Below the pieces are notes generated by a model that had not been told where the DNA came from, did not search any database, and worked only from the letters and a program-made list of their open reading frames with translations. The translations under genes and the position numbers were made by a program. A stretch of DNA of 64,000 bases. Origin: Fusobacterium varium. Lineage in GTDB: Bacteria > Fusobacteriota > Fusobacteriia > Fusobacteriales > Fusobacteriaceae. This document shows positions 1 to 64,000 of this stretch, piece by piece. The DNA lies in assembly GCA_900637705.1 (NCBI GenBank), contig LR134390.1, forward strand, positions 930,001 through 994,000, in the 5' to 3' direction. Numbering within the stretch: position 1 is the first letter of the stretch; the number at the start of each line of letters is the position of its first letter.

Positions 1-81
1 GATAATTTATTACAGAACAATGCTGATATCATATTTTTTTAAATTACAACAAATTTATTTCTAGAAGAAAGAATATAATTG

Positions 82-110
82 TTGAATAGTGACTATAATT
101 GTTGTAAAAT
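82..110 (+). promoter_or_regulatory. Predicted sigma-70-type promoter of the MORN lipoprotein gene
   Basis: TTGAAT (82-87) is followed after exactly 17 bases by TAAAAT (105-110), and a GGAGG ribosome site (133-137) lies 8 bases before the start codon at 145. An 11-base direct repeat, TATAATTGTTG, occurs at 74-84 and 94-104, one inside the spacer, so a regulator or a second promoter could use it. Confidence 0.5.
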
Positions 111-144
111 AAAAAGTAAAGAATGAACAACTGGAGGCTCAACT

Positions 145-825
145 ATGAAGTATATTATTCTGATCATCACTTTTTTGATGATAGGATGTACAAATATAAA
201 AAATAATATTTCCTCTTTTTCTAAAGAAACTATAAAAACTTACTATGAAAATGGAACTGTAGAATCTAAAATAATGTATGTTGATAATAAGAAAAATGGA
301 AAGATGACAAGTTATTTTGAAAATGGAAAAATTGCTGTAAAAGGATTTTTTAAAGATGATAAAAGAGATAAAAAGTGGATATTTTACAATGAAAATAATG
401 GAAAGATATCTAGTATTGAAAGGTACATAGATGGTCAGCTTAATGGAGAACAAGTATATTATCATGAAAACGGAAAAATAAAAGTAAAAGGAAACTATAC
501 TAATGGGAAAAGAAGTGGCTTTTGGGAAATGTTTGATGAAGAAGGCAAATTAGAAGTACAAAATATATTTATTGATGGAGAAAATATTATAAGTGTAGGA
601 ATATATCAAAAAAATGGAAAACTTCTATGCAATGGAAATGTTGTAAATCAATTAAGGCAGGGAGAATGGAAATATTTTGATGAAGAAGGAAATATAGCTT
701 ATATTGTAAATTATGAAAGAGGAATAAGAAATGGAAAATGGCAGGCATTTGATAAAAATGGAAGTCTTCTAATGAATGGGATTTATAGAAATGGAAGAAT
801 AGTGGGAATTGATGTAGAAGAATAA
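145..825 (+). CDS. MORN-repeat (YwqK-type) lipoprotein
   Basis: A 226-residue exported protein. The first 15 residues form a short hydrophobic signal ending in a lipobox-like IGC, so it is probably lipid-anchored after cleavage at Cys15. The rest is made of repeats of about 20-24 residues of the type YYENGTVESK...NGKMTSYFENGKIAVKG, which is the MORN_2 variant pattern found in YwqK-family proteins. The role of this family in bacteria is poorly defined; some are annotated as antitoxin-like, which the sequence here does not prove. A GGAGG site lies 8 bases before ATG. It stands alone, with its own promoter. A second MORN protein lies at 29948-30418 on the other strand. Confidence 0.8.
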   Translation: MKYIILIITFLMIGCTNIKNNISSFSKETIKTYYENGTVESKIMYVDNKKNGKMTSYFENGKIAVKGFFKDDKRDKKWIFYNENNGKISSIERYIDGQLNGEQVYYHENGKIKVKGNYTNGKRSGFWEMFDEEGKLEVQNIFIDGENIISVGIYQKNGKLLCNGNVVNQLRQGEWKYFDEEGNIAYIVNYERGIRNGKWQAFDKNGSLLMNGIYRNGRIVGIDVEE

Positions 826-840
826 AATATAAATTTCTAT

Positions 841-1088
841 TGTGGAAAAGGTATAATAAAAATTGGAGTTGCTTTATTCAATGGTGGAATAAGAGCAACT
901 ATATTTTTAAATGATTGGCAAAAAATGAACTTTCTGCTTATCCAGCATGGGTAGTTAATTGTATTAATTACTAAAAAGATAATCATAAAGAAGAAGTAAA
1001 AACTTGCAAAACTAATCTGAATAAATCTAGTGAAGAAGATTAAGAAAGATATGGATATGAAAATATAAAGTATTTTTATTATTCATAA
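841..1088 (+). pseudogene. Decayed remnant of a small protein gene (tentative)
   Basis: Reading from 841 gives a protein-like stretch (KIGVALFNGGIRATIFLNDW) that passes into the next frame at the A run 920-925 and continues as NELSAYPAWVVN. In that second frame there are two in-frame TAA codons (972 and 1041), then YGYENIKYF and a final stop at 1086-1088. One frameshift plus two internal stops, with no visible ribosome site, suggests a degraded gene rather than an assembly error alone. I do not recognise the parent family. A hairpin terminator follows at 1118. It could also be chance reading of AT-rich DNA. Confidence 0.35.
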
Positions 1089-1117
1089 GACTCTATTTTA
1101 AATATGAAATAATTAAT

Positions 1118-1178
1118 TGAGAAAGTTTGAAAAAATTATTTGTTAAAAATTAAAATTTAAAGAGCTTTCTCATTTTTT
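1118..1178 (+). terminator. Hairpin terminator with long loop
   Basis: TGAGAAAG (1118-1125) pairs perfectly with CTTTCTCA (1165-1172), followed by a run of six T (1173-1178). The 39-base loop is long for an intrinsic terminator, so strength is uncertain. Confidence 0.45.
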
Positions 1179-1323
1179 AGTGAAAATAAAAATTTTAAAA
1201 GAGTGATAAATCTGATATAGTAAAAACAGAAAAAGTTTTTTAAAGGGAGAAAATATTTGATATAAGTATAGATATTATTAATTTTATTTGAAATTTAATT
1301 TTGAATAGATAAAGGAGAAATTA

Positions 1324-2058
1324 ATGCCATTTACATTTTCGCATCCTGCAATCATATTGCCATTAAAAAAATTACCTAAAAAATATATATCAATGACAGG
1401 GCTTATTGTAGGAAGCATAACTCCAGACTTTGAATATTTTTTAAGAATGAAAAGTAAATACAGTCATACTATAAGTGGTATTTTATGGTATGATTTACCT
1501 ATGGGAATTTTTTTGGCTTTTATATTTCATAATTTAATTAAGGAAGCTTTAATTAATAATATGCCTCTTTTTTTTAAATCACGTTTTATAAATCTTAGAG
1601 ATTTTAATTGGAATAGCTATTTTAAAAAGAATTGGTATATTGTTATAATTTCTATCATAATAGGTATATGTTCTCATATATTATGGGACGGATTTACTCA
1701 TAGAACAGGACATTTTGTAAAGATATTTCCAGTATTGAAGTCCTCTATAAGACTTTTTGGAACAAAGATACCAGTATATAGAATATTACAGCATATAAGT
1801 ACTTTTTTAGGAGGAATAGCAGTAATTAAAGCTGTTATTGATTTGCCAGCAGATAAAAGCTGTACAACTCAAAAGGGAAAATATAAATATTGGATTCTAT
1901 TAATTACTGCAACACCAATAATAATGTTTTATGGCCTTTCAAAGAGAATTCCATATTACTCTTTCTGGAATTTGATAGTTAATTTTATTACAGCTTTTCT
2001 TCTTTCAATGGTATTGACCTCTTTTATATTTAGAGAAAAAAATATAAATAAAAATTAA
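1324..2058 (+). CDS. DUF4184 family integral membrane protein
   Basis: A 244-residue protein starting MPFTFSHPAIILPLKKLP, with GLIVGSITPDFEYF at about residues 27-40, which is the signature of DUF4184. It has several hydrophobic segments (about residues 55-75, 108-128, 160-175, 195-240) and histidines (HPA, ILWDGFTHRTGH) that could bind metal; the family function is unknown. An AAGGAG site lies a few bases before ATG 1324. The gene is monocistronic, between the decayed ORF and a long AT-rich gap. Length fits the family. Confidence 0.75.
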   Translation: MPFTFSHPAIILPLKKLPKKYISMTGLIVGSITPDFEYFLRMKSKYSHTISGILWYDLPMGIFLAFIFHNLIKEALINNMPLFFKSRFINLRDFNWNSYFKKNWYIVIISIIIGICSHILWDGFTHRTGHFVKIFPVLKSSIRLFGTKIPVYRILQHISTFLGGIAVIKAVIDLPADKSCTTQKGKYKYWILLITATPIIMFYGLSKRIPYYSFWNLIVNFITAFLLSMVLTSFIFREKNINKN

Positions 2059-2517
2059 ACTTTTAGAGAAGAAAAATTTCAATATAATTTTTTCTTTATA
2101 GTTTTAAAAAAGAATAAATAAAGTTAAAATAACTATATTTATTTTTATAAAAATTTATAAAATTATTAATTTTATTTTTGTTTTGATAATATTCTACATA
2201 AAATATAAAATTGAAAATTTTTTGAGCTCATGAAATTTTAGAAAAAATCTAAAAATCATGAGTTTTTTTATTTTTTTAGAAAAAATATTTATATTTATTT
2301 TAAAAACAATTATAAAATCGTTATTCTTATCATTACTTAAAAACTGTTGATGGAAAACTGTTCCTGAATTTTTGTAATCATCAGAAAGTAGTTTTTTATA
2401 AGAAGATAATAAAAGATATAAATAATACAAACCTAGAGGAGCATAAAGAAAAAATTATTGAAAAAGTAAAATGTAAAAAGACAAATTGGAAAACAAAATA
2501 TAGTAGGAGGCTGTAAA
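2059..2517. other. AT-rich intergenic region, one terminator-like hairpin
   Basis: 459 bases with no convincing gene. A minus-strand ORF in 2194-2430 has no ribosome site and low-complexity composition. The only clear structure is the hairpin at 2227-2270. Confidence 0.6.
2227..2270 (+). terminator. Intrinsic terminator-like hairpin
   Basis: CTCATGAAATTTTAGA (2227-2242) pairs with TCTAAAAATCATGAG (2248-2262) with a one-base bulge and a five-base loop, followed by seven T (2263-2269). It lies 170 bases past the DUF4184 gene. Confidence 0.6.
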
Positions 2518-2629
2518 ATGGCAGGAGAAAATCAAATTTTACATAACTTCTTTGGGAACAATAGACAAGGACAGAAGAGTATCTGATGAAGTACTAAGAG
2601 AGAGAAAAAATAGAGTATTAAAAGGTTGA
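2518..2629 (+). pseudogene. Small broken ORF with strong ribosome site
   Basis: TAGGAGG (2503-2509) precedes ATG 2518 at good spacing. In the starting frame the product is only 22 residues. One frame over, the text becomes highly protein-like (FYITSLGTIDKDRRVSDEVL, then RERKNRVLKG) and stops at 2627-2629. A +1 shift near 2533-2537 would give a basic protein of about 36 residues. Given the many indels in this window the gene may be intact in the organism. I do not recognise the family. Confidence 0.35.
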
Positions 2630-2652
2630 AAAAACGAGCTTTTCGCTAAAAA

Positions 2653-2678
2653 GTTCTTGTTTATACATAAAGGCGAAC
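2653..2678 (-). repeat. 26-base near-palindromic element, copy 1
   Basis: Read on the minus strand this element matches copy 2 (2804-2829) at 22 of 26 positions. The core TTTATACATAAA is itself almost palindromic and the ends are GTTC and GAAC. It may be an operator for a dimeric regulator or a hairpin in the leader RNA. Confidence 0.5.
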
Positions 2679-2803
2679 ACCTTTCTGATAACTTCCCTAT
2701 CATTGTACTCTTTAAATTTATAAAAGTCAACATAAAAGTTTTGGGAGGGGAACGGGGTCCAAAAAATGAGGTGTTAAAAATTGGGAGGTTAGAGCGTCTG
2801 AAA

Positions 2804-2829
2804 GTTCGCTTTTATGTATAAAAGGGAAC
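2804..2829 (+). repeat. 26-base near-palindromic element, copy 2
   Basis: Arms GTTC/GAAC and TTTTAT/ATAAAA flank a two-base centre, giving 11 paired positions with one mismatch. Copy 1 lies 125 bases upstream in opposite orientation. Confidence 0.5.
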
Positions 2830-2959
2830 TTTTCTCAGTTACCAGCTTAATCTCTACAAATAAATTCTTAATTTTAATTTGAATTTTAGAGCAAAAAATT
2901 GAAAAAAATTTAAGAAAATTTAAATAAAAAATATATAAAAACAAACTTGGGGGAGAAAT

Positions 2960-5900
2960 ATGATTGAAAAGATTATGAAAGCAGTAAAAAAGGGAAACAA
3001 AAAGAGAAGTAAAAACATAACAATAGGAGCAGTAATAGGATTTTTACTGTCATGTACAAATATCATAGGTGCTGAAAAAGAGATGGCAGGGTTAGAAATA
3101 AAAAGAGAAAATGGAAATCTAAATTTTACAGCATTATCAGGGGGAGCATCACCTAATACTTCTGTAGGAGAGAATATAAATGAATTTTATAAATACAATA
3201 CATTTAAAAATAATGTATATACTAATAATTCAGCAATATCAGAAAAAGTTTCTTCCAATCTTCAAAATTCCTATGGAATAAAACTGTCTTTACTGACAGA
3301 AAATTTTACAATTATAAATGAAAATGTAATAGGGGTAAAGAGTGAGAAAGGTTCAAATAATATTGGGATAAATATATCAGATTCAGCGATAGAATTTACT
3401 ATTAAAAATAATGGATTTATTTATTCAGAAAGAGGGAGCCAGACAAGTTCAGGGATAAAAATAGACAATAACATAATAAAAACAAATATAGAAAATGAAG
3501 GAATTACTTCAGCAAAAGTAGATTCCCCTTCCAAAGCGATAGTAAAAGGAATAGAAAATAATGGAAAAAATTTAGAAATAGCTAATCATGGAGTGATTTA
3601 TGGGGATTCATATGAAGGGGAGGGAATTGGTATACATAATAAAGGAGAGAATTTAAAATTATTAAACAGTGGAATAATTTATGGAAACTCAAGTATTCCT
3701 AAAAGGAATATAGCTGGGATATATGAGAACGGAGCAAATGGAAGTATAAAAAATACAGGAATGATTTTTGAAACTAGTACAGGAAATAATATGTCACATG
3801 GAATTTTCTGTACAAAAGAATTGGATATTTTAGAAAATGATGGAGTAATTTATTCAATAAAAAAGAGTTCAGGAAATTCTAGTTCAGGCTTGACATTTAG
3901 TACATCATTAAGTAAAGGTGAAAAAATATTAAATAATGGGATTATATATGGAATTAATGATGATGGACTTAATAATGAAAATTTAAATGGATATGGAATA
4001 AGTAATGAAAAAAAGGTAATATTTCAAAATTAATAAATACAGGGATTATATATGGAAATAAATATGCTATTAATAATAAAGATATTTATAATAGTTGTGG
4101 AAAAATAGATTCAGGAGTTAACTATGGATTACTTATAAGTGGGGGAGATGAAATAGCAGATGAAAGTATTACTTTTGTGGAAAGTAATGGAAGTAGTAAT
4201 GAAATAGAAAATAATGGATTGATTTTTACAGTTGATGAAAATAGAGTATATACAAGTAAAAATGAATATAAAAATAATTTTGGAACAGAAAAAACAGTAA
4301 GCATAAATGGAGAGAATTATAAAATTTTAAATGTGTCAGCAACAATAAAAGCTGATGGAGAAATAACCGATTACCAATCCTTAGAGTTAAAAAATGGAAA
4401 TAATAATTACGACAAACATATACTTAATGGAGTAGAAAAAACTCTTGTAATAGAAGAAAGAGGAAATGTTGTAAGTAATTCAATAGTTAATGGATATGAT
4501 GATGCCATAGATATGAAAGAAAAATCAGATTTAAAACTGCAAAATACTAAGGTTAATTCATATGGGAAAGCTATAGCTATGGCAGGAAATTCAGAACTCA
4601 CAATAGAAAATTCTATAATTAATGGAGGAGCTTTAGGGGGTAGAAATAATTCTAATACAGAACTTCCTACAATAGGAATAACTGGAGATAATAATAAACT
4701 TATTCTTGAAAAAAATTCTATTGTTAATGGAAATTATAAAGATAAAGATGTAATTAATATTACTTCAGTAATAAAGGTTGAAGGAGATAATAATGAGGTT
4801 ACTCTTTTTGAAGGTTCTGTTGTTAATGGAAAAATGGAAGCTTCAGGAAACGGCAATACTCTTAATTTTTTTGAGAATGTGGAAGGAATGAGAGCAGCTG
4901 GAACTAAAAAAATAAATGTATTACATGACATATCTGGATTTGATAATATTGGAATTAAAGGCAATGTGACACTTTTTGAAGGAATGTCAGTAACAGGTGT
5001 AAATTCTATAAAAATAGGAGAGAACAGCACTTTGAATTTAAGATTAACTGATACTTTTTCAGGAAACTTAGCAGATGCAGAGTTTGATGATGATGAAATT
5101 ATAGTAACCAGACCTTCTCATGCACTTCAAAATAATGGAGAAAAATTAGTAATAACTGGGGAAGGAACTGACAAAGATACAATAGGGAGTATAAATTTTA
5201 TAACTGATAACATTGGTAAACGTGCAAAATTAGATATGACAGATATTTATATAGAAAACTTGTATATAAGAGCCAGCTCAGCAATAGACAGTGCAGTATT
5301 TGACGAAGGAAAGGAATTAATCCTAAGTGCAGGAACTTCTTTAGATGATTTACATTTAGATAAAATATACAAATCAGAGGCAGTGGATAAACCAGAGCCG
5401 CCTTCTAAACCTTCAAAGAAGAGGTATAACTCATTAAATAATATTTACAAAGGGATATACAGTAGTAAAGAGGATAACCTAAATGCTTTAAGAGTTCTAA
5501 TTTCTTCTAATTTAGGAAATAATTATGATGAAAACATGAGTGATGAAGAACAACTTAAAATCTAATGAGCTACTTAGGAAGTATCTATACAGAAACTCTA
5601 TATTCATTTTCAAGCGAACTTTCAAGAAAATCAGCAGGAATGTTTAGAGATATAGTGACAGAAAATCAATTTAGATCAAACTTAAACAGATGGCTGGTAA
5701 TGGGTGGACTTACTCATGCAGATGGAGGAACTAAAGATAGCTACTATGGACAAAATTATCATGAAATTGATGGTGGAACAGCAGATGTAGATGTGGATAT
5801 GAAGCTTACTGGAGCTTATGTCCTGAGTAAATATGGATATTCAGAAAATGTATCATTAGGAGTAACAGTAGGAGGAAACAAAAGTGAAGCTAAACTTCCA

Positions 5901-6572
5901 ATGTCAAAAGTAAAAGGAAACAGTGGATATATAGGAGCATTTGCAGAAAACTACAGAGGAAACCTTACACTAAAAGCTGGAGCAGGAATTCAATATTCAG
6001 AATATGATGCTAATAGAGCAACACTGGGAGGACATAGCTACAATGATAAATATTCAGATATGGCATACGATATTTATCTAAATGGAAGATATTCTCACAA
6101 TATTGGGAATAATTTATTCTTAGAACCATATGGAACACTGTCATATACATATGTAGACCAAGAAGGTACAGATGAAGGAAGCAAGGTTCTTGCAATAGAA
6201 ACAGATTCAAAATCATTTGACTATACAGCAGCTAAAGTGGGAGTAGACCTTAAAAAAGTAATCCCACATGAAAAAGGAAAGAGTACATTGTCAGCAGGGG
6301 TAAGCTACACAAGACTTCTTACTGGGGCAGATGAAGAAAATATTACAGGAAGATTTAAAGGAAAAGATGCAAGTGATTTTGATATTCTAGTTCCTCACAA
6401 AAATGAACATAGCATAGGATTAAATGCTAAGTACGCACTTGAACTTGAAAGTGGAATTCTGTTTGATGTAAAAGGAAGCTACTCATTAGAGAGAGATTCA
6501 CATAATGGAACTGGTAAAAACAGAAACAAAAGTGAATGGATAGTAGGAGCAGGATTAGGGTATAAGTTCTAG
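2960..6572 (+). CDS. Type V autotransporter, frameshifted twice in this assembly
   Basis: Reconstructed length 1204 residues. Residues 1-38 are an extended signal peptide (basic KKGNKKRSKN then a hydrophobic segment ending IIGA). The passenger (about 40-860) consists of degenerate repeats around NNGIIYG and NSGIIYG, typical of a beta-helix adhesin. The last 280 residues or so form the outer-membrane beta-barrel, ending in GLGYKF with a terminal Phe as barrels require. Breaks: loss of one base in the A run 4008-4014 and another at 5557-5560; reading resumes in frame with repeat text continuing (KLINTGIIYGNKY after the first). Expected role is surface adhesion or aggregation; substrate unknown. 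A GGGGGAG site precedes ATG 2960. Confidence 0.85.
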
Positions 6573-6650
6573 TATGATGATAGAAAATAACTCCATAGAA
6601 AATATTAAAGTTTAGAGCATTTAAAACTATTATGGAGGTGAAATAAAAAG

Positions 6651-6690
6651 GGATTAACTCCTGTTGACTATAGGAATTAATCCTTTTTTA
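6651..6690 (+). terminator. Terminator of the autotransporter gene
   Basis: GGATTAACTCC (6651-6661) pairs with GGAATTAATCC (6673-6683) with a small internal mismatch, followed by a T run (6684-6688). Confidence 0.65.
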
Positions 6691-6742
6691 TTGAAAAAAA
6701 TATTTAGTATATTTATTCTTTCTCCAAGCTGTAGTACATGCC

Positions 6743-6771
6743 TTGACATAATATAAAATATAATTTATACT
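6743..6771 (+). promoter_or_regulatory. Predicted promoter of the rpiR-type regulator gene
   Basis: TTGACA (6743-6748), a 17-base spacer, and TATACT (6766-6771): a near-consensus sigma-70 promoter 58 bases before the start codon. Confidence 0.6.
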
Positions 6772-6828
6772 TTATTAAATCATTAAATTTTTGTTGTAAC
6801 AATATAGTAAATGTATTGGGGGAATAAT

Positions 6829-7629
6829 ATGGGGAATTTCTTAAATAGGCTTTTGGCTATGTTAAATGATAATGATTTAGACTCTACAAATTATCACATT
6901 GCAATGACATTATTGATGAATTTTTATTCATTGTATAAACTCTCCATTGGAGAAGTGGCAAAATTATGCAGTGTTTCAAAATCTACAATTTCTAAATTCA
7001 TCAGAGTTTTAAATTTTGAAGACTATGCAGATTTTAGAGCTTCAGCTTATTTCAAGGAAAATAGATATGGTTATAATTTAAATTATAATCAAAATATAGC
7101 TGAATATATAGAAAAATATGGCTATAGCTCATATTTAAAATGTATTCAACAGGATATAGATTCATTAAATAGAGAAGAAAATTTAAAAAATATAGAAAAA
7201 TTGGCACAAGACCTCACTCACTATAAAAAAGTAGCAAGTTTTGGTTTGTTATTTTCAGAAATTGGGGCCATTGATCTGCAAATGAAATTAGCTTATAATG
7301 GTAAATTTTTAATTACAAATTTAGATGATGTGAAACAAGATACATTTATCAGAAGAGCAGATGAAGAAACATTGATAATTATATATTCTAACTCTGGATT
7401 TTATCTGAAAAAATATCAACTATCTGAATTTCAAGAAGAAAAAGATTATTCAAGAATAAAAGCAAAGATTGTTTTGATAACTGGAAATGAGAAGATGAAA
7501 AATTATTCTGGCATTGATAATTGTATAGCTTTTCATCATAATTCAGAAATTCAAAGTCATTCTATAATTTATCCTTTGATAAATGATCATATTGTAAATA
7601 AATATCGACAATTAACAAAAAATAAATAG
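6829..7629 (+). CDS. RpiR/MurR family transcriptional regulator
   Basis: 266 residues. The N-terminal helix-turn-helix (about 36-72, SIGEVAKLCSVSKSTISKFI) matches the HTH_6 domain, and the C-terminal half (about 105-250) has the layout of a SIS sugar-phosphate-binding domain, although degenerate. ATG 6829 is preferred over an ATG 18 bases upstream because GGGGGAA sits at good spacing before it. It precedes a beta-glucoside PTS and a 6-phospho-beta-glucosidase on the same strand, so it is the likely regulator of that pair, responding to a phosphorylated sugar. It ends in its own structured terminator, so it is a separate transcript. Confidence 0.82.
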   Translation: MGNFLNRLLAMLNDNDLDSTNYHIAMTLLMNFYSLYKLSIGEVAKLCSVSKSTISKFIRVLNFEDYADFRASAYFKENRYGYNLNYNQNIAEYIEKYGYSSYLKCIQQDIDSLNREENLKNIEKLAQDLTHYKKVASFGLLFSEIGAIDLQMKLAYNGKFLITNLDDVKQDTFIRRADEETLIIIYSNSGFYLKKYQLSEFQEEKDYSRIKAKIVLITGNEKMKNYSGIDNCIAFHHNSEIQSHSIIYPLINDHIVNKYRQLTKNK

Positions 7630-7642
7630 TTTTATAGAAATA

Positions 7643-7696
7643 GGAGTTATTGCAAAGTGATGATTTTTAATCATTTATTTGAGCAACTCCTTTTTT
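7643..7696 (+). terminator. Nested-hairpin terminator, copy 1
   Basis: GGAGTT (7643-7648) pairs with AACTCC (7685-7690), followed by six T. Inside is a second hairpin ATGATT-TTT-AATCAT (7660-7674). An 18-base core, TGATGATTTTTAATCATT, is identical in the terminator at 41323-41375. Confidence 0.65.
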
Positions 7697-7813
7697 ATTT
7701 TTAAATTATTAATAGTATATAGTTTCCAAAAAACGAACTTTTAAATGCTGATAAAAAAATATGATATGATAAGGCTATCAATTCAGAAAGTAAAATATTA
7801 TGGAGGTTATAAC

Positions 7814-9672
7814 ATGGCAAAACAAAATTATGACCAATTAGCAAAAGAAATTATATTTCTTGTTGGTGGAGAGGAAAATATAGTAAATTTGACACATTGT
7901 GTAACTAGATTAAGATTTAAACTTAAAGATGAAGCAAAAGCTGATGAAAATAATTTATCTAAATTAAAGGGAGTAATTTCAATTGTAAAAGGAAATGGAC
8001 AATTTCAAGTAGTGGTAGGAAGTGCAGTAGAAGATGTTTTTAATGCAATTCAAAGACTATATTCAATAGGAGAAGCAGAAATTAAGGAAGAGAAAAAAGT
8101 GGAACTTTATTTACACGTACTTTGAATATGATGTCTGCAATTTTAAATCCAATTGTCATTGCTTTGGCAGGAGCGGGGATGATAAAAGCTCTTCTTGTTA
8201 TTCTGACAACAACATTAGGAATATTGGATACAAGCGGAGGAACATACAAGATTTTAGCAGCAGCTGGAAACAGTGTATTTTATTTTTTACCATTGTTTTT
8301 AGCTTATTCTTCTGCAAAAGCTTTTAAATGTAATCCATATATAGCACTGGCAATAGTGGCGACATTAATGGAACCTAATTTTACAAAACTTATGTCAAAA
8401 CCGGGGGATGTAACATCATTTTTAGGAATTCCTGTAGTTTTGATAGGATATTCTGGAAGTCTGGTTCCTGCTATTATCTCTATTTTAATTTACTCTAAAT
8501 TAGAAAGAATTTTAAAAAAGTTCATTCCTAAAAATATAGAATTATTTGCTCTTTCATTTGTTTCTCTCCTTATAATGGTACCTCTTACTGTTATTGTAAT
8601 TGGACCAATTGGAGTGTATCTTGCAGATCAAGCAGGTAACTTAGTTAACTTTTTAAGTGTAAAAAATGGGTTATTAACAGGAGCAATCATTGGAGCTGGC
8701 TGGACTTTCCTTGTAATGCTGGGAGTTCAATGGGGTGTTGTACCTATTATGATTAATAATATTTCAACATATGGTTATGATGTGATAAGACCCATGATAG
8801 CAGCAGCAACGTTTGCAAGTGCAGGAGCTGCATTTGGAGTATTTTTAAAGGCAAAAAATAAAGAAAATAAAGCATATGCACTTTCAGCTACAATTCCAGC
8901 TTTACTTGGAGGAATTACAGAGCCAATTGTATATGGAATCTCTTTAAAATATAAGAAACCTTTTATAGCTCAAGTAATAGGAGGAGCGATAGCAGGTGGA
9001 TTTATGGGAATGATGCATACTAAAGCTATAGTCTATGTATTTCCAGCACTGACTACTTTGCCGGCATTTTTAGGAGAAACATTTATATATTATAGGGATT
9101 ACACTTGCATTTACGATAACAGCAGTAATTACTTTCTTTTTAGGAATAGATGAAAAAGATGATATAAAAATTGATGAAAAAAATAGTGATAAAACTAAAA
9201 ATGAAGATATAATTATTAAATCTTGTATTGAAGGAGAAGCAATAGAACTTAATAAAGTAAAAGATGAGGCTTTCGCGTCAGAATCTATTGGAAAAGGAGT
9301 TGGAATCATACCTAAAAAAGGAATACTTTATGCACCAGCAGATGGAGAAATTTCAACTGTATTTACTACAGGACATGCAGTAGGAATGGTAACTGATAAA
9401 GAAGTAGAAATATTGATGCGCATTGGAATCAATACTGTTGAAATGAATGGAGAAGGATTTACAAAAAAAATAAAGGAAGGACAGAAGGTAAAAGCAGGAG
9501 ATGTTCTAATAGAGTTTGATATAGAGAAGATAAAAAAGCAGGATATGATACAACTACAATGATGATAATTTCTAATAGTGAAGAATATTCTGATATAGAA
9601 GTATTAAATTTAGGTGAAGTAAAACAGAATAATGATATTTTAATAATCAGACATGTTGTTGACAATCAATAA
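7814..9672 (+). CDS. Beta-glucoside PTS transporter EIIBCA, frameshifted three times
   Basis: Reconstructed length 619 residues. EIIB is at about 5-80 with phospho-acceptor Cys29 in LTHCVTRLRF. EIIC (about 105-455) has many membrane segments and GGITEPIVYGI. EIIA is at about 480-615 (YAPADGEISTVF, GEGFTKKIKEGQKVKAGD). Breaks: one base lost near 8098-8102, a net +1 shift at 9085-9092, and one base lost in the A run 9532-9537. In EIIA the phospho-accepting His of the usual ILIHIGIDTV is Arg here (LMRIGINTV, codon 9419-9421); the supporting His in GHAVG is present. It imports and phosphorylates a beta-glucoside such as cellobiose or arbutin; the exact sugar is not shown. The 6-phospho-beta-glucosidase follows. 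Confidence 0.85.
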
Positions 9673-9700
9673 GTTTAATTTTAAATTTTTGAGTATAAAA

Positions 9701-9719
9701 AAAGATTCATTGAATCTTT
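9701..9719. repeat. 19-base perfect palindrome between PTS and glucosidase genes
   Basis: AAAGATTCA, a central T, then TGAATCTTT. There is no T tract after it, so it is more likely an operator or an RNA-processing hairpin than a terminator. Confidence 0.4.
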
Positions 9720-9734
9720 AGAATTTATATTTAA

Positions 9735-11225
<1,491 letters not shown>

Positions 11226-11236
11226 ATAGTTATTTT

Positions 11237-11268
11237 GGGAAGTCTTATATACAAGACTTCCTTTTTTA
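11237..11268 (+). terminator. Terminator of the beta-glucoside operon
   Basis: GGAAGTCTT (11238-11246) pairs with AAGACTTCC (11253-11261), followed by six T (11262-11267). Confidence 0.75.
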
Positions 11269-11318
11269 TTTTAAAATAGATTTTTCAAGAAAATTATTAC
11301 ATTTTAAGAAATCATTTT

Positions 11319-11837
11319 TTATCTTTCTATTCCATCTCTAGCCATGACACCTATATTATAATAGTGCTTTATTTCTTTCATTTCAGTAACTAAATCAGCT
11401 CGGTCAATAATTGCTTGGGGAGCATATCTTCCAGTAAGGACAAGTTCAACATTTTCAGGTTTCAATTCCATAAGAGCTAATATTTCATCTTCAGTAACTA
11501 GGTCAAAAAAATGAGCTACACAGATTTCATCTAATATGACAAGTTCAAAATCTCCACAAACAAGAGCTTCTTTAGCTCTTTTTAATCCAGCTTTAGCTTT
11601 TTCTATATCTATATGTTGTACATGCTCTTTGGAGATTATACAATTTTCTGTTCCAAATCTCTCTATAATGATATTATCTAATTTGGCAAATGTTCGAAGT
11701 TCTCCATATTCCTGCCCTTTCATAAATTGTCCAATATAAACATGATATCCATTTCCAAGTGCTCTTACAGCTAGTCCTAGAGCTGCAGTAGTTTTTCCTT
11801 TTCCATTACCTGTATAAACTTGAGTGTATCTTTTCAT
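11319..11837 (-). CDS. cobO: Cob(I)yrinic acid a,c-diamide adenosyltransferase
   Basis: 172 residues (CobA/BtuR/CobO family). It transfers the adenosyl group of ATP to the cobalt of a corrinoid, forming adenosylcobalamin or a precursor. The P-loop is at about residues 9-16 (GNGKGKTT), followed by ALGLAVRALGNG; VILDEICVA and LVLTGRYAP are further family motifs. I chose the start MKRYTQVYTGNGKGKT because AAAGGAGG lies just upstream on the minus strand; a longer ORF to 11879 has no better site. The gene stands alone, with no other cobalamin gene in view, so it may serve corrinoid salvage. Confidence 0.9.
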   Translation of the reverse strand: MKRYTQVYTGNGKGKTTAALGLAVRALGNGYHVYIGQFMKGQEYGELRTFAKLDNIIIERFGTENCIISKEHVQHIDIEKAKAGLKRAKEALVCGDFELVILDEICVAHFFDLVTEDEILALMELKPENVELVLTGRYAPQAIIDRADLVTEMKEIKHYYNIGVMARDGIER

Positions 11838-11991
11838 GATAATTCCTCCTTTGGAAAAATTTATGTTAAAAGCCTGCATGCCTAAAGAATATCATAAAAA
11901 AGAAGACATAACAAGAAATTATATTACTTTGACTTTTTGGAGGATAAATTATATAATTTTTAATATAAGTCTTTAAAAAGGAGTGATAAAA

Positions 11992-12192
11992 ATGACTAGA
12001 GAAAAATATTTTAAAGATTTAAAAAAGAAAATTGATGAAATTTATTTAGACTTTAATAAATCAGGAAAAGAAAAGGCAACAGAGCTTGAAGAGATAAAAA
12101 AAATAATTTTAGAAGAAGACACAAGAGATGAATATTTTGAAGATCTGAAAAAGTATATTGAAATAAAACTTGAATCAATAGGAGTTTTATAA
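11992..12192 (+). CDS. Small charged helical protein, unknown function
   Basis: 66 residues, rich in Lys and Glu, predicted almost all helical (MTREKYFKDLKKKIDEIYLD). It starts at ATG 11992, with AAGGAG eight bases upstream; a GTG in frame at 11983 is too close to that site. A good hairpin terminator follows at once, supporting a real, separately expressed small gene. No family recognised. Confidence 0.65.
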   Translation: MTREKYFKDLKKKIDEIYLDFNKSGKEKATELEEIKKIILEEDTRDEYFEDLKKYIEIKLESIGVL

Positions 12193-12200
12193 GAAGAAGG

Positions 12201-12232
12201 AGCAGACTGAAAATCACTAGGTCTGCTTTTTA
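12201..12232 (+). terminator. Terminator of the small helical-protein gene
   Basis: AGCAGAC (12201-12207) pairs with GTCTGCT (12221-12227), followed by five T. Confidence 0.75.
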
Positions 12233-12242
12233 TTTGAAAAAT

Positions 12243-12276
12243 AAAAAAGAAAGCTCCCAGTGAGAGAGCTTTTTAT
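12243..12276. terminator. Bidirectional terminator
   Basis: AAAGCTC (12250-12256) pairs with GAGCTTT (12266-12272). T-rich tracts occur on the plus side (12271-12278) and, as an A run at 12243-12248, on the minus side. It serves the convergent genes at 11992 and 12658. Confidence 0.65.
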
Positions 12277-12277
12277 T

Positions 12278-12658
12278 TTAATATATTGCTTCTTGTTTGA
12301 TTATTTTATTATATGCAACAATAACTTTACTCCATTTTTCAAATTTATTTTTTACAACTTCCAATGTAAGTCTTTCTTCAGAGAGTGCAATCAGATGAAA
12401 AAGAACAAATCCAGCTGTGTCAGCCCAATGAATATTATAACCTTTCAAATCAAAATTAAAGAATGTTTCTGTTAATTTATCTTTTATTTTTTTTGCTGAG
12501 TAGTTAGGAGAGTGATAATCTACATCAATGAGTTCTTCTCCCCAAATATTAGAAGTTAACTGCCATTTATATATAGATTTTTGCTCTATTTTTATAGTGT
12601 AGTAATCTTTTTCCTGCCAATCAGTGAATCTAACTTCAAACTCTTTCATTACAGCCAT
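12278..12658 (-). CDS. Conserved-looking hypothetical protein, 126 residues
   Basis: A soluble protein starting MAVMKEFEVRFTDWQEKDYYTIKIEQKSIYKW, with no signal peptide or membrane segment. An AGGAGG site precedes the ATG on the minus strand. The N-terminal half looks like alternating beta strands and the C-terminal half is helical. I do not recognise the family. It has its own terminator and a long AT-rich upstream gap, so it is probably monocistronic. Confidence 0.7.
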   Translation of the reverse strand: MAVMKEFEVRFTDWQEKDYYTIKIEQKSIYKWQLTSNIWGEELIDVDYHSPNYSAKKIKDKLTETFFNFDLKGYNIHWADTAGFVLFHLIALSEERLTLEVVKNKFEKWSKVIVAYNKIIKQEAIY

Positions 12659-13014
12659 AATCCCACCTCCTGTTAATATTTATATACTTCATAAATTATG
12701 TTCTGTCAATTATAAATTTATAAATATTCAATATAGTAAAGGCATTATTTTTGCCAGAAATTTCTTAAAAATATAATAATAAAATAGTTAGGAAATCTTT
12801 TTACTGTAAAAAATATTTTTAATGGAATAAGTTTTTTTATATTCAAAAATTATTATAATAAACATTTAGATATTTTCTTTAAAAAATTTAAAAATAATTT
12901 CTTAGGGAGTGTATTATTTCAGAATGAAAAAAAAAGGTTTATATTTTTAAGAAAAGAGGTATTATATATAAGGGGAAATTGTCTATATATAGTTTAGTGA
13001 TGAAAGGAAAATTG
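12659..13014. other. AT-rich divergent intergenic region
   Basis: 356 bases between a minus-strand gene and the helicase operon. Composition is almost entirely A and T. I see no ORF, clear palindrome or convincing -35/-10 pair, although promoters for both directions must lie here. Confidence 0.5.
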
Positions 13015-15496
13015 ATGGATATAAATGAAAAAATATCTCTAAATGCAAGAGAAATAATGAAAATTGAAATAGAGGAAGCTGGAGGGAATGAGGTATTTTT
13101 TAGGGGAATTCCAGATGAAAATGGAATAGTCACAGAAGTAGAAGTACTTGCAAGAGGAAATAAGTATTCTGTACCAGCAATAATAAAAGCAATGAAAAAA
13201 GGAGAGGTCTTGATTCATAATCACCCCTCTGGTTTTTTATACCCATCTGATGCAGATGTGGAAATAGCTTCTATGTATTCTAATAGAATGGCAGGAGCTT
13301 CATATATTGTAAATAACGGTTTGACAGATATCTATGTGATTGTAGAGCTTTTTTCAGATAATAATGTTAAGATAGATATAACACCATATTTTGAAAAAAC
13401 AGGGTTATTATCTCAAACTTTCAAAGGATTTGAATATAGAGATGAGCAGTTACATATGGCAAAACATATAGAAAATGGGTTAAATGATGAAAAAAAAGTA
13501 ATAGTTGAAGCTGGAACTGGAACTGGAAAGACTTTGGCTTATCTTATTCCAAGTGTAGAATGGGCTATTAAAAATAAAAAAGAGTAGTAATTTCAACTAA
13601 TACAATAAATCTTCAAGAGCAACTTTTAAATAAAGATATTCCAATAGCTAAAAAAGTAGTACAAGGAGATTTCAGATATATTCTTGTAAAAGGAAGGGGA
13701 AATTATCTTTGCAATAGAAAATATTTTAATCTTGCTTTGGGAGAAAATGTAAACTTTGAAGAATTTTCAAACTCACAAAAAACGCAGTTTAAGGAGATAA
13801 TAATCTGGGGAAAAAAGACTGAAAAAGGAGATAAATCTGAACTTCCTTTTGAAGTAGACAACAGTGTATGGGAATTATTTCAAAGTGAAACAGATATTTG
13901 TGCAGGAGCAAAGTGTCCATATAAAGGGGAATGTTTTTTCTTAAAATCTCGTGAAGAAAAGAAAAATGCAGATATACTTATAACAAATCATCATATGTAT
14001 TTCTCTGATTTAGCTATCAGAAAGGAAATAGGATTTAATACAGAGTATTCAATACTTCCAGAATATGGATTAGTAGTATTTGATGAGGCACATAATATAG
14101 AAAAAGTTGCAAGGGATTATTTTTCTTATGAAGCTTCAAAGTATAGTTTTACAAAGATAATGAATCAAATATTTGCAACAGAAGGAAAGAAAAAAATACA
14201 GGAAGTCTGGATATATTATTGAATTATATAAAAAATACATCTTTAGACAGTAGAAATATTTTAGAAAAAGAAATCAAAGAGATAAAAATAAAACATAAAT
14301 CTTTATTTTTAGAAGGAAGAGAATATTTTAACCATATAATAGAAGTATTTTCAAAAGGGCAAATGGGAACATTTACATTTAGAGCTAAAAAAGAAGAAAT
14401 GGAACATTCTCCTTTTCTTAGCAGTCTTATTGATTTCAGAGAAAAATTTACTTCTGAGTATAATTCATATATGAGAAAAGTAAGAAGCTTAATAAAAGAA
14501 ATAAGAGATGAAGAAGATGAACAGGGAACTATAAATGATTTTATAAAGTATACAGACAGGCTGGAAAACTTTTTCAATAATTTTAGATTTATAAATGATT
14601 TTGATGATGAAGAATTTATCTATTGGATAGAAGTAAACAGCAGAAAAAGTAATTCAAAACTTGTTGCCACACCTCTTAAAATAGATAATGAACTTCAGAA
14701 AAATCTATATATTAATTTAAAGCAGATAATATTTACATCTGCAACTATTGCTATAGGGAGTGATTTTTCATATTTTAAAGAATCTATAGGACTGGAGGAA
14801 GATACACTGGATAAAGTTATACATTCTCCATTTGACTATGATAAACAGATGAAAGTATATATTCCAGATGATATTCCTAATCCTTCTGATAGAAATTTTG
14901 TAGATGAAATTTCAGAATTTCTGAAAGCTTTATTAATTAAATCAAAAGGAAAGACTTTTGTCTTGTTTACCTCATATTCAGCATTAAATTATGTTTATTA
15001 TTTGCTGAGAGATGATTTAGAAGCTAATGGAATAGAACTATATATTCATGGAATGGCACCAAGAACTCACTTGGTAAATATGTATATAAATGGTAGAAAT
15101 CCTGTTCTTTTTGGGACAGACTCTTTTTGGGAGGGTGTAGATATAAAGGGAAAACAATTAAGTTCAGTAATAATAGTAAAGCTTCCTTTTAAAGTTCCAA
15201 GCGACCCTGTAACTGAAGCTATAATAGAAAATATAACAGCTCAAGGGAAAAACTCTTTTATAGAATATCAGATACCAGAGGCTGTAATAAAATTCAAGCA
15301 GGGAATAGGACGTTTGATAAGAAGTAAAACCGATCATGGAACTGTTACTATATTGGATAATAGAGTTATTAATAAGAGGTATGGAAAATATTTTATGGAA
15401 TCTATTCCAACTAGAAATATTAGAATTGTGGGAAAATCGGCTGTCTTAAAAGATATAGAAGCTGACATCAAAGGTGGTTACAATGAAGAAATTTAA
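13015..15496 (+). CDS. dinG: DinG-type DNA helicase with N-terminal JAMM domain, frameshifted twice
   Basis: Reconstructed length 827 residues. Residues 1-105 contain the JAMM metal motif H68-N-H70-P-S-G with S78 and D81 (H-x-H-x7-S-x2-D) and upstream Glu26, as in RadC/MPN proteins. The rest is an XPD/DinG superfamily 2 helicase: Walker A AGTGTGKT (about 166), four Cys for an iron-sulfur cluster (LCNRKYF, then DICAGAKCPYKGEC), VFDEAHN (about 352) and the QGIGRLIR motif near 765. Breaks: one base lost in the A run 13576-13581 and one at 14202-14205. The start is ATG 13015 behind AAAGGA. The usual Firmicute DinG has an exonuclease domain here instead. It overlaps the next gene by 14 bases. Confidence 0.85.
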
Positions 15497-17554
15497 TTTA
15501 TTTGGCTTGAAATTTATGTTTGAAATAAAAAAAAGTGATAGAAATGATGCAGAGATATATTCGAGCTCATACAGTTTAAGAGAAAAGGTTTTATATCTTG
15601 TTCTTGTAATGTTTGTTATTGCTTTTAGTTCAAAGATATCACTACTGTCACGTAATAATAATTACAAAGTAGGAGATGTGGTAATTTCAGATATATATGC
15701 TCCTAAAACTATAGTTTTTAGAGATCAAAGTGCCAAAGAAAAAATAATAGAGGAAATGATATTAAAATCAGGAAAAGAATATATTTATTCTGCTGATGCA
15801 GGAAGAATATACCTTGAAACTTTTGATGATTTTTTTAATGACATTTATTCTATGAAAGAAAAAGATCATAATGAAATAGACTTTAAAAGTTTAGAGAAAA
15901 ATACTGGTAGAAAAATATCTGAAAATATGATACAAGAAATACTTCGTTTAGATGTAAAAGAGATAAAAAAATTACAAAAGGAAACAAGAAGTTTTCTGGA
16001 AGCTCTTTATGAGAACGGAATTGTACAGGAAAAATCAATTATTAAGTATAATTCTCCATATGATGAGAAAATAAAAAAACTTCCAGAGTTGAGAAAGCAA
16101 GTAGTTGAAACATTTGTAACTCCAAATTACATCTATGATGAAGAGAAAACTAAAAGATCTCTACAAGAAAAAGTTTCTCAAATAAATGATCAATATATAG
16201 AAATCAAAGCAGGAACATTAGTAGGAAAAAAGGTGAAATTCTTAATGAAAGAAGAATAAAAATTTTAGAGGCTTGTGGGGTGTACTCTTATAAAAGGAGT
16301 ACAGCTATAATACTGGCTAATCTTACATATCTTTTTATAATAGCCACATTATTTTATACAGTGATATTTAATAAATGTAAAAAGGAAATATTAAATAAAA
16401 GTTATTACAGAAGTGTTTTTTTAATAATAACAGCATTTTTCTTAATATTTAGATTTATAAATAATGATTTGATTTATCTGGTACCTATTGATACAGCATT
16501 ATTTCTATTGATATTATTGACAAATACAAGGTATGCAACTCTCATGTTTTCATTTATGATGATGTTTTTGCTGCCTATTATTGACTATGACCTTATGTTC
16601 CTTGTGGTATATGTAGCTTCTTTGTCATTTGGAGCATACTTGGTAAAAAAAGTAAATACAAGGGCAGGATTAATAGCTGTAGGAATTCAGCTTTCTATTT
16701 TGAAAATAGCATTGTTCCTTTTATTAAGTGCATTTTCTCAGGTGGAAACATTTGGAGCAGCTTTAAAATCAGGTGAAATGGTATTAGCTGGATTGATTTC
16801 AGGAATGATAACAATAGCTCTTTTACCTTATTTTGAAAAGACATTTAATATACTAACTCTTTTCAAATTATTGGAGTTAGGAGATCTTTCTCACCCATTA
16901 TTGAAAAAATTATCTATGGAAGCACCAGGGACATTTCATCATTCTATGATGGTTGCAACTTTATCTGAAAATGCAGCAACAGCAATAGGAGCAAATGCAA
17001 TTTTTACAAGAGTAGCTTCCTATTATCACGATATAGGTAAATGTAAAAGACCAAAATTTTATGTAGAAAATCAACAGAATGGAGAAAATCCACATAATAA
17101 AGTTTCGCCATTTATGAGTAATTTAATAATAACATCTCATACAAAAGATGGAGCAGAAATGGCAAAACAATATCAAATTCCTAAGGAAATAAGAGATATA
17201 ATGTATGAACATCAAGGAACTACATTCTTGGCATATTTTTATAATAAAGCTAAAAGTCTTGATCCAAGTGTAACCAAGGAAGAATTCAGATATAGTGGAC
17301 CTAAGCCAAGAACAAAAGAATCTGCAATTATTATGCTGGCTGATTCTATAGAGGCAGCTATTAGATCAATAGATGATAAAACACCAAGAGCTATGGAAGA
17401 AATGATTAGAAAGATAATAAGTAGTAAAATAGAAGATAATCAACTTTCAGAAGCAGACTTAACATTTAAAGAGATAGAAATAATTATTCAGACATTTATA
17501 AAATCACTTATAAGTATACACCATGTAAGAATAAAATATCCAGGTCAAAAATAA
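15483..17554 (+). CDS. pgpH: PgpH-type 7TM-HD phosphodiesterase (c-di-AMP), frameshifted once
   Basis: Reconstructed length 690 residues. A first membrane segment (about 27-45) leads to an extracytoplasmic 7TMR-HDED domain (about 55-255), then seven membrane segments (about 265-455) and a cytoplasmic HD domain (about 475-640) with FHHSMM, SYYHDIGK and later His/Asp residues. In Listeria PgpH and Bacillus relatives this domain hydrolyses cyclic di-AMP; the substrate here is inferred. One base is lost in the A run 16226-16231. The start is ATG 15483 inside the end of dinG; ybeY and dgkA follow, a gene order common to Firmicutes and Fusobacteria. Confidence 0.88.
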
Positions 17555-17578
17555 TTAAAGATATAAGGAGAAAAGAAT

Positions 17579-18046
17579 ATGGATTTAGTTGTAGATATAT
17601 CTCTAGAAATAGAAGGATATAGTAGCCTTATTAATGAAGAGGAAATGAAAAAATATATAAAAGAAGCCCTTGAAAGTGAATTTGAAAGTGACAGACCAGT
17701 ATATCTTTCACTACTTTTTACAGGAAATGAAGAGATACAAGTAATAAATAAGCAGTATAGAGGAAAAGATCAGCCAACAGATGTTATATCTTTTGCATAT
17801 CATGAAACAGAAGATTTTGATATTGGTCCATATGATACTCTTGGAGATATAGTTATTTCTATGGAGAGAGTAGAGGAACAGGCTGCTGAATACAATCATT
17901 CTCCTAAAAGAGAATTGTATTATGTACTGACTCATGGATTACTTCATTTACTGGGATATGATCATATAGAGGAAGATGATAAAAAAGAGATGCGTGCAAG
18001 AGAAGAAGAAATACTTGGACAATTTGGCTATACAAGAGAGATGTGA
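17579..18046 (+). CDS. ybeY: Endoribonuclease YbeY, rRNA maturation factor
   Basis: 155 residues, typical size. It takes part in 16S rRNA 3'-end maturation and ribosome quality control in the cytoplasm. The metal site HGLLHLLGYDH is complete near residue 122, and the TDVISFAY segment (about 63-70) is the second family signature. AAGGAG lies just before the ATG. It sits 24 bases after pgpH and 4 bases before dgkA, so it is translated in one operon with both. Confidence 0.95.
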   Translation: MDLVVDISLEIEGYSSLINEEEMKKYIKEALESEFESDRPVYLSLLFTGNEEIQVINKQYRGKDQPTDVISFAYHETEDFDIGPYDTLGDIVISMERVEEQAAEYNHSPKRELYYVLTHGLLHLLGYDHIEEDDKKEMRAREEEILGQFGYTREM

Positions 18047-18050
18047 TATT

Positions 18051-18763
18051 ATGGAAAAAAATTGGAAGAAACAAGGAATTACAGAAAGTTTTAACGCAGC
18101 TTTTGAAGGCTTATTTGAAGCTATAAGAAGTGAAAGACATATGAAGTTTCACTGTTTCTGTACAATAATAGTTCTTATATTGTCATTGTTTTTGGAACTT
18201 GGAAAATATGAAACTCTTTCTTTGATAATAAGTATAACTTTAATGTGGATAGCAGAACTTTTTAATACAGCAATAGAAAGCTGTGTAGATATGGTAACTG
18301 AAGAATACCACCCTTTGGCAAAACGTGCAAAAGATATAGCAGCAAGTGCTGTATTGGTTACAGCTCTTAATGCACTTCTTGTAGGGTATATAATCTTTGA
18401 AAAAAAGATAACCTTTCAATTGAGAAGCGCCTTTTATATATTTAAAAGCTCATATCAGCATACGGCATTATCTATTTTTGTCATTATAATAATAATTGTA
18501 ATTTGTTTAAAACTTTTATTTAAAAAAGGAACTCCTTTAAGAGGTGGAATACCAAGTGGGCATAGTGCTCTTGCAAGTTCCATATTCACAATAATTACAT
18601 TTTAACAAATAATCCTAAAATATTTTTTCTTTCTTTAATACTAGTAGTACTTGTAATGCATTCAAGAATAGAAGGGAAAATACATACTCTTTTTGAAACT
18701 GTTATAGGAGCTTTTTTAGGTTGGGGAGTTACTTATCTGATATTGTTACTTTTAAAAATGTAG
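18051..18763 (+). CDS. Diacylglycerol/undecaprenol kinase fused to PAP2 phosphatase, frameshifted once
   Basis: Reconstructed length 237 residues. Residues 1-125 are a DgkA-type kinase with three membrane helices and the motif AELFNTAIESCVDMVTEEYH; Gram-positive members phosphorylate undecaprenol. The C-terminal part is PAP2: K...R then GGIPSGHSALASS and, after the break, HSRIEGKIHTLFETVIGAFLG. The two activities add and remove a phosphate on a lipid, suggesting undecaprenyl phosphate recycling. One base is lost in the T run 18600-18603; without it the kinase would end at 18605. It starts 4 bases after ybeY. Confidence 0.85.
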
Positions 18764-18772
18764 GTGATAAAT

Positions 18773-20297
18773 ATGCATACAGCAAAAGAATATATCATGC
18801 TTAGTATTCTATCCTACTGTAATTTTAATGAATCTGAATGTGGGAAAACTATTCTTGAAATTTTTCAGCAGGATACAACAAAAAGCATTTTTAATGGAAC
18901 TTTTATTATAATTGAACCTAAATATGATAAATTCTTTTTGGATTACTTTAAAGATATTTTGAATGAATGGAAAGTTTATTATGTAGACAATAGAACTGCT
19001 CAAAATCCTTTTCTACAAATACAGGATTTTACTCTGTTGTATTCAAAAAGAAAGATAGTTATGTAGTAGCTTTTAGAGGAAGCGAAAAATATCCTCTTGA
19101 AGATGCTTATAAAGATTTTATAGAAACAGATCTTGCATTAGGGTTAGGGAAAATACCTCAGCAATTCTATGAGGGGGTAGAAGTCTATTATAAGCTTATT
19201 AAAGACTTTAAGATTCCACATGATAAAATTTCTTTGACTGGGCATTCTTTAGGTGGAGGAATAGCTCAGTATACAGTACTTATGGTGGATAAATATTCTA
19301 AATATATTCCAAGAACATACATATGGAATGGAGTAGGAATCAATAGAGATGGGATTGTGTCTGTATTAGATTTTATAGATTTAGATAAAATATTGTCAGA
19401 AAATACGGATTTGACTCCTGAAGAAAGAGAGAAATTCAAAGAGTTTGCTCCATCATATTTAGAGTTTTTATCAAAAGAATTAAAAAAATAGGAGCAATAA
19501 AAGATGATAAAACAAGTTTAGTCAATAGGTATGATGATGTTTATTTTAATATAGATGAAAATTTTGTAAGAAATTTACTTAAGACAACAAATCTGGAAAA
19601 ATGTTTTATGAAACTGCCTCTTCCAAGGAGAAGAGAACTTCTACTTAAAAAAAACTTTTTTGATGCTGTGTTTCAGCTTGATAATATGGGAGAACTTTTA
19701 GAAAAAGCTGAAAAATTTATAAAAAGAGTAAAAGATAATACTGTTTATGAAAGTAGGGTATTTAATTTTGGGCACTCCAAAGATTTAACTAATTCGCTAT
19801 TTAAGCATGTAGGTTCTTCATATCTTGTAGATAATAATTTTCGTAAAAGGACATTCAGAAGGTATAATTTTTTAAATAATTTATTATTATTAACAAAATC
19901 TATACAAGAACATCATTTTGAAGATGTATTCCTTCCTTTTATAGAAGATGAAGGAGAAAGAAGTGGTAGTTTTTCAAATAGATTAAGTTTAAATTTTATA
20001 GCCAGTGCAATAAGAAAACTTATTACAATGGAGTATTGTTTAGCTAAAGAATTTTTGGCTGATTATTACAGTATGGTTAAAATAAATGAACAAAATTTTA
20101 GCAGGATAAAAAGTCAAATGATACGTGGATTAGAAAATACGGGAGCAGAACTTCCATATAAAAAACATATTATCCATCAATTAAATGAAATGGATATAGA
20201 GATTTTTTCTAAAATCTGGGAAAAAACAAAGGCAAAACTTCCAAGCCCCTACAAACTTCAAGATATTTTTGATGTCTTTGTATTTGAACCATATTAA
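18773..20297 (+). CDS. Lipase-fold alpha/beta hydrolase (DUF2974-like), frameshifted twice
   Basis: Reconstructed length 508 residues, cytoplasmic by sequence (no signal peptide). The nucleophile elbow LTGHSLGGGIAQY lies near residue 155-167, with YVVAFRGSEKYPL upstream forming the usual oxyanion strand; this is the lipase class 3 / DUF2974 layout. The C-terminal 300 residues are helical and charged, with no family I recognise. Breaks: one G lost near 19024 and one A in the run 19482-19488. It follows the dgkA-PAP2 gene by 9 bases, which hints at a lipid-related role. The natural substrate is unknown. Confidence 0.7.
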
Positions 20298-20336
20298 TTA
20301 ATAAAAATATTTTGTAATTTTTAGGAGGATTTTTTT

Positions 20337-21856
20337 ATGAAGTTTATTATTATCTTATTATTTTCTTTATTATTTCCAGCATGTAATGGGACTAAAACAG
20401 AACTTAATGAGAACAAAAAAGAAGCAGCAAAAGTTGAGAAAACATTAAAAGTGGCTTTTGGGTATAAACCCAGATCTTTTGATCCACATAGACATACAGA
20501 TAGTTCTACTCTGGCTGTTACAAAACAGATATACAACAATCTTTTTTCACTTAATGATAAAGGAGAGTTGATACCTGAACTTGTGGAAAAATATGAAACC
20601 TTACCAGATAATTCTATTATCCTTACTTTAAAAAAAGGTATATTTTTTCAAGATGGAAATGAGATGAAAGCAGAAGATGTGGCAGCAAGTTTAAAGAGAA
20701 ATCTAAATATTCCTATATCCAAGGTATTAGTAGAGTCTATTAAAGGCTTAGAAGTATTAGATGATTATAGACTTAAGATAATCCAAAATAATGCTCCTAC
20801 AATACTTCTTCATAACTTTGCACATTCATCAATAGCCATAGTGAAAGAAGTTCCAGCTAATGAAGAGGGAATAAATATAGTAGGAACTGGAGCATATAAA
20901 ATAAAGAAATGGGGAATTGGAGAAAAGGTAGAATTAGAATCTTTTGATAAATTTTTTCAAGGTGAACCTAAAATAAAAAATCTAGTATTTATGACTATTC
21001 CAGAAAATTCAAATAGACTGATAGCTCTTGAAACAGGAGAAATAGATATAGCATATGATATATCTTCAACTGATGTTAAAGGACTTTTAAAAGATGATAA
21101 TCTTAAACTTGTAAGTAAATCTTCTTTAGGGACAGATTTTGTATCTATAAATACAAAAAGATAACAGATAAAAGAGTCAGACAGGCAATAGAGTTGGGAG
21201 TAAATAAAGAAGATATATCTACAGCTGTTTTTGAAGGTATGACAGAGTTAGCTCCATCTCTTTTAGCACCAAGTGTATTTGGTTATGATAAAAATGTAAA
21301 GTTAAAACCATATAATCCAGAAAAAGCTAAAGAACTTTTAAAAGAAGCAGGGTATGAAAATGGGCTTAAATTAGAACTATGGATATATGAAGAACCAACA
21401 AGAATGCAGATGGCACAAGTTATTCAATCAAATCTGAAAGAGATAGGGATAGATGTTTCAATACAGGTACTGGAACTTTCTTCATTTCTCCAGTTTACTG
21501 CAAATGGACAACATGATATGCTTATAGGATTGTGGTATGTAAGTACAGGAGATGCTGATTATGGATATTATCCTCTTCTTCATTCAAGTTCAGCTGGAGC
21601 TGTTGGAAATAGAAGCTTTTTTTCAAATAGAGAATTTGATCGTCTTTTAGATGAAGCAAGAACAACTTCATCTGTAGAAAAGAGAGAAGAGAATTATGCA
21701 GTAGCACAGAATATTTTATCAGAAGAAGTACCACTTTTCCCATTGGATTATAAAGTATATATAATAGGAATGAATAAAAATGTAGATGGTTTCATATTCA
21801 ACGCTAATGGGAATCATATTCTCTATAAAACAGATATCATAGAAGATGCAGAATAA
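20337..21856 (+). CDS. Peptide ABC transporter substrate-binding lipoprotein, frameshifted once
   Basis: Reconstructed length 506 residues, SBP_bac_5 family (OppA/DppA/NikA). The signal ends in a lipobox FPAC with Cys at about 17. FDPHRHTDSSTLAVTKQIYNNLF near residue 45 and the later IPENSNRLIALETGEIDIAYD are standard for this family, which binds peptides, nickel chelates or similar ligands outside the membrane. One base is lost in the A run 21156-21160. No permease or ATPase gene is next to it, so it is an orphan binding protein or works with a transporter encoded elsewhere. AGGAGG precedes ATG 20337. Confidence 0.88.
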
Positions 21857-22223
21857 AGTAACGAAAGCTCAAAAATTACTCAAAAAAATTTTATTTGAAC
21901 TTTGTAATTATACAATTTATAGATATAAATTGAGAGCAAAAAAATGAAATTGATTTTTTAAATCAACTGGTTGATTTTAGATAGAAAAACTTTAAAATTT
22001 CAATAGAAAAATAATTTATAGGGAAAAGAAACAGTTCTTTTCCCAGAAAAAATGTTAAAAAATTGGTCATTATACATTAAAAATAATCCAGAACATAAAT
22101 TTTATATATCTTCTTATTGCAAATAAAAAAACATTATGTTACTATTAAATTAAAGCTACAATAAAACTCACTTTATCAGAATCTGAGTTTTTACACTTGA
22201 TGAATGAATGGAGGAATAAGATT
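21857..22223. other. Intergenic region before thiolase with three inverted repeats
   Basis: 367 bases, no gene. AAATCAAC-TG-GTTGATTT (21960-21977) and a 10-base-arm palindrome GGGAAAAGAA/TTCTTTTCCC with a four-base loop (22021-22044) lack T tracts. AAAACTCA (22163-22170) pairs with TGAGTTTT (22184-22191) followed by T, which is terminator-like and lies only 33 bases before the thiolase start. Confidence 0.5.
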
Positions 22224-23403
22224 ATGGCAAAAAAATAGTTTTAGCAGGAGCATGTCGTACAGCAATTGGATCTATGGGTGGAGCGCTAAGTGGAGTTTCA
22301 GCACCAGATTTAGGAGCAATAGTAATAAAAGAAGCTTTAAATAGAGCAGGAGTTCCTGCTGAGAAAGTAGATCATGTATATATGGGATGTGTAATTCAGG
22401 CAGGGTTAGGGCAAAACGTAGCTCGTCAATCTTCTCTAAAAGCAGGGATACCAGTGGAAACACCTGCAGTAACAATCAATGTAGTTTGTGGTTCAGGATT
22501 AAATGCAGTAAATATGGCAGCAGCAATGATTCAAGCTGGTGAAGCTGATATTGTTGTAGCTGGAGGAACTGAAAATATGTCAGCAGCTCCTTACTTATTA
22601 AATAAAGGTCGTTTTGGATATCGTTTAGGAAATGCAGAAATTATTGACTCAATGGTAAATGATGCATTATGGGACGCATTTAATCATTATCATATGGGAA
22701 TAACAGCAGAAAATATTTGTGATCAATGGGGATTAACAAGAGAGCAACTAGATGAGTTTGCAGCAGCAAGTCAACAAAAGCTGTAAAAGCTCAAGAAGAA
22801 GGAAAATTTGATGATGAAATAGTTCCAGTAGTAATAAAGGGTAAAAAAGGAGATATTGTAGTTTCTAAAGATGAAGGACCAAGAGCTGGTACTACAGCTG
22901 AGGGAATTGCTAGATTAAAACCAGCATTTAAAAAAGATGGAATGGTTACAGCAGCTAATGCTTCAAGTATTAATGATGGTGCAGCAGCAATAGTTGTAAT
23001 GAGTGAAGAAAAAGCTAAAGAACTTGGAGTTACTCCAATGGCTACTTGGGTAGCTGGAGCTCTAGGTGGAGTAGATCCAAAGATTATGGGAATTGGACCA
23101 GTAGCTTCTACTAAAAAAGTATTAGCAAAAACTGGAATGACAATAAATGATTTTGATTTAATTGAAGCCAATGAAGCTTTCGCAGCTCAATCACTTGCTG
23201 TAGGGCATGATCTTGGATTTGATACAACTAAATTAAATGTAAATGGAGGAGCTATTGCTCTAGGACACCCAGTAGGAGCTTCAGGATGTCGTATTCTTGT
23301 AACACTTCTTCATGAAATGGCTAAACGTGACGTGAAAACTGGTCTAGCTACACTTTGTATCGGTGGTGGAATGGGATGTTCTACTATTGTTAAAAGAGAT
23401 TAG
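22224..23403 (+). CDS. thlA: Acetyl-CoA acetyltransferase (thiolase), frameshifted twice
   Basis: Reconstructed length 393 residues, normal for the family. It condenses two acetyl-CoA to acetoacetyl-CoA, the first step toward butyrate. Active Cys lies in [14 protein letters not shown] (about 88), with [11 protein letters not shown] and the second Cys in CIGGGMGCS at the end. Breaks: the A run 22229-22235 is one short, so the fifth codon reads as stop, and another base is lost at 22776-22779. ATG 22224 follows GGAGG at 10 bases. Crotonase and 3-hydroxybutyryl-CoA dehydrogenase genes follow on the same strand. The bcd-etfBA genes of the pathway are not in this window. Confidence 0.92.
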
Positions 23404-23506
23404 TCTTATTCTTAAATAAAAATATAACATTCAATTTTAAATATAGTGGATAAGGGCATGATTATGCTCTTATCCTAATTTAATGAAATTATGGGAGGTT
23501 TGTTTA

Positions 23507-24283
23507 ATGAATTATATTACATATGAACAAGATGGATTTGTAGGAATCATAACTATTAATCGTCCAAAAGCTTTAAATGCTCTTAACAGTGAGGTTTTAA
23601 AAGAATTAGATGCTTGTTTAGATGGAGTAAATCTAGAAACTACTAGAGCTCTTATACTTACAGGTTCTGGTGAAAAATCATTTGTTGCTGGTGCAGATAT
23701 CGGAGAAATGAGTACTTTAACTAAGGCTGAAGGAGAAGCTTTTGGAAAAATAGGAAATGATGTTTTCAGAAAACTAGAAACTTTCCCTATACCAGTAATA
23801 GCTGCTGTAAATGGATTTGCACTTGGTGGAGGGTGTGAAATATCTATGAGCTGTGATATTAGAATATGTTCTGACAATGCATTGTTTGGACAACCAGAAG
23901 TAGGATTAGGAATAACTCCAGGATTTGGAGGAACTCAAAGACTTGCTCGTATTATAGGAGTGGGAAAAGCTAAAGAAATGATATATGCTGCAACTAATAT
24001 AAAAGCTGATGAAGCTCTAAGAATTGGATTAGTAAATGCTGTATATCCTTTAGAAGAGTTAATGCCAGCAGCTAAAAAATTAGCTGGGAAAATTGCTAAA
24101 AATGCTCCAATTGCAGTTCGTGCTTGTAAAAAGGCTATAAATGAAGGGCTAGATGTAGACATGGATAAAGCAATAGTTATTGAAGAAAAACTATTTGGAA
24201 ACTGTTTTGAAAGTGAAGACCAAAAAGAAGGAATGGCAGCATTCTTAGAAAAAAGAAAAGTAGAAGGATTTAAAAATAAGTAA
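23507..24283 (+). CDS. crt: 3-hydroxybutyryl-CoA dehydratase (crotonase)
   Basis: 258 residues. It removes water from 3-hydroxybutyryl-CoA to give crotonyl-CoA. Crotonase motifs are intact: FVAGADIGEM (about 63-72), NGFALGGGCEISMSCDIRI (about 100-120) with the oxyanion-hole glycines, and the catalytic Glu regions around PEVGLGITPGFGGTQRL. ATG 23507 follows GGGAGG; an in-frame start upstream (23483) has no ribosome site. It lies between thl and hbd, fixing its role in butyrate or crotonyl-CoA metabolism. Confidence 0.93.
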   Translation: MNYITYEQDGFVGIITINRPKALNALNSEVLKELDACLDGVNLETTRALILTGSGEKSFVAGADIGEMSTLTKAEGEAFGKIGNDVFRKLETFPIPVIAAVNGFALGGGCEISMSCDIRICSDNALFGQPEVGLGITPGFGGTQRLARIIGVGKAKEMIYAATNIKADEALRIGLVNAVYPLEELMPAAKKLAGKIAKNAPIAVRACKKAINEGLDVDMDKAIVIEEKLFGNCFESEDQKEGMAAFLEKRKVEGFKNK

Positions 24284-24379
24284 TTATAAAAAAGTCTTTA
24301 ATTTTCAATTATAGAGTTTCTCTATATATAATTTAATTGAATTAAAATATAATATAATCAATTTTAGGAGGATGTAATT

Positions 24380-25219
24380 ATGAAAGTAGGAATAATCGGA
24401 GCAGGAACAATGGGATCAGGTATTGCACAAGCTTTTGCACAAACTGAAGGATATTCAGTAGCTCTTTGTGATATTAATGAAGAATTTGCAGCAAAAGGGA
24501 AAGCTAAAATTGCTAAAGGATTTGAAAAAAGAATAGCTAAAGGAAAAATGGAACAAGCAGCAGCAGATGCTATTCTAGCTAAAATAACTACTGGAACAAA
24601 AGAAATTTGTGCAGATTGTGACTTAATAATTGAAGCTGCGATTGAAAATATGGCTATTAAAAAACAAACTTTTAAAGAATTACAATCTATTTGTAAAGCA
24701 GATGCTATGTTTGCTACAAACACTTCTTCATTATCAATAACAGAAATTGGTGCAGGATTAGACAGACCAGTTATTGGAATGCATTTCTTTAATCCAGCTC
24801 CAGTAATGAAGCTTGTTGAAGTTATTGCAGGATTAAATACACCAGCTGAAATGGTAGAAAAAGTAAAAGCTATATCTGAAGAAATTGGAAAAACTCCAGT
24901 TCAAGTAGAAGAAGCTGCAGGATTCGTAGTAAATAGAGTATTGATTCCTATGATTAATGAAGCTGTTGGAATATATGCTGATGGTGTTGCTTCTGTAGAA
25001 GGAATAGACGCTGCTATGAAATTAGGAGCTAATCACCCAATGGGGCCTCTAGCTCTAGGAGATTTAATAGGATTAGATGTATGTCTTGCTATTATGGAAG
25101 TTCTTCAATCTGAAACTGGTGACTCTAAATACAGACCTCATCCATTATTAAGAAAAATGGTAAGAGGTGGAAAACTTGGTCAAAAAACTGGTAAAGGATT
25201 CTACGATTATAGTAAATAA
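24380..25219 (+). CDS. hbd: 3-hydroxybutyryl-CoA dehydrogenase
   Basis: 279 residues. It reduces acetoacetyl-CoA to 3-hydroxybutyryl-CoA with NAD(P)H. The N-terminal Rossmann motif is [16 protein letters not shown], the substrate and catalytic signature is [17 protein letters not shown] (about 135-151), and the C-terminal domain carries [15 protein letters not shown] and [20 protein letters not shown] lies 8 bases before ATG. A strong terminator follows, closing the thl-crt-hbd cluster. Confidence 0.95.
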
Positions 25220-25230
25220 TTGAGTAATAA

Positions 25231-25262
25231 AAAATGGTCTTGAACTCAGGACCATTTTTTTT
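25231..25262 (+). terminator. Terminator of the thl-crt-hbd cluster
   Basis: AAAATGGTC (25231-25239) pairs with GACCATTTT (25250-25258), followed by eight T in total. Confidence 0.8.
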
Positions 25263-25495
25263 ATTAAAATATTGTTTTCCCTTTAAAGTATCTCTTGAAT
25301 CTCCTCTTAAAATTTAGTGAAATGATATTAATTAAGATGCTTTATAGAATGTAGTTATAATATTATTTTTACCCAATTATATAACTTTATTTTAAAAAGC
25401 ACAATATAAAATTTGATTTAAAGGCAAAAAAAGTGATAGAAGTAAAAAAAGTGATGATAAAAAAAGAAATATATGTATTTTAGTATAATTTTATA

Positions 25496-25524
25496 TTGAC
25501 AAGAATGAAAATATGGGGTATATA
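25496..25524 (+). promoter_or_regulatory. Predicted promoter of the flavoprotein reductase gene
   Basis: TTGACA (25496-25501), 17-base spacer, TATATA (25519-25524), 41 bases before the start codon. The rest of the 345-base gap from 25220 holds the hbd terminator and AT-rich DNA with no ORF. Confidence 0.6.
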
Positions 25525-25564
25525 GGTTAGTAACAAGGGTTAACTATAAAAAAGGAGGAAAAGT

Positions 25565-27329
25565 ATGGGGAAAAAAAGTTTTTTTAGTTTAATACTTTCT
25601 TTAATGGTAGCATTGAGTTTTACAATATTTTCAGCAGAAGCTGTTTTTAAACCTGGAAAGTATTTAGGAAGTTATGAAGGATATGGAGGGCCTGTAAAAG
25701 TAGAAGTAACTACATCAAAAGACAGAATTGAAAATGTAGTTATTATAGAGCATAAAGAGAGCAAGGGAATAAGCGATCATGCCATAGAAAGCCTGCCAAA
25801 AGAAATTGTAGCCAATCAAAGTGTCGCTGTAGACTATGTAGCTGGAGCATCAAAATCAAGTAAGGCTATAATAGAAGCAACTAAGGAAGCATTAAAATTT
25901 TCTGGAGTATCTATAGCTGCTATATCTAAACCAGTTGCAAAAAAAGCTGTAGAGAATATTATATTAGATAAAGAAGCAGAAGTAATAGTAGTAGGAGCTG
26001 GAGGAGCAGGTCTTGCAGCAGGTGTATCTGCTTATGAGAATGGGGCTAAATCAGTTATAATACTTGAAAAAATGCCTATAATAGGAGGAAATACTATTCG
26101 TGCAGGAGGAGCATATAATGCAGTGAATCCTAAAAAACAAAAAGCACAAGGAATAGAAGATTCAATAGATAAACATTTTACTCAAACTTATGAAGGTGGA
26201 AATAAAGTTGCTAATCCAAAGTTAGTTAGAACTCTTGTAGAAAATGCTATGAGTGGAGTAGACTGGCTTGAGGGACTAGGAATGAAATGGAATGAAAAAA
26301 TAGGTTCAGTTGTGGGTTCAATGTGGCCAAGGACTAATCAGGCAACTGATCCATTGGGAACAGGATATATAAATACTTTGGAAAAAGCATTTTTACAGCA
26401 TGGAGGAAAAATATATACAAATACCAAAGTTGTAGGAATATTAAAAAAGATAATAGGGTAATTGGAGTAACTGCAATAGGAGCAGATGGAAAAGAAGTAG
26501 AATTTACTGGTAAAAAAGGAGTAATACTTGCAAGTGGAGGGTATGCTGCTAACAGTGAAATGGTTCGTGAGTTTCTCTCTGATGGTGTTTATACAAAGGA
26601 TAAACTTCCTGCTGGAATAGAAAATACAAATCACCCAGGAGCAACAGGAGAAGTTATTAAGATGGCTTTAGATGCTGGAGCAGATGTCATAGATATGAAA
26701 CATATTCAATTGCTTCCAATGCCAGCAGATAGATTTGGACCAACTATCAATGTGGAAAATGTTATTTTTGTAAATAAAGATGGAAATCGTTATGTAAGAG
26801 AAGATGGAAGAAGAGATGAAATAAGTTTGGCTACATTTGCTCAAAAAGATGGACAATATTATATGATAAATGATTCTAAAATAATATCTCAAGACAGAAA
26901 AACTACATCTGCTGAGGATTTAGATGAGCTTATTAGAAAAAATACAGTAGTTGAAGCTCCTACATTAGAGGAATTAGCTAAAAAAATAAATATTCCAGCA
27001 GCTGCACTTGTAGCAACTGTAAATAAATTTAATGAATCTGTTGATAAAAAATCAGATGAATTTGGAAGAGATATATGGGAAAATAAAATAGATAAGGGAC
27101 CTTTCTATGCAACATTACGTTTTCCTGCATTACATCATACTATGGGTGGAATAAAAATAAATGAAAATGCAGAGGTAATAGGAAAAGATGGAAAGATTGT
27201 ACCAGGATTATTTGCAGCAGGAGAAGTTACTGGGGAATACATGGTGCTAACAGGCTTGGTGGAAATGCTATAGCTGATATCATTGTTTTTGGAAGAATTG
27301 CTGGTAAAAATGCTGCTAATGCAAAATAA
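25565..27329 (+). CDS. Exported flavocytochrome-type reductase (fumarate/urocanate reductase family), frameshifted twice
   Basis: Reconstructed length 588 residues. A signal peptide (about 1-26) precedes an FMN-binding domain (about 30-115) whose DYVAGASKS matches the motif at which FMN is covalently attached to Ser/Thr by ApbE. The main FAD_binding_2 domain starts VIVVGAGGAGLAAGVSA (about 140) and ends FAAGEVTG then, after the break, GANRLGGNA. HHTMGG is the conserved His region. Related enzymes reduce fumarate, urocanate or other enoates in the cell envelope as electron acceptors; the substrate cannot be told here. Breaks: one base lost in the A run 26443-26448 and one G in 27232-27235. Own promoter and terminator. 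Confidence 0.85.
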
Positions 27330-27350
27330 AAATTGAATAAAAATTAAATT

Positions 27351-27405
27351 AGTGGGTAACAAAAAATATAAAGTAATATTTTTATTTATAAGTTGCCCAC
27401 TTTTA
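27351..27405 (+). terminator. Probable terminator of the flavoprotein gene
   Basis: AGTGGGTAAC (27351-27360) pairs with GTTGCCCACT (27392-27401) with one G-T pair and a 31-base loop, followed by a short T tract. Confidence 0.55.
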
Positions 27406-27564
27406 TATTTGTTTTGAAAAAAATATATTATTTAATAAAAAAATAAAAAAATACTTTAATTTTTTTAAGAAATATACTATACTTATCTTACAGAATATTG
27501 CTATTACCATCTATAATATGGTACTAAACTCAAAAAATATTAATTTATAAAGTGGAGGAATCAA

Positions 27565-28245
27565 ATGGAAAAAGTTTATCAAGGAAAGACTAAAGATGTC
27601 TACAAATTAGAAAATGGAAATTTCTTACTTGAATTCAAAGATGACTGTACAGGGAAAGATGGGGTATTTGATCCAGGTGAAAACTCAGTAGGGTTAAAAA
27701 TAGAAGGGATAGGAAAAGCTAATTTAAAAATGTCTATTCACTTTTTTGAGATATTAAATAGAGCAGGAATAAAAACTCATTATATATCTGCAGATATGGA
27801 AAAAGGAACTATGGAAGTGGTACCAGCAAAACCTTTTGGAAAAGGACTTGAAGTAATATGCCGTTTTAAAGCTGTAGGAAGTTTTTATCGTCGTTATAAT
27901 GAATATGTGGTAGAAGGAGGAGATTTGCCTGCTTATGTAGAAACTACATTTAAAAATGATGCTTTAGGAGATCCTCTTGTAACCAAAGATGGATTAGTAG
28001 TTCTTAATGTAATGACTTCTGAGCAGTATGATTCAATGAAGGAAAGAACACAACAGATTTCTACAATAGTGAGAGATACTTTAGCTGAAAAAGGACTTGA
28101 TCTTTATGATATTAAATTTGAGTTTGGAATAGATAAAGATGGAGAAGTTATCCTTATAGATGAAATAGCTTCTGGAAATATGCGTGTGTATAAAGCAGGA
28201 AAAATAATTGATCCTATGGATTTAACAGAAATGGTATTTGCGTAA
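27565..28245 (+). CDS. purC: SAICAR synthetase
   Basis: 226 residues, near the usual size. It joins aspartate to CAIR with ATP in purine synthesis. The N-terminus [17 protein letters not shown] carries the phosphate-binding lysine loop, [15 protein letters not shown] (about 93-107) is the family signature, and [14 protein letters not shown] is the metal and substrate site near the C-terminus. GGAGG precedes ATG. It is not next to other purine genes here, and I see no purine riboswitch in the 235 bases upstream. Confidence 0.88.
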
Positions 28246-28373
28246 AATTTAGCTAAGATAAATTATAATAAAAAATTAGCAGAAGGTTAATAGAAATAAA
28301 AATTACAAAATTATTCTAGCCAAAAATTATTAAATAAAAAATTAAATAATTCAGGAAATAATATATTTTTACT

Positions 28374-28402
28374 TTGACAGTTTTGGTGTAAAAAATTAAA
28401 AT
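28374..28402 (+). promoter_or_regulatory. Predicted promoter upstream of the rpsT leader
   Basis: TTGACA (28374-28379), 17 bases, TAAAAT (28397-28402). A further extended -10 (TGCTAAAAT) lies at about 28428-28436. Confidence 0.45.
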
Positions 28403-28442
28403 TTTACTTTTATTTTTTGAAATAATATGCTAAAATAATGAT

Positions 28443-28516
28443 GGTCCATTGTACAAGAAGATGTGTCTCTTTTGTAGCTTAACTTAAACAAATTAAAATT
28501 ACTTCTTGTCACCACT
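28443..28516 (+). ncRNA. Candidate structured RNA or leader element before rpsT
   Basis: ACAAGAAG pairs perfectly with CTTCTTGT, enclosing about 40 bases, and GGT/ACC can extend the outer end. Two promoter-like sequences lie just upstream and a third directly downstream, so this stretch may be a separate small RNA or part of a long rpsT 5' leader. No T tract follows it. No known family recognised. Confidence 0.35.
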
Positions 28517-28519
28517 AGG

Positions 28520-28548
28520 TTGACATTTTGTTTAATTTATGATATCAT
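28520..28548 (+). promoter_or_regulatory. Predicted rpsT promoter
   Basis: TTGACA (28520-28525), 17-base spacer, TATCAT (28543-28548), 45 bases before the rpsT start. Confidence 0.65.
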
Positions 28549-28593
28549 CTTATGGAAAAATGTAATTTTTAAAATTTCTAGGAGGTTTTTAAT

Positions 28594-28854
28594 TTGGCAC
28601 ATTCAAGATCAGCTAAAAAGAGAATATTAGTAGCAGAGAGAAACAGAGAAAGAAATCAAGCAGTAAAATCTAGAGTTAAAACTATGACTAAAAAAGTTTT
28701 AACAACTGTAGATACTAAAGATTTAGAAGCTTCAAAAACAGCTTTATCAGTAGCTTACAAAGAGTTAGATAAAGCAGTAAGCAAAGGAATCATGAAGAAA
28801 AATACAGCATCTAGAAAGAAAGCAAGATTAGCTGCTAAAGTAAACGCGCTATAA
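28594..28854 (+). CDS. rpsT: 30S ribosomal protein S20
   Basis: 86 residues, very basic, almost entirely helical, binding 16S rRNA early in small-subunit assembly. AHSRSAKKRILVAERNRERNQAVKSR is the standard S20 start. It begins with TTG at 28594 behind AGGAGG, a non-AUG start as in many S20 genes. It has a dedicated promoter and its own terminator, so it is monocistronic. Confidence 0.96.
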   Translation: MAHSRSAKKRILVAERNRERNQAVKSRVKTMTKKVLTTVDTKDLEASKTALSVAYKELDKAVSKGIMKKNTASRKKARLAAKVNAL

Positions 28855-28870
28855 TTCTTAGTATGTTTGA

Positions 28871-28898
28871 GGGTATCCAGATGTGGATATCCTTTTTT
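28871..28898 (+). terminator. rpsT terminator
   Basis: GGGTATCC (28871-28878) pairs with GGATATCC (28885-28892), one G-T pair, six-base loop, followed by six T. Confidence 0.8.
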
Positions 28899-28932
28899 CT
28901 TTATAAAATAAAGTATTCAGAAGGAGCAGAGA

Positions 28933-29439
28933 ATGATAAAATTAATTGTATTAGATGTAGATGGAACTTTGACTGATGGCAAGCTCTATATAGATGATAA
29001 AGATAATAGTTTGAAGGCATTTGATGTAAAAGATGGATTTGCAATAGCTCAATGGATAAAATATGGAGGGCTTGTTGCTATTATTACTGGAAAGACTTCT
29101 GTAATAGTCAAACGAAGAGCAGAAGAATTGGGAATACAAGAATTAGTACAGGGGGCTGGGAATAAAGTAGCTGAATTAAAAAAAATATTAGCTAAATATA
29201 AAATATCACTAGAAGAAACGGCTTATATGGGTGATGATATAAATGATTTAGGGGTGATGTCTATTGTAGGAATGTCAGCAGCTCCTAAAAATGCAGTAAA
29301 AGAAGTTTTGGAAAGAGTAAATTTTGTTTCTTCAAAAGTTGGTGGAGATGGAGCTGTAAGAGAATTTTTTGAAAAAATAATGAAAGAGAATAATGTATGG
29401 AGTAAAGTAATAGAAAAATATCTTAATGAAGGGAAATAG
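28933..29439 (+). CDS. kdsC: KdsC-type HAD phosphatase (Kdo 8-phosphate phosphatase)
   Basis: 168 residues, typical. It removes phosphate from Kdo 8-phosphate in the lipopolysaccharide pathway. HAD motif 1 is LDVDGTLTDG (about 6-15), motif 2 IITGKTS (about 55), and motif 4 MGDDINDLGVM (about 99); GGDGAVREF near the C-terminus is specific to KdsC and its sialic-acid relatives. The activity is inferred from family. Fits an organism with an outer membrane. A terminator follows. Confidence 0.85.
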   Translation: MIKLIVLDVDGTLTDGKLYIDDKDNSLKAFDVKDGFAIAQWIKYGGLVAIITGKTSVIVKRRAEELGIQELVQGAGNKVAELKKILAKYKISLEETAYMGDDINDLGVMSIVGMSAAPKNAVKEVLERVNFVSSKVGGDGAVREFFEKIMKENNVWSKVIEKYLNEGK

Positions 29440-29459
29440 TAAGGGCAGTATAAATAAAA

Positions 29460-29489
29460 ACAGAACTCAATGGAGAGTTCTGTTTTTTT
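29460..29489 (+). terminator. kdsC terminator
   Basis: ACAGAACTC (29460-29468) pairs with GAGTTCTGT (29474-29482), five-base loop, followed by seven T. Confidence 0.8.
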
Positions 29490-29507
29490 AATATCTTTAA
29501 ATATATT

Positions 29508-29828
29508 TTAAGCTGTTATAACGTCCAAGTGCGAGAATTTTTCACAAAGTTCTTTGTAATTTTGTTTTAAGTATTTGAATTCTTCTTTTAGCTCCTTAGA
29601 GGCATTTTCAATTGATACAAGGCTTTTGACATCTTTACCACATTCTTTTACTATATTAGAAAAAAGAACATAAAGGAAAGCTAATGTGGTAGCTTTAATA
29701 CCATTGAAGTCTATAACAACACTATCTCCTTTTTTTATTTTCCTAGCAACCATAGAACATAATTGTAGAGCTTTCTTAGGAGATACAAGGACAGAAGTTT
29801 CAAAAATTTTGCTTAATACAAGATTCAT
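29508..29828 (-). CDS. STAS-like (DUF4325) domain protein
   Basis: 106 residues. GDSVVIDFNGIKATTLAFLYVLFSNIV (about 35-60) is the STAS-like DUF4325 core. Such domains resemble anti-sigma-factor antagonists and often partner with histidine-kinase-like ATPases, but no such partner is adjacent; a SpoIIE-type phosphatase lies at 52956. AAAGGAGG precedes the ATG on the minus strand. No signal peptide. The exact role is unknown. Confidence 0.7.
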   Translation of the reverse strand: MNLVLSKIFETSVLVSPKKALQLCSMVARKIKKGDSVVIDFNGIKATTLAFLYVLFSNIVKECGKDVKSLVSIENASKELKEEFKYLKQNYKELCEKFSHLDVITA

Positions 29829-29947
29829 GATAGAACCCTCCTTTGTTATTATTATAATAAATCTTCCCTCACTTATATTATATATAGAAATTATAAAAAA
29901 GTCAAACTATAAAAATTCGCATTTTACTGTAAAATAGTACGTTTGTT

Positions 29948-30418
29948 TTATTCTGGGTAAACAGCTTTTCCTTTCAATTTACCATCTGAATAATAATATT
30001 TCCAAGTACCTGTGGGAATGCCATTTTTAAAATATCCTCTTACTTGTAGATTGCCATTTTCATGATAAAGAAAATAATCACCATTATCATTACCATTAAT
30101 ATAAGAAGTTTGCATAACTTTTAAACCATTTTCTTGATAGATAACATATTTTCCATTTAATTTACCATCTTTCCAGTTTTCTATAGATTTTAAAGCTCCA
30201 TTTGGAAAGAAAGTTACCCATTTACCATCAGGCTTTCCATTACTGTAATAGATTCTATCTTTTTTATCTATTACTTTTCCTGTAAAAGGAGTATTTTCAT
30301 TGAAATAATATGTAATACCATTTTCCTCTCTCATTTTTGAAATATCTGCTGTATTAGGAGCAGATAAGCCAGCTAAAGATATCGTTAAAAACATTGATAA
30401 AATTAAAATTTTTTTCAT
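29948..30418 (-). CDS. Exported MORN-repeat (YwqK-type) protein
   Basis: 156 residues. A Sec signal (about 1-20, ending LAGLSA) is followed by MORN_2 repeats such as YYSNGKPDGKWVTFFPNG, GKYVIYQENGLK and FLYHENGNLQVRGYF. Unlike the lipoprotein at 145-825 it has no lipobox Cys, so it is probably periplasmic. I start at the ATG at 30418, because AGGTGA is well spaced before it; a TTG two codons upstream is less likely. The function of these repeats in bacteria is not established. Divergent from pepA. Confidence 0.78.
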   Translation of the reverse strand: MKKILILSMFLTISLAGLSAPNTADISKMREENGITYYFNENTPFTGKVIDKKDRIYYSNGKPDGKWVTFFPNGALKSIENWKDGKLNGKYVIYQENGLKVMQTSYINGNDNGDYFLYHENGNLQVRGYFKNGIPTGTWKYYYSDGKLKGKAVYPE

Positions 30419-30547
30419 TTTCAATCACCTACTACTTTATTTTACCGTGTTTTAAAAAAAAATCAATAGATATTTACATTGAAATAAAAAAAATAAAATG
30501 ATAGACTAATAGAAACAAGATTAATTTATTGAAATGGAGGTATGAAA

Positions 30548-31972
30548 ATGAGTTTAGAGATAATAGAAAAAATAGAAGGGATATATTCTAAAACAGTTTC
30601 TCTTGTCAGTGAAGGTGATTTCAGATTATGTGAATACATTTCTGATAAAAATAAAATATTTATAGAAAAAGTAATGGAAAAAAATTCTTTTACAGGGAAA
30701 AAAGGTGAAAAATTAGAAGTTTCATTTTTAGAAGGAGAGGCTTTAGTAACAATACTATTTTTAGGAATAGGGAAAAAAGAAAATATGAATAGAGATATCA
30801 TGAGAGAAGTTATATATAATGGTTTGAAAGATGTAACTGGAGATATTCTTATTGGAAGCGAAGATAAGGAATTAATAGATATTGAAGTGATTGGAGAGGT
30901 AGCAGAGCATATAGACTATAAATTTGATAAATATATGAGTGAAAAAAAAGATAAGAAGTTAAATATTTATTATTTTATGGAGAAAAATGATATTAATATT
31001 ATTGAAGGAAAAGAATTGGGAAAAATAATAAATATTGTAAGAGATTTAATAAATGAACCAGCCTGTGTGATAACTCCAGAAAAATTAGCAGAGGAAGCTG
31101 AGAAATTAGGTAAAGAATTCGGATTTGAAGTAGAAATAATGGACGAAAAAGAGGCTGAAAAATTAGGAATGAAAGCATTTCTTGCAGTAGGAAGAGCTTC
31201 TATTAATAGACCAAAGGTTATAGTAATGAGATACAATGGAGATAGTGAAAGTGAAAAAAGAATAGGATTGGTAGGAAAAGGATTAACTTATGATACAGGA
31301 GGACTTTCTTTAAAACCTACATCTAGCATGCTGGATATGAAAACAGATATGGGAGGTGCAGCTACTGTAATAGGAACTATGTGTGCTCTTGGAAAAATGA
31401 AAATTAGAAGAAATGTTACAGCAGTAGTAGCTGCCTGTGAAAATGCAATAGGTTCAAATGCTTATAGACCTGGAGATATTATTGGAAGTATGAATGGAAA
31501 AACAATAGAGATAACTAATACAGATGCTGAAGGAAGACTAACTTTAGCTGATGCTTTAACTTACATAATAAGAAAAGAAAATGTAGATGAAGTAATTGAT
31601 GCAGCGACTTTAACAGGGGCAATAATGGTAGCTTTAGGAGATAATGTAACTGGAGTATTTTCAAATTCAGATGAAAATTATAAAAAATTAGAGGCTGCTG
31701 GAAAATATTGGGGAGAAAAATATTGGCAAATGCCAATTTTTGAAGAATATAGGGATATAATAAAATCAGATGTAGCAGATTTAAAAAATAGTGCTGGAAG
31801 ATTAGCAGGATCTATTACAGCAGCTAAATTTTTAGAGGAATTTATAGAAGAAAAACCATGGATGCACTTGGACATAGCAGGAACAGCATTTAGTGAAAAA
31901 AATGGAAAATATTTTAAAAAAGGTGCAACTGGACAGGTAGTAAGAACTTTATATTCATATATAAAAGGGTAA
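30548..31972 (+). CDS. pepA: Leucyl aminopeptidase (M17)
   Basis: 474 residues. A cytosolic two-metal aminopeptidase that removes N-terminal residues such as Leu, usually as a hexamer. The catalytic domain has GKGLTYDTGGLSLKP (about 236-250), KTDMGGAATVIG and NTDAEGRLTLADAL, which supply the metal ligands and the active Lys and Arg. GGAGGT lies 7 bases before ATG 30548; an ATG two codons earlier is too close. Fits peptide fermentation by fusobacteria. Confidence 0.93.
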   Translation: MSLEIIEKIEGIYSKTVSLVSEGDFRLCEYISDKNKIFIEKVMEKNSFTGKKGEKLEVSFLEGEALVTILFLGIGKKENMNRDIMREVIYNGLKDVTGDILIGSEDKELIDIEVIGEVAEHIDYKFDKYMSEKKDKKLNIYYFMEKNDINIIEGKELGKIINIVRDLINEPACVITPEKLAEEAEKLGKEFGFEVEIMDEKEAEKLGMKAFLAVGRASINRPKVIVMRYNGDSESEKRIGLVGKGLTYDTGGLSLKPTSSMLDMKTDMGGAATVIGTMCALGKMKIRRNVTAVVAACENAIGSNAYRPGDIIGSMNGKTIEITNTDAEGRLTLADALTYIIRKENVDEVIDAATLTGAIMVALGDNVTGVFSNSDENYKKLEAAGKYWGEKYWQMPIFEEYRDIIKSDVADLKNSAGRLAGSITAAKFLEEFIEEKPWMHLDIAGTAFSEKNGKYFKKGATGQVVRTLYSYIKG

Positions 31973-32072
31973 AAAAGTATTTACCAATGAAAGGTAAATG
32001 TGATATAATGAAGAAAAATATCTAAATATAAAATAAAACATATAATATATTGTGGGAACTTTGGAGGAAAGG

Positions 32073-32150
32073 ATGGAAAATAGTTATTCTTTGCAACTTA
32101 TGATTGTCATTACATTGATGATGGTTTATAAGATTTCATTTATGGTTTAA
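32073..32150 (+). CDS. Putative 25-residue membrane peptide
   Basis: A short ORF, MENSYSLQLMIVITLMMVYK and five more residues, with one strongly hydrophobic stretch from residue 8 to 25. TTGGAGG lies 6 bases before the ATG, and a good terminator begins 8 bases after the stop. These two signals together support expression. No family recognised; it may be a small membrane regulator or a toxin-like peptide, which is speculation. Confidence 0.45.
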   Translation: MENSYSLQLMIVITLMMVYKISFMV

Positions 32151-32157
32151 AAAGTTA

Positions 32158-32204
32158 AAGGAAGAGATAGAAAGGAAAAATCCTGTTCTATATCTTCCTT
32201 TTTC
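32158..32204. terminator. Terminator after the small membrane ORF
   Basis: AAGGAAGAGATAGAA (32158-32172) pairs with TTCTATATCTTCCTT (32186-32200) with one mismatch, followed by T-rich DNA. It lies between convergent genes and may serve both. Confidence 0.65.
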
Positions 32205-32238
32205 TTTATAATATTTTTTAATTAAAAAATTATTATTG

Positions 32239-32922
32239 TTATATTAATCTATATGGAATAGATGAAATTTTTTCTCCAGAATGATAGATAGTATTTCTTA
32301 AAGTAGAAATTATCTGTTCTTTTAAAACTTTTTTAAAATTAGGAGGATAATAACCTATTTTAGCTTTTTTTAGAGCTTCCTTTTGAATAGCATTTGGAGA
32401 AACAAGAGGATAAAAGCCAATTATAAAACAACTTAACATTTCCCAAAATTTTCTTGCTTGAATATCTTCTAAACTTGGAAATGCTTTTTTTAGAATTTTT
32501 ATGAATTTAATTTGGCATAAATTAAACTCTTCTTTAAACTGTATAAGTTTTTCTTCAGAAGCATTTTTTTCAAGATTAGTATATAAAATTGAAAATAATT
32601 TTAAAAATCTTTCTTGTTTTTCTATTTCTTTAGCCAATATTTCAGAAAATTCATCAGTTTTTTTAGAAAAATCTTTATTTAACTTTATTTTTAGTTCAAC
32701 CAGTAATTTATTGAATTCGTCTATAGTAATTAATAAATATATTTCTTCTTTAGAAGATACATATTTGTAAAGATTTCCTCGTGTGAAATTAGTTCCTTTG
32801 GCAATATCTGCTAAAGTGATTTCATAGAAATCATGAGTATCAAATAACTTGATAGCAGCATTTTTTATCTCTTGAATTCTAATTTTTCTTTGTTCTTCTG
32901 TTTTAACTCTTTCAAAATCCAT
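32239..32922 (-). CDS. TetR family transcriptional regulator
   Basis: 227 residues. The N-terminal HTH (about 14-60: KNAAIKLFDTHDFYEITLADIAKGTNFTRGNLYKYVSSKEEIYL) is a clear TetR domain; the rest is a helical ligand-binding domain. AAGGAG lies 6 bases before the ATG on the minus strand. It is divergent from hutG and gltS, with a perfect palindrome in the shared intergenic region, so it most likely represses those genes and perhaps itself. The ligand is unknown. Confidence 0.88.
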   Translation of the reverse strand: MDFERVKTEEQRKIRIQEIKNAAIKLFDTHDFYEITLADIAKGTNFTRGNLYKYVSSKEEIYLLITIDEFNKLLVELKIKLNKDFSKKTDEFSEILAKEIEKQERFLKLFSILYTNLEKNASEEKLIQFKEEFNLCQIKFIKILKKAFPSLEDIQARKFWEMLSCFIIGFYPLVSPNAIQKEALKKAKIGYYPPNFKKVLKEQIISTLRNTIYHSGEKISSIPYRLI

Positions 32923-33092
32923 TTTACACTCCTTAAAGTATTTTAAATTTCATTATAATTATAACATATATTTTGAATTTTAAAAAATATGTTTATTATT
33001 AATACGAATAGTATATTTTTTATATGATATAAATGCTAAAAAATCATATTTATTCTTGAAATATAAAAAAATATGTGTTATTATAAAACAAC

Positions 33093-33113
33093 TAAGTAAC
33101 ACAGTGTTACTTA
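33093..33113. promoter_or_regulatory. Palindromic operator candidate between tetR-type gene and hutG
   Basis: Half-site TAAGTAACAC, central A, GTGTTACTTA: a perfect 21-base palindrome 31 bases before the hutG start. Its position between a TetR gene and divergent metabolic genes fits a TetR binding site. Confidence 0.6.
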
Positions 33114-33143
33114 TAAATAGAAAGAGAAAGGAGATTTTTAATT

Positions 33144-34040
33144 ATGAAAGATTTGTGGAATGGTAGGTTTGACAGTGATGAAAGGATTGATTTGAGAATT
33201 TGGCAGATTGTAAAACCTTTTGAGAATGCAAAAGAAGAAACGGGAGTCTGCTTTATAGGATATGACACAGATGATGGAATAAAAAGAAATCAAGGTAGAA
33301 TAGGGGCTGAAAAAGGACCAAATGCAATAAGAAAAGCCATACAATCTTTTCCTATAATTGAAAACTTAAAAATTTATGATTATCGAAATTTAAAAAATAA
33401 AATTTTAGAGGAAGCTCAGAAAGAATATTCAATAAAAATTTATAATGTTATAAAAAAAGAAATTTTTCCTATAGGGTTAGGAGGTGGGCATGATATAGTT
33501 TTTGCTTCCTATAATGGAATCAGGAAAGTATATCCTGATAAAAAGATTGGAATTGTGAATTTTGATGCTCATTTAGATATTAGACCTTATGAAAATGGTG
33601 CTAATTCAGGTACTTCATTTAAACAGATATTAGATATTGATAAGAATGTAAAATATTCAATAGTTGGTTTTAAAAAACAAGGAAATACTAAAAGGTTAAT
33701 AGATACAGCTAAAAGTTATAATGTATTAATTTTAGATGAGGAAAATGATGAAAAATTTATAAATGATGAATTGAAAAAATATCTTGTAGATACAGATATT
33801 ATCTATGTAACTTTTTGTATGGATGTTTTTAATGCTTCTGATGCTCCAGGAGTTTCAGCTCCAACAGCAATGGGGCTTGATCCTAAAAAAGGAAAAAGAA
33901 TTTTGAGAGAAATTATGAATAGTAAAAAAGTTGTATGTATAGATTTTGCAGAAGTAAATCCAGAATATGACATAGATAATAGAACAGCAAAACTTGCAGG
34001 AAGTCTTATATATGATGTAATGAATAATTTAAAAAAATAG
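33144..34040 (+). CDS. hutG: Formimidoylglutamase (arginase/agmatinase superfamily)
   Basis: 298 residues. The family hydrolyses N-formimidoyl-glutamate to glutamate and formamide, the last step of one histidine degradation route. Manganese-ligand motifs are GGGHDIVFASYNG (about 112-124), NFDAHLDIRPYENG (about 138) and CMDVFNASDAPGVSAPTAMGL (about 228). RNQGRIGAEKGPNAIRKAI near residue 48 also fits HutG rather than arginase. GAAAGGAGA precedes ATG. gltS follows 27 bases later, so glutamate formed and glutamate transport are co-regulated, probably by the divergent TetR protein. No other hut gene is in view. Confidence 0.87.
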   Translation: MKDLWNGRFDSDERIDLRIWQIVKPFENAKEETGVCFIGYDTDDGIKRNQGRIGAEKGPNAIRKAIQSFPIIENLKIYDYRNLKNKILEEAQKEYSIKIYNVIKKEIFPIGLGGGHDIVFASYNGIRKVYPDKKIGIVNFDAHLDIRPYENGANSGTSFKQILDIDKNVKYSIVGFKKQGNTKRLIDTAKSYNVLILDEENDEKFINDELKKYLVDTDIIYVTFCMDVFNASDAPGVSAPTAMGLDPKKGKRILREIMNSKKVVCIDFAEVNPEYDIDNRTAKLAGSLIYDVMNNLKK

Positions 34041-34067
34041 TAAAATATGAAATTTAGGAGGAAAAAT

Positions 34068-35290
34068 ATGGAATTCAGTTTAAATGATTTAGGAGTACTT
34101 TTTAAATTTGATATGGTTGGAACAATAGCTATGGGATTAATATCACTTTATATTGGAAGGAAGCTAAAAGAAAGACTTTCATTTCTTGATAGATTTGGAA
34201 TTCCAGCAGCTGTTTTAGGAGGATTATTATTTGCTATTATCCATTTATTAATGAGAAGTCTTCATGTTGGAAGTATAACTTATGATACTACACTTCAAAC
34301 ACCATTTATGGTAGTTTTTTTACAACTATTGGACTAGGCTCTTCTATTGAAGGTCTAAAAAAAGGTGGGAAGTTATTAATTATATTTTGGCTTTTAAGTG
34401 GAATTATGACTTTTATGCAAACAGTTATAGGAGTAGGAGTGGCTAAGGCAACAGGAATAAATCCTCTACTAGGAGTTTTGGCTGGCTCAGTATCAATGTC
34501 TGGTGGACATGGGTCAGCAGGGGCTTTTGGACAAACAGTAGAAGGATTAGGAGTGACAGGAGCTTTGACAGTTGCACTTTCTGCAGCTACATTTGGACTT
34601 GTAGCTGGAGGACTTTTAGGTTCACCACTAGCTATACATTTAATAAAGAAATTTGATTTAAAACCTAAAGATGTTGTAAATGAAGATGAAGTTGGAATAA
34701 AAATTGATATAGAAAAAAGAGAAATAAATCTCAATTCAATGCTGCAGCATATATTGATGTTGTCAATTATAATGACAATAGGAATTTCTTTAAGTGGATT
34801 TTTAAAAAATAAGTTAGGTATAGCACTTCCATCATATGTAGGAGCTATGTTCTGTGCTATTATTTTTAATAATCTTAATTTAAAAGCTAAATGGGTTGAT
34901 ATTGATAGAAATCTTGTAAATATATTAGGAGAAACTTCTCTAAATATATTTCTTTCAATGGCTTTAATCTCATTGAAGTTATGGGAGCTTGCAGCACTAG
35001 CAATACCAATGGTTATAATACTAGCTTGTCAGGTAATATTTATGTGGCTGTACACAAGATTTATAGTATTTAAAGCAATGGGAAGTGACTATGATGCAGC
35101 AGTTATGGTTTCAGGAATGTGTGGTTCTGGATTAGGAGCAACAACAAATGCTATGATAAATATGGGAGAAGTAAGTGGAAAATATGGATATACAGTTAAT
35201 CCATATTTGGTAGTTCCATTAACAGGAGCATTTTTAATAGATATTTTTCAAATGCCAGTCATATTGACAGCAATTAATTTGTTTAAATAA
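34068..35290 (+). CDS. gltS: Sodium/glutamate symporter GltS, frameshifted once
   Basis: Reconstructed length 407 residues, an inner-membrane transporter of the ESS family with about ten membrane segments. AGSVSMSGGHGSAGAFG (about 145-161) and VMVSGMCGSGLGATTNAMINM (about 345) are the two re-entrant-loop signatures. One base is lost in the T run 34315-34321; downstream reading (FTTIGLGSSIEGLKKGGK) continues the family perfectly. AGGAGG precedes ATG 34068. It imports glutamate with sodium, or could export it; it is paired with hutG. Confidence 0.92.
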
Positions 35291-35305
35291 GATATATTTA
35301 CTTTT

Positions 35306-35343
35306 ATACATCCTTAGTAATAAAAACTAAGGATGTATTTTAT
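35306..35343 (+). terminator. Terminator of hutG-gltS
   Basis: ATACATCCTTAGT (35306-35318) pairs perfectly with ACTAAGGATGTAT (35326-35338), seven-base loop, followed by T-rich DNA. Confidence 0.75.
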
Positions 35344-35347
35344 ATGA

Positions 35348-35779
35348 TTATTTTTTAGGATATAATATCATTTGAGTACATCTAAAAAGTGCAATTTTCT
35401 TTCCTGTTGCTTCATCTGTAACAACTGCATCCCAAACTTGAGTAGTTTTTCCAAGATGCTGAGCAGTAGCAGTACAACAGATTGCTCCTTTTGTAGTAGT
35501 TCCAAGATGGTTACTTTTTAGTTCGATAGTAGTTAAACTTTCTGCCCCTTCTGGAAGGTGGGCAAAAGAAGCATAACCACATGTAGTATCAGCTAAAGTG
35601 ATAATAGTTGCAGCATGAAGATACCCATTTGGTGCAACATGATATGGTTTTATAGATAATCTGCTTGTTAAAAAATTTTCTTTTAATTCAAGAATTTCAA
35701 CTCCCATAAATTCTGGTAAAAAACCTTTTCCTTTTTCATTTAACATTTTTACAGTTATATTTTTGTTTAAATTACTCAT
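35348..35779 (-). CDS. PaaI-type hotdog thioesterase
   Basis: 143 residues, one hotdog domain. YHVAPNGYLHAATIITLADTTCGYAS (about 43-68) holds the usual catalytic Asp/Asn region of the PaaI family (acyl-CoA thioesterases), and IELKSNHLGTTTKGAI and AQHLGKTTQVWD follow the fold. The substrate is not evident. AAGGAGG lies about 11 bases before the ATG. It follows a membrane protein gene by about 20 bases on the minus strand and may be co-transcribed with it. Confidence 0.82.
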   Translation of the reverse strand: MSNLNKNITVKMLNEKGKGFLPEFMGVEILELKENFLTSRLSIKPYHVAPNGYLHAATIITLADTTCGYASFAHLPEGAESLTTIELKSNHLGTTTKGAICCTATAQHLGKTTQVWDAVVTDEATGKKIALFRCTQMILYPKK

Positions 35780-35799
35780 TTATTCAATATCCTCCTTAG

Positions 35800-36456
35800 T
35801 TAAAATTTATCTTTATTTTTTATAGTGAAAATTTCTATAATTATGGCTATTATCATTATCCAGTACATATTTGAGAATAATAAATTAAATCCAGGTAAAG
35901 TTGTAAATCTATAGAATAAATCACTTGAGCCATGCATATTACTCCAGATAATAAAATTGATTATAAAAAAATTAGAAATGATATAAAATATCATCAAAAT
36001 ATTTTTTCTAAAAATCATTATTCTCAATAAGGCTGATATAACCCTGAAAATATTTGAAAACATAAAAGATAGGCTTAAAGATGACATTGCCATTGACAAT
36101 ATAATATAGAAAAAACCTTCTGGTCTTTTCCTTCTTATTCCATATAGTCCTATTAATATATTTAAAAGAATTCCTCTTACTTTGCTGATATTTCTTATAA
36201 TATCACTCATAAAAGGAAAATTTGAAATAGGATTTCTTGCATATACCATATTTTGAATAGGTTCTATTTTAAAGAAAAAATATAAAAATATTGAAATAAC
36301 AAGATAAGAGATTAATATTACTATTCCATCACTTCCAATTTTTGAATTATTTTGCTCGTTATAGTCATCTTCATTTCCTTTATGAGAAACTGCAAAATCT
36401 ATTAAAAATATAATCATACCCAGAATAAGTGCTTCTAAAATAATTATTAAATTCAT
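35800..36456 (-). CDS. Integral membrane protein, unknown
   Basis: 218 residues with about six hydrophobic segments (about 3-20, 45-65, 90-105, 115-135, 150-175, 195-212). I start at the ATG at 36456, preceded by AAGGGGG at good spacing, rather than five codons upstream. No motif or family recognised; it is very rich in Ile and Phe. The thioesterase gene follows closely on the same strand. Confidence 0.65.
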   Translation of the reverse strand: MNLIIILEALILGMIIFLIDFAVSHKGNEDDYNEQNNSKIGSDGIVILISYLVISIFLYFFFKIEPIQNMVYARNPISNFPFMSDIIRNISKVRGILLNILIGLYGIRRKRPEGFFYIILSMAMSSLSLSFMFSNIFRVISALLRIMIFRKNILMIFYIISNFFIINFIIWSNMHGSSDLFYRFTTLPGFNLLFSNMYWIMIIAIIIEIFTIKNKDKF

Positions 36457-36665
36457 TTTTTCCCCCTTCAATAAATTAAAGTAATGTTATTTTATTATTT
36501 ATGTTTTAGTTTAGCATAAAAAAGAGTTTAAAAACAAATAAAAAATTTCTGAATTTAATGGCAATATTTCTTTATTCTCTACAAATTTAAAAATAAAATT
36601 ATATATTAATTAAAAAATAATTTATATATTTCAATAATAAAGATTAAATAGACTTTAAAGTAGAT

Positions 36666-36699
36666 AAAGAAAAAAGAGACCAATTTTAAATTAGCCTCT
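36666..36699 (-). terminator. Terminator of the trmL-VOC-ybaK operon
   Basis: On the minus strand, AGAGGCTAATTT pairs with AAATTGGTCTCT through two G-T pairs, followed by a T run (A run 36671-36675 on the plus strand). Confidence 0.65.
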
Positions 36700-36710
36700 A
36701 CAGCATTTTA

Positions 36711-37190
36711 TTATTCAGTAGGAACTGGGTCTTTGCACACATCTACCCATTCTCCTTGAGTTATACTTTCTAACATATTAACAGGAACTTTGACAGCAGA
36801 ATGATCAGAACCACCAGCAGGATAAACTATTTCAAATTCCTTTAAAGTTTTATCGAGATAAACTTTTAAAGGTTTTTTCAATCCAAAAGGACATACTCCT
36901 CCAATAGGGTGACCAGTAGCTTCTAAGACTTCATCATGAGGAATCATAGTGGCTTTTTCTTTGAATTTATCTTTAAATTTTCTGTTATCAAGCCTAGCTC
37001 CACCTTTTGTAAGAATGAGGATATATTCTCCACTTTTTAATTTATATCCCATTGTTTTAGCAATTTGATCTTCTTCAATTCCCCAAGTTGCAGCAGCACT
37101 TTTTACAGTAGCAGTATCTCCTTCTGTTTCCTCAACTTTTAAGGGAAGATTGTTGTCTTCAAAAAATTTTTTTACACTTTCAACACTCAT
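36711..37190 (-). CDS. YbaK/EbsC-type aminoacyl-tRNA deacylase
   Basis: 159 residues. This family clears wrongly charged tRNAs such as Cys-tRNA(Pro). LTKGGARLDNRKFKDKF (about 59-75), GHPIGGVCPFGL (about 94-105) and YPAGGSDHSAVKVP (about 130) are conserved, including the Lys/Gly-rich substrate loop. Start MSVESVKKF is chosen from TAAGGAGAT before it; longer ORF starts lack a site. It is the last gene of a minus-strand group trmL, VOC protein, ybaK, all plausibly one operon with a terminator after it. Confidence 0.87.
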   Translation of the reverse strand: MSVESVKKFFEDNNLPLKVEETEGDTATVKSAAATWGIEEDQIAKTMGYKLKSGEYILILTKGGARLDNRKFKDKFKEKATMIPHDEVLEATGHPIGGVCPFGLKKPLKVYLDKTLKEFEIVYPAGGSDHSAVKVPVNMLESITQGEWVDVCKDPVPTE

Positions 37191-37248
37191 AACTATCATC
37201 TCCTTAATTTTAACTATGAGTATACCAAAAAAAAGGAAAAATTTAAAG

Positions 37249-37635
37249 TTATTTTTCACAAATTTCTAAAGGAAGATTATCAGGATCTCTAAAAAAAGTA
37301 TATTTTTTATTAGTTATTTCATCTATTTTTATAGGTTCAGTAGCTATATTATTTTTATTTAAATACTTCACAGAATCTTCAATGCTATCTACTTCAAAAG
37401 CAAGATGCCTTAATCCTCTAGCTTCAGGTGAAGTTGTTCTTTCAGGAGGATTAGGAAAAGAGAAAAGTTCAATTTGGTATTCTCCATTTATTTCAAGATC
37501 AAGTTTATATGATTTTCTTTCACTTCTATATGTTTCTTTTAAAATTTTAAATCCTAAAATATTGACATAAAAATTTTTTGATTTTTCATAATCTGAACAA
37601 ATAATCGCAATATGATGAATTTTATTAATAAACAT
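37249..37635 (-). CDS. VOC superfamily protein, YaeR/GloA2 type
   Basis: 128 residues, glyoxalase fold. It closely follows the YaeR pattern: HHIAIICSDYEKSKNFYVNILGF at the N-terminus, IELFSFPNPPERTTSPEARG (about 70-90), LRHLAFEVD, and FFRDPDNLPLEI at the end, with His and Glu metal ligands in the expected places. The substrate of YaeR-type proteins is not well defined. TAGGAG precedes the ATG. It begins 9 bases after trmL ends. Confidence 0.85.
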   Translation of the reverse strand: MFINKIHHIAIICSDYEKSKNFYVNILGFKILKETYRSERKSYKLDLEINGEYQIELFSFPNPPERTTSPEARGLRHLAFEVDSIEDSVKYLNKNNIATEPIKIDEITNKKYTFFRDPDNLPLEICEK

Positions 37636-37643
37636 AAATTCTC

Positions 37644-38102
37644 CTATTTATCAAAATTAAAATCTGTTTGTCTTAAAGCTTCATATAAAATAATGGCAGC
37701 AGAATTTGAAAGATTTAAAGAACGACCCATATCTATCATAGGAATAGTAATACAATGATCAGCATTTTTATTTAATATTTCTTCTGGAATTCCACGTGAT
37801 TCAGGTCCAAACATAACAAAGTCATTTTTTTTAAATTTAATATCTGTATATCTCTGCTTTGTCTTAGTAGTTGCATAATATATAACAGCATCAGGGTTTC
37901 CATTTATAAAATCCTCATAAGATTCCCAAATTTTTAAATCAACAAGATGCCAGTAGTCAAGTCCAGCTCTTTTTAATTGTTTTTCATCGAGAGAAAAACC
38001 AAGGGGTTTGATTAAATGTAAAGTTGTATTGGTAAGTACAGAACTTCTTCCTATATTTCCAGTGTTGTATGGTATTTCAGGGTATAATAAAACTATATTC
38101 AA
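37644..38102 (-). CDS. trmL: tRNA (cytidine/uridine-34-2'-O)-methyltransferase
   Basis: 152 residues, SPOUT family. It methylates the wobble ribose of tRNA-Leu species. FGPESRGIPEEIL (about 99-111) and IPMIDMGRSLNLSNSAAIILYEALRQ (about 118-143) are the SAM-binding knot motifs. It starts with TTG at 38102 behind AGGAGG, spacing 6, giving NIVLLYPEIPYNTGNIGR, the standard N-terminus of TrmL. First gene of the minus-strand trmL-VOC-ybaK group. Confidence 0.93.
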   Translation of the reverse strand: MNIVLLYPEIPYNTGNIGRSSVLTNTTLHLIKPLGFSLDEKQLKRAGLDYWHLVDLKIWESYEDFINGNPDAVIYYATTKTKQRYTDIKFKKNDFVMFGPESRGIPEEILNKNADHCITIPMIDMGRSLNLSNSAAIILYEALRQTDFNFDK

Positions 38103-38254
38103 TTTGTTTCCTCCTAATCAAAAATATTTACCAATAAATTATACACCAAAGAATGAAAATAGTGTATATCTTTTTGAAGATATCTGATAAAAGAGAAATA
38201 TGTCCTTTTTTGGAAGAGATGACACCTGTAATACGTAGTTCTTGATAATTTAAG

Positions 38255-38284
38255 TAGACAAAATCAATAATACTGAAGTATAAT
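38255..38284 (+). promoter_or_regulatory. Predicted promoter of the MBL/thioredoxin-reductase-like operon
   Basis: TAGACA (38255-38260), 18-base spacer, TATAAT (38279-38284), 51 bases before the start at 38335. Confidence 0.5.
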
Positions 38285-38334
38285 TAAAGATATGATACAG
38301 ATTGTATTTTGGATTTAAGGAGGAAAAGTAAAAG

Positions 38335-38961
38335 ATGATGAATATAAAGACATTTTATTTAGGTTCGATGATGACAAATTGTTATATAACTTGGAACGAT
38401 GATAAGATTGCTTATCTTTTTGATTGTGGTGGAGAAAATATAGATAAAATTATGACTTTTTTAAAAGTCAATGGACTTACATTGAAATACTTAATTCTTA
38501 CCCATGGGCATGGGGATCATATTGCAGGGATAAATAGGTTGGTAGAAGAATATCCAAATGTTGAAGTATATATAGGAAAAGAAGATGCTGCATGCCTTAC
38601 AGAACCAGAATTAAATTTAATGAGATATATTACAGGAGCAAATTTTGTTTTTAATGGAGAAGTTCACACTATAAAAGAAGGAGATATGGTGGGAGAATTT
38701 GAAGTTTTAGATACTCCAGGACATACTATCGGATCAAAAAGTTTTTATTGTTCTGCAGCTAAAATGCTGATTTCAGGTGATACTATGTTCAGAAGAAGTT
38801 ATGGAAGATATGATTTACCTACAAGCAGTGGAGAAATGCTTTTTAACAGTCTTGCAAAATTATGTAAATTACCTGCTGACACAAAAGTTTATAGTGGACA
38901 TAGTGATGTAACAACTATTGGAGAAGAAAAAGAATTTCTATCTATGCAGGGAATAATCTAA
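38335..38961 (+). CDS. Metallo-beta-lactamase-fold hydrolase (glyoxalase II-like)
   Basis: 208 residues. The metal motif THGHGDHIAG (about 58-67) and later His/Asp ligands (DTPGHTIGS, SGDTMF, SGHSD) are intact. Proteins of this size and pattern (YcbL type) hydrolyse thioesters such as S-lactoylglutathione or unknown thiols. AAGGAGG precedes a double ATG; the first (38335) or second (38338) could be used. The next gene starts 22 bases after, so the two are co-transcribed. Confidence 0.85.
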   Translation: MMNIKTFYLGSMMTNCYITWNDDKIAYLFDCGGENIDKIMTFLKVNGLTLKYLILTHGHGDHIAGINRLVEEYPNVEVYIGKEDAACLTEPELNLMRYITGANFVFNGEVHTIKEGDMVGEFEVLDTPGHTIGSKSFYCSAAKMLISGDTMFRRSYGRYDLPTSSGEMLFNSLAKLCKLPADTKVYSGHSDVTTIGEEKEFLSMQGII

Positions 38962-38983
38962 ATATAAAGGAGGGTATATTCGT

Positions 38984-39910
38984 ATGAATGAAAAAAAATA
39001 TGATGTCATAATAATTGGTGGAGGACCAGCAGGTCTTACAGCAGGGATATATATAGGAAGATCAAAACTAAAAACTTTGATAATTGAAAAAGAAGGAGAA
39101 GGAAGCCTTCTTATGGCACATAAAATAGATAACTATCCAGGATTTCCAGAGGGGTTATCAGGAAAAGAGCTATATATTTTGATGAAAAAACAGGCAGAAA
39201 AATTTGGAGCTGAATTTTTAGATGCCACTCTTTTAGGCTTTGATGTATATTCAGATACTGAAAATAAAATAGTAAAAACAGATAAAGGAAATTTTAGAGC
39301 AAAGGTTGTAATAATAGCTACAGGAAGTGGAAAAAATGGAAGTAAGAAGTTAAAAGGAGAAGAGGAATTTCTAGGTAAAGGGGTATCATATTGTGCAACT
39401 TGTGATGGAGCTTTTACTAAAAATTTAAATGTATCTTTGTTAGGTCAGGGAGAAGAAGTAGCAGAAGAGGCACTTTTCCTTACAAAGTTTTCTAAAACTA
39501 TAAAAATATTTGTAAATGATAAAGAGTTCAAGTGTCACAAGGATACTTTAGATGCTTTAACAGCTTCTGGAAAAGTAGAAATAATAACAGATGCTAAACT
39601 GCTTGAAATAAAAGGTGGAGAATATGTTGAGGAACTTGTTATCGAGAAGAATGGAGAAATAAAAAATTATCCTTCTGACTTTGCATTTCTTTATTTGGGA
39701 ACTAAAAATAATACAGAGATGTATGGAGAATTTGCTCGATTAGATAGTCAAGGCAATATCATAACAAAAGATGGATTGAAGACTAATGTAGAAGGTATGT
39801 ATGCAGCTGGAGATATAAGATCTGGGATAATAAGACAAGTAACAACTGCTGTGGCTGATGGAACTATTGCTGCTATGGAAGCCATTAAGGAAATTTTAAA
39901 AAAGAAATAA
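38984..39910 (+). CDS. Thioredoxin-reductase-like flavoprotein
   Basis: 308 residues. FAD motif IIGGGPAGLTAGIY (about 10-23), DNYPGFPEGLSG, and the redox disulfide CATCDGAF (about 133-140) mark it as a low-molecular-weight thioredoxin reductase. AAGDIRSGIIRQVTTAVADG closes the FAD site. However, the second Rossmann motif reads LGQGEEVAEEA and the HRRxxxR motif that binds NADPH phosphate is missing (VNDKEFKCHK there). This resembles ferredoxin-dependent or otherwise non-NADPH reductases of clostridia, so the electron donor is uncertain. AAGGAGGG precedes ATG. Confidence 0.87.
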   Translation: MNEKKYDVIIIGGGPAGLTAGIYIGRSKLKTLIIEKEGEGSLLMAHKIDNYPGFPEGLSGKELYILMKKQAEKFGAEFLDATLLGFDVYSDTENKIVKTDKGNFRAKVVIIATGSGKNGSKKLKGEEEFLGKGVSYCATCDGAFTKNLNVSLLGQGEEVAEEALFLTKFSKTIKIFVNDKEFKCHKDTLDALTASGKVEIITDAKLLEIKGGEYVEELVIEKNGEIKNYPSDFAFLYLGTKNNTEMYGEFARLDSQGNIITKDGLKTNVEGMYAAGDIRSGIIRQVTTAVADGTIAAMEAIKEILKKK

Positions 39911-39999
39911 AAAAAGAGGAAATTTAAAAAAAGTCTGGTATCTTATATTAAGCCGGAGTGTAATCCTAAGCTGGATTTAAAAAAAGGAGCTGATTACAT

Positions 40000-41307
40000 A
40001 TGAGAAAGACATTCATACTAGATACTAATATACTTATTCATGATCCTTACTGTATTTATAATTTTAGAGGAAATGATGTTATTCTTCCCATCTATGTTAT
40101 AGAAGAGATAGATAAGCTTAAAAGAAATCAAAATACAGCCATTCAAGCCAGACTAGCCTCAAGGGTTCTAGATGAAATCAGAAAAGAAGGAAGTCTTTTT
40201 AAAGGAGTAGAACTGAAAAATGATATATTTTTTAGAGTCGAAATTAAAAATGATATGAAGCTTCTTCCAGAAGTTTTAAAAAAAGATGTTGTAGATAATT
40301 ATATTATTTCAGTAACATTGGGAATAAAAAAAGATAATCCAGATAAAAGAGTCATAATAGTAACTAAAGATATAAATATGAGAATAAAAGCTGATGCCTT
40401 AGGATTGGAAGTGGAAGATTATTCAACAGATAAGGTTGATTATACAGAGTTATATGATGGCTTTTATGAAGTAGAGGTTGATAGTAAAACATTTGGACAA
40501 TATGAAAAAAATGGCAAAATGGATTTTATGGATTTAGGAAGAGAAGATATTATTCCTACTCCAAATAGTTTCTTCAAACTAAATTGTAAAGGTAATATTC
40601 TTACAGGAAGATATGAAAATGGCAAAATTAAAAAGTTTCTTCTTGGAGATAGTAGTCCTTGGGGACTTAGAGCAAGAAATGATGAGCAGAGATTTGCCAT
40701 GGAACTGTTGATGGATGAAAATATAAAAGTGGTTACTCTTGTAGGAGGAGCTGGAACAGGGAAAACACTTTTAGCTATAGCAACAGGATTAGAATTGGTA
40801 GTTGAAAGAAAAAAATATAAAAAATTACTTATAGCAAGACCTATTATTCCAATGGGAAAGGATCTTGGATATCTTCCAGGAAGTGAAAAAGAGAAATTAA
40901 AACCATGGATGCAGCCTATTTTTGACAATATAGATTTTTTAAGTGAAGCAAAAGATGATAAAACTGGAGAAAAAGTTGTTGAAGGATTAGAAGCCATGGG
41001 AATATTGAAAATAGAAGCATTGACATATATAAGAGGAAGAAGTATACCAAGAGGACTTATTATAATTGATGAAGCACAAAATTTAACTCCATTGGAAATA
41101 AAAACTATAGTGACAAGAGCTGGTGAAAATACTAAAATAATATTTACAGGGGATCCTCAACAGATAGATAATCCTTATCTTGATTCCAATACAAATGGAT
41201 TGACATATCTTGCTGATAGATTAAAAAATGAGGAAATTGTAGGACATATTACTTTAAAAAAAGGTGAAAGATCTAAGCTTGCTGAAATAGCTGCAAAATT
41301 ATTGTAA
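40000..41307 (+). CDS. PhoH family ATPase with N-terminal PIN domain
   Basis: 435 residues. Residues 1-135 are a PIN ribonuclease domain with acidic residues in FILDTNILIHDP, VIEEIDKLKR and TKDINMRIKA. The C-terminal half is the PhoH ATPase: VTLVGGAGTGKTLLAIA (Walker A, about 246), IIIDEAQNLTPLEIKTIVTRAG (Walker B) and FTGDPQQID. PhoH2-type fusions have been reported as RNA helicase-nucleases. AAGGAG precedes ATG 40000. A structured terminator follows. Confidence 0.9.
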   Translation: MRKTFILDTNILIHDPYCIYNFRGNDVILPIYVIEEIDKLKRNQNTAIQARLASRVLDEIRKEGSLFKGVELKNDIFFRVEIKNDMKLLPEVLKKDVVDNYIISVTLGIKKDNPDKRVIIVTKDINMRIKADALGLEVEDYSTDKVDYTELYDGFYEVEVDSKTFGQYEKNGKMDFMDLGREDIIPTPNSFFKLNCKGNILTGRYENGKIKKFLLGDSSPWGLRARNDEQRFAMELLMDENIKVVTLVGGAGTGKTLLAIATGLELVVERKKYKKLLIARPIIPMGKDLGYLPGSEKEKLKPWMQPIFDNIDFLSEAKDDKTGEKVVEGLEAMGILKIEALTYIRGRSIPRGLIIIDEAQNLTPLEIKTIVTRAGENTKIIFTGDPQQIDNPYLDSNTNGLTYLADRLKNEEIVGHITLKKGERSKLAEIAAKLL

Positions 41308-41322
41308 AATTTAAAATTAAGT

Positions 41323-41375
41323 GGGACTGTTGTAAATTGATGATTTTTAATCATTAATTTAGGCAGTTCCTTTTT
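41323..41375 (+). terminator. Nested-hairpin terminator, copy 2
   Basis: GGGACTG (41323-41329) pairs with CAGTTCC (41364-41370) with one G-T pair, then five T. Inside, AATTGATGATT pairs with AATCATTAATT around a three-base loop (41335-41359). The 18-base core is identical to that at 7659-7676. Confidence 0.7.
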
Positions 41376-41583
41376 CTTTTCATTAATTTTGAGTTGTTGT
41401 AATATTCTTTCCATCTTAGTTGTCTAAGATTTGGAGGACAGCACATATTTTAAAAATAAAATAATCACTTTCTTTATTTTAAAATATATAAAAAAATGAA
41501 TACTTAAAAGGCTATATTTTTATAAGACAAATTTATAATTTTGTTATATAATTGATATAGATATAAAAGCTTTAGGAGGAAAA

Positions 41584-42324
41584 ATGACTAGTGATTGTCG
41601 AGAAATACTAAGATTTTTGAATTGTAAATATGAAATATTTGAAAATGAAAAGAACAGCAGTATAATAATGGATAGATATAAAGAATTAAAAGAGGCAGGA
41701 AAAAAAGAAGGATTTGTACCATTGATAATAGTACCAAATGATATTTTGGCAGAAACTCTTAGTTTTATATATGAGGATTATGATGTAGAAGAATCTCAAA
41801 AGGGAATAAAAGAGTTTCGTGAAAAAATTTTTGAAGAAGCTGAAAGTATAGATGCAGCTGAATTTTTGAGAGAACGTTTTGATGAATATAATGATATGCA
41901 TAATGGAGATGATATAACTGGAAACTTTAAGTACAGTGAGCCATCAAATGATTTTATAACTTTTGCTGATGCAAATGGAATTCCGTTTCCAGAAGTTTTA
42001 ATAGTAAAAATACCAGAAACTGAGCCTTGGAAAGTAGCAGTATGGCTGCCTATGGGAGGATTTAATGACTGCCCAACACCAGCAGAACAGGCAGCAGTAT
42101 TTAAATTCTGGTATGAAAAATATGGTGCTGTTCCAGGAGCAGTGACATATGACAATTGGGAATTATATGTAGATAAACCTCTAAAAGAAAATGAGGAACT
42201 AGAAGAATTAGCAGAAGAACAATTTGCTTTTTGTTATGATATAATTATGCAGGGGTGTGGAGATATTCGTTCTCTTGCAAGCTGCTTGAGAAATTCTCAT
42301 ATATGGTATTTTTGGTGGGATTAA
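41584..42324 (+). CDS. DUF4253 domain protein
   Basis: 246 residues, soluble. The C-terminal 110 residues carry the DUF4253 signature: VAVWLPMGGFNDCPTPAEQ, FWYEKYGAVPGAVTYDNWEL, LAEEQFAFCYDIIMQG and the closing HIWYFWWD. The N-terminal part is acidic and helical. Function is unknown; some DUF4253 proteins occur near polymorphic toxin systems as possible immunity proteins, but no toxin gene is nearby. AGGAGG precedes ATG. Monocistronic by spacing. Confidence 0.82.
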   Translation: MTSDCREILRFLNCKYEIFENEKNSSIIMDRYKELKEAGKKEGFVPLIIVPNDILAETLSFIYEDYDVEESQKGIKEFREKIFEEAESIDAAEFLRERFDEYNDMHNGDDITGNFKYSEPSNDFITFADANGIPFPEVLIVKIPETEPWKVAVWLPMGGFNDCPTPAEQAAVFKFWYEKYGAVPGAVTYDNWELYVDKPLKENEELEELAEEQFAFCYDIIMQGCGDIRSLASCLRNSHIWYFWWD

Positions 42325-42410
42325 AATAAAAGTTTATACTTTAATATTTTAATTATCTGTGATATAATTTATTGTATTTAATATAAGAGAAGAAGTTTAG
42401 GAGGAGAGCT

Positions 42411-42635
42411 ATGGAAACATTATTTACAATAATGCTTTTTATATTTGCGATAACGCTTATAATATTAGTGCTTATACAGCCTGATAGGAGCCATGGAATG
42501 TCAGCAAGCATGGGAATGGGAGCTTCAAATACTGTGTTTGGAATATCAAAAGATGGTGGGCCTTTAGCTAAAGCAACTCAAGTTGTTGCAGTACTATTTA
42601 TTGTCAGTGCACTTTTATTATACTTAGTAAAATAG
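42411..42635 (+). CDS. secG: Protein translocase subunit SecG
   Basis: 74 residues with two membrane helices (about 3-22 and 54-73) joined by a Gly/Met-rich loop, QPDRSHGMSASMGMGASNTVFG, the standard SecG connector. It assists SecYEG protein export. AGGAGG precedes ATG, and a strong terminator follows, so it is a single-gene unit. Confidence 0.93.
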   Translation: METLFTIMLFIFAITLIILVLIQPDRSHGMSASMGMGASNTVFGISKDGGPLAKATQVVAVLFIVSALLLYLVK

Positions 42636-42644
42636 AAGGAAGAG

Positions 42645-42673
42645 GCGTATTGTTTTGTCAATACGCTTTTTTT
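42645..42673 (+). terminator. secG terminator
   Basis: GCGTATTG (42645-42652) pairs with CAATACGC (42659-42666), six-base loop, followed by seven T. Confidence 0.85.
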
Positions 42674-42700
42674 GTCAAAAAATAAAATGGTTGTGGTGAG

Positions 42701-43930
42701 ATGAATCTATTTGAAAGTAATTATGATAAAATAAAACCTTTAGCTTTAAGACTTAGACCTACTAGTCTGAATGATTTTATAGGTCAAGAAAAGATTTTGG
42801 GAAAAGGTGGAGTTTTAAGAAAATTAATAGAGAAACAAAGCATATCAAATTCAATTTTTTTTGGACCTCCAGGTTGTGGAAAGAGTTCACTGGGAGAGAT
42901 AATTTCTAAGACTTTGGACAGTAATTTTGAAACTCTCAATGCAACTGTTGCAAGTCTTAATGATTTACGTGAAATTGTGGAAAAAGCTAAAAAAAATCTT
43001 GAATTTTATGGGAAAAAAACTATCCTATTTTTAGATGAAATACATAGATTCAATAAACTTCAGCAAGATGCACTTCTTTCATACTGTGAATCAGGAATAT
43101 TGACGCTTATAGGAGCTACTACAGAAAATCCTTATTATAGTTTAAATAATGCTTTGCTATCAAGAGTGATGATATTTGAATTTAAACCACTGAGTCGAGA
43201 GAATATTAGGCATATATTGGAAAGAGGAGCTAAGTACATAGGGCTGGAAGAAAAAATATCAAAAGAAATAATAGAATGTATATTGGATATTTCACAAGGA
43301 GATAGCAGAATAGCAATAAACTATTTGGAACTTTATCAAAATAGCTGTATGGAATTGGAAGATGAAGAAGTGTTGGAGATATTTAGACAAAGGAAATCTT
43401 CATATCATAAGGCTGAAGATAAATATAATCTCATATCAGCTTTAATTAAAAGTATGAGAGGAAGTGATCCAGATGCAGCTCTTTATTGGTTAGGTAGGCT
43501 TCTGCATGGTGGAGAAGATCCAAGATATATTGCAAGAAGAATAATGATACATGCTAGTGAAGATATAGGAATGGCAAACCCTGAAGCTATGCTGATAGCT
43601 AGTAGTGCAATGGCAGCAAGCGAAAAAATAGGTATGCCAGAAGTGAAAATAATACTTGCACAAGCAGTTGTATATCTTTCTATATCTACAAAAAGTAATT
43701 CATGCTATATGGGAATAAATAAGGCAATGGAAGATATAGAGAAGGGAGATATGGAAACAGTCCCTTTGACTATATGTCACAATGCAAAAGGATATAAATA
43801 TCCTCATGATTATACGGGAAATTTCATAAAGCAGAATTACACTACTAAGAAAAGAGAGTACTATATTCCTGGAGATAATAAAAATGAAAAACTTATAAAA
43901 GAAAAAATGGAAAAACTATGGGGAAAATAA
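42701..43930 (+). CDS. rarA: Replication-associated recombination protein A (AAA+ ATPase)
   Basis: 409 residues, RarA/MgsA/WRNIP1 family. It acts at stalled replication forks. LRPTSLNDFIGQEKILG at the N-terminus, Walker A FFGPPGCGKSSLGEII (about 52-67), Walker B ILFLDEIHRFNKLQQDALL (about 107) and sensor TTENPYYSLNNALLSR are intact, with the tetramerisation domain at the C-terminus (AIDIGMANPEAM-like EDIGMANPEAM). GTGGTGAG precedes ATG. hisS starts 17 bases after. Confidence 0.93.
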   Translation: MNLFESNYDKIKPLALRLRPTSLNDFIGQEKILGKGGVLRKLIEKQSISNSIFFGPPGCGKSSLGEIISKTLDSNFETLNATVASLNDLREIVEKAKKNLEFYGKKTILFLDEIHRFNKLQQDALLSYCESGILTLIGATTENPYYSLNNALLSRVMIFEFKPLSRENIRHILERGAKYIGLEEKISKEIIECILDISQGDSRIAINYLELYQNSCMELEDEEVLEIFRQRKSSYHKAEDKYNLISALIKSMRGSDPDAALYWLGRLLHGGEDPRYIARRIMIHASEDIGMANPEAMLIASSAMAASEKIGMPEVKIILAQAVVYLSISTKSNSCYMGINKAMEDIEKGDMETVPLTICHNAKGYKYPHDYTGNFIKQNYTTKKREYYIPGDNKNEKLIKEKMEKLWGK

Positions 43931-43947
43931 TATAAGAGGTGAGAATA

Positions 43948-45195
43948 ATGAAGCTTATAAAGGCTGTTAGAGGAACTAAGGATATCTATGGAGAAGAAGC
44001 AGTAAAATATACGTATATATCTAAAATAGCTCAGGAAGTATTTGAAAATTATGGATATTCGTACATAAAGACTCCTATATTTGAAGAAACTGATCTGTTT
44101 AAAAGAGGGATTGGAGAAGGAACTGATGTTGTAGAGAAAGAAATGTACACTTTCAAAGACAGAGGAGAGAGAAGTATTACTTTAAGACCAGAAAATACTG
44201 CATCAGTAGTAAGGTCATATCTTGAGAATGGAATATATGGCAAGGAAGATGTAACAAGATATTATTATAATGGTTCAATGTTTAGATATGAAAGACCACA
44301 AGCAGGAAGACAAAGAGAGTTTAATCAGATAGGAGTAGAGGTTTTAGGAGAGAGTTCGCCTATACTAGATGCTGAAGTAATAGCAATGAGTTTTACTCTT
44401 CTGGAGAAATTAGGAATAAGTGATCTTGAAGTTCATATTAATTCAGTTGGAACAACAGCTTCTCGTACACAATACAGAGAAAAATTATTAAATTTTCTTA
44501 ATCCTATTAAAGAAGAGTTATGTGAAGATTGCCAAATGAGAATGGAAAAGAATCCTTTAAGAGTTCTTGATTGTAAAATAGATAAGTGTAAAGAACTTAC
44601 AAAAGATGCTCCTAGTATAATAGATTCTCTTACAGAAGAAGAAAGAGCTCACTATGAAGAAGTAAAAAAATATCTTGATATTTTTGGAATAAAATATGTT
44701 GAAGATTCTAAATTGGTAAGAGGACTTGATTATTATTCAAGTACAGTTTATGAAATAGTTACTAATAAACTAGGTGCACAAGGAACTGTACTAGGTGGAG
44801 GAAGATATGATAATCTTCTAAAACAATTAGGAGATAAGGATATACCAGCAGTTGGATTTGCTGCTGGAGTAGAAAGAATGATGATGTTAGTGGAAGATTA
44901 TCCTAGTAACAGCCCTGATGTATATGTAGCCTGGTTGGGAGATAATGCCAAGGATTTTGGAATTAAAATAACTAAAATATTAAGAGATGCAGGAATAAAA
45001 ACTTATGTAGATTTCAATTCCAAAGGAATGAAATCTCACATGAAAAAAGCTGATAAACTTGGAGTAAAATATTGTATAATAGCTGGAGAAGATGAAATAA
45101 ATAAAAATGTAGTAATTTTAAAGAATTTTTTAAAGAGGACTCAAGAGGAACTACCATTTGAAAAAGCGATGGAAATAATAAAAGAATCAAGATAG
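43948..45195 (+). CDS. hisS: Histidyl-tRNA synthetase
   Basis: 415 residues, class II synthetase. Motif 2 (YYNGSMFRYERPQAGRQREFNQIGVE, about 105-130), the histidine loop LVRGLDYYSSTVYEIV (about 255) and motif 3 GGGRYDNLLKQLG with PAVGFAAGVERMM are intact, followed by the anticodon-binding domain. ATG 43948 follows AGAGGTGA; the longer GTG at 43939 overlaps that site. It lies 27 bases before aspS, and the two form an operon as in many bacteria. Confidence 0.96.
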   Translation: MKLIKAVRGTKDIYGEEAVKYTYISKIAQEVFENYGYSYIKTPIFEETDLFKRGIGEGTDVVEKEMYTFKDRGERSITLRPENTASVVRSYLENGIYGKEDVTRYYYNGSMFRYERPQAGRQREFNQIGVEVLGESSPILDAEVIAMSFTLLEKLGISDLEVHINSVGTTASRTQYREKLLNFLNPIKEELCEDCQMRMEKNPLRVLDCKIDKCKELTKDAPSIIDSLTEEERAHYEEVKKYLDIFGIKYVEDSKLVRGLDYYSSTVYEIVTNKLGAQGTVLGGGRYDNLLKQLGDKDIPAVGFAAGVERMMMLVEDYPSNSPDVYVAWLGDNAKDFGIKITKILRDAGIKTYVDFNSKGMKSHMKKADKLGVKYCIIAGEDEINKNVVILKNFLKRTQEELPFEKAMEIIKESR

Positions 45196-45222
45196 AGGAA
45201 AAATTTTAAGGAGAGGATAGTT

Positions 45223-47010
45223 ATGATTTATAAAACTCATAATTTAGGTGAATTGAGAAAAGAAAATATAGGACAGGAGGTCATTCTTTCTGGTTGGGTA
45301 GATACAAAAAGAGATCTTGGAGGTCTGACTTTTGTTGATATGAGAGATAGAGAAGGAAAGACACAAGTCATTTTTGATATAGATGTAGCACCTAAAGATG
45401 TAGTGGAACAGGCTCAAAAACTAAAAAATGAATCAGTTATAAGAATAGTTGGAGAAGTAAAAGAAAGACAAAGTAAAAATTCTAATATGCCTACAGGAGA
45501 TATAGAGGTTTTTGCAAAAGAACTTGTAGTATTAAACAATTGTGATGTTCTTCCTTTCCAAATTTCAGGAATAGATGATAATCTTAATGAAAATATCAGA
45601 TTAAAATACAGATATCTTGATATAAGAAGATCAAGAATGCTTCATAATCTTAAAATGAGACATAAAATGATTATGGCAATAAGAAATTTTATGGATAAAG
45701 AAGGATTTTTGGATATAGATACTCCTTTACTTACAAAATCTACACCAGAAGGAGCAAGGGATTTTCTAGTTCCATGTAGAATAAGTCCAGGAGATTTTTA
45801 CGCACTTCCTCAATCACCACAATTGTTTAAACAATTATTGATGATTGGTGGGGTAGAGAGATATTTCCAATTAGCTAAATGTTTTAGAGATGAAGATCTT
45901 AGAGCAGACAGACAATTTGAATTTGTACAGTTAGATATAGAGATGTCTTTTGTAACAATGGACGATGTAATGAGGACTATAGAAGGGCTTGCTAAGAATG
46001 TATTTACTGCTATTACTGGAGAAGAAGTTAATTATACTTTCCAAAAAATGCCTTATGCAGAAGCAATGTCTAGGTTCGGTTCTGATAAGCCAGATATCAG
46101 ATTTGGAGTAGAGCTTAAAGATTTAACTGAAATAGTAAGAAACTCTGGATTTAAAGCTTTTCAAGAAACAGTGGCAAATGGTGGAATAGTAAAAGCTGTA
46201 GTGGCACCTCAAGGAGCAGAAAAATTCTCTAGAAAAATAATTGGAGAGTATGAAGAACATGCTAAGAGATATTTTGGCGCTAAAGGAATGGCATATATCA
46301 AAATAACTGAAGAAGGAATAAATTCTCCAATAGCTAAGTTCCTTTCAGAAGATGAAATGAAATCTATAGTTGAAACAACAGGGGCTGTAAAAGGAGATAT
46401 TATTCTTATTATAGCTGACAAAGCAAAAGTAGTATATGGAGCTTTAGGAGCTATTAGAACTAGAATAGGAAGAGAATTTAATCTTATCAATCCTGATGAA
46501 TTTAAGTTCTTGTGGGTAGTAGACTTCCCTATGTTCCAATATGATGAAGAGGAACAAAGATATAAAGCTGAACATCACCCATTTACTTCAATAAAAGATG
46601 AAGATTTGAATGCGTTTTTAGATGGACAAACTGAAAATATAAGAACTAATACTTATGATATGGTACTTAATGGGTTTGAAATTGGTGGAGGTTCTATCAG
46701 AATATTTAATCCTGAAATTCAGGCTAAGGTATTTGACAGATTGGGACTTACACCAGAAGAAGCTAAAACTAAATTTGGATTTTTCCTAGATGCATTTAAA
46801 TATGGAGCGCCACCTCATGGAGGACTTGCGTTTGGATTAGATAGATGGTTAATGGTAATGCTTAAAGAAAATTCTATAAGAGATGTTATTCCATTCCCTA
46901 AGACAAATAAAGGACAATGTCTAATGACAGAAGCTCCTGGTGAAGTTGATGAAGGACAATTAGAAGAATTATATTTAAAGAGTACTTATGTTGAAGAAAA
47001 AAAACAATAA
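45223..47010 (+). CDS. aspS: Aspartyl-tRNA synthetase
   Basis: 595 residues, bacterial type with the GAD insertion domain. The OB-fold anticodon domain is at 1-110 ([25 protein letters not shown]), class II motif 2 at about 205-230 ([25 protein letters not shown]), and motif 3 at about 550 ([15 protein letters not shown]). AAGGAGA precedes ATG. Followed by an independent ncRNA unit, then argS. Confidence 0.97.
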
Positions 47011-47054
47011 TCATAGAAGAAACGAATTATTGAATAAAAAAGAACTTTAAAATG

Positions 47055-47083
47055 TTGAAAAAAAAATAAAATAATGATATAAT
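47055..47083 (+). promoter_or_regulatory. Predicted promoter of the ncRNA between aspS and argS
   Basis: TTGAAA (47055-47060), a 17-base spacer and a consensus TATAAT (47078-47083), placing the transcript start near 47090. Confidence 0.7.
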
Positions 47084-47089
47084 TCCATT

Positions 47090-47328
47090 ATAAGAATAAA
47101 TGTTTCTGACCTACTCGCTATTTTCACGAGGTTTTGGGCCTAATGTCGTCATGGGGTTGGCGCTGTGTGTAGTAAATCAGCAAAGTCACGATCATCTTAA
47201 AGCTTAAGTTGTTTTACGGACTCTGTATGCTACAGATAACTGACTACCACTTTTGGTTTTGGCGACTAAAACTGTACTGGAGGCGGTAGGTTGGAGTTAT
47301 TCTTTTGGGACTTTGTGTCCCTTTTTTA
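47090..47328 (+). ncRNA. Structured non-coding RNA, 6S RNA candidate
   Basis: This stretch is much richer in G and C than its flanks and holds no ORF. The ends pair: GAATAA (47093-47098) with TTATTC, and ACCTAC plus CGCT with GGCG plus GTAGGT (47281-47303), leaving a long internal region that contains small hairpins CTTAA-AGC-TTAAG and TCTGTA-TGC-TACAGA. A terminator hairpin GGGAC/GTCCC with six T closes it at 47307-47327. A strong promoter precedes it. The size without the terminator (about 210 bases), long closing helix and 3'-side hairpin fit 6S RNA; RNase P, tmRNA and SRP RNA motifs are absent. The identity is inference. Confidence 0.6.
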
Positions 47329-47375
47329 TTTGATAAATATTTTAAAGATAAATGAATAAAATGCGAGGTGGAATA

Positions 47376-49088
47376 GTGCTTATCATAGATAGAGAGATAG
47401 CGAAAATTTTTGAAAATACAATAAAAAAGTTATATAATGAAAAAGAAACAAAAAAAGTAGAAGTATCTGTTGCTACAAATGAAAAATTTGGAGATTTTCA
47501 AACAAATTTTGCAATGATGAATTCTAAAATAATAGGAAAAAATCCAAGAACTATAGCTCAGGAAATTCTTGATAATCTTGAAGAAAATGATGTAATTGAT
47601 AAATTAGAAATAGCAGGACCTGGATTTATCAATATATTTTTAAAAAGTAAATATTTAGGAGAAGTTTTAAAAAAATCAAGAACAGAAGAATATGATTTCT
47701 CTTTTTTAAATAGAGAGGGAGATGTAATAATAGATTTTTCTTCTCCGAATATAGCTAAAAGAATGCATATAGGGCATTTAAGATCTACAATAATAGGAGA
47801 TTCTATTACAAGAATTTATAAATATTTAGGATACCACATGATAGCTGATAATCATATAGGAGATTGGGGAACACAGTTTGGGAAACTTATCATTGGATAT
47901 AGAAGATGGCTGGATAAAGAAGCATATAAAGAAAATCCTATTGAAGAATTAGAAAGGGTTTATGTAGAGTTTTCTAAGCTGTCTGAAAGTAATCCAGAGC
48001 TTGAAGAAGAAGCAAGACTGGAACTTAAAAAACTTCAAGATGGAGATCCAGAAAATTTTGCTTTATGGAAAGAGTTCATTAAAGTATCATTAGATGAATA
48101 TGATAAGCTTTATAAAAGATTAGATGTTCATTTTGATACATATTATGGAGAATCATTTTATCACCCTATGATGCAGGGAGTAGTTGAAGAACTTGTAGAA
48201 AAAGGATTAGCAGTAGAAGATGATGGAGCTAAAGTTGTATTTTTTCCAGAAGAAGACAATCTTTTCCCTTGTATAGTTCAAAAGAAAGATGGAGCATTTC
48301 TTTATTCAACATCTGATATAGCTACTATTAAATTTAAAAAAGAAGCTTATAAAATAAATAAACTTATATATCTTACAGATGAAAGACAACAGGACCATTT
48401 CAAACAATTCTTTAAAATTACAGATATGCTTGGGTGGAATGTAGAGAAACATCATATCTGGTTTGGAATAATGAGATTTGCTGATGGAGTATTTTCAACT
48501 AGAAAAGGAAATGTAATAAGACTTGAACAACTTTTAGATGAAGGAAAGAAAAGAGCTTATGATATAGTTCAAGAAAAAAATCCTGATTTATCAGAAGAAG
48601 AAAAAGATCAAATAGCAGAGGTTGTTGGAGTAGGAGCAATAAAATATGCTGACCTTTCTCAAAATAGACAAAGCCCTATTATATTTGAATGGGATAAAAT
48701 ACTGACTTTTGAAGGAAATACAGCTCCTTATCTTCAGTATTCTTATGCAAGAATACAATCTATATTAAGAAAAGCTGAAAGTGAAGGGAAAAGTATAACT
48801 TATGATAAAGAAATAAAAATAGAAGATAAATTAGAAAGAGCATTGGCTAATCATATAGCAGCATTTCCAATATCTGTATTAAAAGCTTCTGAAACATTTA
48901 AGCCAAATATAATTGCAGATTACTTATTTGAACTTTCTAAGAAATTCAATAGTTTCTATAATAGTTGCCCAATATTAAATCAAGAAGATGAGCTTTTATA
49001 TTCAAGAGCACTTATAGCAAAAATAACAGGAGAAACTATTAAAGATGGATTATCTTTGCTTGGAATAAAAACTTTAGAGAGAATGTAG
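47376..49088 (+). CDS. argS: Arginyl-tRNA synthetase
   Basis: 570 residues, class I. The N-terminal domain (about 1-110, with FGDFQTNFAM) is followed by the HIGH-like motif AKRMHIGHLRSTIIGDS (about 125-141), and later FSTRKGNVIRLEQLLDE in place of KMSKS, as usual for ArgRS, with the DALR anticodon domain at the end. I prefer GTG 47376 behind GAGGTGG; an in-frame ATG at 47352 lacks a site and would overlap it. A terminator follows. Confidence 0.94.
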   Translation: MLIIDREIAKIFENTIKKLYNEKETKKVEVSVATNEKFGDFQTNFAMMNSKIIGKNPRTIAQEILDNLEENDVIDKLEIAGPGFINIFLKSKYLGEVLKKSRTEEYDFSFLNREGDVIIDFSSPNIAKRMHIGHLRSTIIGDSITRIYKYLGYHMIADNHIGDWGTQFGKLIIGYRRWLDKEAYKENPIEELERVYVEFSKLSESNPELEEEARLELKKLQDGDPENFALWKEFIKVSLDEYDKLYKRLDVHFDTYYGESFYHPMMQGVVEELVEKGLAVEDDGAKVVFFPEEDNLFPCIVQKKDGAFLYSTSDIATIKFKKEAYKINKLIYLTDERQQDHFKQFFKITDMLGWNVEKHHIWFGIMRFADGVFSTRKGNVIRLEQLLDEGKKRAYDIVQEKNPDLSEEEKDQIAEVVGVGAIKYADLSQNRQSPIIFEWDKILTFEGNTAPYLQYSYARIQSILRKAESEGKSITYDKEIKIEDKLERALANHIAAFPISVLKASETFKPNIIADYLFELSKKFNSFYNSCPILNQEDELLYSRALIAKITGETIKDGLSLLGIKTLERM

Positions 49089-49152
49089 AAAAAATGTGAA
49101 AATCAATATATTTTTATTGTTTAAATGTAACTGATGTTTTGAAAAAAAATAA

Positions 49153-49186
49153 AATGGCTTAGAATAAAAATCTAAGTCATTTTTTG
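49153..49186 (+). terminator. argS terminator
   Basis: AATGGCTTAGA (49153-49163) pairs with TCTAAGTCATT (49171-49181) with one G-T pair, followed by a T run. Confidence 0.75.
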
Positions 49187-49312
49187 TACTGTATAAATAA
49201 AAAATGTTTAAAAATGTAAAGAATATAGTTTTTGTGGTATAATAAAAGTAGAAAAAGAATATTGAGCATATAAAAATTAAAATTTTAAAAAATATAAAAG
49301 TATGGTGAAGGC

Positions 49313-50167
49313 ATGGGAAAAAATAAGATAGTAATAGTAAGTGGATTAAGTGGAGCTGGAAAAACTACTGCATTAAATACAATGGAAGACATGGGGTATT
49401 ATGTTGTAGATAATCTACCATGTGAGGTTGGGAATTTTTTTATTAACACTTCTATTAAAAAATTAGGGTTGGGAATAGATATACGTTCATTTAAAAAAAC
49501 AGATGAACTTTTTTTACTTTTGTCTGAAATGAAAAAGGCAGACATAGATTACTCTCTCATTTTTATTGAAGCCTCTGAAGAAATCATACTTAACAGATAT
49601 AACTTGACTAGAAGAAGACATCCTTTAGAAGCAGCCACTCTTTTAGAAAGCATTCAAAGAGAGAAAGAGATAATGTTTCCTATAAAAGAAGTTGCAACAG
49701 GAGTGATAGACACAAGTTATATAAAGCCTAAAGAATTATCAGAAAGAGTCAGAGAAATACTTATGGTAGATGGGGAAACAAAAGATATAAATATTCATGT
49801 ACAATCATTTGGCTTTAAATATGGTATTCCTATTGATCTTGATCTTCTTTTTGATGTGAGATTTCTTCCAAATCCATACTATGTAGATGAATTAAAAGAA
49901 AAAACTGGTGAAGATGAAGCAGTATCTTCTTATGTGATGAAATATAGTGAATCTCAGGAGTTTGCTCAGAGGCTTTTAAATTTGATGGATTTTCTTATTC
50001 CTAATTATATAAAAGAAGGAAAGAAACATTTAACTATAGGTATAGGGTGTAGTGGTGGGAAGCACCGTTCAGTAACTTTAGCGTCTTTGTTATACAGAGA
50101 GCTTTCTAAACAAAATAAACTGAATGTATATATTAGCCATAGAGAGAAAGAGAGAGGAAATTGGTAG
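49313..50167 (+). CDS. rapZ: RNase adapter RapZ / nucleotide-binding protein
   Basis: 284 residues. Walker A GLSGAGKTTALNTMEDMGY (about 12-30), VVDNLP, and the C-terminal signature GIGCSGGKHRSVTLASLLYREL (about 243) are intact. In E. coli RapZ guides RNase E to a small RNA; in Firmicutes YvcJ binds nucleotides and small signals. GGTGAAG precedes ATG. Its end overlaps the start of uvrC by 7 bases, indicating translational coupling. Confidence 0.93.
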   Translation: MGKNKIVIVSGLSGAGKTTALNTMEDMGYYVVDNLPCEVGNFFINTSIKKLGLGIDIRSFKKTDELFLLLSEMKKADIDYSLIFIEASEEIILNRYNLTRRRHPLEAATLLESIQREKEIMFPIKEVATGVIDTSYIKPKELSERVREILMVDGETKDINIHVQSFGFKYGIPIDLDLLFDVRFLPNPYYVDELKEKTGEDEAVSSYVMKYSESQEFAQRLLNLMDFLIPNYIKEGKKHLTIGIGCSGGKHRSVTLASLLYRELSKQNKLNVYISHREKERGNW

Positions 50168-51950
50168 AGAGTAAAATAGATATAAAAAAAATAGATATAC
50201 CTGAGAATCCAGGAGTATATCTGATGAAGAAAAATGGAAAGGTAATTTATGTAGGAAAAGCTAAAAATTTAAAGAACAGGGTATCTTCATATTTTAATAG
50301 AGAACATGAAAATGAAAAGACAAAAGAGCTTGTAAAAAATATAGAAGATATAGAATTTATTATGTGTAACAGTGAAATAGATGCTTTTGTTCTTGAAAAT
50401 AATCTAATAAAAAAATATAGTCCTAAATATAATATAGCTTTAAAAGATGAAAAAACATATCCTTATATAAAAATCAGCAGGGAAACATTTCCAAATATTA
50501 AGATGATTAGAACAACAAGAGCTCTTGATACTAAAACAGGAATGTATTTTGGTCCATACCCACAAGGTGGGTGGAATTTAAAAAAAAATATTATAAAAAT
50601 ATTTAAAATTAGGGATTGTAACAGAGATATGAATAAAGTATATACAAGACCATGCCTTAAATATTTTATGAAGATGTGTCCTGGTCCATGTACTTATAAA
50701 AATATAAAAGAGGAATATAATGAACTTGTTGAAGGTGCTAAGCAGCTTTTAAAAGGGCAAGGAAGAAATGTTATAGAAGAATTAAAAAAGAAAATGGAAA
50801 AAGCTTCTGAAGATATGAAGTTTGAAGAAGCAATATTGTATAGGGAACAGATTAAGGAGATAGAAACTACTGTTAATAATCAAATAACTGAATATGGAAA
50901 AGAATTAGATGAAGATATTTTTAATATAAAAGAAGAAAATAATAGAGTATTTATCTGTGTGTTAAATGTCAGAGATGGCAAAATTTTAGGAAAAATCTCG
51001 ACAAATATAGATTTAAAAGATAAAATATATGAGAACATACTTGAAGTAGTTGTAATGGCATTTTATAATAAACATCCTATACCTCAAAATATAGTGTTTT
51101 CAAGCAAATATGAAAATGAAAGTAATAGAATACTTGAAGCTTTAAAAAAAGATAAAAATAAAAAATAGAATTCTTTTTTCCAAAGATAAAAAGTAGGAGA
51201 AAAGAACTTTTAGAAATGGGAGAACTTAATCTTATAAGAGATGTTGAAAATTATTATAGGAAGAAATCAGTTGTTGAAGAAGGGCTTTATAAGATATATA
51301 CTACTTTGGAGTTAAAAAGATATCCAAGAAAGATTGAATGTTTTGATATATCTAATATTCAAGGAAAAGATGCTGTTGCCTCTATGAGTGTATCAGTAGA
51401 GGGGAAAGCTTCAAAACAGGATTATAGAAAGTTTAAAATTACATGCAAGGATACACCAGATGACTTTGCAATGATGAGAGAGGTAATAACAAGGCGTTAT
51501 GGAAAGCTTCCAGAGAATGAATTTCCAGATGTAATACTTATAGATGGAGGATTAGGGCAGATAAATGCTGCTGGAGAGGTTTTTAAAGAATTAGGTAAAG
51601 ATGGTATATCAGATCTTCTTAGTCTGGCTAAAAGAGATGAAGAAGTATATAAATATGGAGAAAATGTGCCATATATTTTTTCGAAAGATCAGGAAGCATT
51701 GAAAATATTCCAAAGAGTAAGAGATGAGGCACATAGGTTTGGAATAACATATCATAGAAAACTTAGAAGTAAAAGAGTTTTATCTTCTGAACTAGATGAA
51801 GTGGAAGGTGTAGGAGAAAAGAGAAAAGCAGTTCTTCTAAAAGAGTTTGGCTCAGTAACGAAAATAGCGAAAGAAGATGTGAATTCAATTTCTAGGTTTG
51901 TACCTAGAAATGTTGCAGAGAATATCTTAGAAAAATTAAGAAAAAAATAA
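50161..51950 (+). CDS. uvrC: UvrABC excinuclease subunit C, frameshifted once
   Basis: Reconstructed length 596 residues. It makes both incisions in nucleotide excision repair. The GIY-YIG domain (about 12-90: PGVYLMKKNGKVIYVGKAKNLKNR) cuts 3', a UVR motif lies near 205-235, and the C-terminal RNase H-like domain (IECFDISNIQGKDAVASM, VILIDGGLGQINAA) plus a helix-hairpin-helix cut 5'. One base is lost in the A run 51160-51165. It starts with TTG 50161 inside the end of rapZ. Confidence 0.93.
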
Positions 51951-51963
51951 ATTGGAGGAAATG

Positions 51964-52956
51964 ATGAAAAGAAATGCCTTTATAGTATTTTTATTGGCTA
52001 TGTTATTAATAACTGGATGTCAAAAACTTGTTGCAAGAAGAGATGAAAGTCAGGTAGTCGAATTTGCAAATAAAATGTCAAAAGGAGAATATACACTAAA
52101 AATATATAGGCTTGATTATCCAGAAACGCCTTCAGAAAGAGATATTTTTTATGAAAAATTTAGCGTTCTTATGTCAAAAATGGTAGCTCATAATAAGGAT
52201 ATAAATTTAATAATACCTTTTGAACTGTATCAAGATATAAAAAATATAGGAAAAAGAGATGTTAGAGAGGTGGAAAAAATTTATTATAAGCCTGCTTCAG
52301 AGCTAACAGAAGAAGAAAAAGAGTTTATTAATTCTAAAATAGATATAAAATATCCTGAAAATGCAGGTATTTTTCAAGAGTATTTAAATAAGCAAGTATA
52401 TTATTGGCTTAATTATTTAAAGAGAGAAAAAGAATATGATCCTAGTAACTATTATACAGAACTTGATAAGATGAAAATGGTAGAAGAAATATTTGAAAGC
52501 AGAAAAATGATATCAAAAACTTTTGAACCAATTGAAAATGATTTTATCATAGAGGTTAATAGCTCTAATATAGAAGAAGCAGGAAAAACAGGACTTCCAT
52601 TATACACTGAAAGTATCTTTGGAAAGGAAGAGGATATTTTATCTTCAGTCATTATTTTAAAAAGAGCTCCATGGGAAACACTTATAACAGATAAAATAGT
52701 TTTAACAGAAGGTATGATAACTGAAAATATAAAAGACTACGAATTTGGAGTACGTGTTATAAATATTGCAGATCCAACTTCACTTGTAGAAAATCTTGAA
52801 AATGAAGAAAAAGGTTTAAAAATAAAAGATTTAAAAAACTTTAAAGTGATAAAGCCTAAAGAGGTAATTTTAAAGAAGGCTAGTGTTAGGGAAACTGAAA
52901 AAGAAAGAGATATCTTAAAAATTGGAAATGGGAACACTCAATGGAGGATTAATTAA
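51964..52956 (+). CDS. Lipoprotein, unknown function
   Basis: 330 residues. The signal peptide (about 1-19) ends in a clear lipobox ITGC, so it is lipid-anchored. The mature part is charged, mixed alpha/beta, with no motif I recognise; about residues 95-115 contain KPASELTEEEKEFINSKIDI. GGAGG lies 5 bases before ATG 51964. Its stop overlaps the start of the SpoIIE-type phosphatase (TAATG), so the two proteins are translationally coupled and probably act together at the envelope. Confidence 0.72.
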   Translation: MKRNAFIVFLLAMLLITGCQKLVARRDESQVVEFANKMSKGEYTLKIYRLDYPETPSERDIFYEKFSVLMSKMVAHNKDINLIIPFELYQDIKNIGKRDVREVEKIYYKPASELTEEEKEFINSKIDIKYPENAGIFQEYLNKQVYYWLNYLKREKEYDPSNYYTELDKMKMVEEIFESRKMISKTFEPIENDFIIEVNSSNIEEAGKTGLPLYTESIFGKEEDILSSVIILKRAPWETLITDKIVLTEGMITENIKDYEFGVRVINIADPTSLVENLENEEKGLKIKDLKNFKVIKPKEVILKKASVRETEKERDILKIGNGNTQWRIN

Positions 52957-54469
52957 TGCTATATATATTTTTTCTGATTCTGTTGTTGATTTTATTTTTT
53001 TATGTTTTAAAAAGACAGGAGAAGGAACATTTTGGAGATATAATTAGGATACTTACAAGTCTTAGAGCTAAAAAGATATAGAGGACATCCCAGATATACT
53101 TAAAGATGAATATACAGAAACATTGAATAAAATAATTAAACAGGAATTAGAATTAGAAAATTCTATTGAAGAATTGAGAGAATATAGAAAAGAACTGGAA
53201 GTTACATATGATGCTCTTGTAACCAAGTCTACTCAATTAGAATACAGCAACCATATACTTGAAAGAAGGGTTGAAAATCTTTCTAACTTAAATTCTCTTT
53301 CTAGAGCAGTCTTATCTATATTGGAAGTAGATAAAATTATAAATATAATTCTTGATGCCTATTTTGTACTTACAGGAGCCAAAAGAATTTCTCTTTATTT
53401 ATGGGAAAATGGAAAACTTAAAAATAAGAGAATAAAAGGAGCAATTAAATTTAAGGGAGAAGTTTCATATCCAGAAGAAACATTAAAAGAATTTACAAGA
53501 AATGATTTCAAAAAGATATATGAAGAATTAGCAGTGGGTTTTGCTGTACAGAAAGATGAAGTAGTAGTTATTTCACCTCTGGTAGTAAAGGGAAAAGAAT
53601 TAGGAGTTATTTATGTTATTGAAGATAAGAATAAACTCATTGATTTAGATGAAGAAACTATTTCTGCACTTGTAATACAAGTTTCTATAGCAATAAATAA
53701 TGCTCAGATATATTCTGACCTTATTATAAAAGAGAGAATGTCAAATGAATTGGAAGTTGCAGCAAGGATTCAAAAGAAAATACTTCCAGAAGACATAGAT
53801 GAAGTTTTTGGATTGGAAATTGCAAATTATTTTGAACCTGCAAAAGAGATAGGTGGAGATTATTATGATTATACTATTCTTGATGATGATAATTTCTCTA
53901 TAACAATAGCAGATGTCAGTGGTAAGGGAGTTCCAGCAGCATTTTTAATGGCTTTAGGAAGATCAGTATTGAAGACATTGACTATAACTGGAGATACAGG
54001 ACCAGCTGAAAACTTAAATGAATTGAATAGGATTATATATCCTGATATAACAGAAGATATGTTTATTACAATGATGCATAGCAAATATAATAAGAACACA
54101 AAAACCTTGCATTATTCAAATGCTGGACACAATCCTCTGGTAGTATATAGAGCAGAAACTGATACTGTTGAACTTCATACTGTAAAAGGTGTGGCTATTG
54201 GATTTTTAAATGAATACAAGTATAAGCAAGGTGAAATTAAACTAGGCAAAGGAGATATAGTAATCTTCTATACAGATGGAATAAATGAAACAGAAAATAA
54301 AAACAAAGATATGTTTGGTATAAATAAACTTAAAGAAGTAGTTTATCAAAATAAATTAAAAAGACCTGAAGAAATAAAAATAGCCATATTAGAAGAACTG
54401 AATAAATTTAGAGGCGATTATGAACAGGTAGATGATTTAACATTTGTTATACTTAAAAGCAATCTTTAA
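52956..54469 (+). CDS. Membrane-anchored SpoIIE/PP2C-type serine phosphatase, frameshifted once
   Basis: Reconstructed length 504 residues. An N-terminal membrane helix (about 2-19) leads to a coiled coil (about 55-110), a GAF-like sensor (about 115-245) and a SpoIIE/RsbU phosphatase domain (about 265-500) with EVAARIQKKILP, EIGGDYYDY, ITIADVSGKGVPAAFLM and GDIVIFYTDGINE, which supply the metal-binding aspartates. Related enzymes dephosphorylate STAS anti-anti-sigma proteins. One base is lost in the A run 53070-53074. GGAGG lies 8 bases before the ATG inside the lipoprotein's end. Confidence 0.85.
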
Positions 54470-54483
54470 GAAAGGTGAGAAAA

Positions 54484-55392
54484 TTGATAGAAAGAGTTAG
54501 CATAGGAGGGCAGGCAGTTATTGAGGGAGTAATGATGAGAAGCCCTGAATGGCTGGCAACAGCAGTAAGAAAACCCTCAGGAGAAATAGTGTATAAAAAA
54601 ACAAAGGTAGGTGGAAAAAGAAATAAACTTGCAAAAATCCCATTTGTCAGAGGAGCAGTGACTTTATTTGATGCATTGGTACTTGGAATAAAAGAGCTTA
54701 CATTTTCTGCAAATCAATCAGAAGAGGAAGAAGAAAAACAGCTTTCACAAAAAGAAGCAGTGATGACAACAGTAGTATCATTGGGATTAGGAATAGGATT
54801 GTTTGTAGTTTTTCCATCTCTTATCAGTAGTTTTGTTTTTGCAGATAACAGAATATATTCTAATTTACTGGAGGCAGTACTAAGACTTGCATTTTTTGTT
54901 TTTTACATATGGGTAATTTCATTTTCAAAAGATGTAAAAAGAGTATATGAATATCATGGAGCAGAACATAAATCTATTTATGCTTATGAAAATAAAATGG
55001 AGCTTACACCAGAAAATGCAAAAGGATTTACAACATTACACCCAAGATGTGGAACTAGTTTTTTATTAATAGTAATGCTTATATCAATTATCGTATTTTC
55101 ATGTATGGATTTTATACTACCAGTTCCAGTAAACGGAATAGAAAGAGTAATAATAAAAGTAGTATTAAGGGTAATATTAATGCCACTCATAGCTGGAATT
55201 TCTTATGAAATACAGAGATATAGCAGCAATCATTTGGATAAAGTATGGGTAAGAGCTTTAGCATTTCCTGGATTATCTTTGCAGAGAATAACAACAAAAG
55301 AACCAGACCTGTTACAATTAGAAGTTGCAATTGTAGCAATAAAAGCAGCTTTAGGTGAAAATGTAGAAAATGCTACAGAAATAGAAGGTTAA
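54484..55392 (+). CDS. DUF1385 family membrane protein (YqhQ)
   Basis: 302 residues. GGQAVIEGVMMRSPEWLATAVRKPSGEI (about 6-33) is the family signature, followed by EYHGAEHKSIYAYE (about 157) with conserved His/Glu and FTTLHPRCGTSFLLIVM. Several membrane segments (about 95-130, 140-152, 190-210, 225-240). The function is unknown, although its wide conservation and potential metal ligands suggest an enzyme. TTG 54484 with AAGGTGA upstream is preferred; GTG 54475 overlaps that site. Confidence 0.85.
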   Translation: MIERVSIGGQAVIEGVMMRSPEWLATAVRKPSGEIVYKKTKVGGKRNKLAKIPFVRGAVTLFDALVLGIKELTFSANQSEEEEEKQLSQKEAVMTTVVSLGLGIGLFVVFPSLISSFVFADNRIYSNLLEAVLRLAFFVFYIWVISFSKDVKRVYEYHGAEHKSIYAYENKMELTPENAKGFTTLHPRCGTSFLLIVMLISIIVFSCMDFILPVPVNGIERVIIKVVLRVILMPLIAGISYEIQRYSSNHLDKVWVRALAFPGLSLQRITTKEPDLLQLEVAIVAIKAALGENVENATEIEG

Positions 55393-55407
55393 AGTACAGA
55401 AAAATTA

Positions 55408-55436
55408 TTGTTATTATAAAAGTAATGTGATATAAT
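55408..55436 (+). promoter_or_regulatory. Predicted promoter of the Rrf2 regulator gene
   Basis: TTGTTA (55408-55413), 17-base spacer, consensus TATAAT (55431-55436). Confidence 0.55.
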
Positions 55437-55498
55437 TATGGGGTATAGTGTACAAAAATCAGTATATAAATTTACTTATAGGAGCATGGGAGACTGAA

Positions 55499-55909
55499 AT
55501 GAGATTAAAAAATGAAATTGAATATGTATTTAGAATACTAATGTATTTAACGATAAATGGGGATAATAGAATTATTCCTTCAAATGAAATTTCAGAAAAA
55601 GAGGAAATTCCTCATTTATTTAGCCTGAGAATACTTAAAAAATTAGAAAAAGCTGATCTTGTTTTAATTTTTAAGGGAGCTAAAGGTGGATATAAATTGA
55701 AAAAAGACAGTAGAGAAATAACTTTAAAAGATGCAATAGAATCTATTGAAGGAAGTATTTGTATTAAAGACTGTTTAGAATCTCCAGAAAGTTGTACTTT
55801 AAGAAAGGGCAACTGTGGAGTGCATAGAATATTAAAGGATATAGAATCTCAATTTATATCAAGACTACAAAATGTAAATTTTAGAGATTTAGCTGATGGA
55901 AAGTATTAA
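55499..55909 (+). CDS. Rrf2 family transcriptional regulator
   Basis: 136 residues. The winged HTH (about 1-65: YVFRILMYLTINGD, HLFSLRILKKLEKADLVLIFKGAKGGYKL) matches Rrf2. Four cysteines follow (CIKDCLESPESCTLRKGNC, about 85-103), the region where IscR and NsrR hold an iron-sulfur cluster, so redox or iron-sulfur sensing is likely. ATG 55499 is chosen because the family always starts MRLKNE-like; an ORF start at 55448 has no support. A terminator follows. Confidence 0.87.
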   Translation: MRLKNEIEYVFRILMYLTINGDNRIIPSNEISEKEEIPHLFSLRILKKLEKADLVLIFKGAKGGYKLKKDSREITLKDAIESIEGSICIKDCLESPESCTLRKGNCGVHRILKDIESQFISRLQNVNFRDLADGKY

Positions 55910-55925
55910 TAAAAAAATTAAAATA

Positions 55926-55957
55926 AAGGCTGACTATATATAGTCAGCCTTATTTTA
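55926..55957 (+). terminator. Terminator of the Rrf2 gene
   Basis: A 26-base perfect palindrome, arms AAGGCTGACTATA / TATAGTCAGCCTT, followed by ATTTTA. The weak T tract makes it a moderate terminator; an operator is the alternative. Confidence 0.6.
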
Positions 55958-55972
55958 CATTAGGAGTTGTAT

Positions 55973-56700
55973 ATGAGAAAAGGAAAATTAATTTATCAAA
56001 TTGGTATAGATAAAAGAGGAAAATTTGTAGAAAGACCAAATAGATTCGTAGCAGATATTAAATTAGAGAATGACAACATAGTAACATGTCATGTGCATGA
56101 TTCAGGAAGAATAAGAGAACTTCTTTTTAAGGATAACAGTATTGGAATAAAAAAGCCAAAGAAGGAAGCATTAGAAAAACTCAATGGGATGTAATATCAG
56201 CACTTTCAGATGATAAAGAAGATATTTTGATAAATTCATCTTATCATAGGTATATATCAGAAAAATTTTTAAAAGATAAAGATTTATCTCCTTTTGGAGA
56301 ATGTAATAATGTAAAGGCTGAAGTAAAATATGGAGATAGTCGTATAGATTATCTTCTTGAAAAATGTAATGAAAAAATATGGGTAGAAGTGAAGGGGGTT
56401 TCACTTTCAGTAAATAAAAAAGCAATGTTTCCAGATGCTCCAAGTACAAGGGCTCAGAAGCATCTGAGGGAGCTCATTAAAATAAAAGAAGAGGGAGATA
56501 GAGCTGCTGTATTGTTACTTGTATTTAGAGAATCAAATACATTTAGACCTAAGTGGGAAACTGATCCAAAGTTTTCAGAATTATTTTATGAAGCAATGGA
56601 AAAAGGAGTAGAAATATATCCTGTTCAATTTTTTCTAAAAGATGGGAAAATAATGTATGAAGAAAAGGAAATTAAAATTCTTGCCAAAGAAGAAAGATAA
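55973..56700 (+). CDS. sfsA: SfsA DNA-binding / nuclease-like protein, frameshifted once
   Basis: Reconstructed length 242 residues, usual for SfsA. RPNRFVADIKLENDNIVTCHVHDSGRI (about 18-45) and, after the break, AEVKYGDSRIDYLL and IWVEVKGVSLS with the acidic nuclease-like core, then FPDAPSTRAQKHLREL. First described as a sugar fermentation stimulation protein; its biochemical role is unsettled. One base is lost in the A run 56149-56154. ATG 55973 follows TAGGAG. Confidence 0.88.
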
Positions 56701-56749
56701 GGCAAATAAAGAAAAAATTTCTATTAAAAAATTTTATAATATGTTTTTC

Positions 56750-56778
56750 TTGATTTAATCTCTTAAAAAGGGTATAGT
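56750..56778 (+). promoter_or_regulatory. Predicted promoter of the cysteine-rich protein gene
   Basis: TTGATT (56750-56755), 17-base spacer, TATAGT (56773-56778), 34 bases before the ATG. Confidence 0.5.
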
Positions 56779-56811
56779 TAAAGTAAGATGTAAAAATAGG
56801 AGGTATCTTTA

Positions 56812-57165
56812 ATGAATAATTATAAATTTATACATCATAAAGAATGTGAATTTTTTCCATGTCATGAAATGAAAAACTTAGAAGATTTTAATTGTATGTT
56901 TTGCTATTGTCCATTATATATGATGGGAGAAGAATGTGGAGGAAATTTTAAATATACTCCACATGGAATAAAAGATTGTTCAAATTGTACTCTTCCTCAT
57001 ATTAAAGAGGTTGGATATGCCCATATTCAGAAAAAAATGCTTGATGTTATAGAAAGAGTCCAAAATGAATATCTGGAAAAGAAAAAAAAGAAACTGAATA
57101 ATAAAAACTTTTATCAAGGACAACTAAAAAATATTTTATCTGTCCTTGATAATGAAGCTTTATAA
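56812..57165 (+). CDS. Cysteine-rich small domain protein
   Basis: 117 residues. The first 60 hold nine Cys and several His (HHKECEFFPCHEMK, FNCMFCYCPLYMMGEECGGNF, IKDCSNCTLPH), matching the 'cysteine-rich small domain' family often found near cobalamin genes; it probably binds metal. The C-terminal part is a basic helix. AGGAGG precedes ATG. A cobalamin adenosyltransferase gene lies at 11319 but is not adjacent, so a cobalamin link is only suggested by the family. Confidence 0.8.
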   Translation: MNNYKFIHHKECEFFPCHEMKNLEDFNCMFCYCPLYMMGEECGGNFKYTPHGIKDCSNCTLPHIKEVGYAHIQKKMLDVIERVQNEYLEKKKKKLNNKNFYQGQLKNILSVLDNEAL

Positions 57166-57227
57166 AAAATATTAACTTATTGGGAAGAAGATAATAAAAG
57201 ATGATTATTTAAAAAATAGGTGAGAAC

Positions 57228-60200
57228 ATGAATCTGGGAAAATTGAAATCAGAAAGTGTTTATGAAGCTTTTTTAAGTTTAGAAAAATATTAAAACGAGA
57301 TGAATATACATATTCTGAAAAACTAAGAATATTAGAAGAGATGAAAAGAGAATGTGATATTTCTTTATTAGGTGTTATTATACTAAATAATAGAAAACAG
57401 ATAAGAAGTGATTTTTTTTGGAATGATTCTGAAATAAACAATACTACAATAAAAAAATTTTTATATAACAATCTTTTAGAATTGTTTGAAAGATCAATTA
57501 AAGAAGGCAAATATATTACTTTAGAAAATGATGAAAAATATGTAAAATAAAAATACATTTTTAAATAATTTTTTATTTCTTCCTGTAAAAAATATTCAGG
57601 AAGGTTTTTGTATTGGTGGAATACTTGTTGGAAAGAAAAAAGAAAGAGGAGATTGGAAGGAAAAAGAAATTGAAATATTTAAAACATTTGCTTTAGTCAT
57701 GGAAATGTTTTATACAAATAAATATAGGTATGATGAATTTTTTACACAATCTTGGATATTTAATGAAATTCTAGATAATATGAATGTAAACCTTTATGTT
57801 ACAGATATAAAGAATGATAAGATATTATATATGAATAAGAAAATGAAGGAAAGTTATAACCTTGATGAGCCTGAAGGAAAGATATGCTGGCAGGTTCTTC
57901 AAAAAGGAATGGAGAAAAGATGTAATTTTTGTCCAGTACCGAAGCTTTTGGAAAAAAAGATGAAAAATCAAGTATAGTATGGAGAGAAAATGGGACTATT
58001 ACTGGGAAAATTTATGAGAATTATGATAGTCTAATAAAATGGACAGATGGCTCTATAGTACATTTTCAAGAATCTACTGATATAACAGACACAGTTATTT
58101 TGAAGAAAAATGTTATTCAAGATATTTTATGTGATAAGGCATTAAATTGGAGAGCAGGAAAAGTTGAGATGGCTAAGGCCATTCAAGAGGCTAAAAAAAA
58201 TAAAAAGAATTTTGTAGTGGCTTCAATAGATATAGATGACTTAAAAATAATTAATGAAAGATATGGACATATAGAGGGAGATAAAGTTATTATAGAAACT
58301 ATCAAAATAATAAAAAATTCTTTAGCTGAAAAAGAGTTTATTTTTAGATTGGAAGGGGATAACTTTATAGTCGTTTTTGAAAATAGAACTGAAAAAGAAG
58401 CTATTAAATTATTGTATGAATGTATTGATAAACTTAAAATAAAAAAGAAGGAATTAAAAAAGAGTTTGATTTCTCTTTTTGTTTTGGAACAGTAGAAATT
58501 TATCCTGGTGAAGAGATTTTTGAAAATGATATTATAGCAAGAGCTGATAAAAAGCTTTATTTTCAAAAATTAAAGTATCATAAAAATAAAATAGATAGCT
58601 ATATGGATAAAAGCAGTGTTAATATAGACGAAAAAGATTTTATTTATAATAAAGATCTTTTATATGAAGCACTAGTTATGAGTACTGATGATTTTATTTA
58701 TATTTGCAATATGAAGACAGGAAGATTTAAATACACACCTGCTATGGTAGAGATGTTCAATCTTCCATCTGAGATAATTCAAAATCCAATTTTTATTTGG
58801 AAAAATATTGTTCATGAAGATGATTGGGAAAAATTTTATCAATCTAATATGGAGATAGGGGAAGGGCAGACAGATTACCATTTGGTAGAGTTCAGAGCTA
58901 AAAATAAAGATGGAGAATACATATGGCTTAAATGTCGAGGGCATTTGATGCGTGATGAAGTTGGAGAACCAAGTATTTTTGCTGGGATAATGACTTTACT
59001 AGGAAAACAGAATAAAATAGATATTTTAACTAGGCTTCTTAATATAAATGAATTTTCAAAATCTTTTGAAGAAAAAATAAAGGATTATTCTGTTGAAACT
59101 ATAGGAATGATGATTTTAGGAATAGATGATTTTAAACAGGTAAATGAAATGTATGATAGAGAATTGGGAGATAGTGTTTTAAAAATGACATCTCAAATTA
59201 TTCAATCTTCTCTTCCAAGAAATGCTCTAGCATATAGATTAGATGGAGATCAATTTGGAATTCTTGTAGAGAATACTAATAGTCAAGAACTACAAAATAT
59301 ATACAATAATATAAAAACAAAGCTTTCCCGTCAACAACTTCTCGAGAAATCTAAGATATTTGTAACTATTTCAGCAGGCTGCTCACTTTATCCACAAGAT
59401 GGAAATAAATATCAAGAACTCTATAAATATACAGATTACTCACTGCAATATGCCAAAAAAAGTGGAAAGGATAAAATAGTATTTTTTCTAATGATATATT
59501 AGAACATAAATCACGTTTTTTAGAAATACTTCGTCATATTAGAGAAAGTATAGAAAATGGATTTGAAGGTTTTGAAGTATTTTATCAGCCACAGGTGTTT
59601 TGTAGTGGAACTAATTTAAAGGGAGTGGAAGCATTATTGAGATGGAAATGTAAAAAATTTGGAAGCATTTCACCAATAGAATTCATTCCAATATTAGAGG
59701 AAAGTGGATTGATAATACCAGTGGGCAAATGGGTGTTGAGAGAAGCTGTAAAAGCTTGTAAAGAAATGCTAGAGTATAATAAAGATATTACTGTGAGTGT
59801 AAATTGTTCGTTTATACAACTTTTAGATGAAAATTATTTAGATGATGTAAAAACTATAATTGCAGAAGAAAAAGTTCCCCCTTCAAATATTGTTTTGGAG
59901 TTAACAGAGAGTTGTATAATAAAAAGTATTGAAACATTGCATGAAATGTATTCCCAGATGAAAGAAATTGGAATAAAAACAGCAATGGACGATTTTGGAA
60001 CTGGTTATTCTTCATTAGGAATATTAAAACAAGTTCCTGCAAATATAGTGAAAATAGACCGTGCTTTTGTAAAAGATATAATTAATAGTAGGTTTGATAT
60101 TACCTTTATTGAATTTATTACAAGAATATGTCATTCAGTAGGGATAAAAGTATGTTTAGAAGGAATTGAAACTAAAGAAGAATTTGATCTTGTGAGCAAC

Positions 60201-60311
60201 TTAGAAATTGATTATATTCAAGGTTATTATTTTGGAAAACCTCAACCTAAAAAAAGTATATTTGAAAACTATTTAATCGAAAAAACAGAAGCTCATAGAA
60301 GCAGTCTTTAA
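57228..60311 (+). CDS. PAS-GGDEF-PAS-GGDEF-EAL c-di-GMP phosphodiesterase, frameshifted five times
   Basis: Reconstructed length about 1029 residues, no membrane segment. Order: N-terminal sensor-like region (1-165), PAS with CWQVLQKGMEKRCNFC (about 180-250), degenerate GGDEF (RLEGDNF, about 385), second PAS (about 485-590), second degenerate GGDEF (RLDGDQF, about 670) and an EAL domain (about 780-1015). EAL residues are intact: VEALLRW, VLELTES, AMDDFGTGYSSL, VKIDRAFV, LEGIETKEEF, IQGYYFGKP. It should therefore degrade c-di-GMP and not make it. Breaks: 57283-57287, 57544-57547 (net +1), 57952-57958, 58456-58461, 59482-59487. The start ATG 57228 follows TAGGTGA. Confidence 0.82.
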
Positions 60312-60369
60312 AAATATTTTATTTAATCTAAGAATAATTTAACACTCAAAAGCAAGGAGCTGCTGTTTT

Positions 60370-62229
60370 ATGAAAATAAAAAATATAAAAGTAGAGTTAT
60401 GGATAATAAGTATCTGTATTTTTATTTTGATGTTAAATTCTATTATATTATTTCCTAAAAAAGTTAATTCTTTCTTTTTAAATATGATTGAAAGTGAATT
60501 GGATAGTTCTACAGAAAGAAATACCGAACTTATATATGGAAAAATAAATGAAACAAATACATTATTATATGGAATTTCTACAGATATAATAGATGAAAGC
60601 AATATAAAAAGTGAAGAGGTAAAAAAATTACTAAAAACAGTGGGAGCAAATTTTAATTTTAGAGCTATTGGAATTGTGGATACAGAAGGAAAATTAGTTT
60701 CTAAAATAGAATTTTCTCAAAATAATAGTGATGATGAATTTTATAGAATTTTAAGATTTGAAAATGAAAAAGATAAAAATGTGAGTTGGAGCGTATATAA
60801 GGACAATGTATACAGTAAAATTCCTATTTTTGATAGAGAAAAATATATAGGAATACTTTTTTGTATATTTAATTTTAAAGAAATGTTTAAAAATTTAGAT
60901 AGCATAGAAAGAGAAGATACAATATATGTGTATGTTATTAATAGTGAAGGAAAAATCTTAATAAGATCTGATAATAGCGAAATTCTTTTTAATGATGACA
61001 ATTATTATGATTGGGTAAAAAGAACTCAGAATAATGGAGAAAAAGCTATAGAAAATTTTAAGAAATATTTTAAAAATAACGATTCTAAAAATATGGGATA
61101 TAGTATAAATCTTTTAGATAGAGTGATTTATTTTGCTCCCTTAAATATAAATGATTGGTATATAGTTTCTATGATTTCTAAAAAGGAATTGAGTCAGAAT
61201 ATAAATCAGATGAAAAAAATTGCCAATATTTATTTAGGAGTAATTATAGCTTCAATAGTGTATTTTTTAAGTATTATAATATATTATATGAGAAAAAATC
61301 ATCAATATATAAAAAAACAAAACAAAAAACTTCAGATAAGCGAAGAAACTTTAATGGCAGCTGCAGAAGAAACTTCTTTGATAATATATGATTATAACAT
61401 AAAAAAGAAAAAGATGACTTTTAGAAATGGTAAAAAAATAAAGTCGATTTTTCCAGAGGTTATAGAAGATGTTCCAAAAAGTCTTTTTGAAAAGGGGATT
61501 TTACTGGAGGAATGTAGAAAAGAAACAGAAGATAAGTTTGAGAATATTACTAAAGGAGCTAGAGCAATAACTTCAATTTTTTGCTTAAGAAATAAAAATA
61601 CCAATGAAAAAGAATGGTTTAGAAGTACTTTATCTAATATTTTTAATGATAAAGGAGAAATAGAACATACAATAGGTATGATGGTAGATATAACAAAAGA
61701 GCGAAAGAAAGAATTAATGTTTAAAAATAAGTCTAAAAGAGATTCTTTAACAAATTTATATAATCGTGAAAGTGCTATAAGAATCATAAAGGATATTCTT
61801 AAAAATTCTCGTTCTAAAGAAGATATTCATGCTCTTATGATTATGGATTTTGATAATTTCAAAAATATAAATGACACTTTAGGGCATATCATGGGTGATA
61901 AAGTACTGATAGATGCTGCTGATAAATTGAGAAAAAATTTGAGAAAAAATGATATTATAGCTAGATTAGGAGGAGATGAAATATTGATTTTTCTTTTAAA
62001 TATAGGAAATGAAAATAATATTATGAAAGTAGCTTCTCAAATTGTAAATAAAATGAGAGATTTTTATGAGAAAGATGAAAAGAGAATAGAAATTTCAGTG
62101 TCTTTAGGTGTTGCTATGTTCCCAACTGATGGAAAAAGATTTATAGAACTTTATGAAAAGGCTGATAAAGCAATGTATAAAGTAAAAAAATCAGGAAGAA
62201 ATGGATATTATATTTATTCTTCAAGATAA
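60370..62229 (+). CDS. Membrane diguanylate cyclase with Cache-like sensor
   Basis: 619 residues. A membrane helix (about 10-30), an extracytoplasmic Cache-like sensor (about 40-275), a second helix (about 284-305), a PAS-like domain (about 325-445) and a C-terminal GGDEF domain (about 455-615). The GGDEF core is DSLTNLYNRESA, DFDNFKNINDTLGHIMGDKVL and RLGGDEILIFL, so the active-site GGDE is intact and c-di-GMP synthesis is expected. It starts 58 bases after the EAL protein gene; opposite enzymes of c-di-GMP turnover are paired. AAGGAG precedes ATG with a longish spacer. Confidence 0.9.
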   Translation: MKIKNIKVELWIISICIFILMLNSIILFPKKVNSFFLNMIESELDSSTERNTELIYGKINETNTLLYGISTDIIDESNIKSEEVKKLLKTVGANFNFRAIGIVDTEGKLVSKIEFSQNNSDDEFYRILRFENEKDKNVSWSVYKDNVYSKIPIFDREKYIGILFCIFNFKEMFKNLDSIEREDTIYVYVINSEGKILIRSDNSEILFNDDNYYDWVKRTQNNGEKAIENFKKYFKNNDSKNMGYSINLLDRVIYFAPLNINDWYIVSMISKKELSQNINQMKKIANIYLGVIIASIVYFLSIIIYYMRKNHQYIKKQNKKLQISEETLMAAAEETSLIIYDYNIKKKKMTFRNGKKIKSIFPEVIEDVPKSLFEKGILLEECRKETEDKFENITKGARAITSIFCLRNKNTNEKEWFRSTLSNIFNDKGEIEHTIGMMVDITKERKKELMFKNKSKRDSLTNLYNRESAIRIIKDILKNSRSKEDIHALMIMDFDNFKNINDTLGHIMGDKVLIDAADKLRKNLRKNDIIARLGGDEILIFLLNIGNENNIMKVASQIVNKMRDFYEKDEKRIEISVSLGVAMFPTDGKRFIELYEKADKAMYKVKKSGRNGYYIYSSR

Positions 62230-62239
62230 ATAAAAAAAC

Positions 62240-62276
62240 AAAAGCTGGCTAAAATATATATTTAGTCAGCTTTTTT
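62240..62276. terminator. Terminator of the c-di-GMP gene pair
   Basis: AGCTGGCTAAA (62243-62253) pairs with TTTAGTCAGCT (62261-62271) with one G-T pair, followed by six T. An A run upstream may let it act for the minus strand too. Confidence 0.75.
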
Positions 62277-62297
62277 CATTTGATATTACAGATAGTA

Positions 62298-62498
62298 TTA
62301 TAGCTCATTTTCACGTTCCAATCTGTTCATAATCTTTTCATTTTCCATATATACTTCATTTAACTCAGTATATATTTTTTGATAATCATCAGCTAGTTTT
62401 TCTTTTTCGTCTTCACAGTTGCTTTCTTTTAATTTAATTTTGATATCTTCAATTTGTTCTTCAAGTTCTCTAATTAAATTAAGATTTTTTTCTGTCAT
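62298..62498 (-). CDS. Small coiled-coil protein, unknown
   Basis: 66 residues, highly charged, predicted as one long coiled coil (NLIRELEEQIEDIKIKLKES). AAAGGAGTGAT precedes the ATG on the minus strand. No family recognised. It lies 72 bases after the WYL regulator gene on the same strand, so could be co-transcribed. Confidence 0.65.
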   Translation of the reverse strand: MTEKNLNLIRELEEQIEDIKIKLKESNCEDEKEKLADDYQKIYTELNEVYMENEKIMNRLERENEL

Positions 62499-62570
62499 AA
62501 ATATCACTCCTTTAAAAAATAAAATTAATAAATTTCTTAAAAACTAAATTGAAATTTATTTTTTATTATT

Positions 62571-63427
62571 TTACTTTTTAAAAACAAGATTGTCAAGATA
62601 TTTTTTACAGGCATTTAAATATTTGTTTTTAAACCACTCTCGTAGACTTAAAGGTTCTATTATTTCAATTTCATCCAAAAAGTATGTAAAATATCTTTTA
62701 GCTTTTTCTTCTGAACATTGAAATTCATAAAAATTTTCTTTTTTAGAGATAATTTCAGGACGATTTAATTTAACTTCTTTTAAAATTTTTTCACCTTCTG
62801 GAGTTAAAATTGCTTTTATTTTTTCCCCTGTGAAAGAAATGGATCAAAATCTTTTATAACTTTTTCTACAAACTTTATATCTTCCCAGATTTTTATTTCC
62901 TTAGTAATAAAAATAGTATCTATATTACTTATTCTATAATTTCTATATTTTCCATCATTTATATCATAACAAAAAAGATAATTTGAAAGTTCAAGTTTAG
63001 AACTCCCTATATAAAATGGAAGAACAGAGGTTATTCTTTTGTCTTTAAAATGTATTTTTATAATTTTTTTATCTTTTATTGCTGATTCTAATCTTTCAAT
63101 TATGAATTTAAAAATAAATAATTCTCTATTTTTTCTAGACTGGTTAGCATATTTATAAATAAGTTTTCTTATAAAATCTGCCTCTACCTGTATATTTTTT
63201 TCAAGTAAAAAATCATAGTATGTACTTAAATTTTTTTTATTTAAATTAAATTGGATAACGGATTTTTCCCCATCAAAGAAAAAGTTATCATTTATTTTTT
63301 CATTTTTCATATGTTCGAATATATAGTTTAAGAGGTAGTTTTTTGTTATTTTAAAATTATCCAAATCAGATTCAATTATTTCTAGAACTTGTTTAAGGAG
63401 AGTTATTCTTATTTTCTTTTCCATCAT
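62571..63427 (-). CDS. WYL-domain-like regulator, frameshifted once
   Basis: Reconstructed length 285 residues. The N-terminal part is helical (MEKKIRITLLKQVLEIIESD) and could be a helix-turn-helix variant. The middle has WYL-domain features: ESAIKDKKIIKIHFKDKRITSVLPFYIGSSKLELSNYLFCYD, then YRISNIDTIFI. The C-terminal 90 residues follow after the break at 62837-62839 (FTGEKIKAILTPEGEKILKE). WYL proteins sense ligands or nucleic acid and control many systems. Start at 63427 or one codon later. Confidence 0.65.
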
Positions 63428-63819
63428 GTAAAACCTACTTTCTATTTTTAGTATTATAAAATATTTTATCATAAAAAATCTCAATAATACATAGTACTTT
63501 AAATATTTAGAAATTTGTGATATATTTGAATGTAGAGAAATTTTTTAAAGTATAAAATTAAGTCTATATAAAGAAGAAATTTCAAAAGAAATTTTATGGA
63601 AAAAGATTTGAGTTTTACTAATAATTATAAAATCATAAAAATATAAAGAGTTGTAGGAACTACAAGGATAGCTTGGTAAATATAGGTTGCTAACAAAAGT
63701 AACTACTTCCCAAGAAAGAAACTCTACTTCAAAAATTACAAAGTAATTTTAAGAGGGAGAGGTTCATCAATAGCAGTAAAGATTATAGAAAATGATAAAA
63801 ATGATTAAGGGGGAAAGGT
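63428..63819. other. Long intergenic region with structured leader before bioD
   Basis: 392 bases. The first 200 are AT-rich and hold nothing clear. From 63647 a set of pairings forms a compact structure (see next entry), followed by AAAATTAC-AAA-GTAATTTT (about 63731-63750) and a GGGGGAAAGG ribosome region. Confidence 0.5.
63647..63725 (+). promoter_or_regulatory. Three-way-junction leader, riboswitch-like, upstream of bioD
   Basis: Outer stem AGAGTT (63647-63652) pairs with AACTCT (63720-63725). Within it are hairpin GTAG-GAA-CTAC (63653-63663) and a longer arm CTTGG (63672-63676) / CCAAG (63710-63714) holding GTTGC/GTAAC (63686-63703). The first hairpin and flanks also form a 15-base DNA palindrome. 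No known riboswitch consensus is recognised. It could be a metabolite-sensing leader or partly a BirA-like operator. Confidence 0.4.
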
Positions 63820-64000
63820 ATGAATTTGAATAAGGGGTATTTTATAATAGGGACAGATACAGGGATTGGAAAAACCTATGTGAGTACTCTTCTTTATCAA
63901 GGTATAAAAAAACTAAATGGAGGCTATTATAAACCAGTTCAAAGTGGAGCTTTTGAAATGCTTGGGAAATTAATTTCTCCAGATGTAGAGTTTTTATGTG
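63820..64000 (+). CDS. bioD: Dethiobiotin synthetase (partial, cut by window end)
   Basis: The first 60 residues only. FIIGTDTGIGKTYVSTLL (about 8-25) is the BioD P-loop, and GGYYKPVQSGAF carries the Lys and Ser/Thr that bind substrate. It forms the ureido ring of dethiobiotin from DAPA, CO2 and ATP in biotin synthesis. GGGGGAAAGG lies just before ATG 63820. The rest of the gene and any following bio genes are beyond the window. Confidence 0.9.
   Translation, partial: MNLNKGYFIIGTDTGIGKTYVSTLLYQGIKKLNGGYYKPVQSGAFEMLGKLISPDVEFLC

Follow-up and report, generated by a model that had tools for sequence, protein, structure and literature searches.

Paired inverted sites before an autotransporter gene of Fusobacterium varium as the probable ends of a promoter-inversion switch that recurs across the genome

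In the fimS switch of Escherichia coli type 1 fimbriae, worked by FimB and FimE, a promoter lies between short inverted repeats and the recombinase is about 200 aa long. fimS is a single locus with its recombinases encoded next to it, whereas the switch that we propose for Fusobacterium would occupy many loci and be worked by a distant candidate of similar size. In uropathogenic E. coli, the ipuS/UpaE system joins an invertible promoter element to an autotransporter operon, with tyrosine recombinases shared between switches, according to the accessible text of the report (PMC6083910). An invertible promoter, a tyrosine recombinase and an autotransporter are common to ipuS and to the Fusobacterium switch; however, that text describes three switches in the ipuS strain, with recombinase genes near the element, while in Fusobacterium we count 22 pairs in one genome, with the candidate gene encoded at a distance (PMC6083910). 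For Bacteroides fragilis, the accessible part of another report describes how one tyrosine recombinase (Tsr0667, and likewise Tsr19) flips several distant surface-gene promoters, and how the serine recombinase Mpi acts on invertible surface promoters genome-wide (PMC4747536). The Tsr targets are outer-membrane protein clusters and polysaccharides, whereas those in Fusobacterium, a member of another phylum, are mainly autotransporters; Mpi resembles the Fusobacterium set in its genome-wide surface promoters but differs in being a serine recombinase (same part of PMC4747536).

In F. varium Fv113-g1, 44 autotransporters have been reported, of which two were raised and six showed relatively high expression in one medium, and the accessible text leaves the control of the remainder unexplained (PMC5720691). 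An earlier report suggested that Fusobacterium autotransporters are subject to phase variation, its accessible part giving no promoter-inversion mechanism (PMC6346709). A literature search by titles and abstract openings, which took in few subscription papers, returned no account of genome-wide promoter inversion in Fusobacterium among the papers listed. Switches of this kind are familiar from fimS, ipuS/UpaE and Bacteroides Tsr; as far as that search reaches, this one is new for the genus. If true, a genome-wide set of mostly-OFF switches would explain both silent adhesins and mixed cultures, and would add a case from the Fusobacteriota to the Bacteroides master-invertase systems.

The window, that is, the whole stretch of 64,000 nucleotides analysed here, spans positions 930001-994000 of a one-contig F. 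varium genome of 3,302,398 bp (G000). The features of the locus, numbered within the window, are as follows.

2653-2678, plus strand: putative left (distal) recombination site, GTTCTTGTTTATACATAAAGGCGAAC; outer arm 2653-2662, core ATACAT 2663-2668, inner arm 2669-2678
2679-2803, no strand: 125-bp segment predicted to invert; 13 further copies in the genome, which all share its orientation relative to the gene
2702-2730, minus strand: promoter-like TTGACT-17-TACAAT; -35 at 2725-2730, -10 at 2702-2707
2759-2769, plus strand: CCAAAAAATGA, conserved inside 17 of the 74 segments
2804-2829, minus strand: putative right (gene-proximal) recombination site, GTTCGCTTTTATGTATAAAAGGGAAC; inner arm 2804-2813, core 2814-2819, outer arm 2820-2829
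2960-6572, plus strand: autotransporter gene in three open frames (2960-4033, 4177-5565 and 5565-6572), with the beta-domain in the last

A sequence-only reading of this DNA had described two nearly palindromic 26-base elements here, and its geometry holds, with exact placement: the sites are inverted, 125 bp apart and identical at 22 of 26 positions, and the right core, ATACAT on the minus strand, is identical to the left. Since both sites are nearly self-complementary, the pair forms a 76% direct repeat as well. Within the window, the 12-base core at up to one mismatch is ordinary (4 found vs. 4.2 expected), and its only 2 exact copies are these sites. At genome scale, 49 matches to the whole-site pattern at up to two mismatches, where the reversed pattern has 0, place the observation far beyond chance. 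The promoter-like sequence is sigma-70-like and faces away from the autotransporter (OFF as sequenced). Singly it is not above chance, since the region holds 7 promoter-like sites vs. 5.5 expected; the case for a promoter is its recurrence, with conserved position, across loci. PF03797 (autotransporter beta-domain) matches the frame 5565-6572 at 1.4e-25, while the family search found no match for the frames 2960-4033 and 4177-5565; the split over three frames points to a decayed gene or to small assembly errors. No Rfam family reached its gathering score in the window, and a terminator scan of 2050-3000 found none. Pieces of window 2495-2640 match sequence upstream of other copies, where they are more widely spaced, so the window locus has lost upstream DNA that those copies retain.

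The sequence-only reading had pointed to other autotransporters as places where the motif might recur, and a genome search bears this out. The 49 sites, which comprise 22 counted pairs, half of locus L035 and four partnerless sites within the pattern limit, occur mostly as inverted pairs ahead of genes for autotransporters, outer-membrane proteins or HU-like proteins. A 521-bp query recovered the whole segment at 13 other loci, giving a family of 14 copies with the window's own, each followed by an open frame with the N terminus M/VIEK..K.VK, which is preceded in L002 and L011 by an HU-like frame. Behind other pairs of this genome we found PF03797 in L032, L034 and L036 and an outer-membrane beta-barrel domain in L033; the 1210-aa gene of L038 has no Pfam match. 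Among 12 genomes of the genus, sites at up to one mismatch number 47 in G000, 24 in G008, 40 in G009 and 42 in G010, with none in the other 8; at up to two mismatches, the four hold 49, 31, 47 and 49, and the other 8 hold 0-3 (reversed-pattern controls in the genus 0-3). Outside the genus, each of 49 genomes has 0-2 sites at up to two mismatches (controls 0-4). One pattern match in the viral_contigs set (L163), with neither partner nor similarity to the loci, was taken as chance.

For comparison between sites, 74 pairs were oriented with the gene to the right (22 from G000, 11 from G008, 21 from G009 and 20 from G010), the gene side being assigned manually according to the nearest long open frame, a choice that is weak for L037, L105, L107, L108, L111 and L115. 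Outside the 74 stand L035 (site mismatches 3 and 2), L101, which overlaps with L100, an additional 116-bp pair of L100 whose promoter points away, a widely spaced pair in L125, and the loci with one good site, among which L086, L106, L109, L114, L118, L122, L132 and L144 have a possible partner with a divergent end.

Tyrosine recombinases require an exchange core of 6-8 bp that is identical in both sites, while the arms may differ; the core of serine invertases is 2 bp. The sites analysed here consist of a 10-base arm, a 6-base core and a second 10-base arm, and the left core equals the right in 73 of the 74 pairs, as compared with a mean of 19.4 and a maximum of 31 among 10,000 shuffled pairings, statistics that are optimistic since the loci are related. 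At positions 11-16, left and right disagree in 0, 0, 1, 1, 0 and 0 of 74 pairs, where shuffling gives 11.0, 2.0, 42.8, 32.9, 0 and 7.6; positions 12 and 15 are nearly invariant and therefore carry little information. Agreement at positions 9, 10, 17, 24 and 26 is as in random pairs, and positions 21 and 22 disagree in 10 and 9 pairs yet agree above all 500 shuffles. Per base, left and right disagree at a rate of 0.0045 within the core, 0.18 within the outer arms and 0.11 within the inner arms. Judged from the sequences, this confinement of matching to positions 11-16 is the signature of a tyrosine-recombinase exchange core. The objection that the loci are kin is answered in part by the 14-copy family, whose left cores differ (ATACAT in 8, ATCTAT in 4, ATGTAT in 2) in step with the right ones, 13 of the 14 pairs agreeing (shuffle P 0.0002). 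A Hin/Mpi-type serine invertase was rejected, since the matched core of 6 bp is wider than such an enzyme needs and a search of the genome revealed no small serine recombinase, its one PF00239 match lying in a 456-aa frame. Only in L009 (genome 1564473-1564649), whose upstream flank resembles that of L011, do the two cores differ (ATCTAT against ATACAT); its switch is predicted to be locked.

Three segment families other than that of the window include homologous loci that have collinear flanks but carry the segment in opposite orientations. Among the matches listed, and over most or all of the segment length, L119 is reversed relative to L034 (85.5% over 173), L120 (90% over 153), L127, L128 and L129, L131 relative to L133, L137, L138, L139, L143 and L148 (76-80% over 116-133), and L149 relative to L140 and L141 (76.7% over 210). 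Reversed segment matches number at least 206, many of them short, AT-rich or self-palindromic, and we relied on long ones whose flanks had been checked. The flanks of L149 and L140 match both upstream (98% over 150) and downstream (93% over 251), as do those of L119 and L120 (82% over 152 and 86% over 250) and those of L119 and L034, the latter from the window's genome (84% over 146 and 81% over 194). L131 and L138 match at 94% over 50 and 82% over 129, both at some distance from the sites, and L131 and L133 downstream only. Since the compared loci are paralogues or orthologues, these cases speak of inversion in evolution between such sites, not within one culture; the window's 14-copy family includes no inverted copy in the window genome.

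Promoters in the 74 segments were scored strictly, by at least 10 of 12 consensus matches, with shuffles that preserve base composition only. A first, looser scoring had given 49 promoters away from the gene, 4 towards it (L037, L105, L111 and L119) and 21 undecided, including L131; the scheme was made stricter after this result was known, and the strict version is used here. It finds a promoter in 58 of the 74 segments, always on one strand and never on both, as compared with 242 of 3,700 shuffled segments on either strand, and no strong promoter in the remaining 16. Four promoters point towards the gene (L037, L105, L111 and L131) and 54 point away. The window genome contributes 19 away, 1 towards and 2 segments without a promoter, and in the 14-copy family all 14 point away. 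The genes at the towards-loci are HU-like in L037, a sugar transferase (PF02397) in L105, without a Pfam match in L111, and in L131 a MIEEMMK... frame as in the autotransporter family.

We consider it highly probable that the window sites are the ends of a phase-variation switch that acts by promoter inversion and is worked by a tyrosine recombinase, most likely a 198-aa protein encoded in trans. This enzyme would bind both 10-bp arms of each site, pair the two sites and exchange strands across the identical 6-bp cores, thereby turning the 125-bp segment round. After inversion (ON), the promoter would face the autotransporter, and transcription would cross the right site and reach the start codon after a further 130 bp or so. 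Both the flipping at the window locus and its effect on expression are what we infer from the sites and their homologues. One enzyme may serve about two dozen switches in the window genome, most of them sequenced OFF, and we propose that cells would consequently express different subsets of surface proteins. The excess of promoters facing away counts against active switching, since it is a bias that switching need not produce. More tentatively, and on balance doubtfully, the recombinase and about two dozen default-OFF promoters could control much of the autotransporter repertoire in this clade of Fusobacterium as a form of combinatorial antigenic variation, with HU-like DNA-bending proteins, encoded first in some of the switched operons, feeding back on inversion. 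HU-like frames lie within 2.5 kb downstream at 14 of the 74 loci (PF00216 for the L002 frame); the feedback itself is speculation.

Other readings of the sites share part of this evidence. The sequence-only reading had offered a recombination target for phase variation or a pair of operators for a dimeric, DNA-looping regulator: the former gains strong support from the promoter inside, the matched cores and the inverted homologues, and the latter finds no support of its own. Nearly palindromic 26-bp sites, paired before surface genes, would suit operators of a segment that does not invert, but the asymmetric centres of operators need not match, and here the 6-bp centres are equal while the arms differ; with inverted segments at homologous loci as well, we regard this reading as highly unlikely. 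Those same opposite orientations, and the matched cores, argue against a fixed promoter for an antisense or upstream transcript, with the autotransporter promoter elsewhere, a reading that the 54 promoters facing away would favor but that we find very unlikely. As for a non-autonomous mobile element (MITE) with inverted ends as transposase sites, the many copies of a unit of about 177 bp and three one-site loci resembling empty sites are in its favor. However, the segment families are unrelated while the site layout is constant, the similarity of copies continues into the gene, which indicates that whole loci were duplicated, and in the loci examined copies sit only at matching positions before genes, so that a MITE appears extremely unlikely.

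Inversion by a different tyrosine recombinase, either a 189-aa protein or an Xer-type enzyme, is a less probable reading that still deserves some weight. The window genome has nine PF00589 matches, eight above the cut-off and two in proteins of 189-198 aa. The 189-aa protein (1408056-1408622), also a small PF00589 protein, occurs at 91-100% in all 4 site-rich genomes, and the paired sites resemble Xer dif sites. However, its family extends, at 56-94%, to 9 further genomes of the genus, including six with few or no sites (G001, G002, G003, G004, G006 and G011). The 198-aa protein (genome 358180-358773; PF00589 at 4.2e-22) is the best candidate for the invertase. Its alignment with XerA-type structures takes in the arginine, HxxR and tyrosine motifs, and among 61 genomes relatives of this protein with at least 75% identity occur only in the site-rich G000, G008, G009 and G010. 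Since these four are closely related, the co-occurrence is suggestive only and may reflect shared ancestry; G003 has a relative at 51% yet no sites. The genome_contigs set yielded a single relative, at 25% identity.

No site lies near the 198-aa gene in the window genome, and a switch beside the gene itself was rejected, the repeats there being weak and AT-rich. Seven of eight 16-kb stretches around recombinase genes lack a site within 3 mismatches, while L156 has a pair. The genome also carries, at 1140660-1141127, a broken relative (57%, with internal stops) that is some 4 kb away from the sites of L034. The plasmids of Fv113-g1 encode relatives at 54-57%, and no site within 3 mismatches was found in the plasmid stretches L161 and L162. 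On pFV113-g1-1 (L161 20001-24268), the relative at 57% adjoins an annotated autotransporter, the site pattern being absent from the stretch read.

Decayed remnants of site and segment lie at two polysaccharide-type loci, L039 (~5206-5263) and L040, at genome positions 624205 and 2005352. The sites of L106, L109, L132 and L144, which seem to stand alone, may each be paired with a sequence about 150 bp away whose outer end differs and is GGGCGC-like, perhaps a second site subtype. L015 (1504-1529), L016 (1620-1645) and L019 (1570-1595) each retain a single site and autotransporter-like flanks, while the segment and its switch promoter are gone, and look like deletions between sites.

What the first reader, a model, noticed from the sequence alone, without database searches (positions are those of the whole stretch)
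13015..13330. JAMM metalloprotease-like domain fused to a DinG iron-sulfur helicase
Residues 68-81 match H-x-H-x7-S-x2-D exactly, with a Glu at 26, in front of a complete XPD/DinG helicase. Bacterial DinG proteins commonly carry an exonuclease domain or none at this place. RadC proteins, which share this motif, are also linked to DNA repair and recombination, so the fusion suggests a common pathway or a helicase that processes a protein or modifies a nucleic-acid adduct.
Basis: partly seen in the sequence, partly recalled or inferred. Interest (0 to 1): 0.62.

Follow-up and report, generated by a model that had tools for sequence, protein, structure and literature searches.

The report
RadC-like domain fused to DinG helicase
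A bacterial DNA helicase carries, at its front end, a small zinc-enzyme-like domain; the combination is real, ancient and widespread, it is already in the literature as 'RadC-like DinG', and nobody has yet shown what the zinc-type domain cuts.

Summary
The domain and its motif are real. AlphaFold2 gives a confident JAMM/RadC fold (pLDDT 89; best PDB hits RadC 2QLC, BubCD, Rpn11), and an intact ortholog models as DinG. Two corrections. In this assembly the helicase is not one complete frame: single-base gaps in A/T runs break it twice, and neighbouring genes are broken the same way; orthologs are intact. And the architecture is not new: Cheng 2025 names it 'RadC-like DinG', and Iyer 2017 mentioned RadC-DinG fusions. 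The site is invariant in 69 of 75 Fusobacteriota relatives. The other six, in two separate lineages, lost E26, R47, N49, H68 and H70 together while keeping helicase motifs. Other lineages lack the domain altogether, two of them shown at the same locus. So the site behaves as a catalytic unit separable from the helicase. Most likely mechanism (inferred): a helicase-coupled metallo-(iso)peptidase acting on proteins stuck to DNA; a nucleic-acid hydrolase is the main rival.

The parts
13015..13422 (+). N-terminal RadC-like JAB/JAMM domain (residues 1-136)
   Evidence: Pfam RadC 24.4 bits over cut-off; AlphaFold2 pLDDT 89.4; PDB best hits RadC 2QLC, BubCD, Rpn11; VIA Z about 10
13090..13092 (+). 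E26, JAMM general-base glutamate equivalent
   Evidence: 69/69 in relatives with an intact site; lost together with the His pair in 6
13153..13161 (+). R47-G48-N49, conserved loop; R47 and N49 are lost together with the metal ligands in both degenerate lineages
13216..13224 (+). H68-N69-H70, predicted zinc ligands H68 and H70
   Evidence: aligned with RadC 2QLC HNHPSG and AfJAMM HSHPS
13246..13257 (+). S78 and D81, predicted oxyanion serine and third zinc ligand
   Evidence: S78 in 76/76 and D81 in 74/76 Fusobacteriota sequences
13510..13533 (+). Walker A motif AGTGTGKT of helicase motor domain 1
   Evidence: conserved in relatives
13575..13590 (+). first frame break, single-base gap in an A run; intact copies exist in relatives
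13710..13934 (+). four iron-sulfur cysteines (codons at 13710, 13899, 13914, 13932)
   Evidence: sequence; columns C233, C296, C301, C307 of alignment A3
14082..14093 (+). DEAH box
14185..14222 (+). second frame break, single-base gap in an A run
14219..15496 (+). rest of the helicase (Arch and motor domain 2, Helicase_C_2)
   Evidence: PF13307 161 bits; full-length ortholog best PDB match E. coli DinG 6FWR E 1.8e-40
15474..17554 (+). downstream 7TM-HD hydrolase (PgpH-type), frequent next neighbour in Fusobacteriota, itself broken once in this assembly
17579..18605 (+). YbeY endoribonuclease and DgkA-PAP2, the rest of the conserved gene order

Best explanation
It is an ortholog of the published 'RadC-like DinG' family: an ATP-driven XPD/DinG-type iron-sulfur DNA helicase with an N-terminal RadC-clade JAMM domain. 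Shown here by sequence and model: the fold, the complete and conserved metal-site residues, the helicase motifs, the four Fe-S cysteines, presence in most Fusobacteriota, and the loss of the metal site as a unit in two lineages. Inferred: the JAMM domain binds zinc and is a hydrolase. Most likely mechanism, inferred: the helicase tracks along single-stranded DNA, runs into a covalently or tightly bound protein and pulls on it, and the JAMM domain cuts a peptide or isopeptide bond of that protein. This would be a one-polypeptide counterpart of the eukaryotic FANCJ helicase plus SPRTN protease pair. Identity as RadC-like DinG: about 0.97. The protein-cutting step on DNA: about 0.4, which is the confidence given below.
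For: JAMM set E/H/H/S/D present in 69 of 75 Fusobacteriota relatives found by whole-domain similarity, in 19/19 Desulfuromonadia sampled without using the motif, and in 71 sequences of alignment A2 (partly biased because loci were found through the motif). The fold matches JAMM peptidases (Rpn11 Z 10.2, AfJAMM Z 9.3, BubCD Z 9.9) and RadC Z 9.6. E26, R47, N49, H68, N69, H70, S72 and G73 are lost together in two lineages that keep Walker A, DEAH and the Fe-S cysteines, as expected if the site is a catalytic unit separate from the motor. Biochemically characterised JAB domains are peptidases (stated in PMC5512222). FANCJ, an XPD-family Fe-S helicase, unfolds DNA-bound proteins so that SPRTN can cut them (PMC12279946). 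HolC, the partner of the related helicase YoaA, is absent from this genome. Some neighbours in other phyla are base-excision or nucleotide-pool genes (AP endonuclease family, dUTPase, HhH-GPD glycosylase).
Against: No biochemistry exists for any RadC-like DinG, nor was any found for RadC in the papers read here. Iyer et al. argue that RadC-type JAB domains probably lack the groove for a ubiquitin tail and sit where other proteins carry nucleases. Gene neighbours are not conserved across phyla and do not identify a substrate. The domain is lost in some lineages, so the activity is dispensable there.
Confidence: 0.4

Rival explanations
1. The RadC-like domain is a metal-dependent nuclease or nucleic-acid/nucleotide-processing domain that takes the place of the exonuclease found in other DinG proteins.
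For: [quoted passage not shown] ExoDinG and EndoDinG carry nucleases at this N-terminal position. The aligned core is compact, with about 104 model residues matched within about 133 of Rpn11, so long DUB-type insertions are not apparent.
Against: The site is the JAMM peptidase site including the serine, and Cheng's DALI search found no similarity to nucleases (PMC11981726); the top PDB matches listed here are JAMM/MPN proteins.
Confidence: 0.3
2. The domain removes a ubiquitin-like protein from a conjugate, as BubCD-type or other bacterial JAMM enzymes do, and the helicase delivers it to DNA.
For: BubCD and Rpn11 are among the top fold matches.
Against: No recurrent ubiquitin-like, E1 or E2 genes were recognised among the multi-locus neighbour clusters; the clusters were read by eye and only part of them was scanned with Pfam. 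RadC-type JAB is argued to lack the ubiquitin-tail groove.
Confidence: 0.1
3. The domain is a non-catalytic platform (DNA or partner binding), as in MPN-minus proteins.
For: Six Fusobacteriota relatives keep the domain without the metal ligands; the EMC MPN subunit is a good fold match.
Against: The ligands are kept in all other members examined across many phyla, and are lost all at once rather than drifting.
Confidence: 0.12
4. Artefact: a chance motif or a pseudogene.
For: The reading frame is broken twice in this assembly.
Against: Open frames of about 820-905 aa in the other matching genomes of the genus; the breaks are single-base gaps in A/T runs, and neighbouring genes show the same kind of gap.
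Confidence: 0.04

Closest known systems
RadC-like DinG (Cheng 2025, PMC11981726), type example Desulfuromonas soudanensis
   Same: Domain order, E/H/H/D site, Fe-S domain, YoaA-like motor, no HolC in the genome
   Different: Nothing in kind; the main text of the paper does not mention Fusobacteria, and the passages read do not describe natural loss of the site
Canonical RadC (UPF0758; 2QLC)
   Same: JAB fold and HNHPSG...PS..D motif; best sequence and Foldseek match
   Different: No N-terminal HhH/UPF0758_N region in this protein; fused to a helicase; LARGN loop instead of the RadC HPRE loop. The same genome also has a separate canonical RadC
ExoDinG (S. aureus DinG 9II8, 8ZEF) and E. coli DinG (6FWR) / YoaA
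   Same: Motor domains, Arch and Fe-S domain; full-length ortholog model matches 6FWR at E 1.8e-40
   Different: Those have an exonuclease or no domain at the N-terminus
JAMM peptidases AfJAMM, Rpn11, BubCD
   Same: Fold and the E/H/H/S/D catalytic set
   Different: Compact, without evident DUB insertions; no ubiquitin-like partner identified
FANCJ + SPRTN (eukaryotes)
   Same: Would work alike: an XPD-family Fe-S helicase coupled to a metalloprotease on DNA-bound protein
   Different: Two proteins and an unrelated protease fold; analogy only, not membership

Membership tests
RadC-like DinG | N-terminal RadC-like JAB domain fused to DinG motor in one protein | tested here: met
   Intact orthologs of about 820-905 aa in the genus; the window's own copy is frame-broken in the assembly
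RadC-like DinG | Catalytic E, H, H, D | tested here: met
   E26, H68, H70, D81
RadC-like DinG | Motor motifs and four Fe-S cysteines | tested here: met
   AGTGTGKT, DEAH, QxxGRxxR and four Cys conserved
RadC-like DinG | No HolC homolog in the genome | tested here: met
   PF04364 absent from own genome
Canonical RadC (UPF0758) | UPF0758_N/HhH region before the JAB domain | tested here: not met
   Pfam finds only the RadC JAB stretch before the helicase; a separate RadC lies elsewhere in the genome
JAMM/MPN+ metalloenzyme | Fold and E/H/H/S/D set | tested here: met
JAMM/MPN+ metalloenzyme | Zinc binding and peptidase or isopeptidase activity | not testable with these tools
   needs purified protein
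XPD/DinG Fe-S helicase | Superfamily 2 motor with Arch and Fe-S domain | tested here: met
   Full-length ortholog model pLDDT 89.4; best match 6FWR
YoaA | NCBIfam YoaA equivalog score of 680 bits | tested here: inconclusive
   Pieces score 67, 180 and 321 bits, below the cut-off, but the gene is split so the whole was not scored

The most novel reading that the evidence does not exclude
A single bacterial protein that both unfolds and proteolytically cuts proteins stuck to DNA: a helicase-coupled JAMM protease for DNA-protein crosslinks, spread over many bacterial phyla. It would also give a first substrate class for the RadC-type JAB domain.
Probability: 0.3. Interest if true: 0.75.

Novelty: already known. 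Interest (0 to 1): 0.33.

Why it matters
The function of RadC-type JAB domains has long been open. Here the domain is tied in cis to a helicase of known type, and nature supplies a ready series: intact, site-dead and domain-less orthologs, several at the same chromosomal locus. That makes the question 'what does the RadC-type site cut' directly testable by comparing them.

Tried and rejected
Prok-JAB (PF14464) search of the own genome: no match; the domain scores as RadC-type JAB instead. Chance motif: rejected by conservation and shuffles. Mobile or defence element: not supported; within Fusobacteriota the gene mostly keeps a housekeeping order (PgpH, YbeY, DgkA-PAP2), the helicase tree sets the phylum apart from the others, and no shared neighbour was found across phyla. 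YoaA-HolC pairing: HolC absent. Replacement of canonical RadC: not so; nearly all Fusobacteriota keep a separate RadC, including those whose DinG lost the domain. 'Domain lost because the helicase is a different paralog': rejected for genera g6 and g27, whose JAB-less helicase sits at the same PgpH-YbeY-DgkA locus. For the other JAB-less genomes examined for gene order (G064, G082, G091) those neighbours were not found in the stretch read. One of 20 Desulfuromonadia fragments (L198) was cut from the wrong end and gave no data.

Full report
WHAT IS THERE. The ATG at 13015 opens a frame whose residues 68-81 are HNHPSGFLYPSDAD and residue 26 is Glu. The motif H-x-H-x7-S-x2-D occurs once in 31,673 six-frame residues of the window; shuffles expect 0.025. 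Pfam places a RadC-like JAB stretch at 57-88, over cut-off, followed by DEAD, DEAD_2 and Helicase_C_2. NCBIfam places the rest among YoaA/DinG helicases. The helicase is not a complete reading frame in this assembly: ORFs 12979-13587, 13737-14222 and 14219-15496. Against three congeners the window shows single-base gaps in A runs near 13580 and 14190, and the same kind of gap in the next genes near 16225, 18600, 19010 and 19481. Relatives in the genus have open frames of about 820-905 aa. I read this as assembly error; no reconstruction was made, and intact orthologs were used for structure work.

RELATIVES. In 98 Fusobacteriota genomes, 94 match. Seventy-six N-domain sequences (75 relatives plus the window) were aligned. 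In 69 of the 75 relatives E26, H68, H70, S78 and D81 are all present. In six (three genomes of genus g21, three of g4) E26, R47, N49, H68, N69, H70, S72 and G73 are all replaced, while P77 and S78 stay. These six keep Walker A, DEAH and the Fe-S cysteines; motif VI is present in the five whose frame reaches it. In eleven genomes the helicase lacks the domain. A helicase tree (quick method, SH-aLRT support) puts the six in two places and the domain-less ones in two places; the g6 pair is sister to the degenerate g4 trio (support 100), which suggests site decay followed by deletion. Two of the domain-less helicases (g6, g27) sit at the same PgpH-YbeY-DgkA locus, so the domain was lost in place. 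The domain-less f4 group branches deep on a long branch and its exact place is unsure. A separate canonical RadC is kept almost everywhere, including in lineages without the DinG-borne domain.

BEYOND THE PHYLUM. One scan of 84,980 species genomes gave at least 390 stretches encoding a relative. The best 80 include Fusobacteriota, Desulfuromonadales and other deltaproteobacterial groups, Halanaerobium, Spirochaetota, Calditrichota/KSB1, Hydrogenedentota, Nitrospinota, Dadabacteria, Dependentiae and an Acidimicrobiia bin; organism names come from record titles, mostly metagenome bins. In 79 of the 80 the same open frame carries a helicase Walker A motif; the other, L112, is cut by its contig end. 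That scan used the motif, so motif conservation there is biased. A less biased sample is the class of one Desulfuromonadales genome: 117 of 117 genomes match, most over the full length, and 19 of 19 readable N-domains keep all five residues.

STRUCTURE. The window's N-domain (71-sequence alignment) models at pLDDT 89.4, with E26 at the first strand, the His pair at the end of strand 65-69 and S78/D81 at the start of helix 79-92. Foldseek's best PDB hits are RadC 2QLC (E 2.3e-5), BubCD, CSN5 and Rpn11; realignment gives Z 9.3-10.2 for Rpn11, BubCD, RadC and AfJAMM. A sequence profile finds only RadC 2QLC with confidence (E 1.5e-7) and AfJAMM marginally; hhalign to a RadC gives 96% probability. 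A full-length ortholog (F. mortiferum) models at pLDDT 89.4, pTM 0.86, and its best PDB match is E. coli DinG with ssDNA, E 1.8e-40. Coordinates are not exposed, so the distances within the site and the position of the domain against the DNA path were not measured.

CONTEXT. In many Fusobacteriota the gene is followed by a 7TM-HD hydrolase, YbeY and DgkA-PAP2. Elsewhere neighbours differ: an AP-endonuclease-family gene and dUTPase in Halanaerobium, an HhH-GPD glycosylase or canonical RadC in some Desulfuromonadales-type loci. No shared partner emerges.

PRIOR ART. Cheng 2025 (PMC11981726) defines 'RadC-like DinG', models it with zinc at the same E/H/H/D, notes that DALI finds metalloproteases and no nucleases, and states that no research has been done on it. 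Iyer et al. 2017 (PMC5512222) had already noted RadC-DinG/RAD3 fusions and argued for nucleic-acid processing. So the architecture is known and its function open.

MECHANISM. Shown: a conserved JAMM site on a DinG helicase, dispensable in some lineages and lost as a unit. Inferred: zinc hydrolase activity. I favour peptidase or isopeptidase action on DNA-bound proteins (0.4) because JAB domains of known activity are peptidases, the complete site including the serine is kept, and the eukaryotic FANCJ/SPRTN pair shows that an Fe-S helicase can feed such a protease (PMC12279946). A nuclease-like role (0.3) is the main rival.

Noticed in passing
window 12950-21000: Several consecutive genes (DinG, 7TM-HD hydrolase, DgkA-PAP2, a lipase-like gene) are broken by single-base gaps relative to three congeners, several beside A/T runs: probably uncorrected long-read errors, so other apparent pseudogenes in this genome deserve suspicion.
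   Followed up: partly
L063-L065 and L066-L068, N-terminal 110 residues: Two separate lineages have lost the whole JAMM site of RadC-like DinG at once while keeping helicase motifs; in both, H68 became Arg or Lys.
   Followed up: yes
G004:C20:14365, G005:C84:7376, G006:C3:109440; G028:C2:4960 and C3:5084: RadC JAB domains inside much larger open frames (about 875 and 667 aa), possibly mobile-element polyvalent proteins.
   Followed up: no
window 12278-12658 (-): 126-aa ORF upstream of the helicase with no Pfam match.
   Followed up: no
G000:C1:997385-997465 (just outside the window): Weak RadC-profile match (13.7 bits, below cut-off) inside a 536-aa open frame.
   Followed up: no
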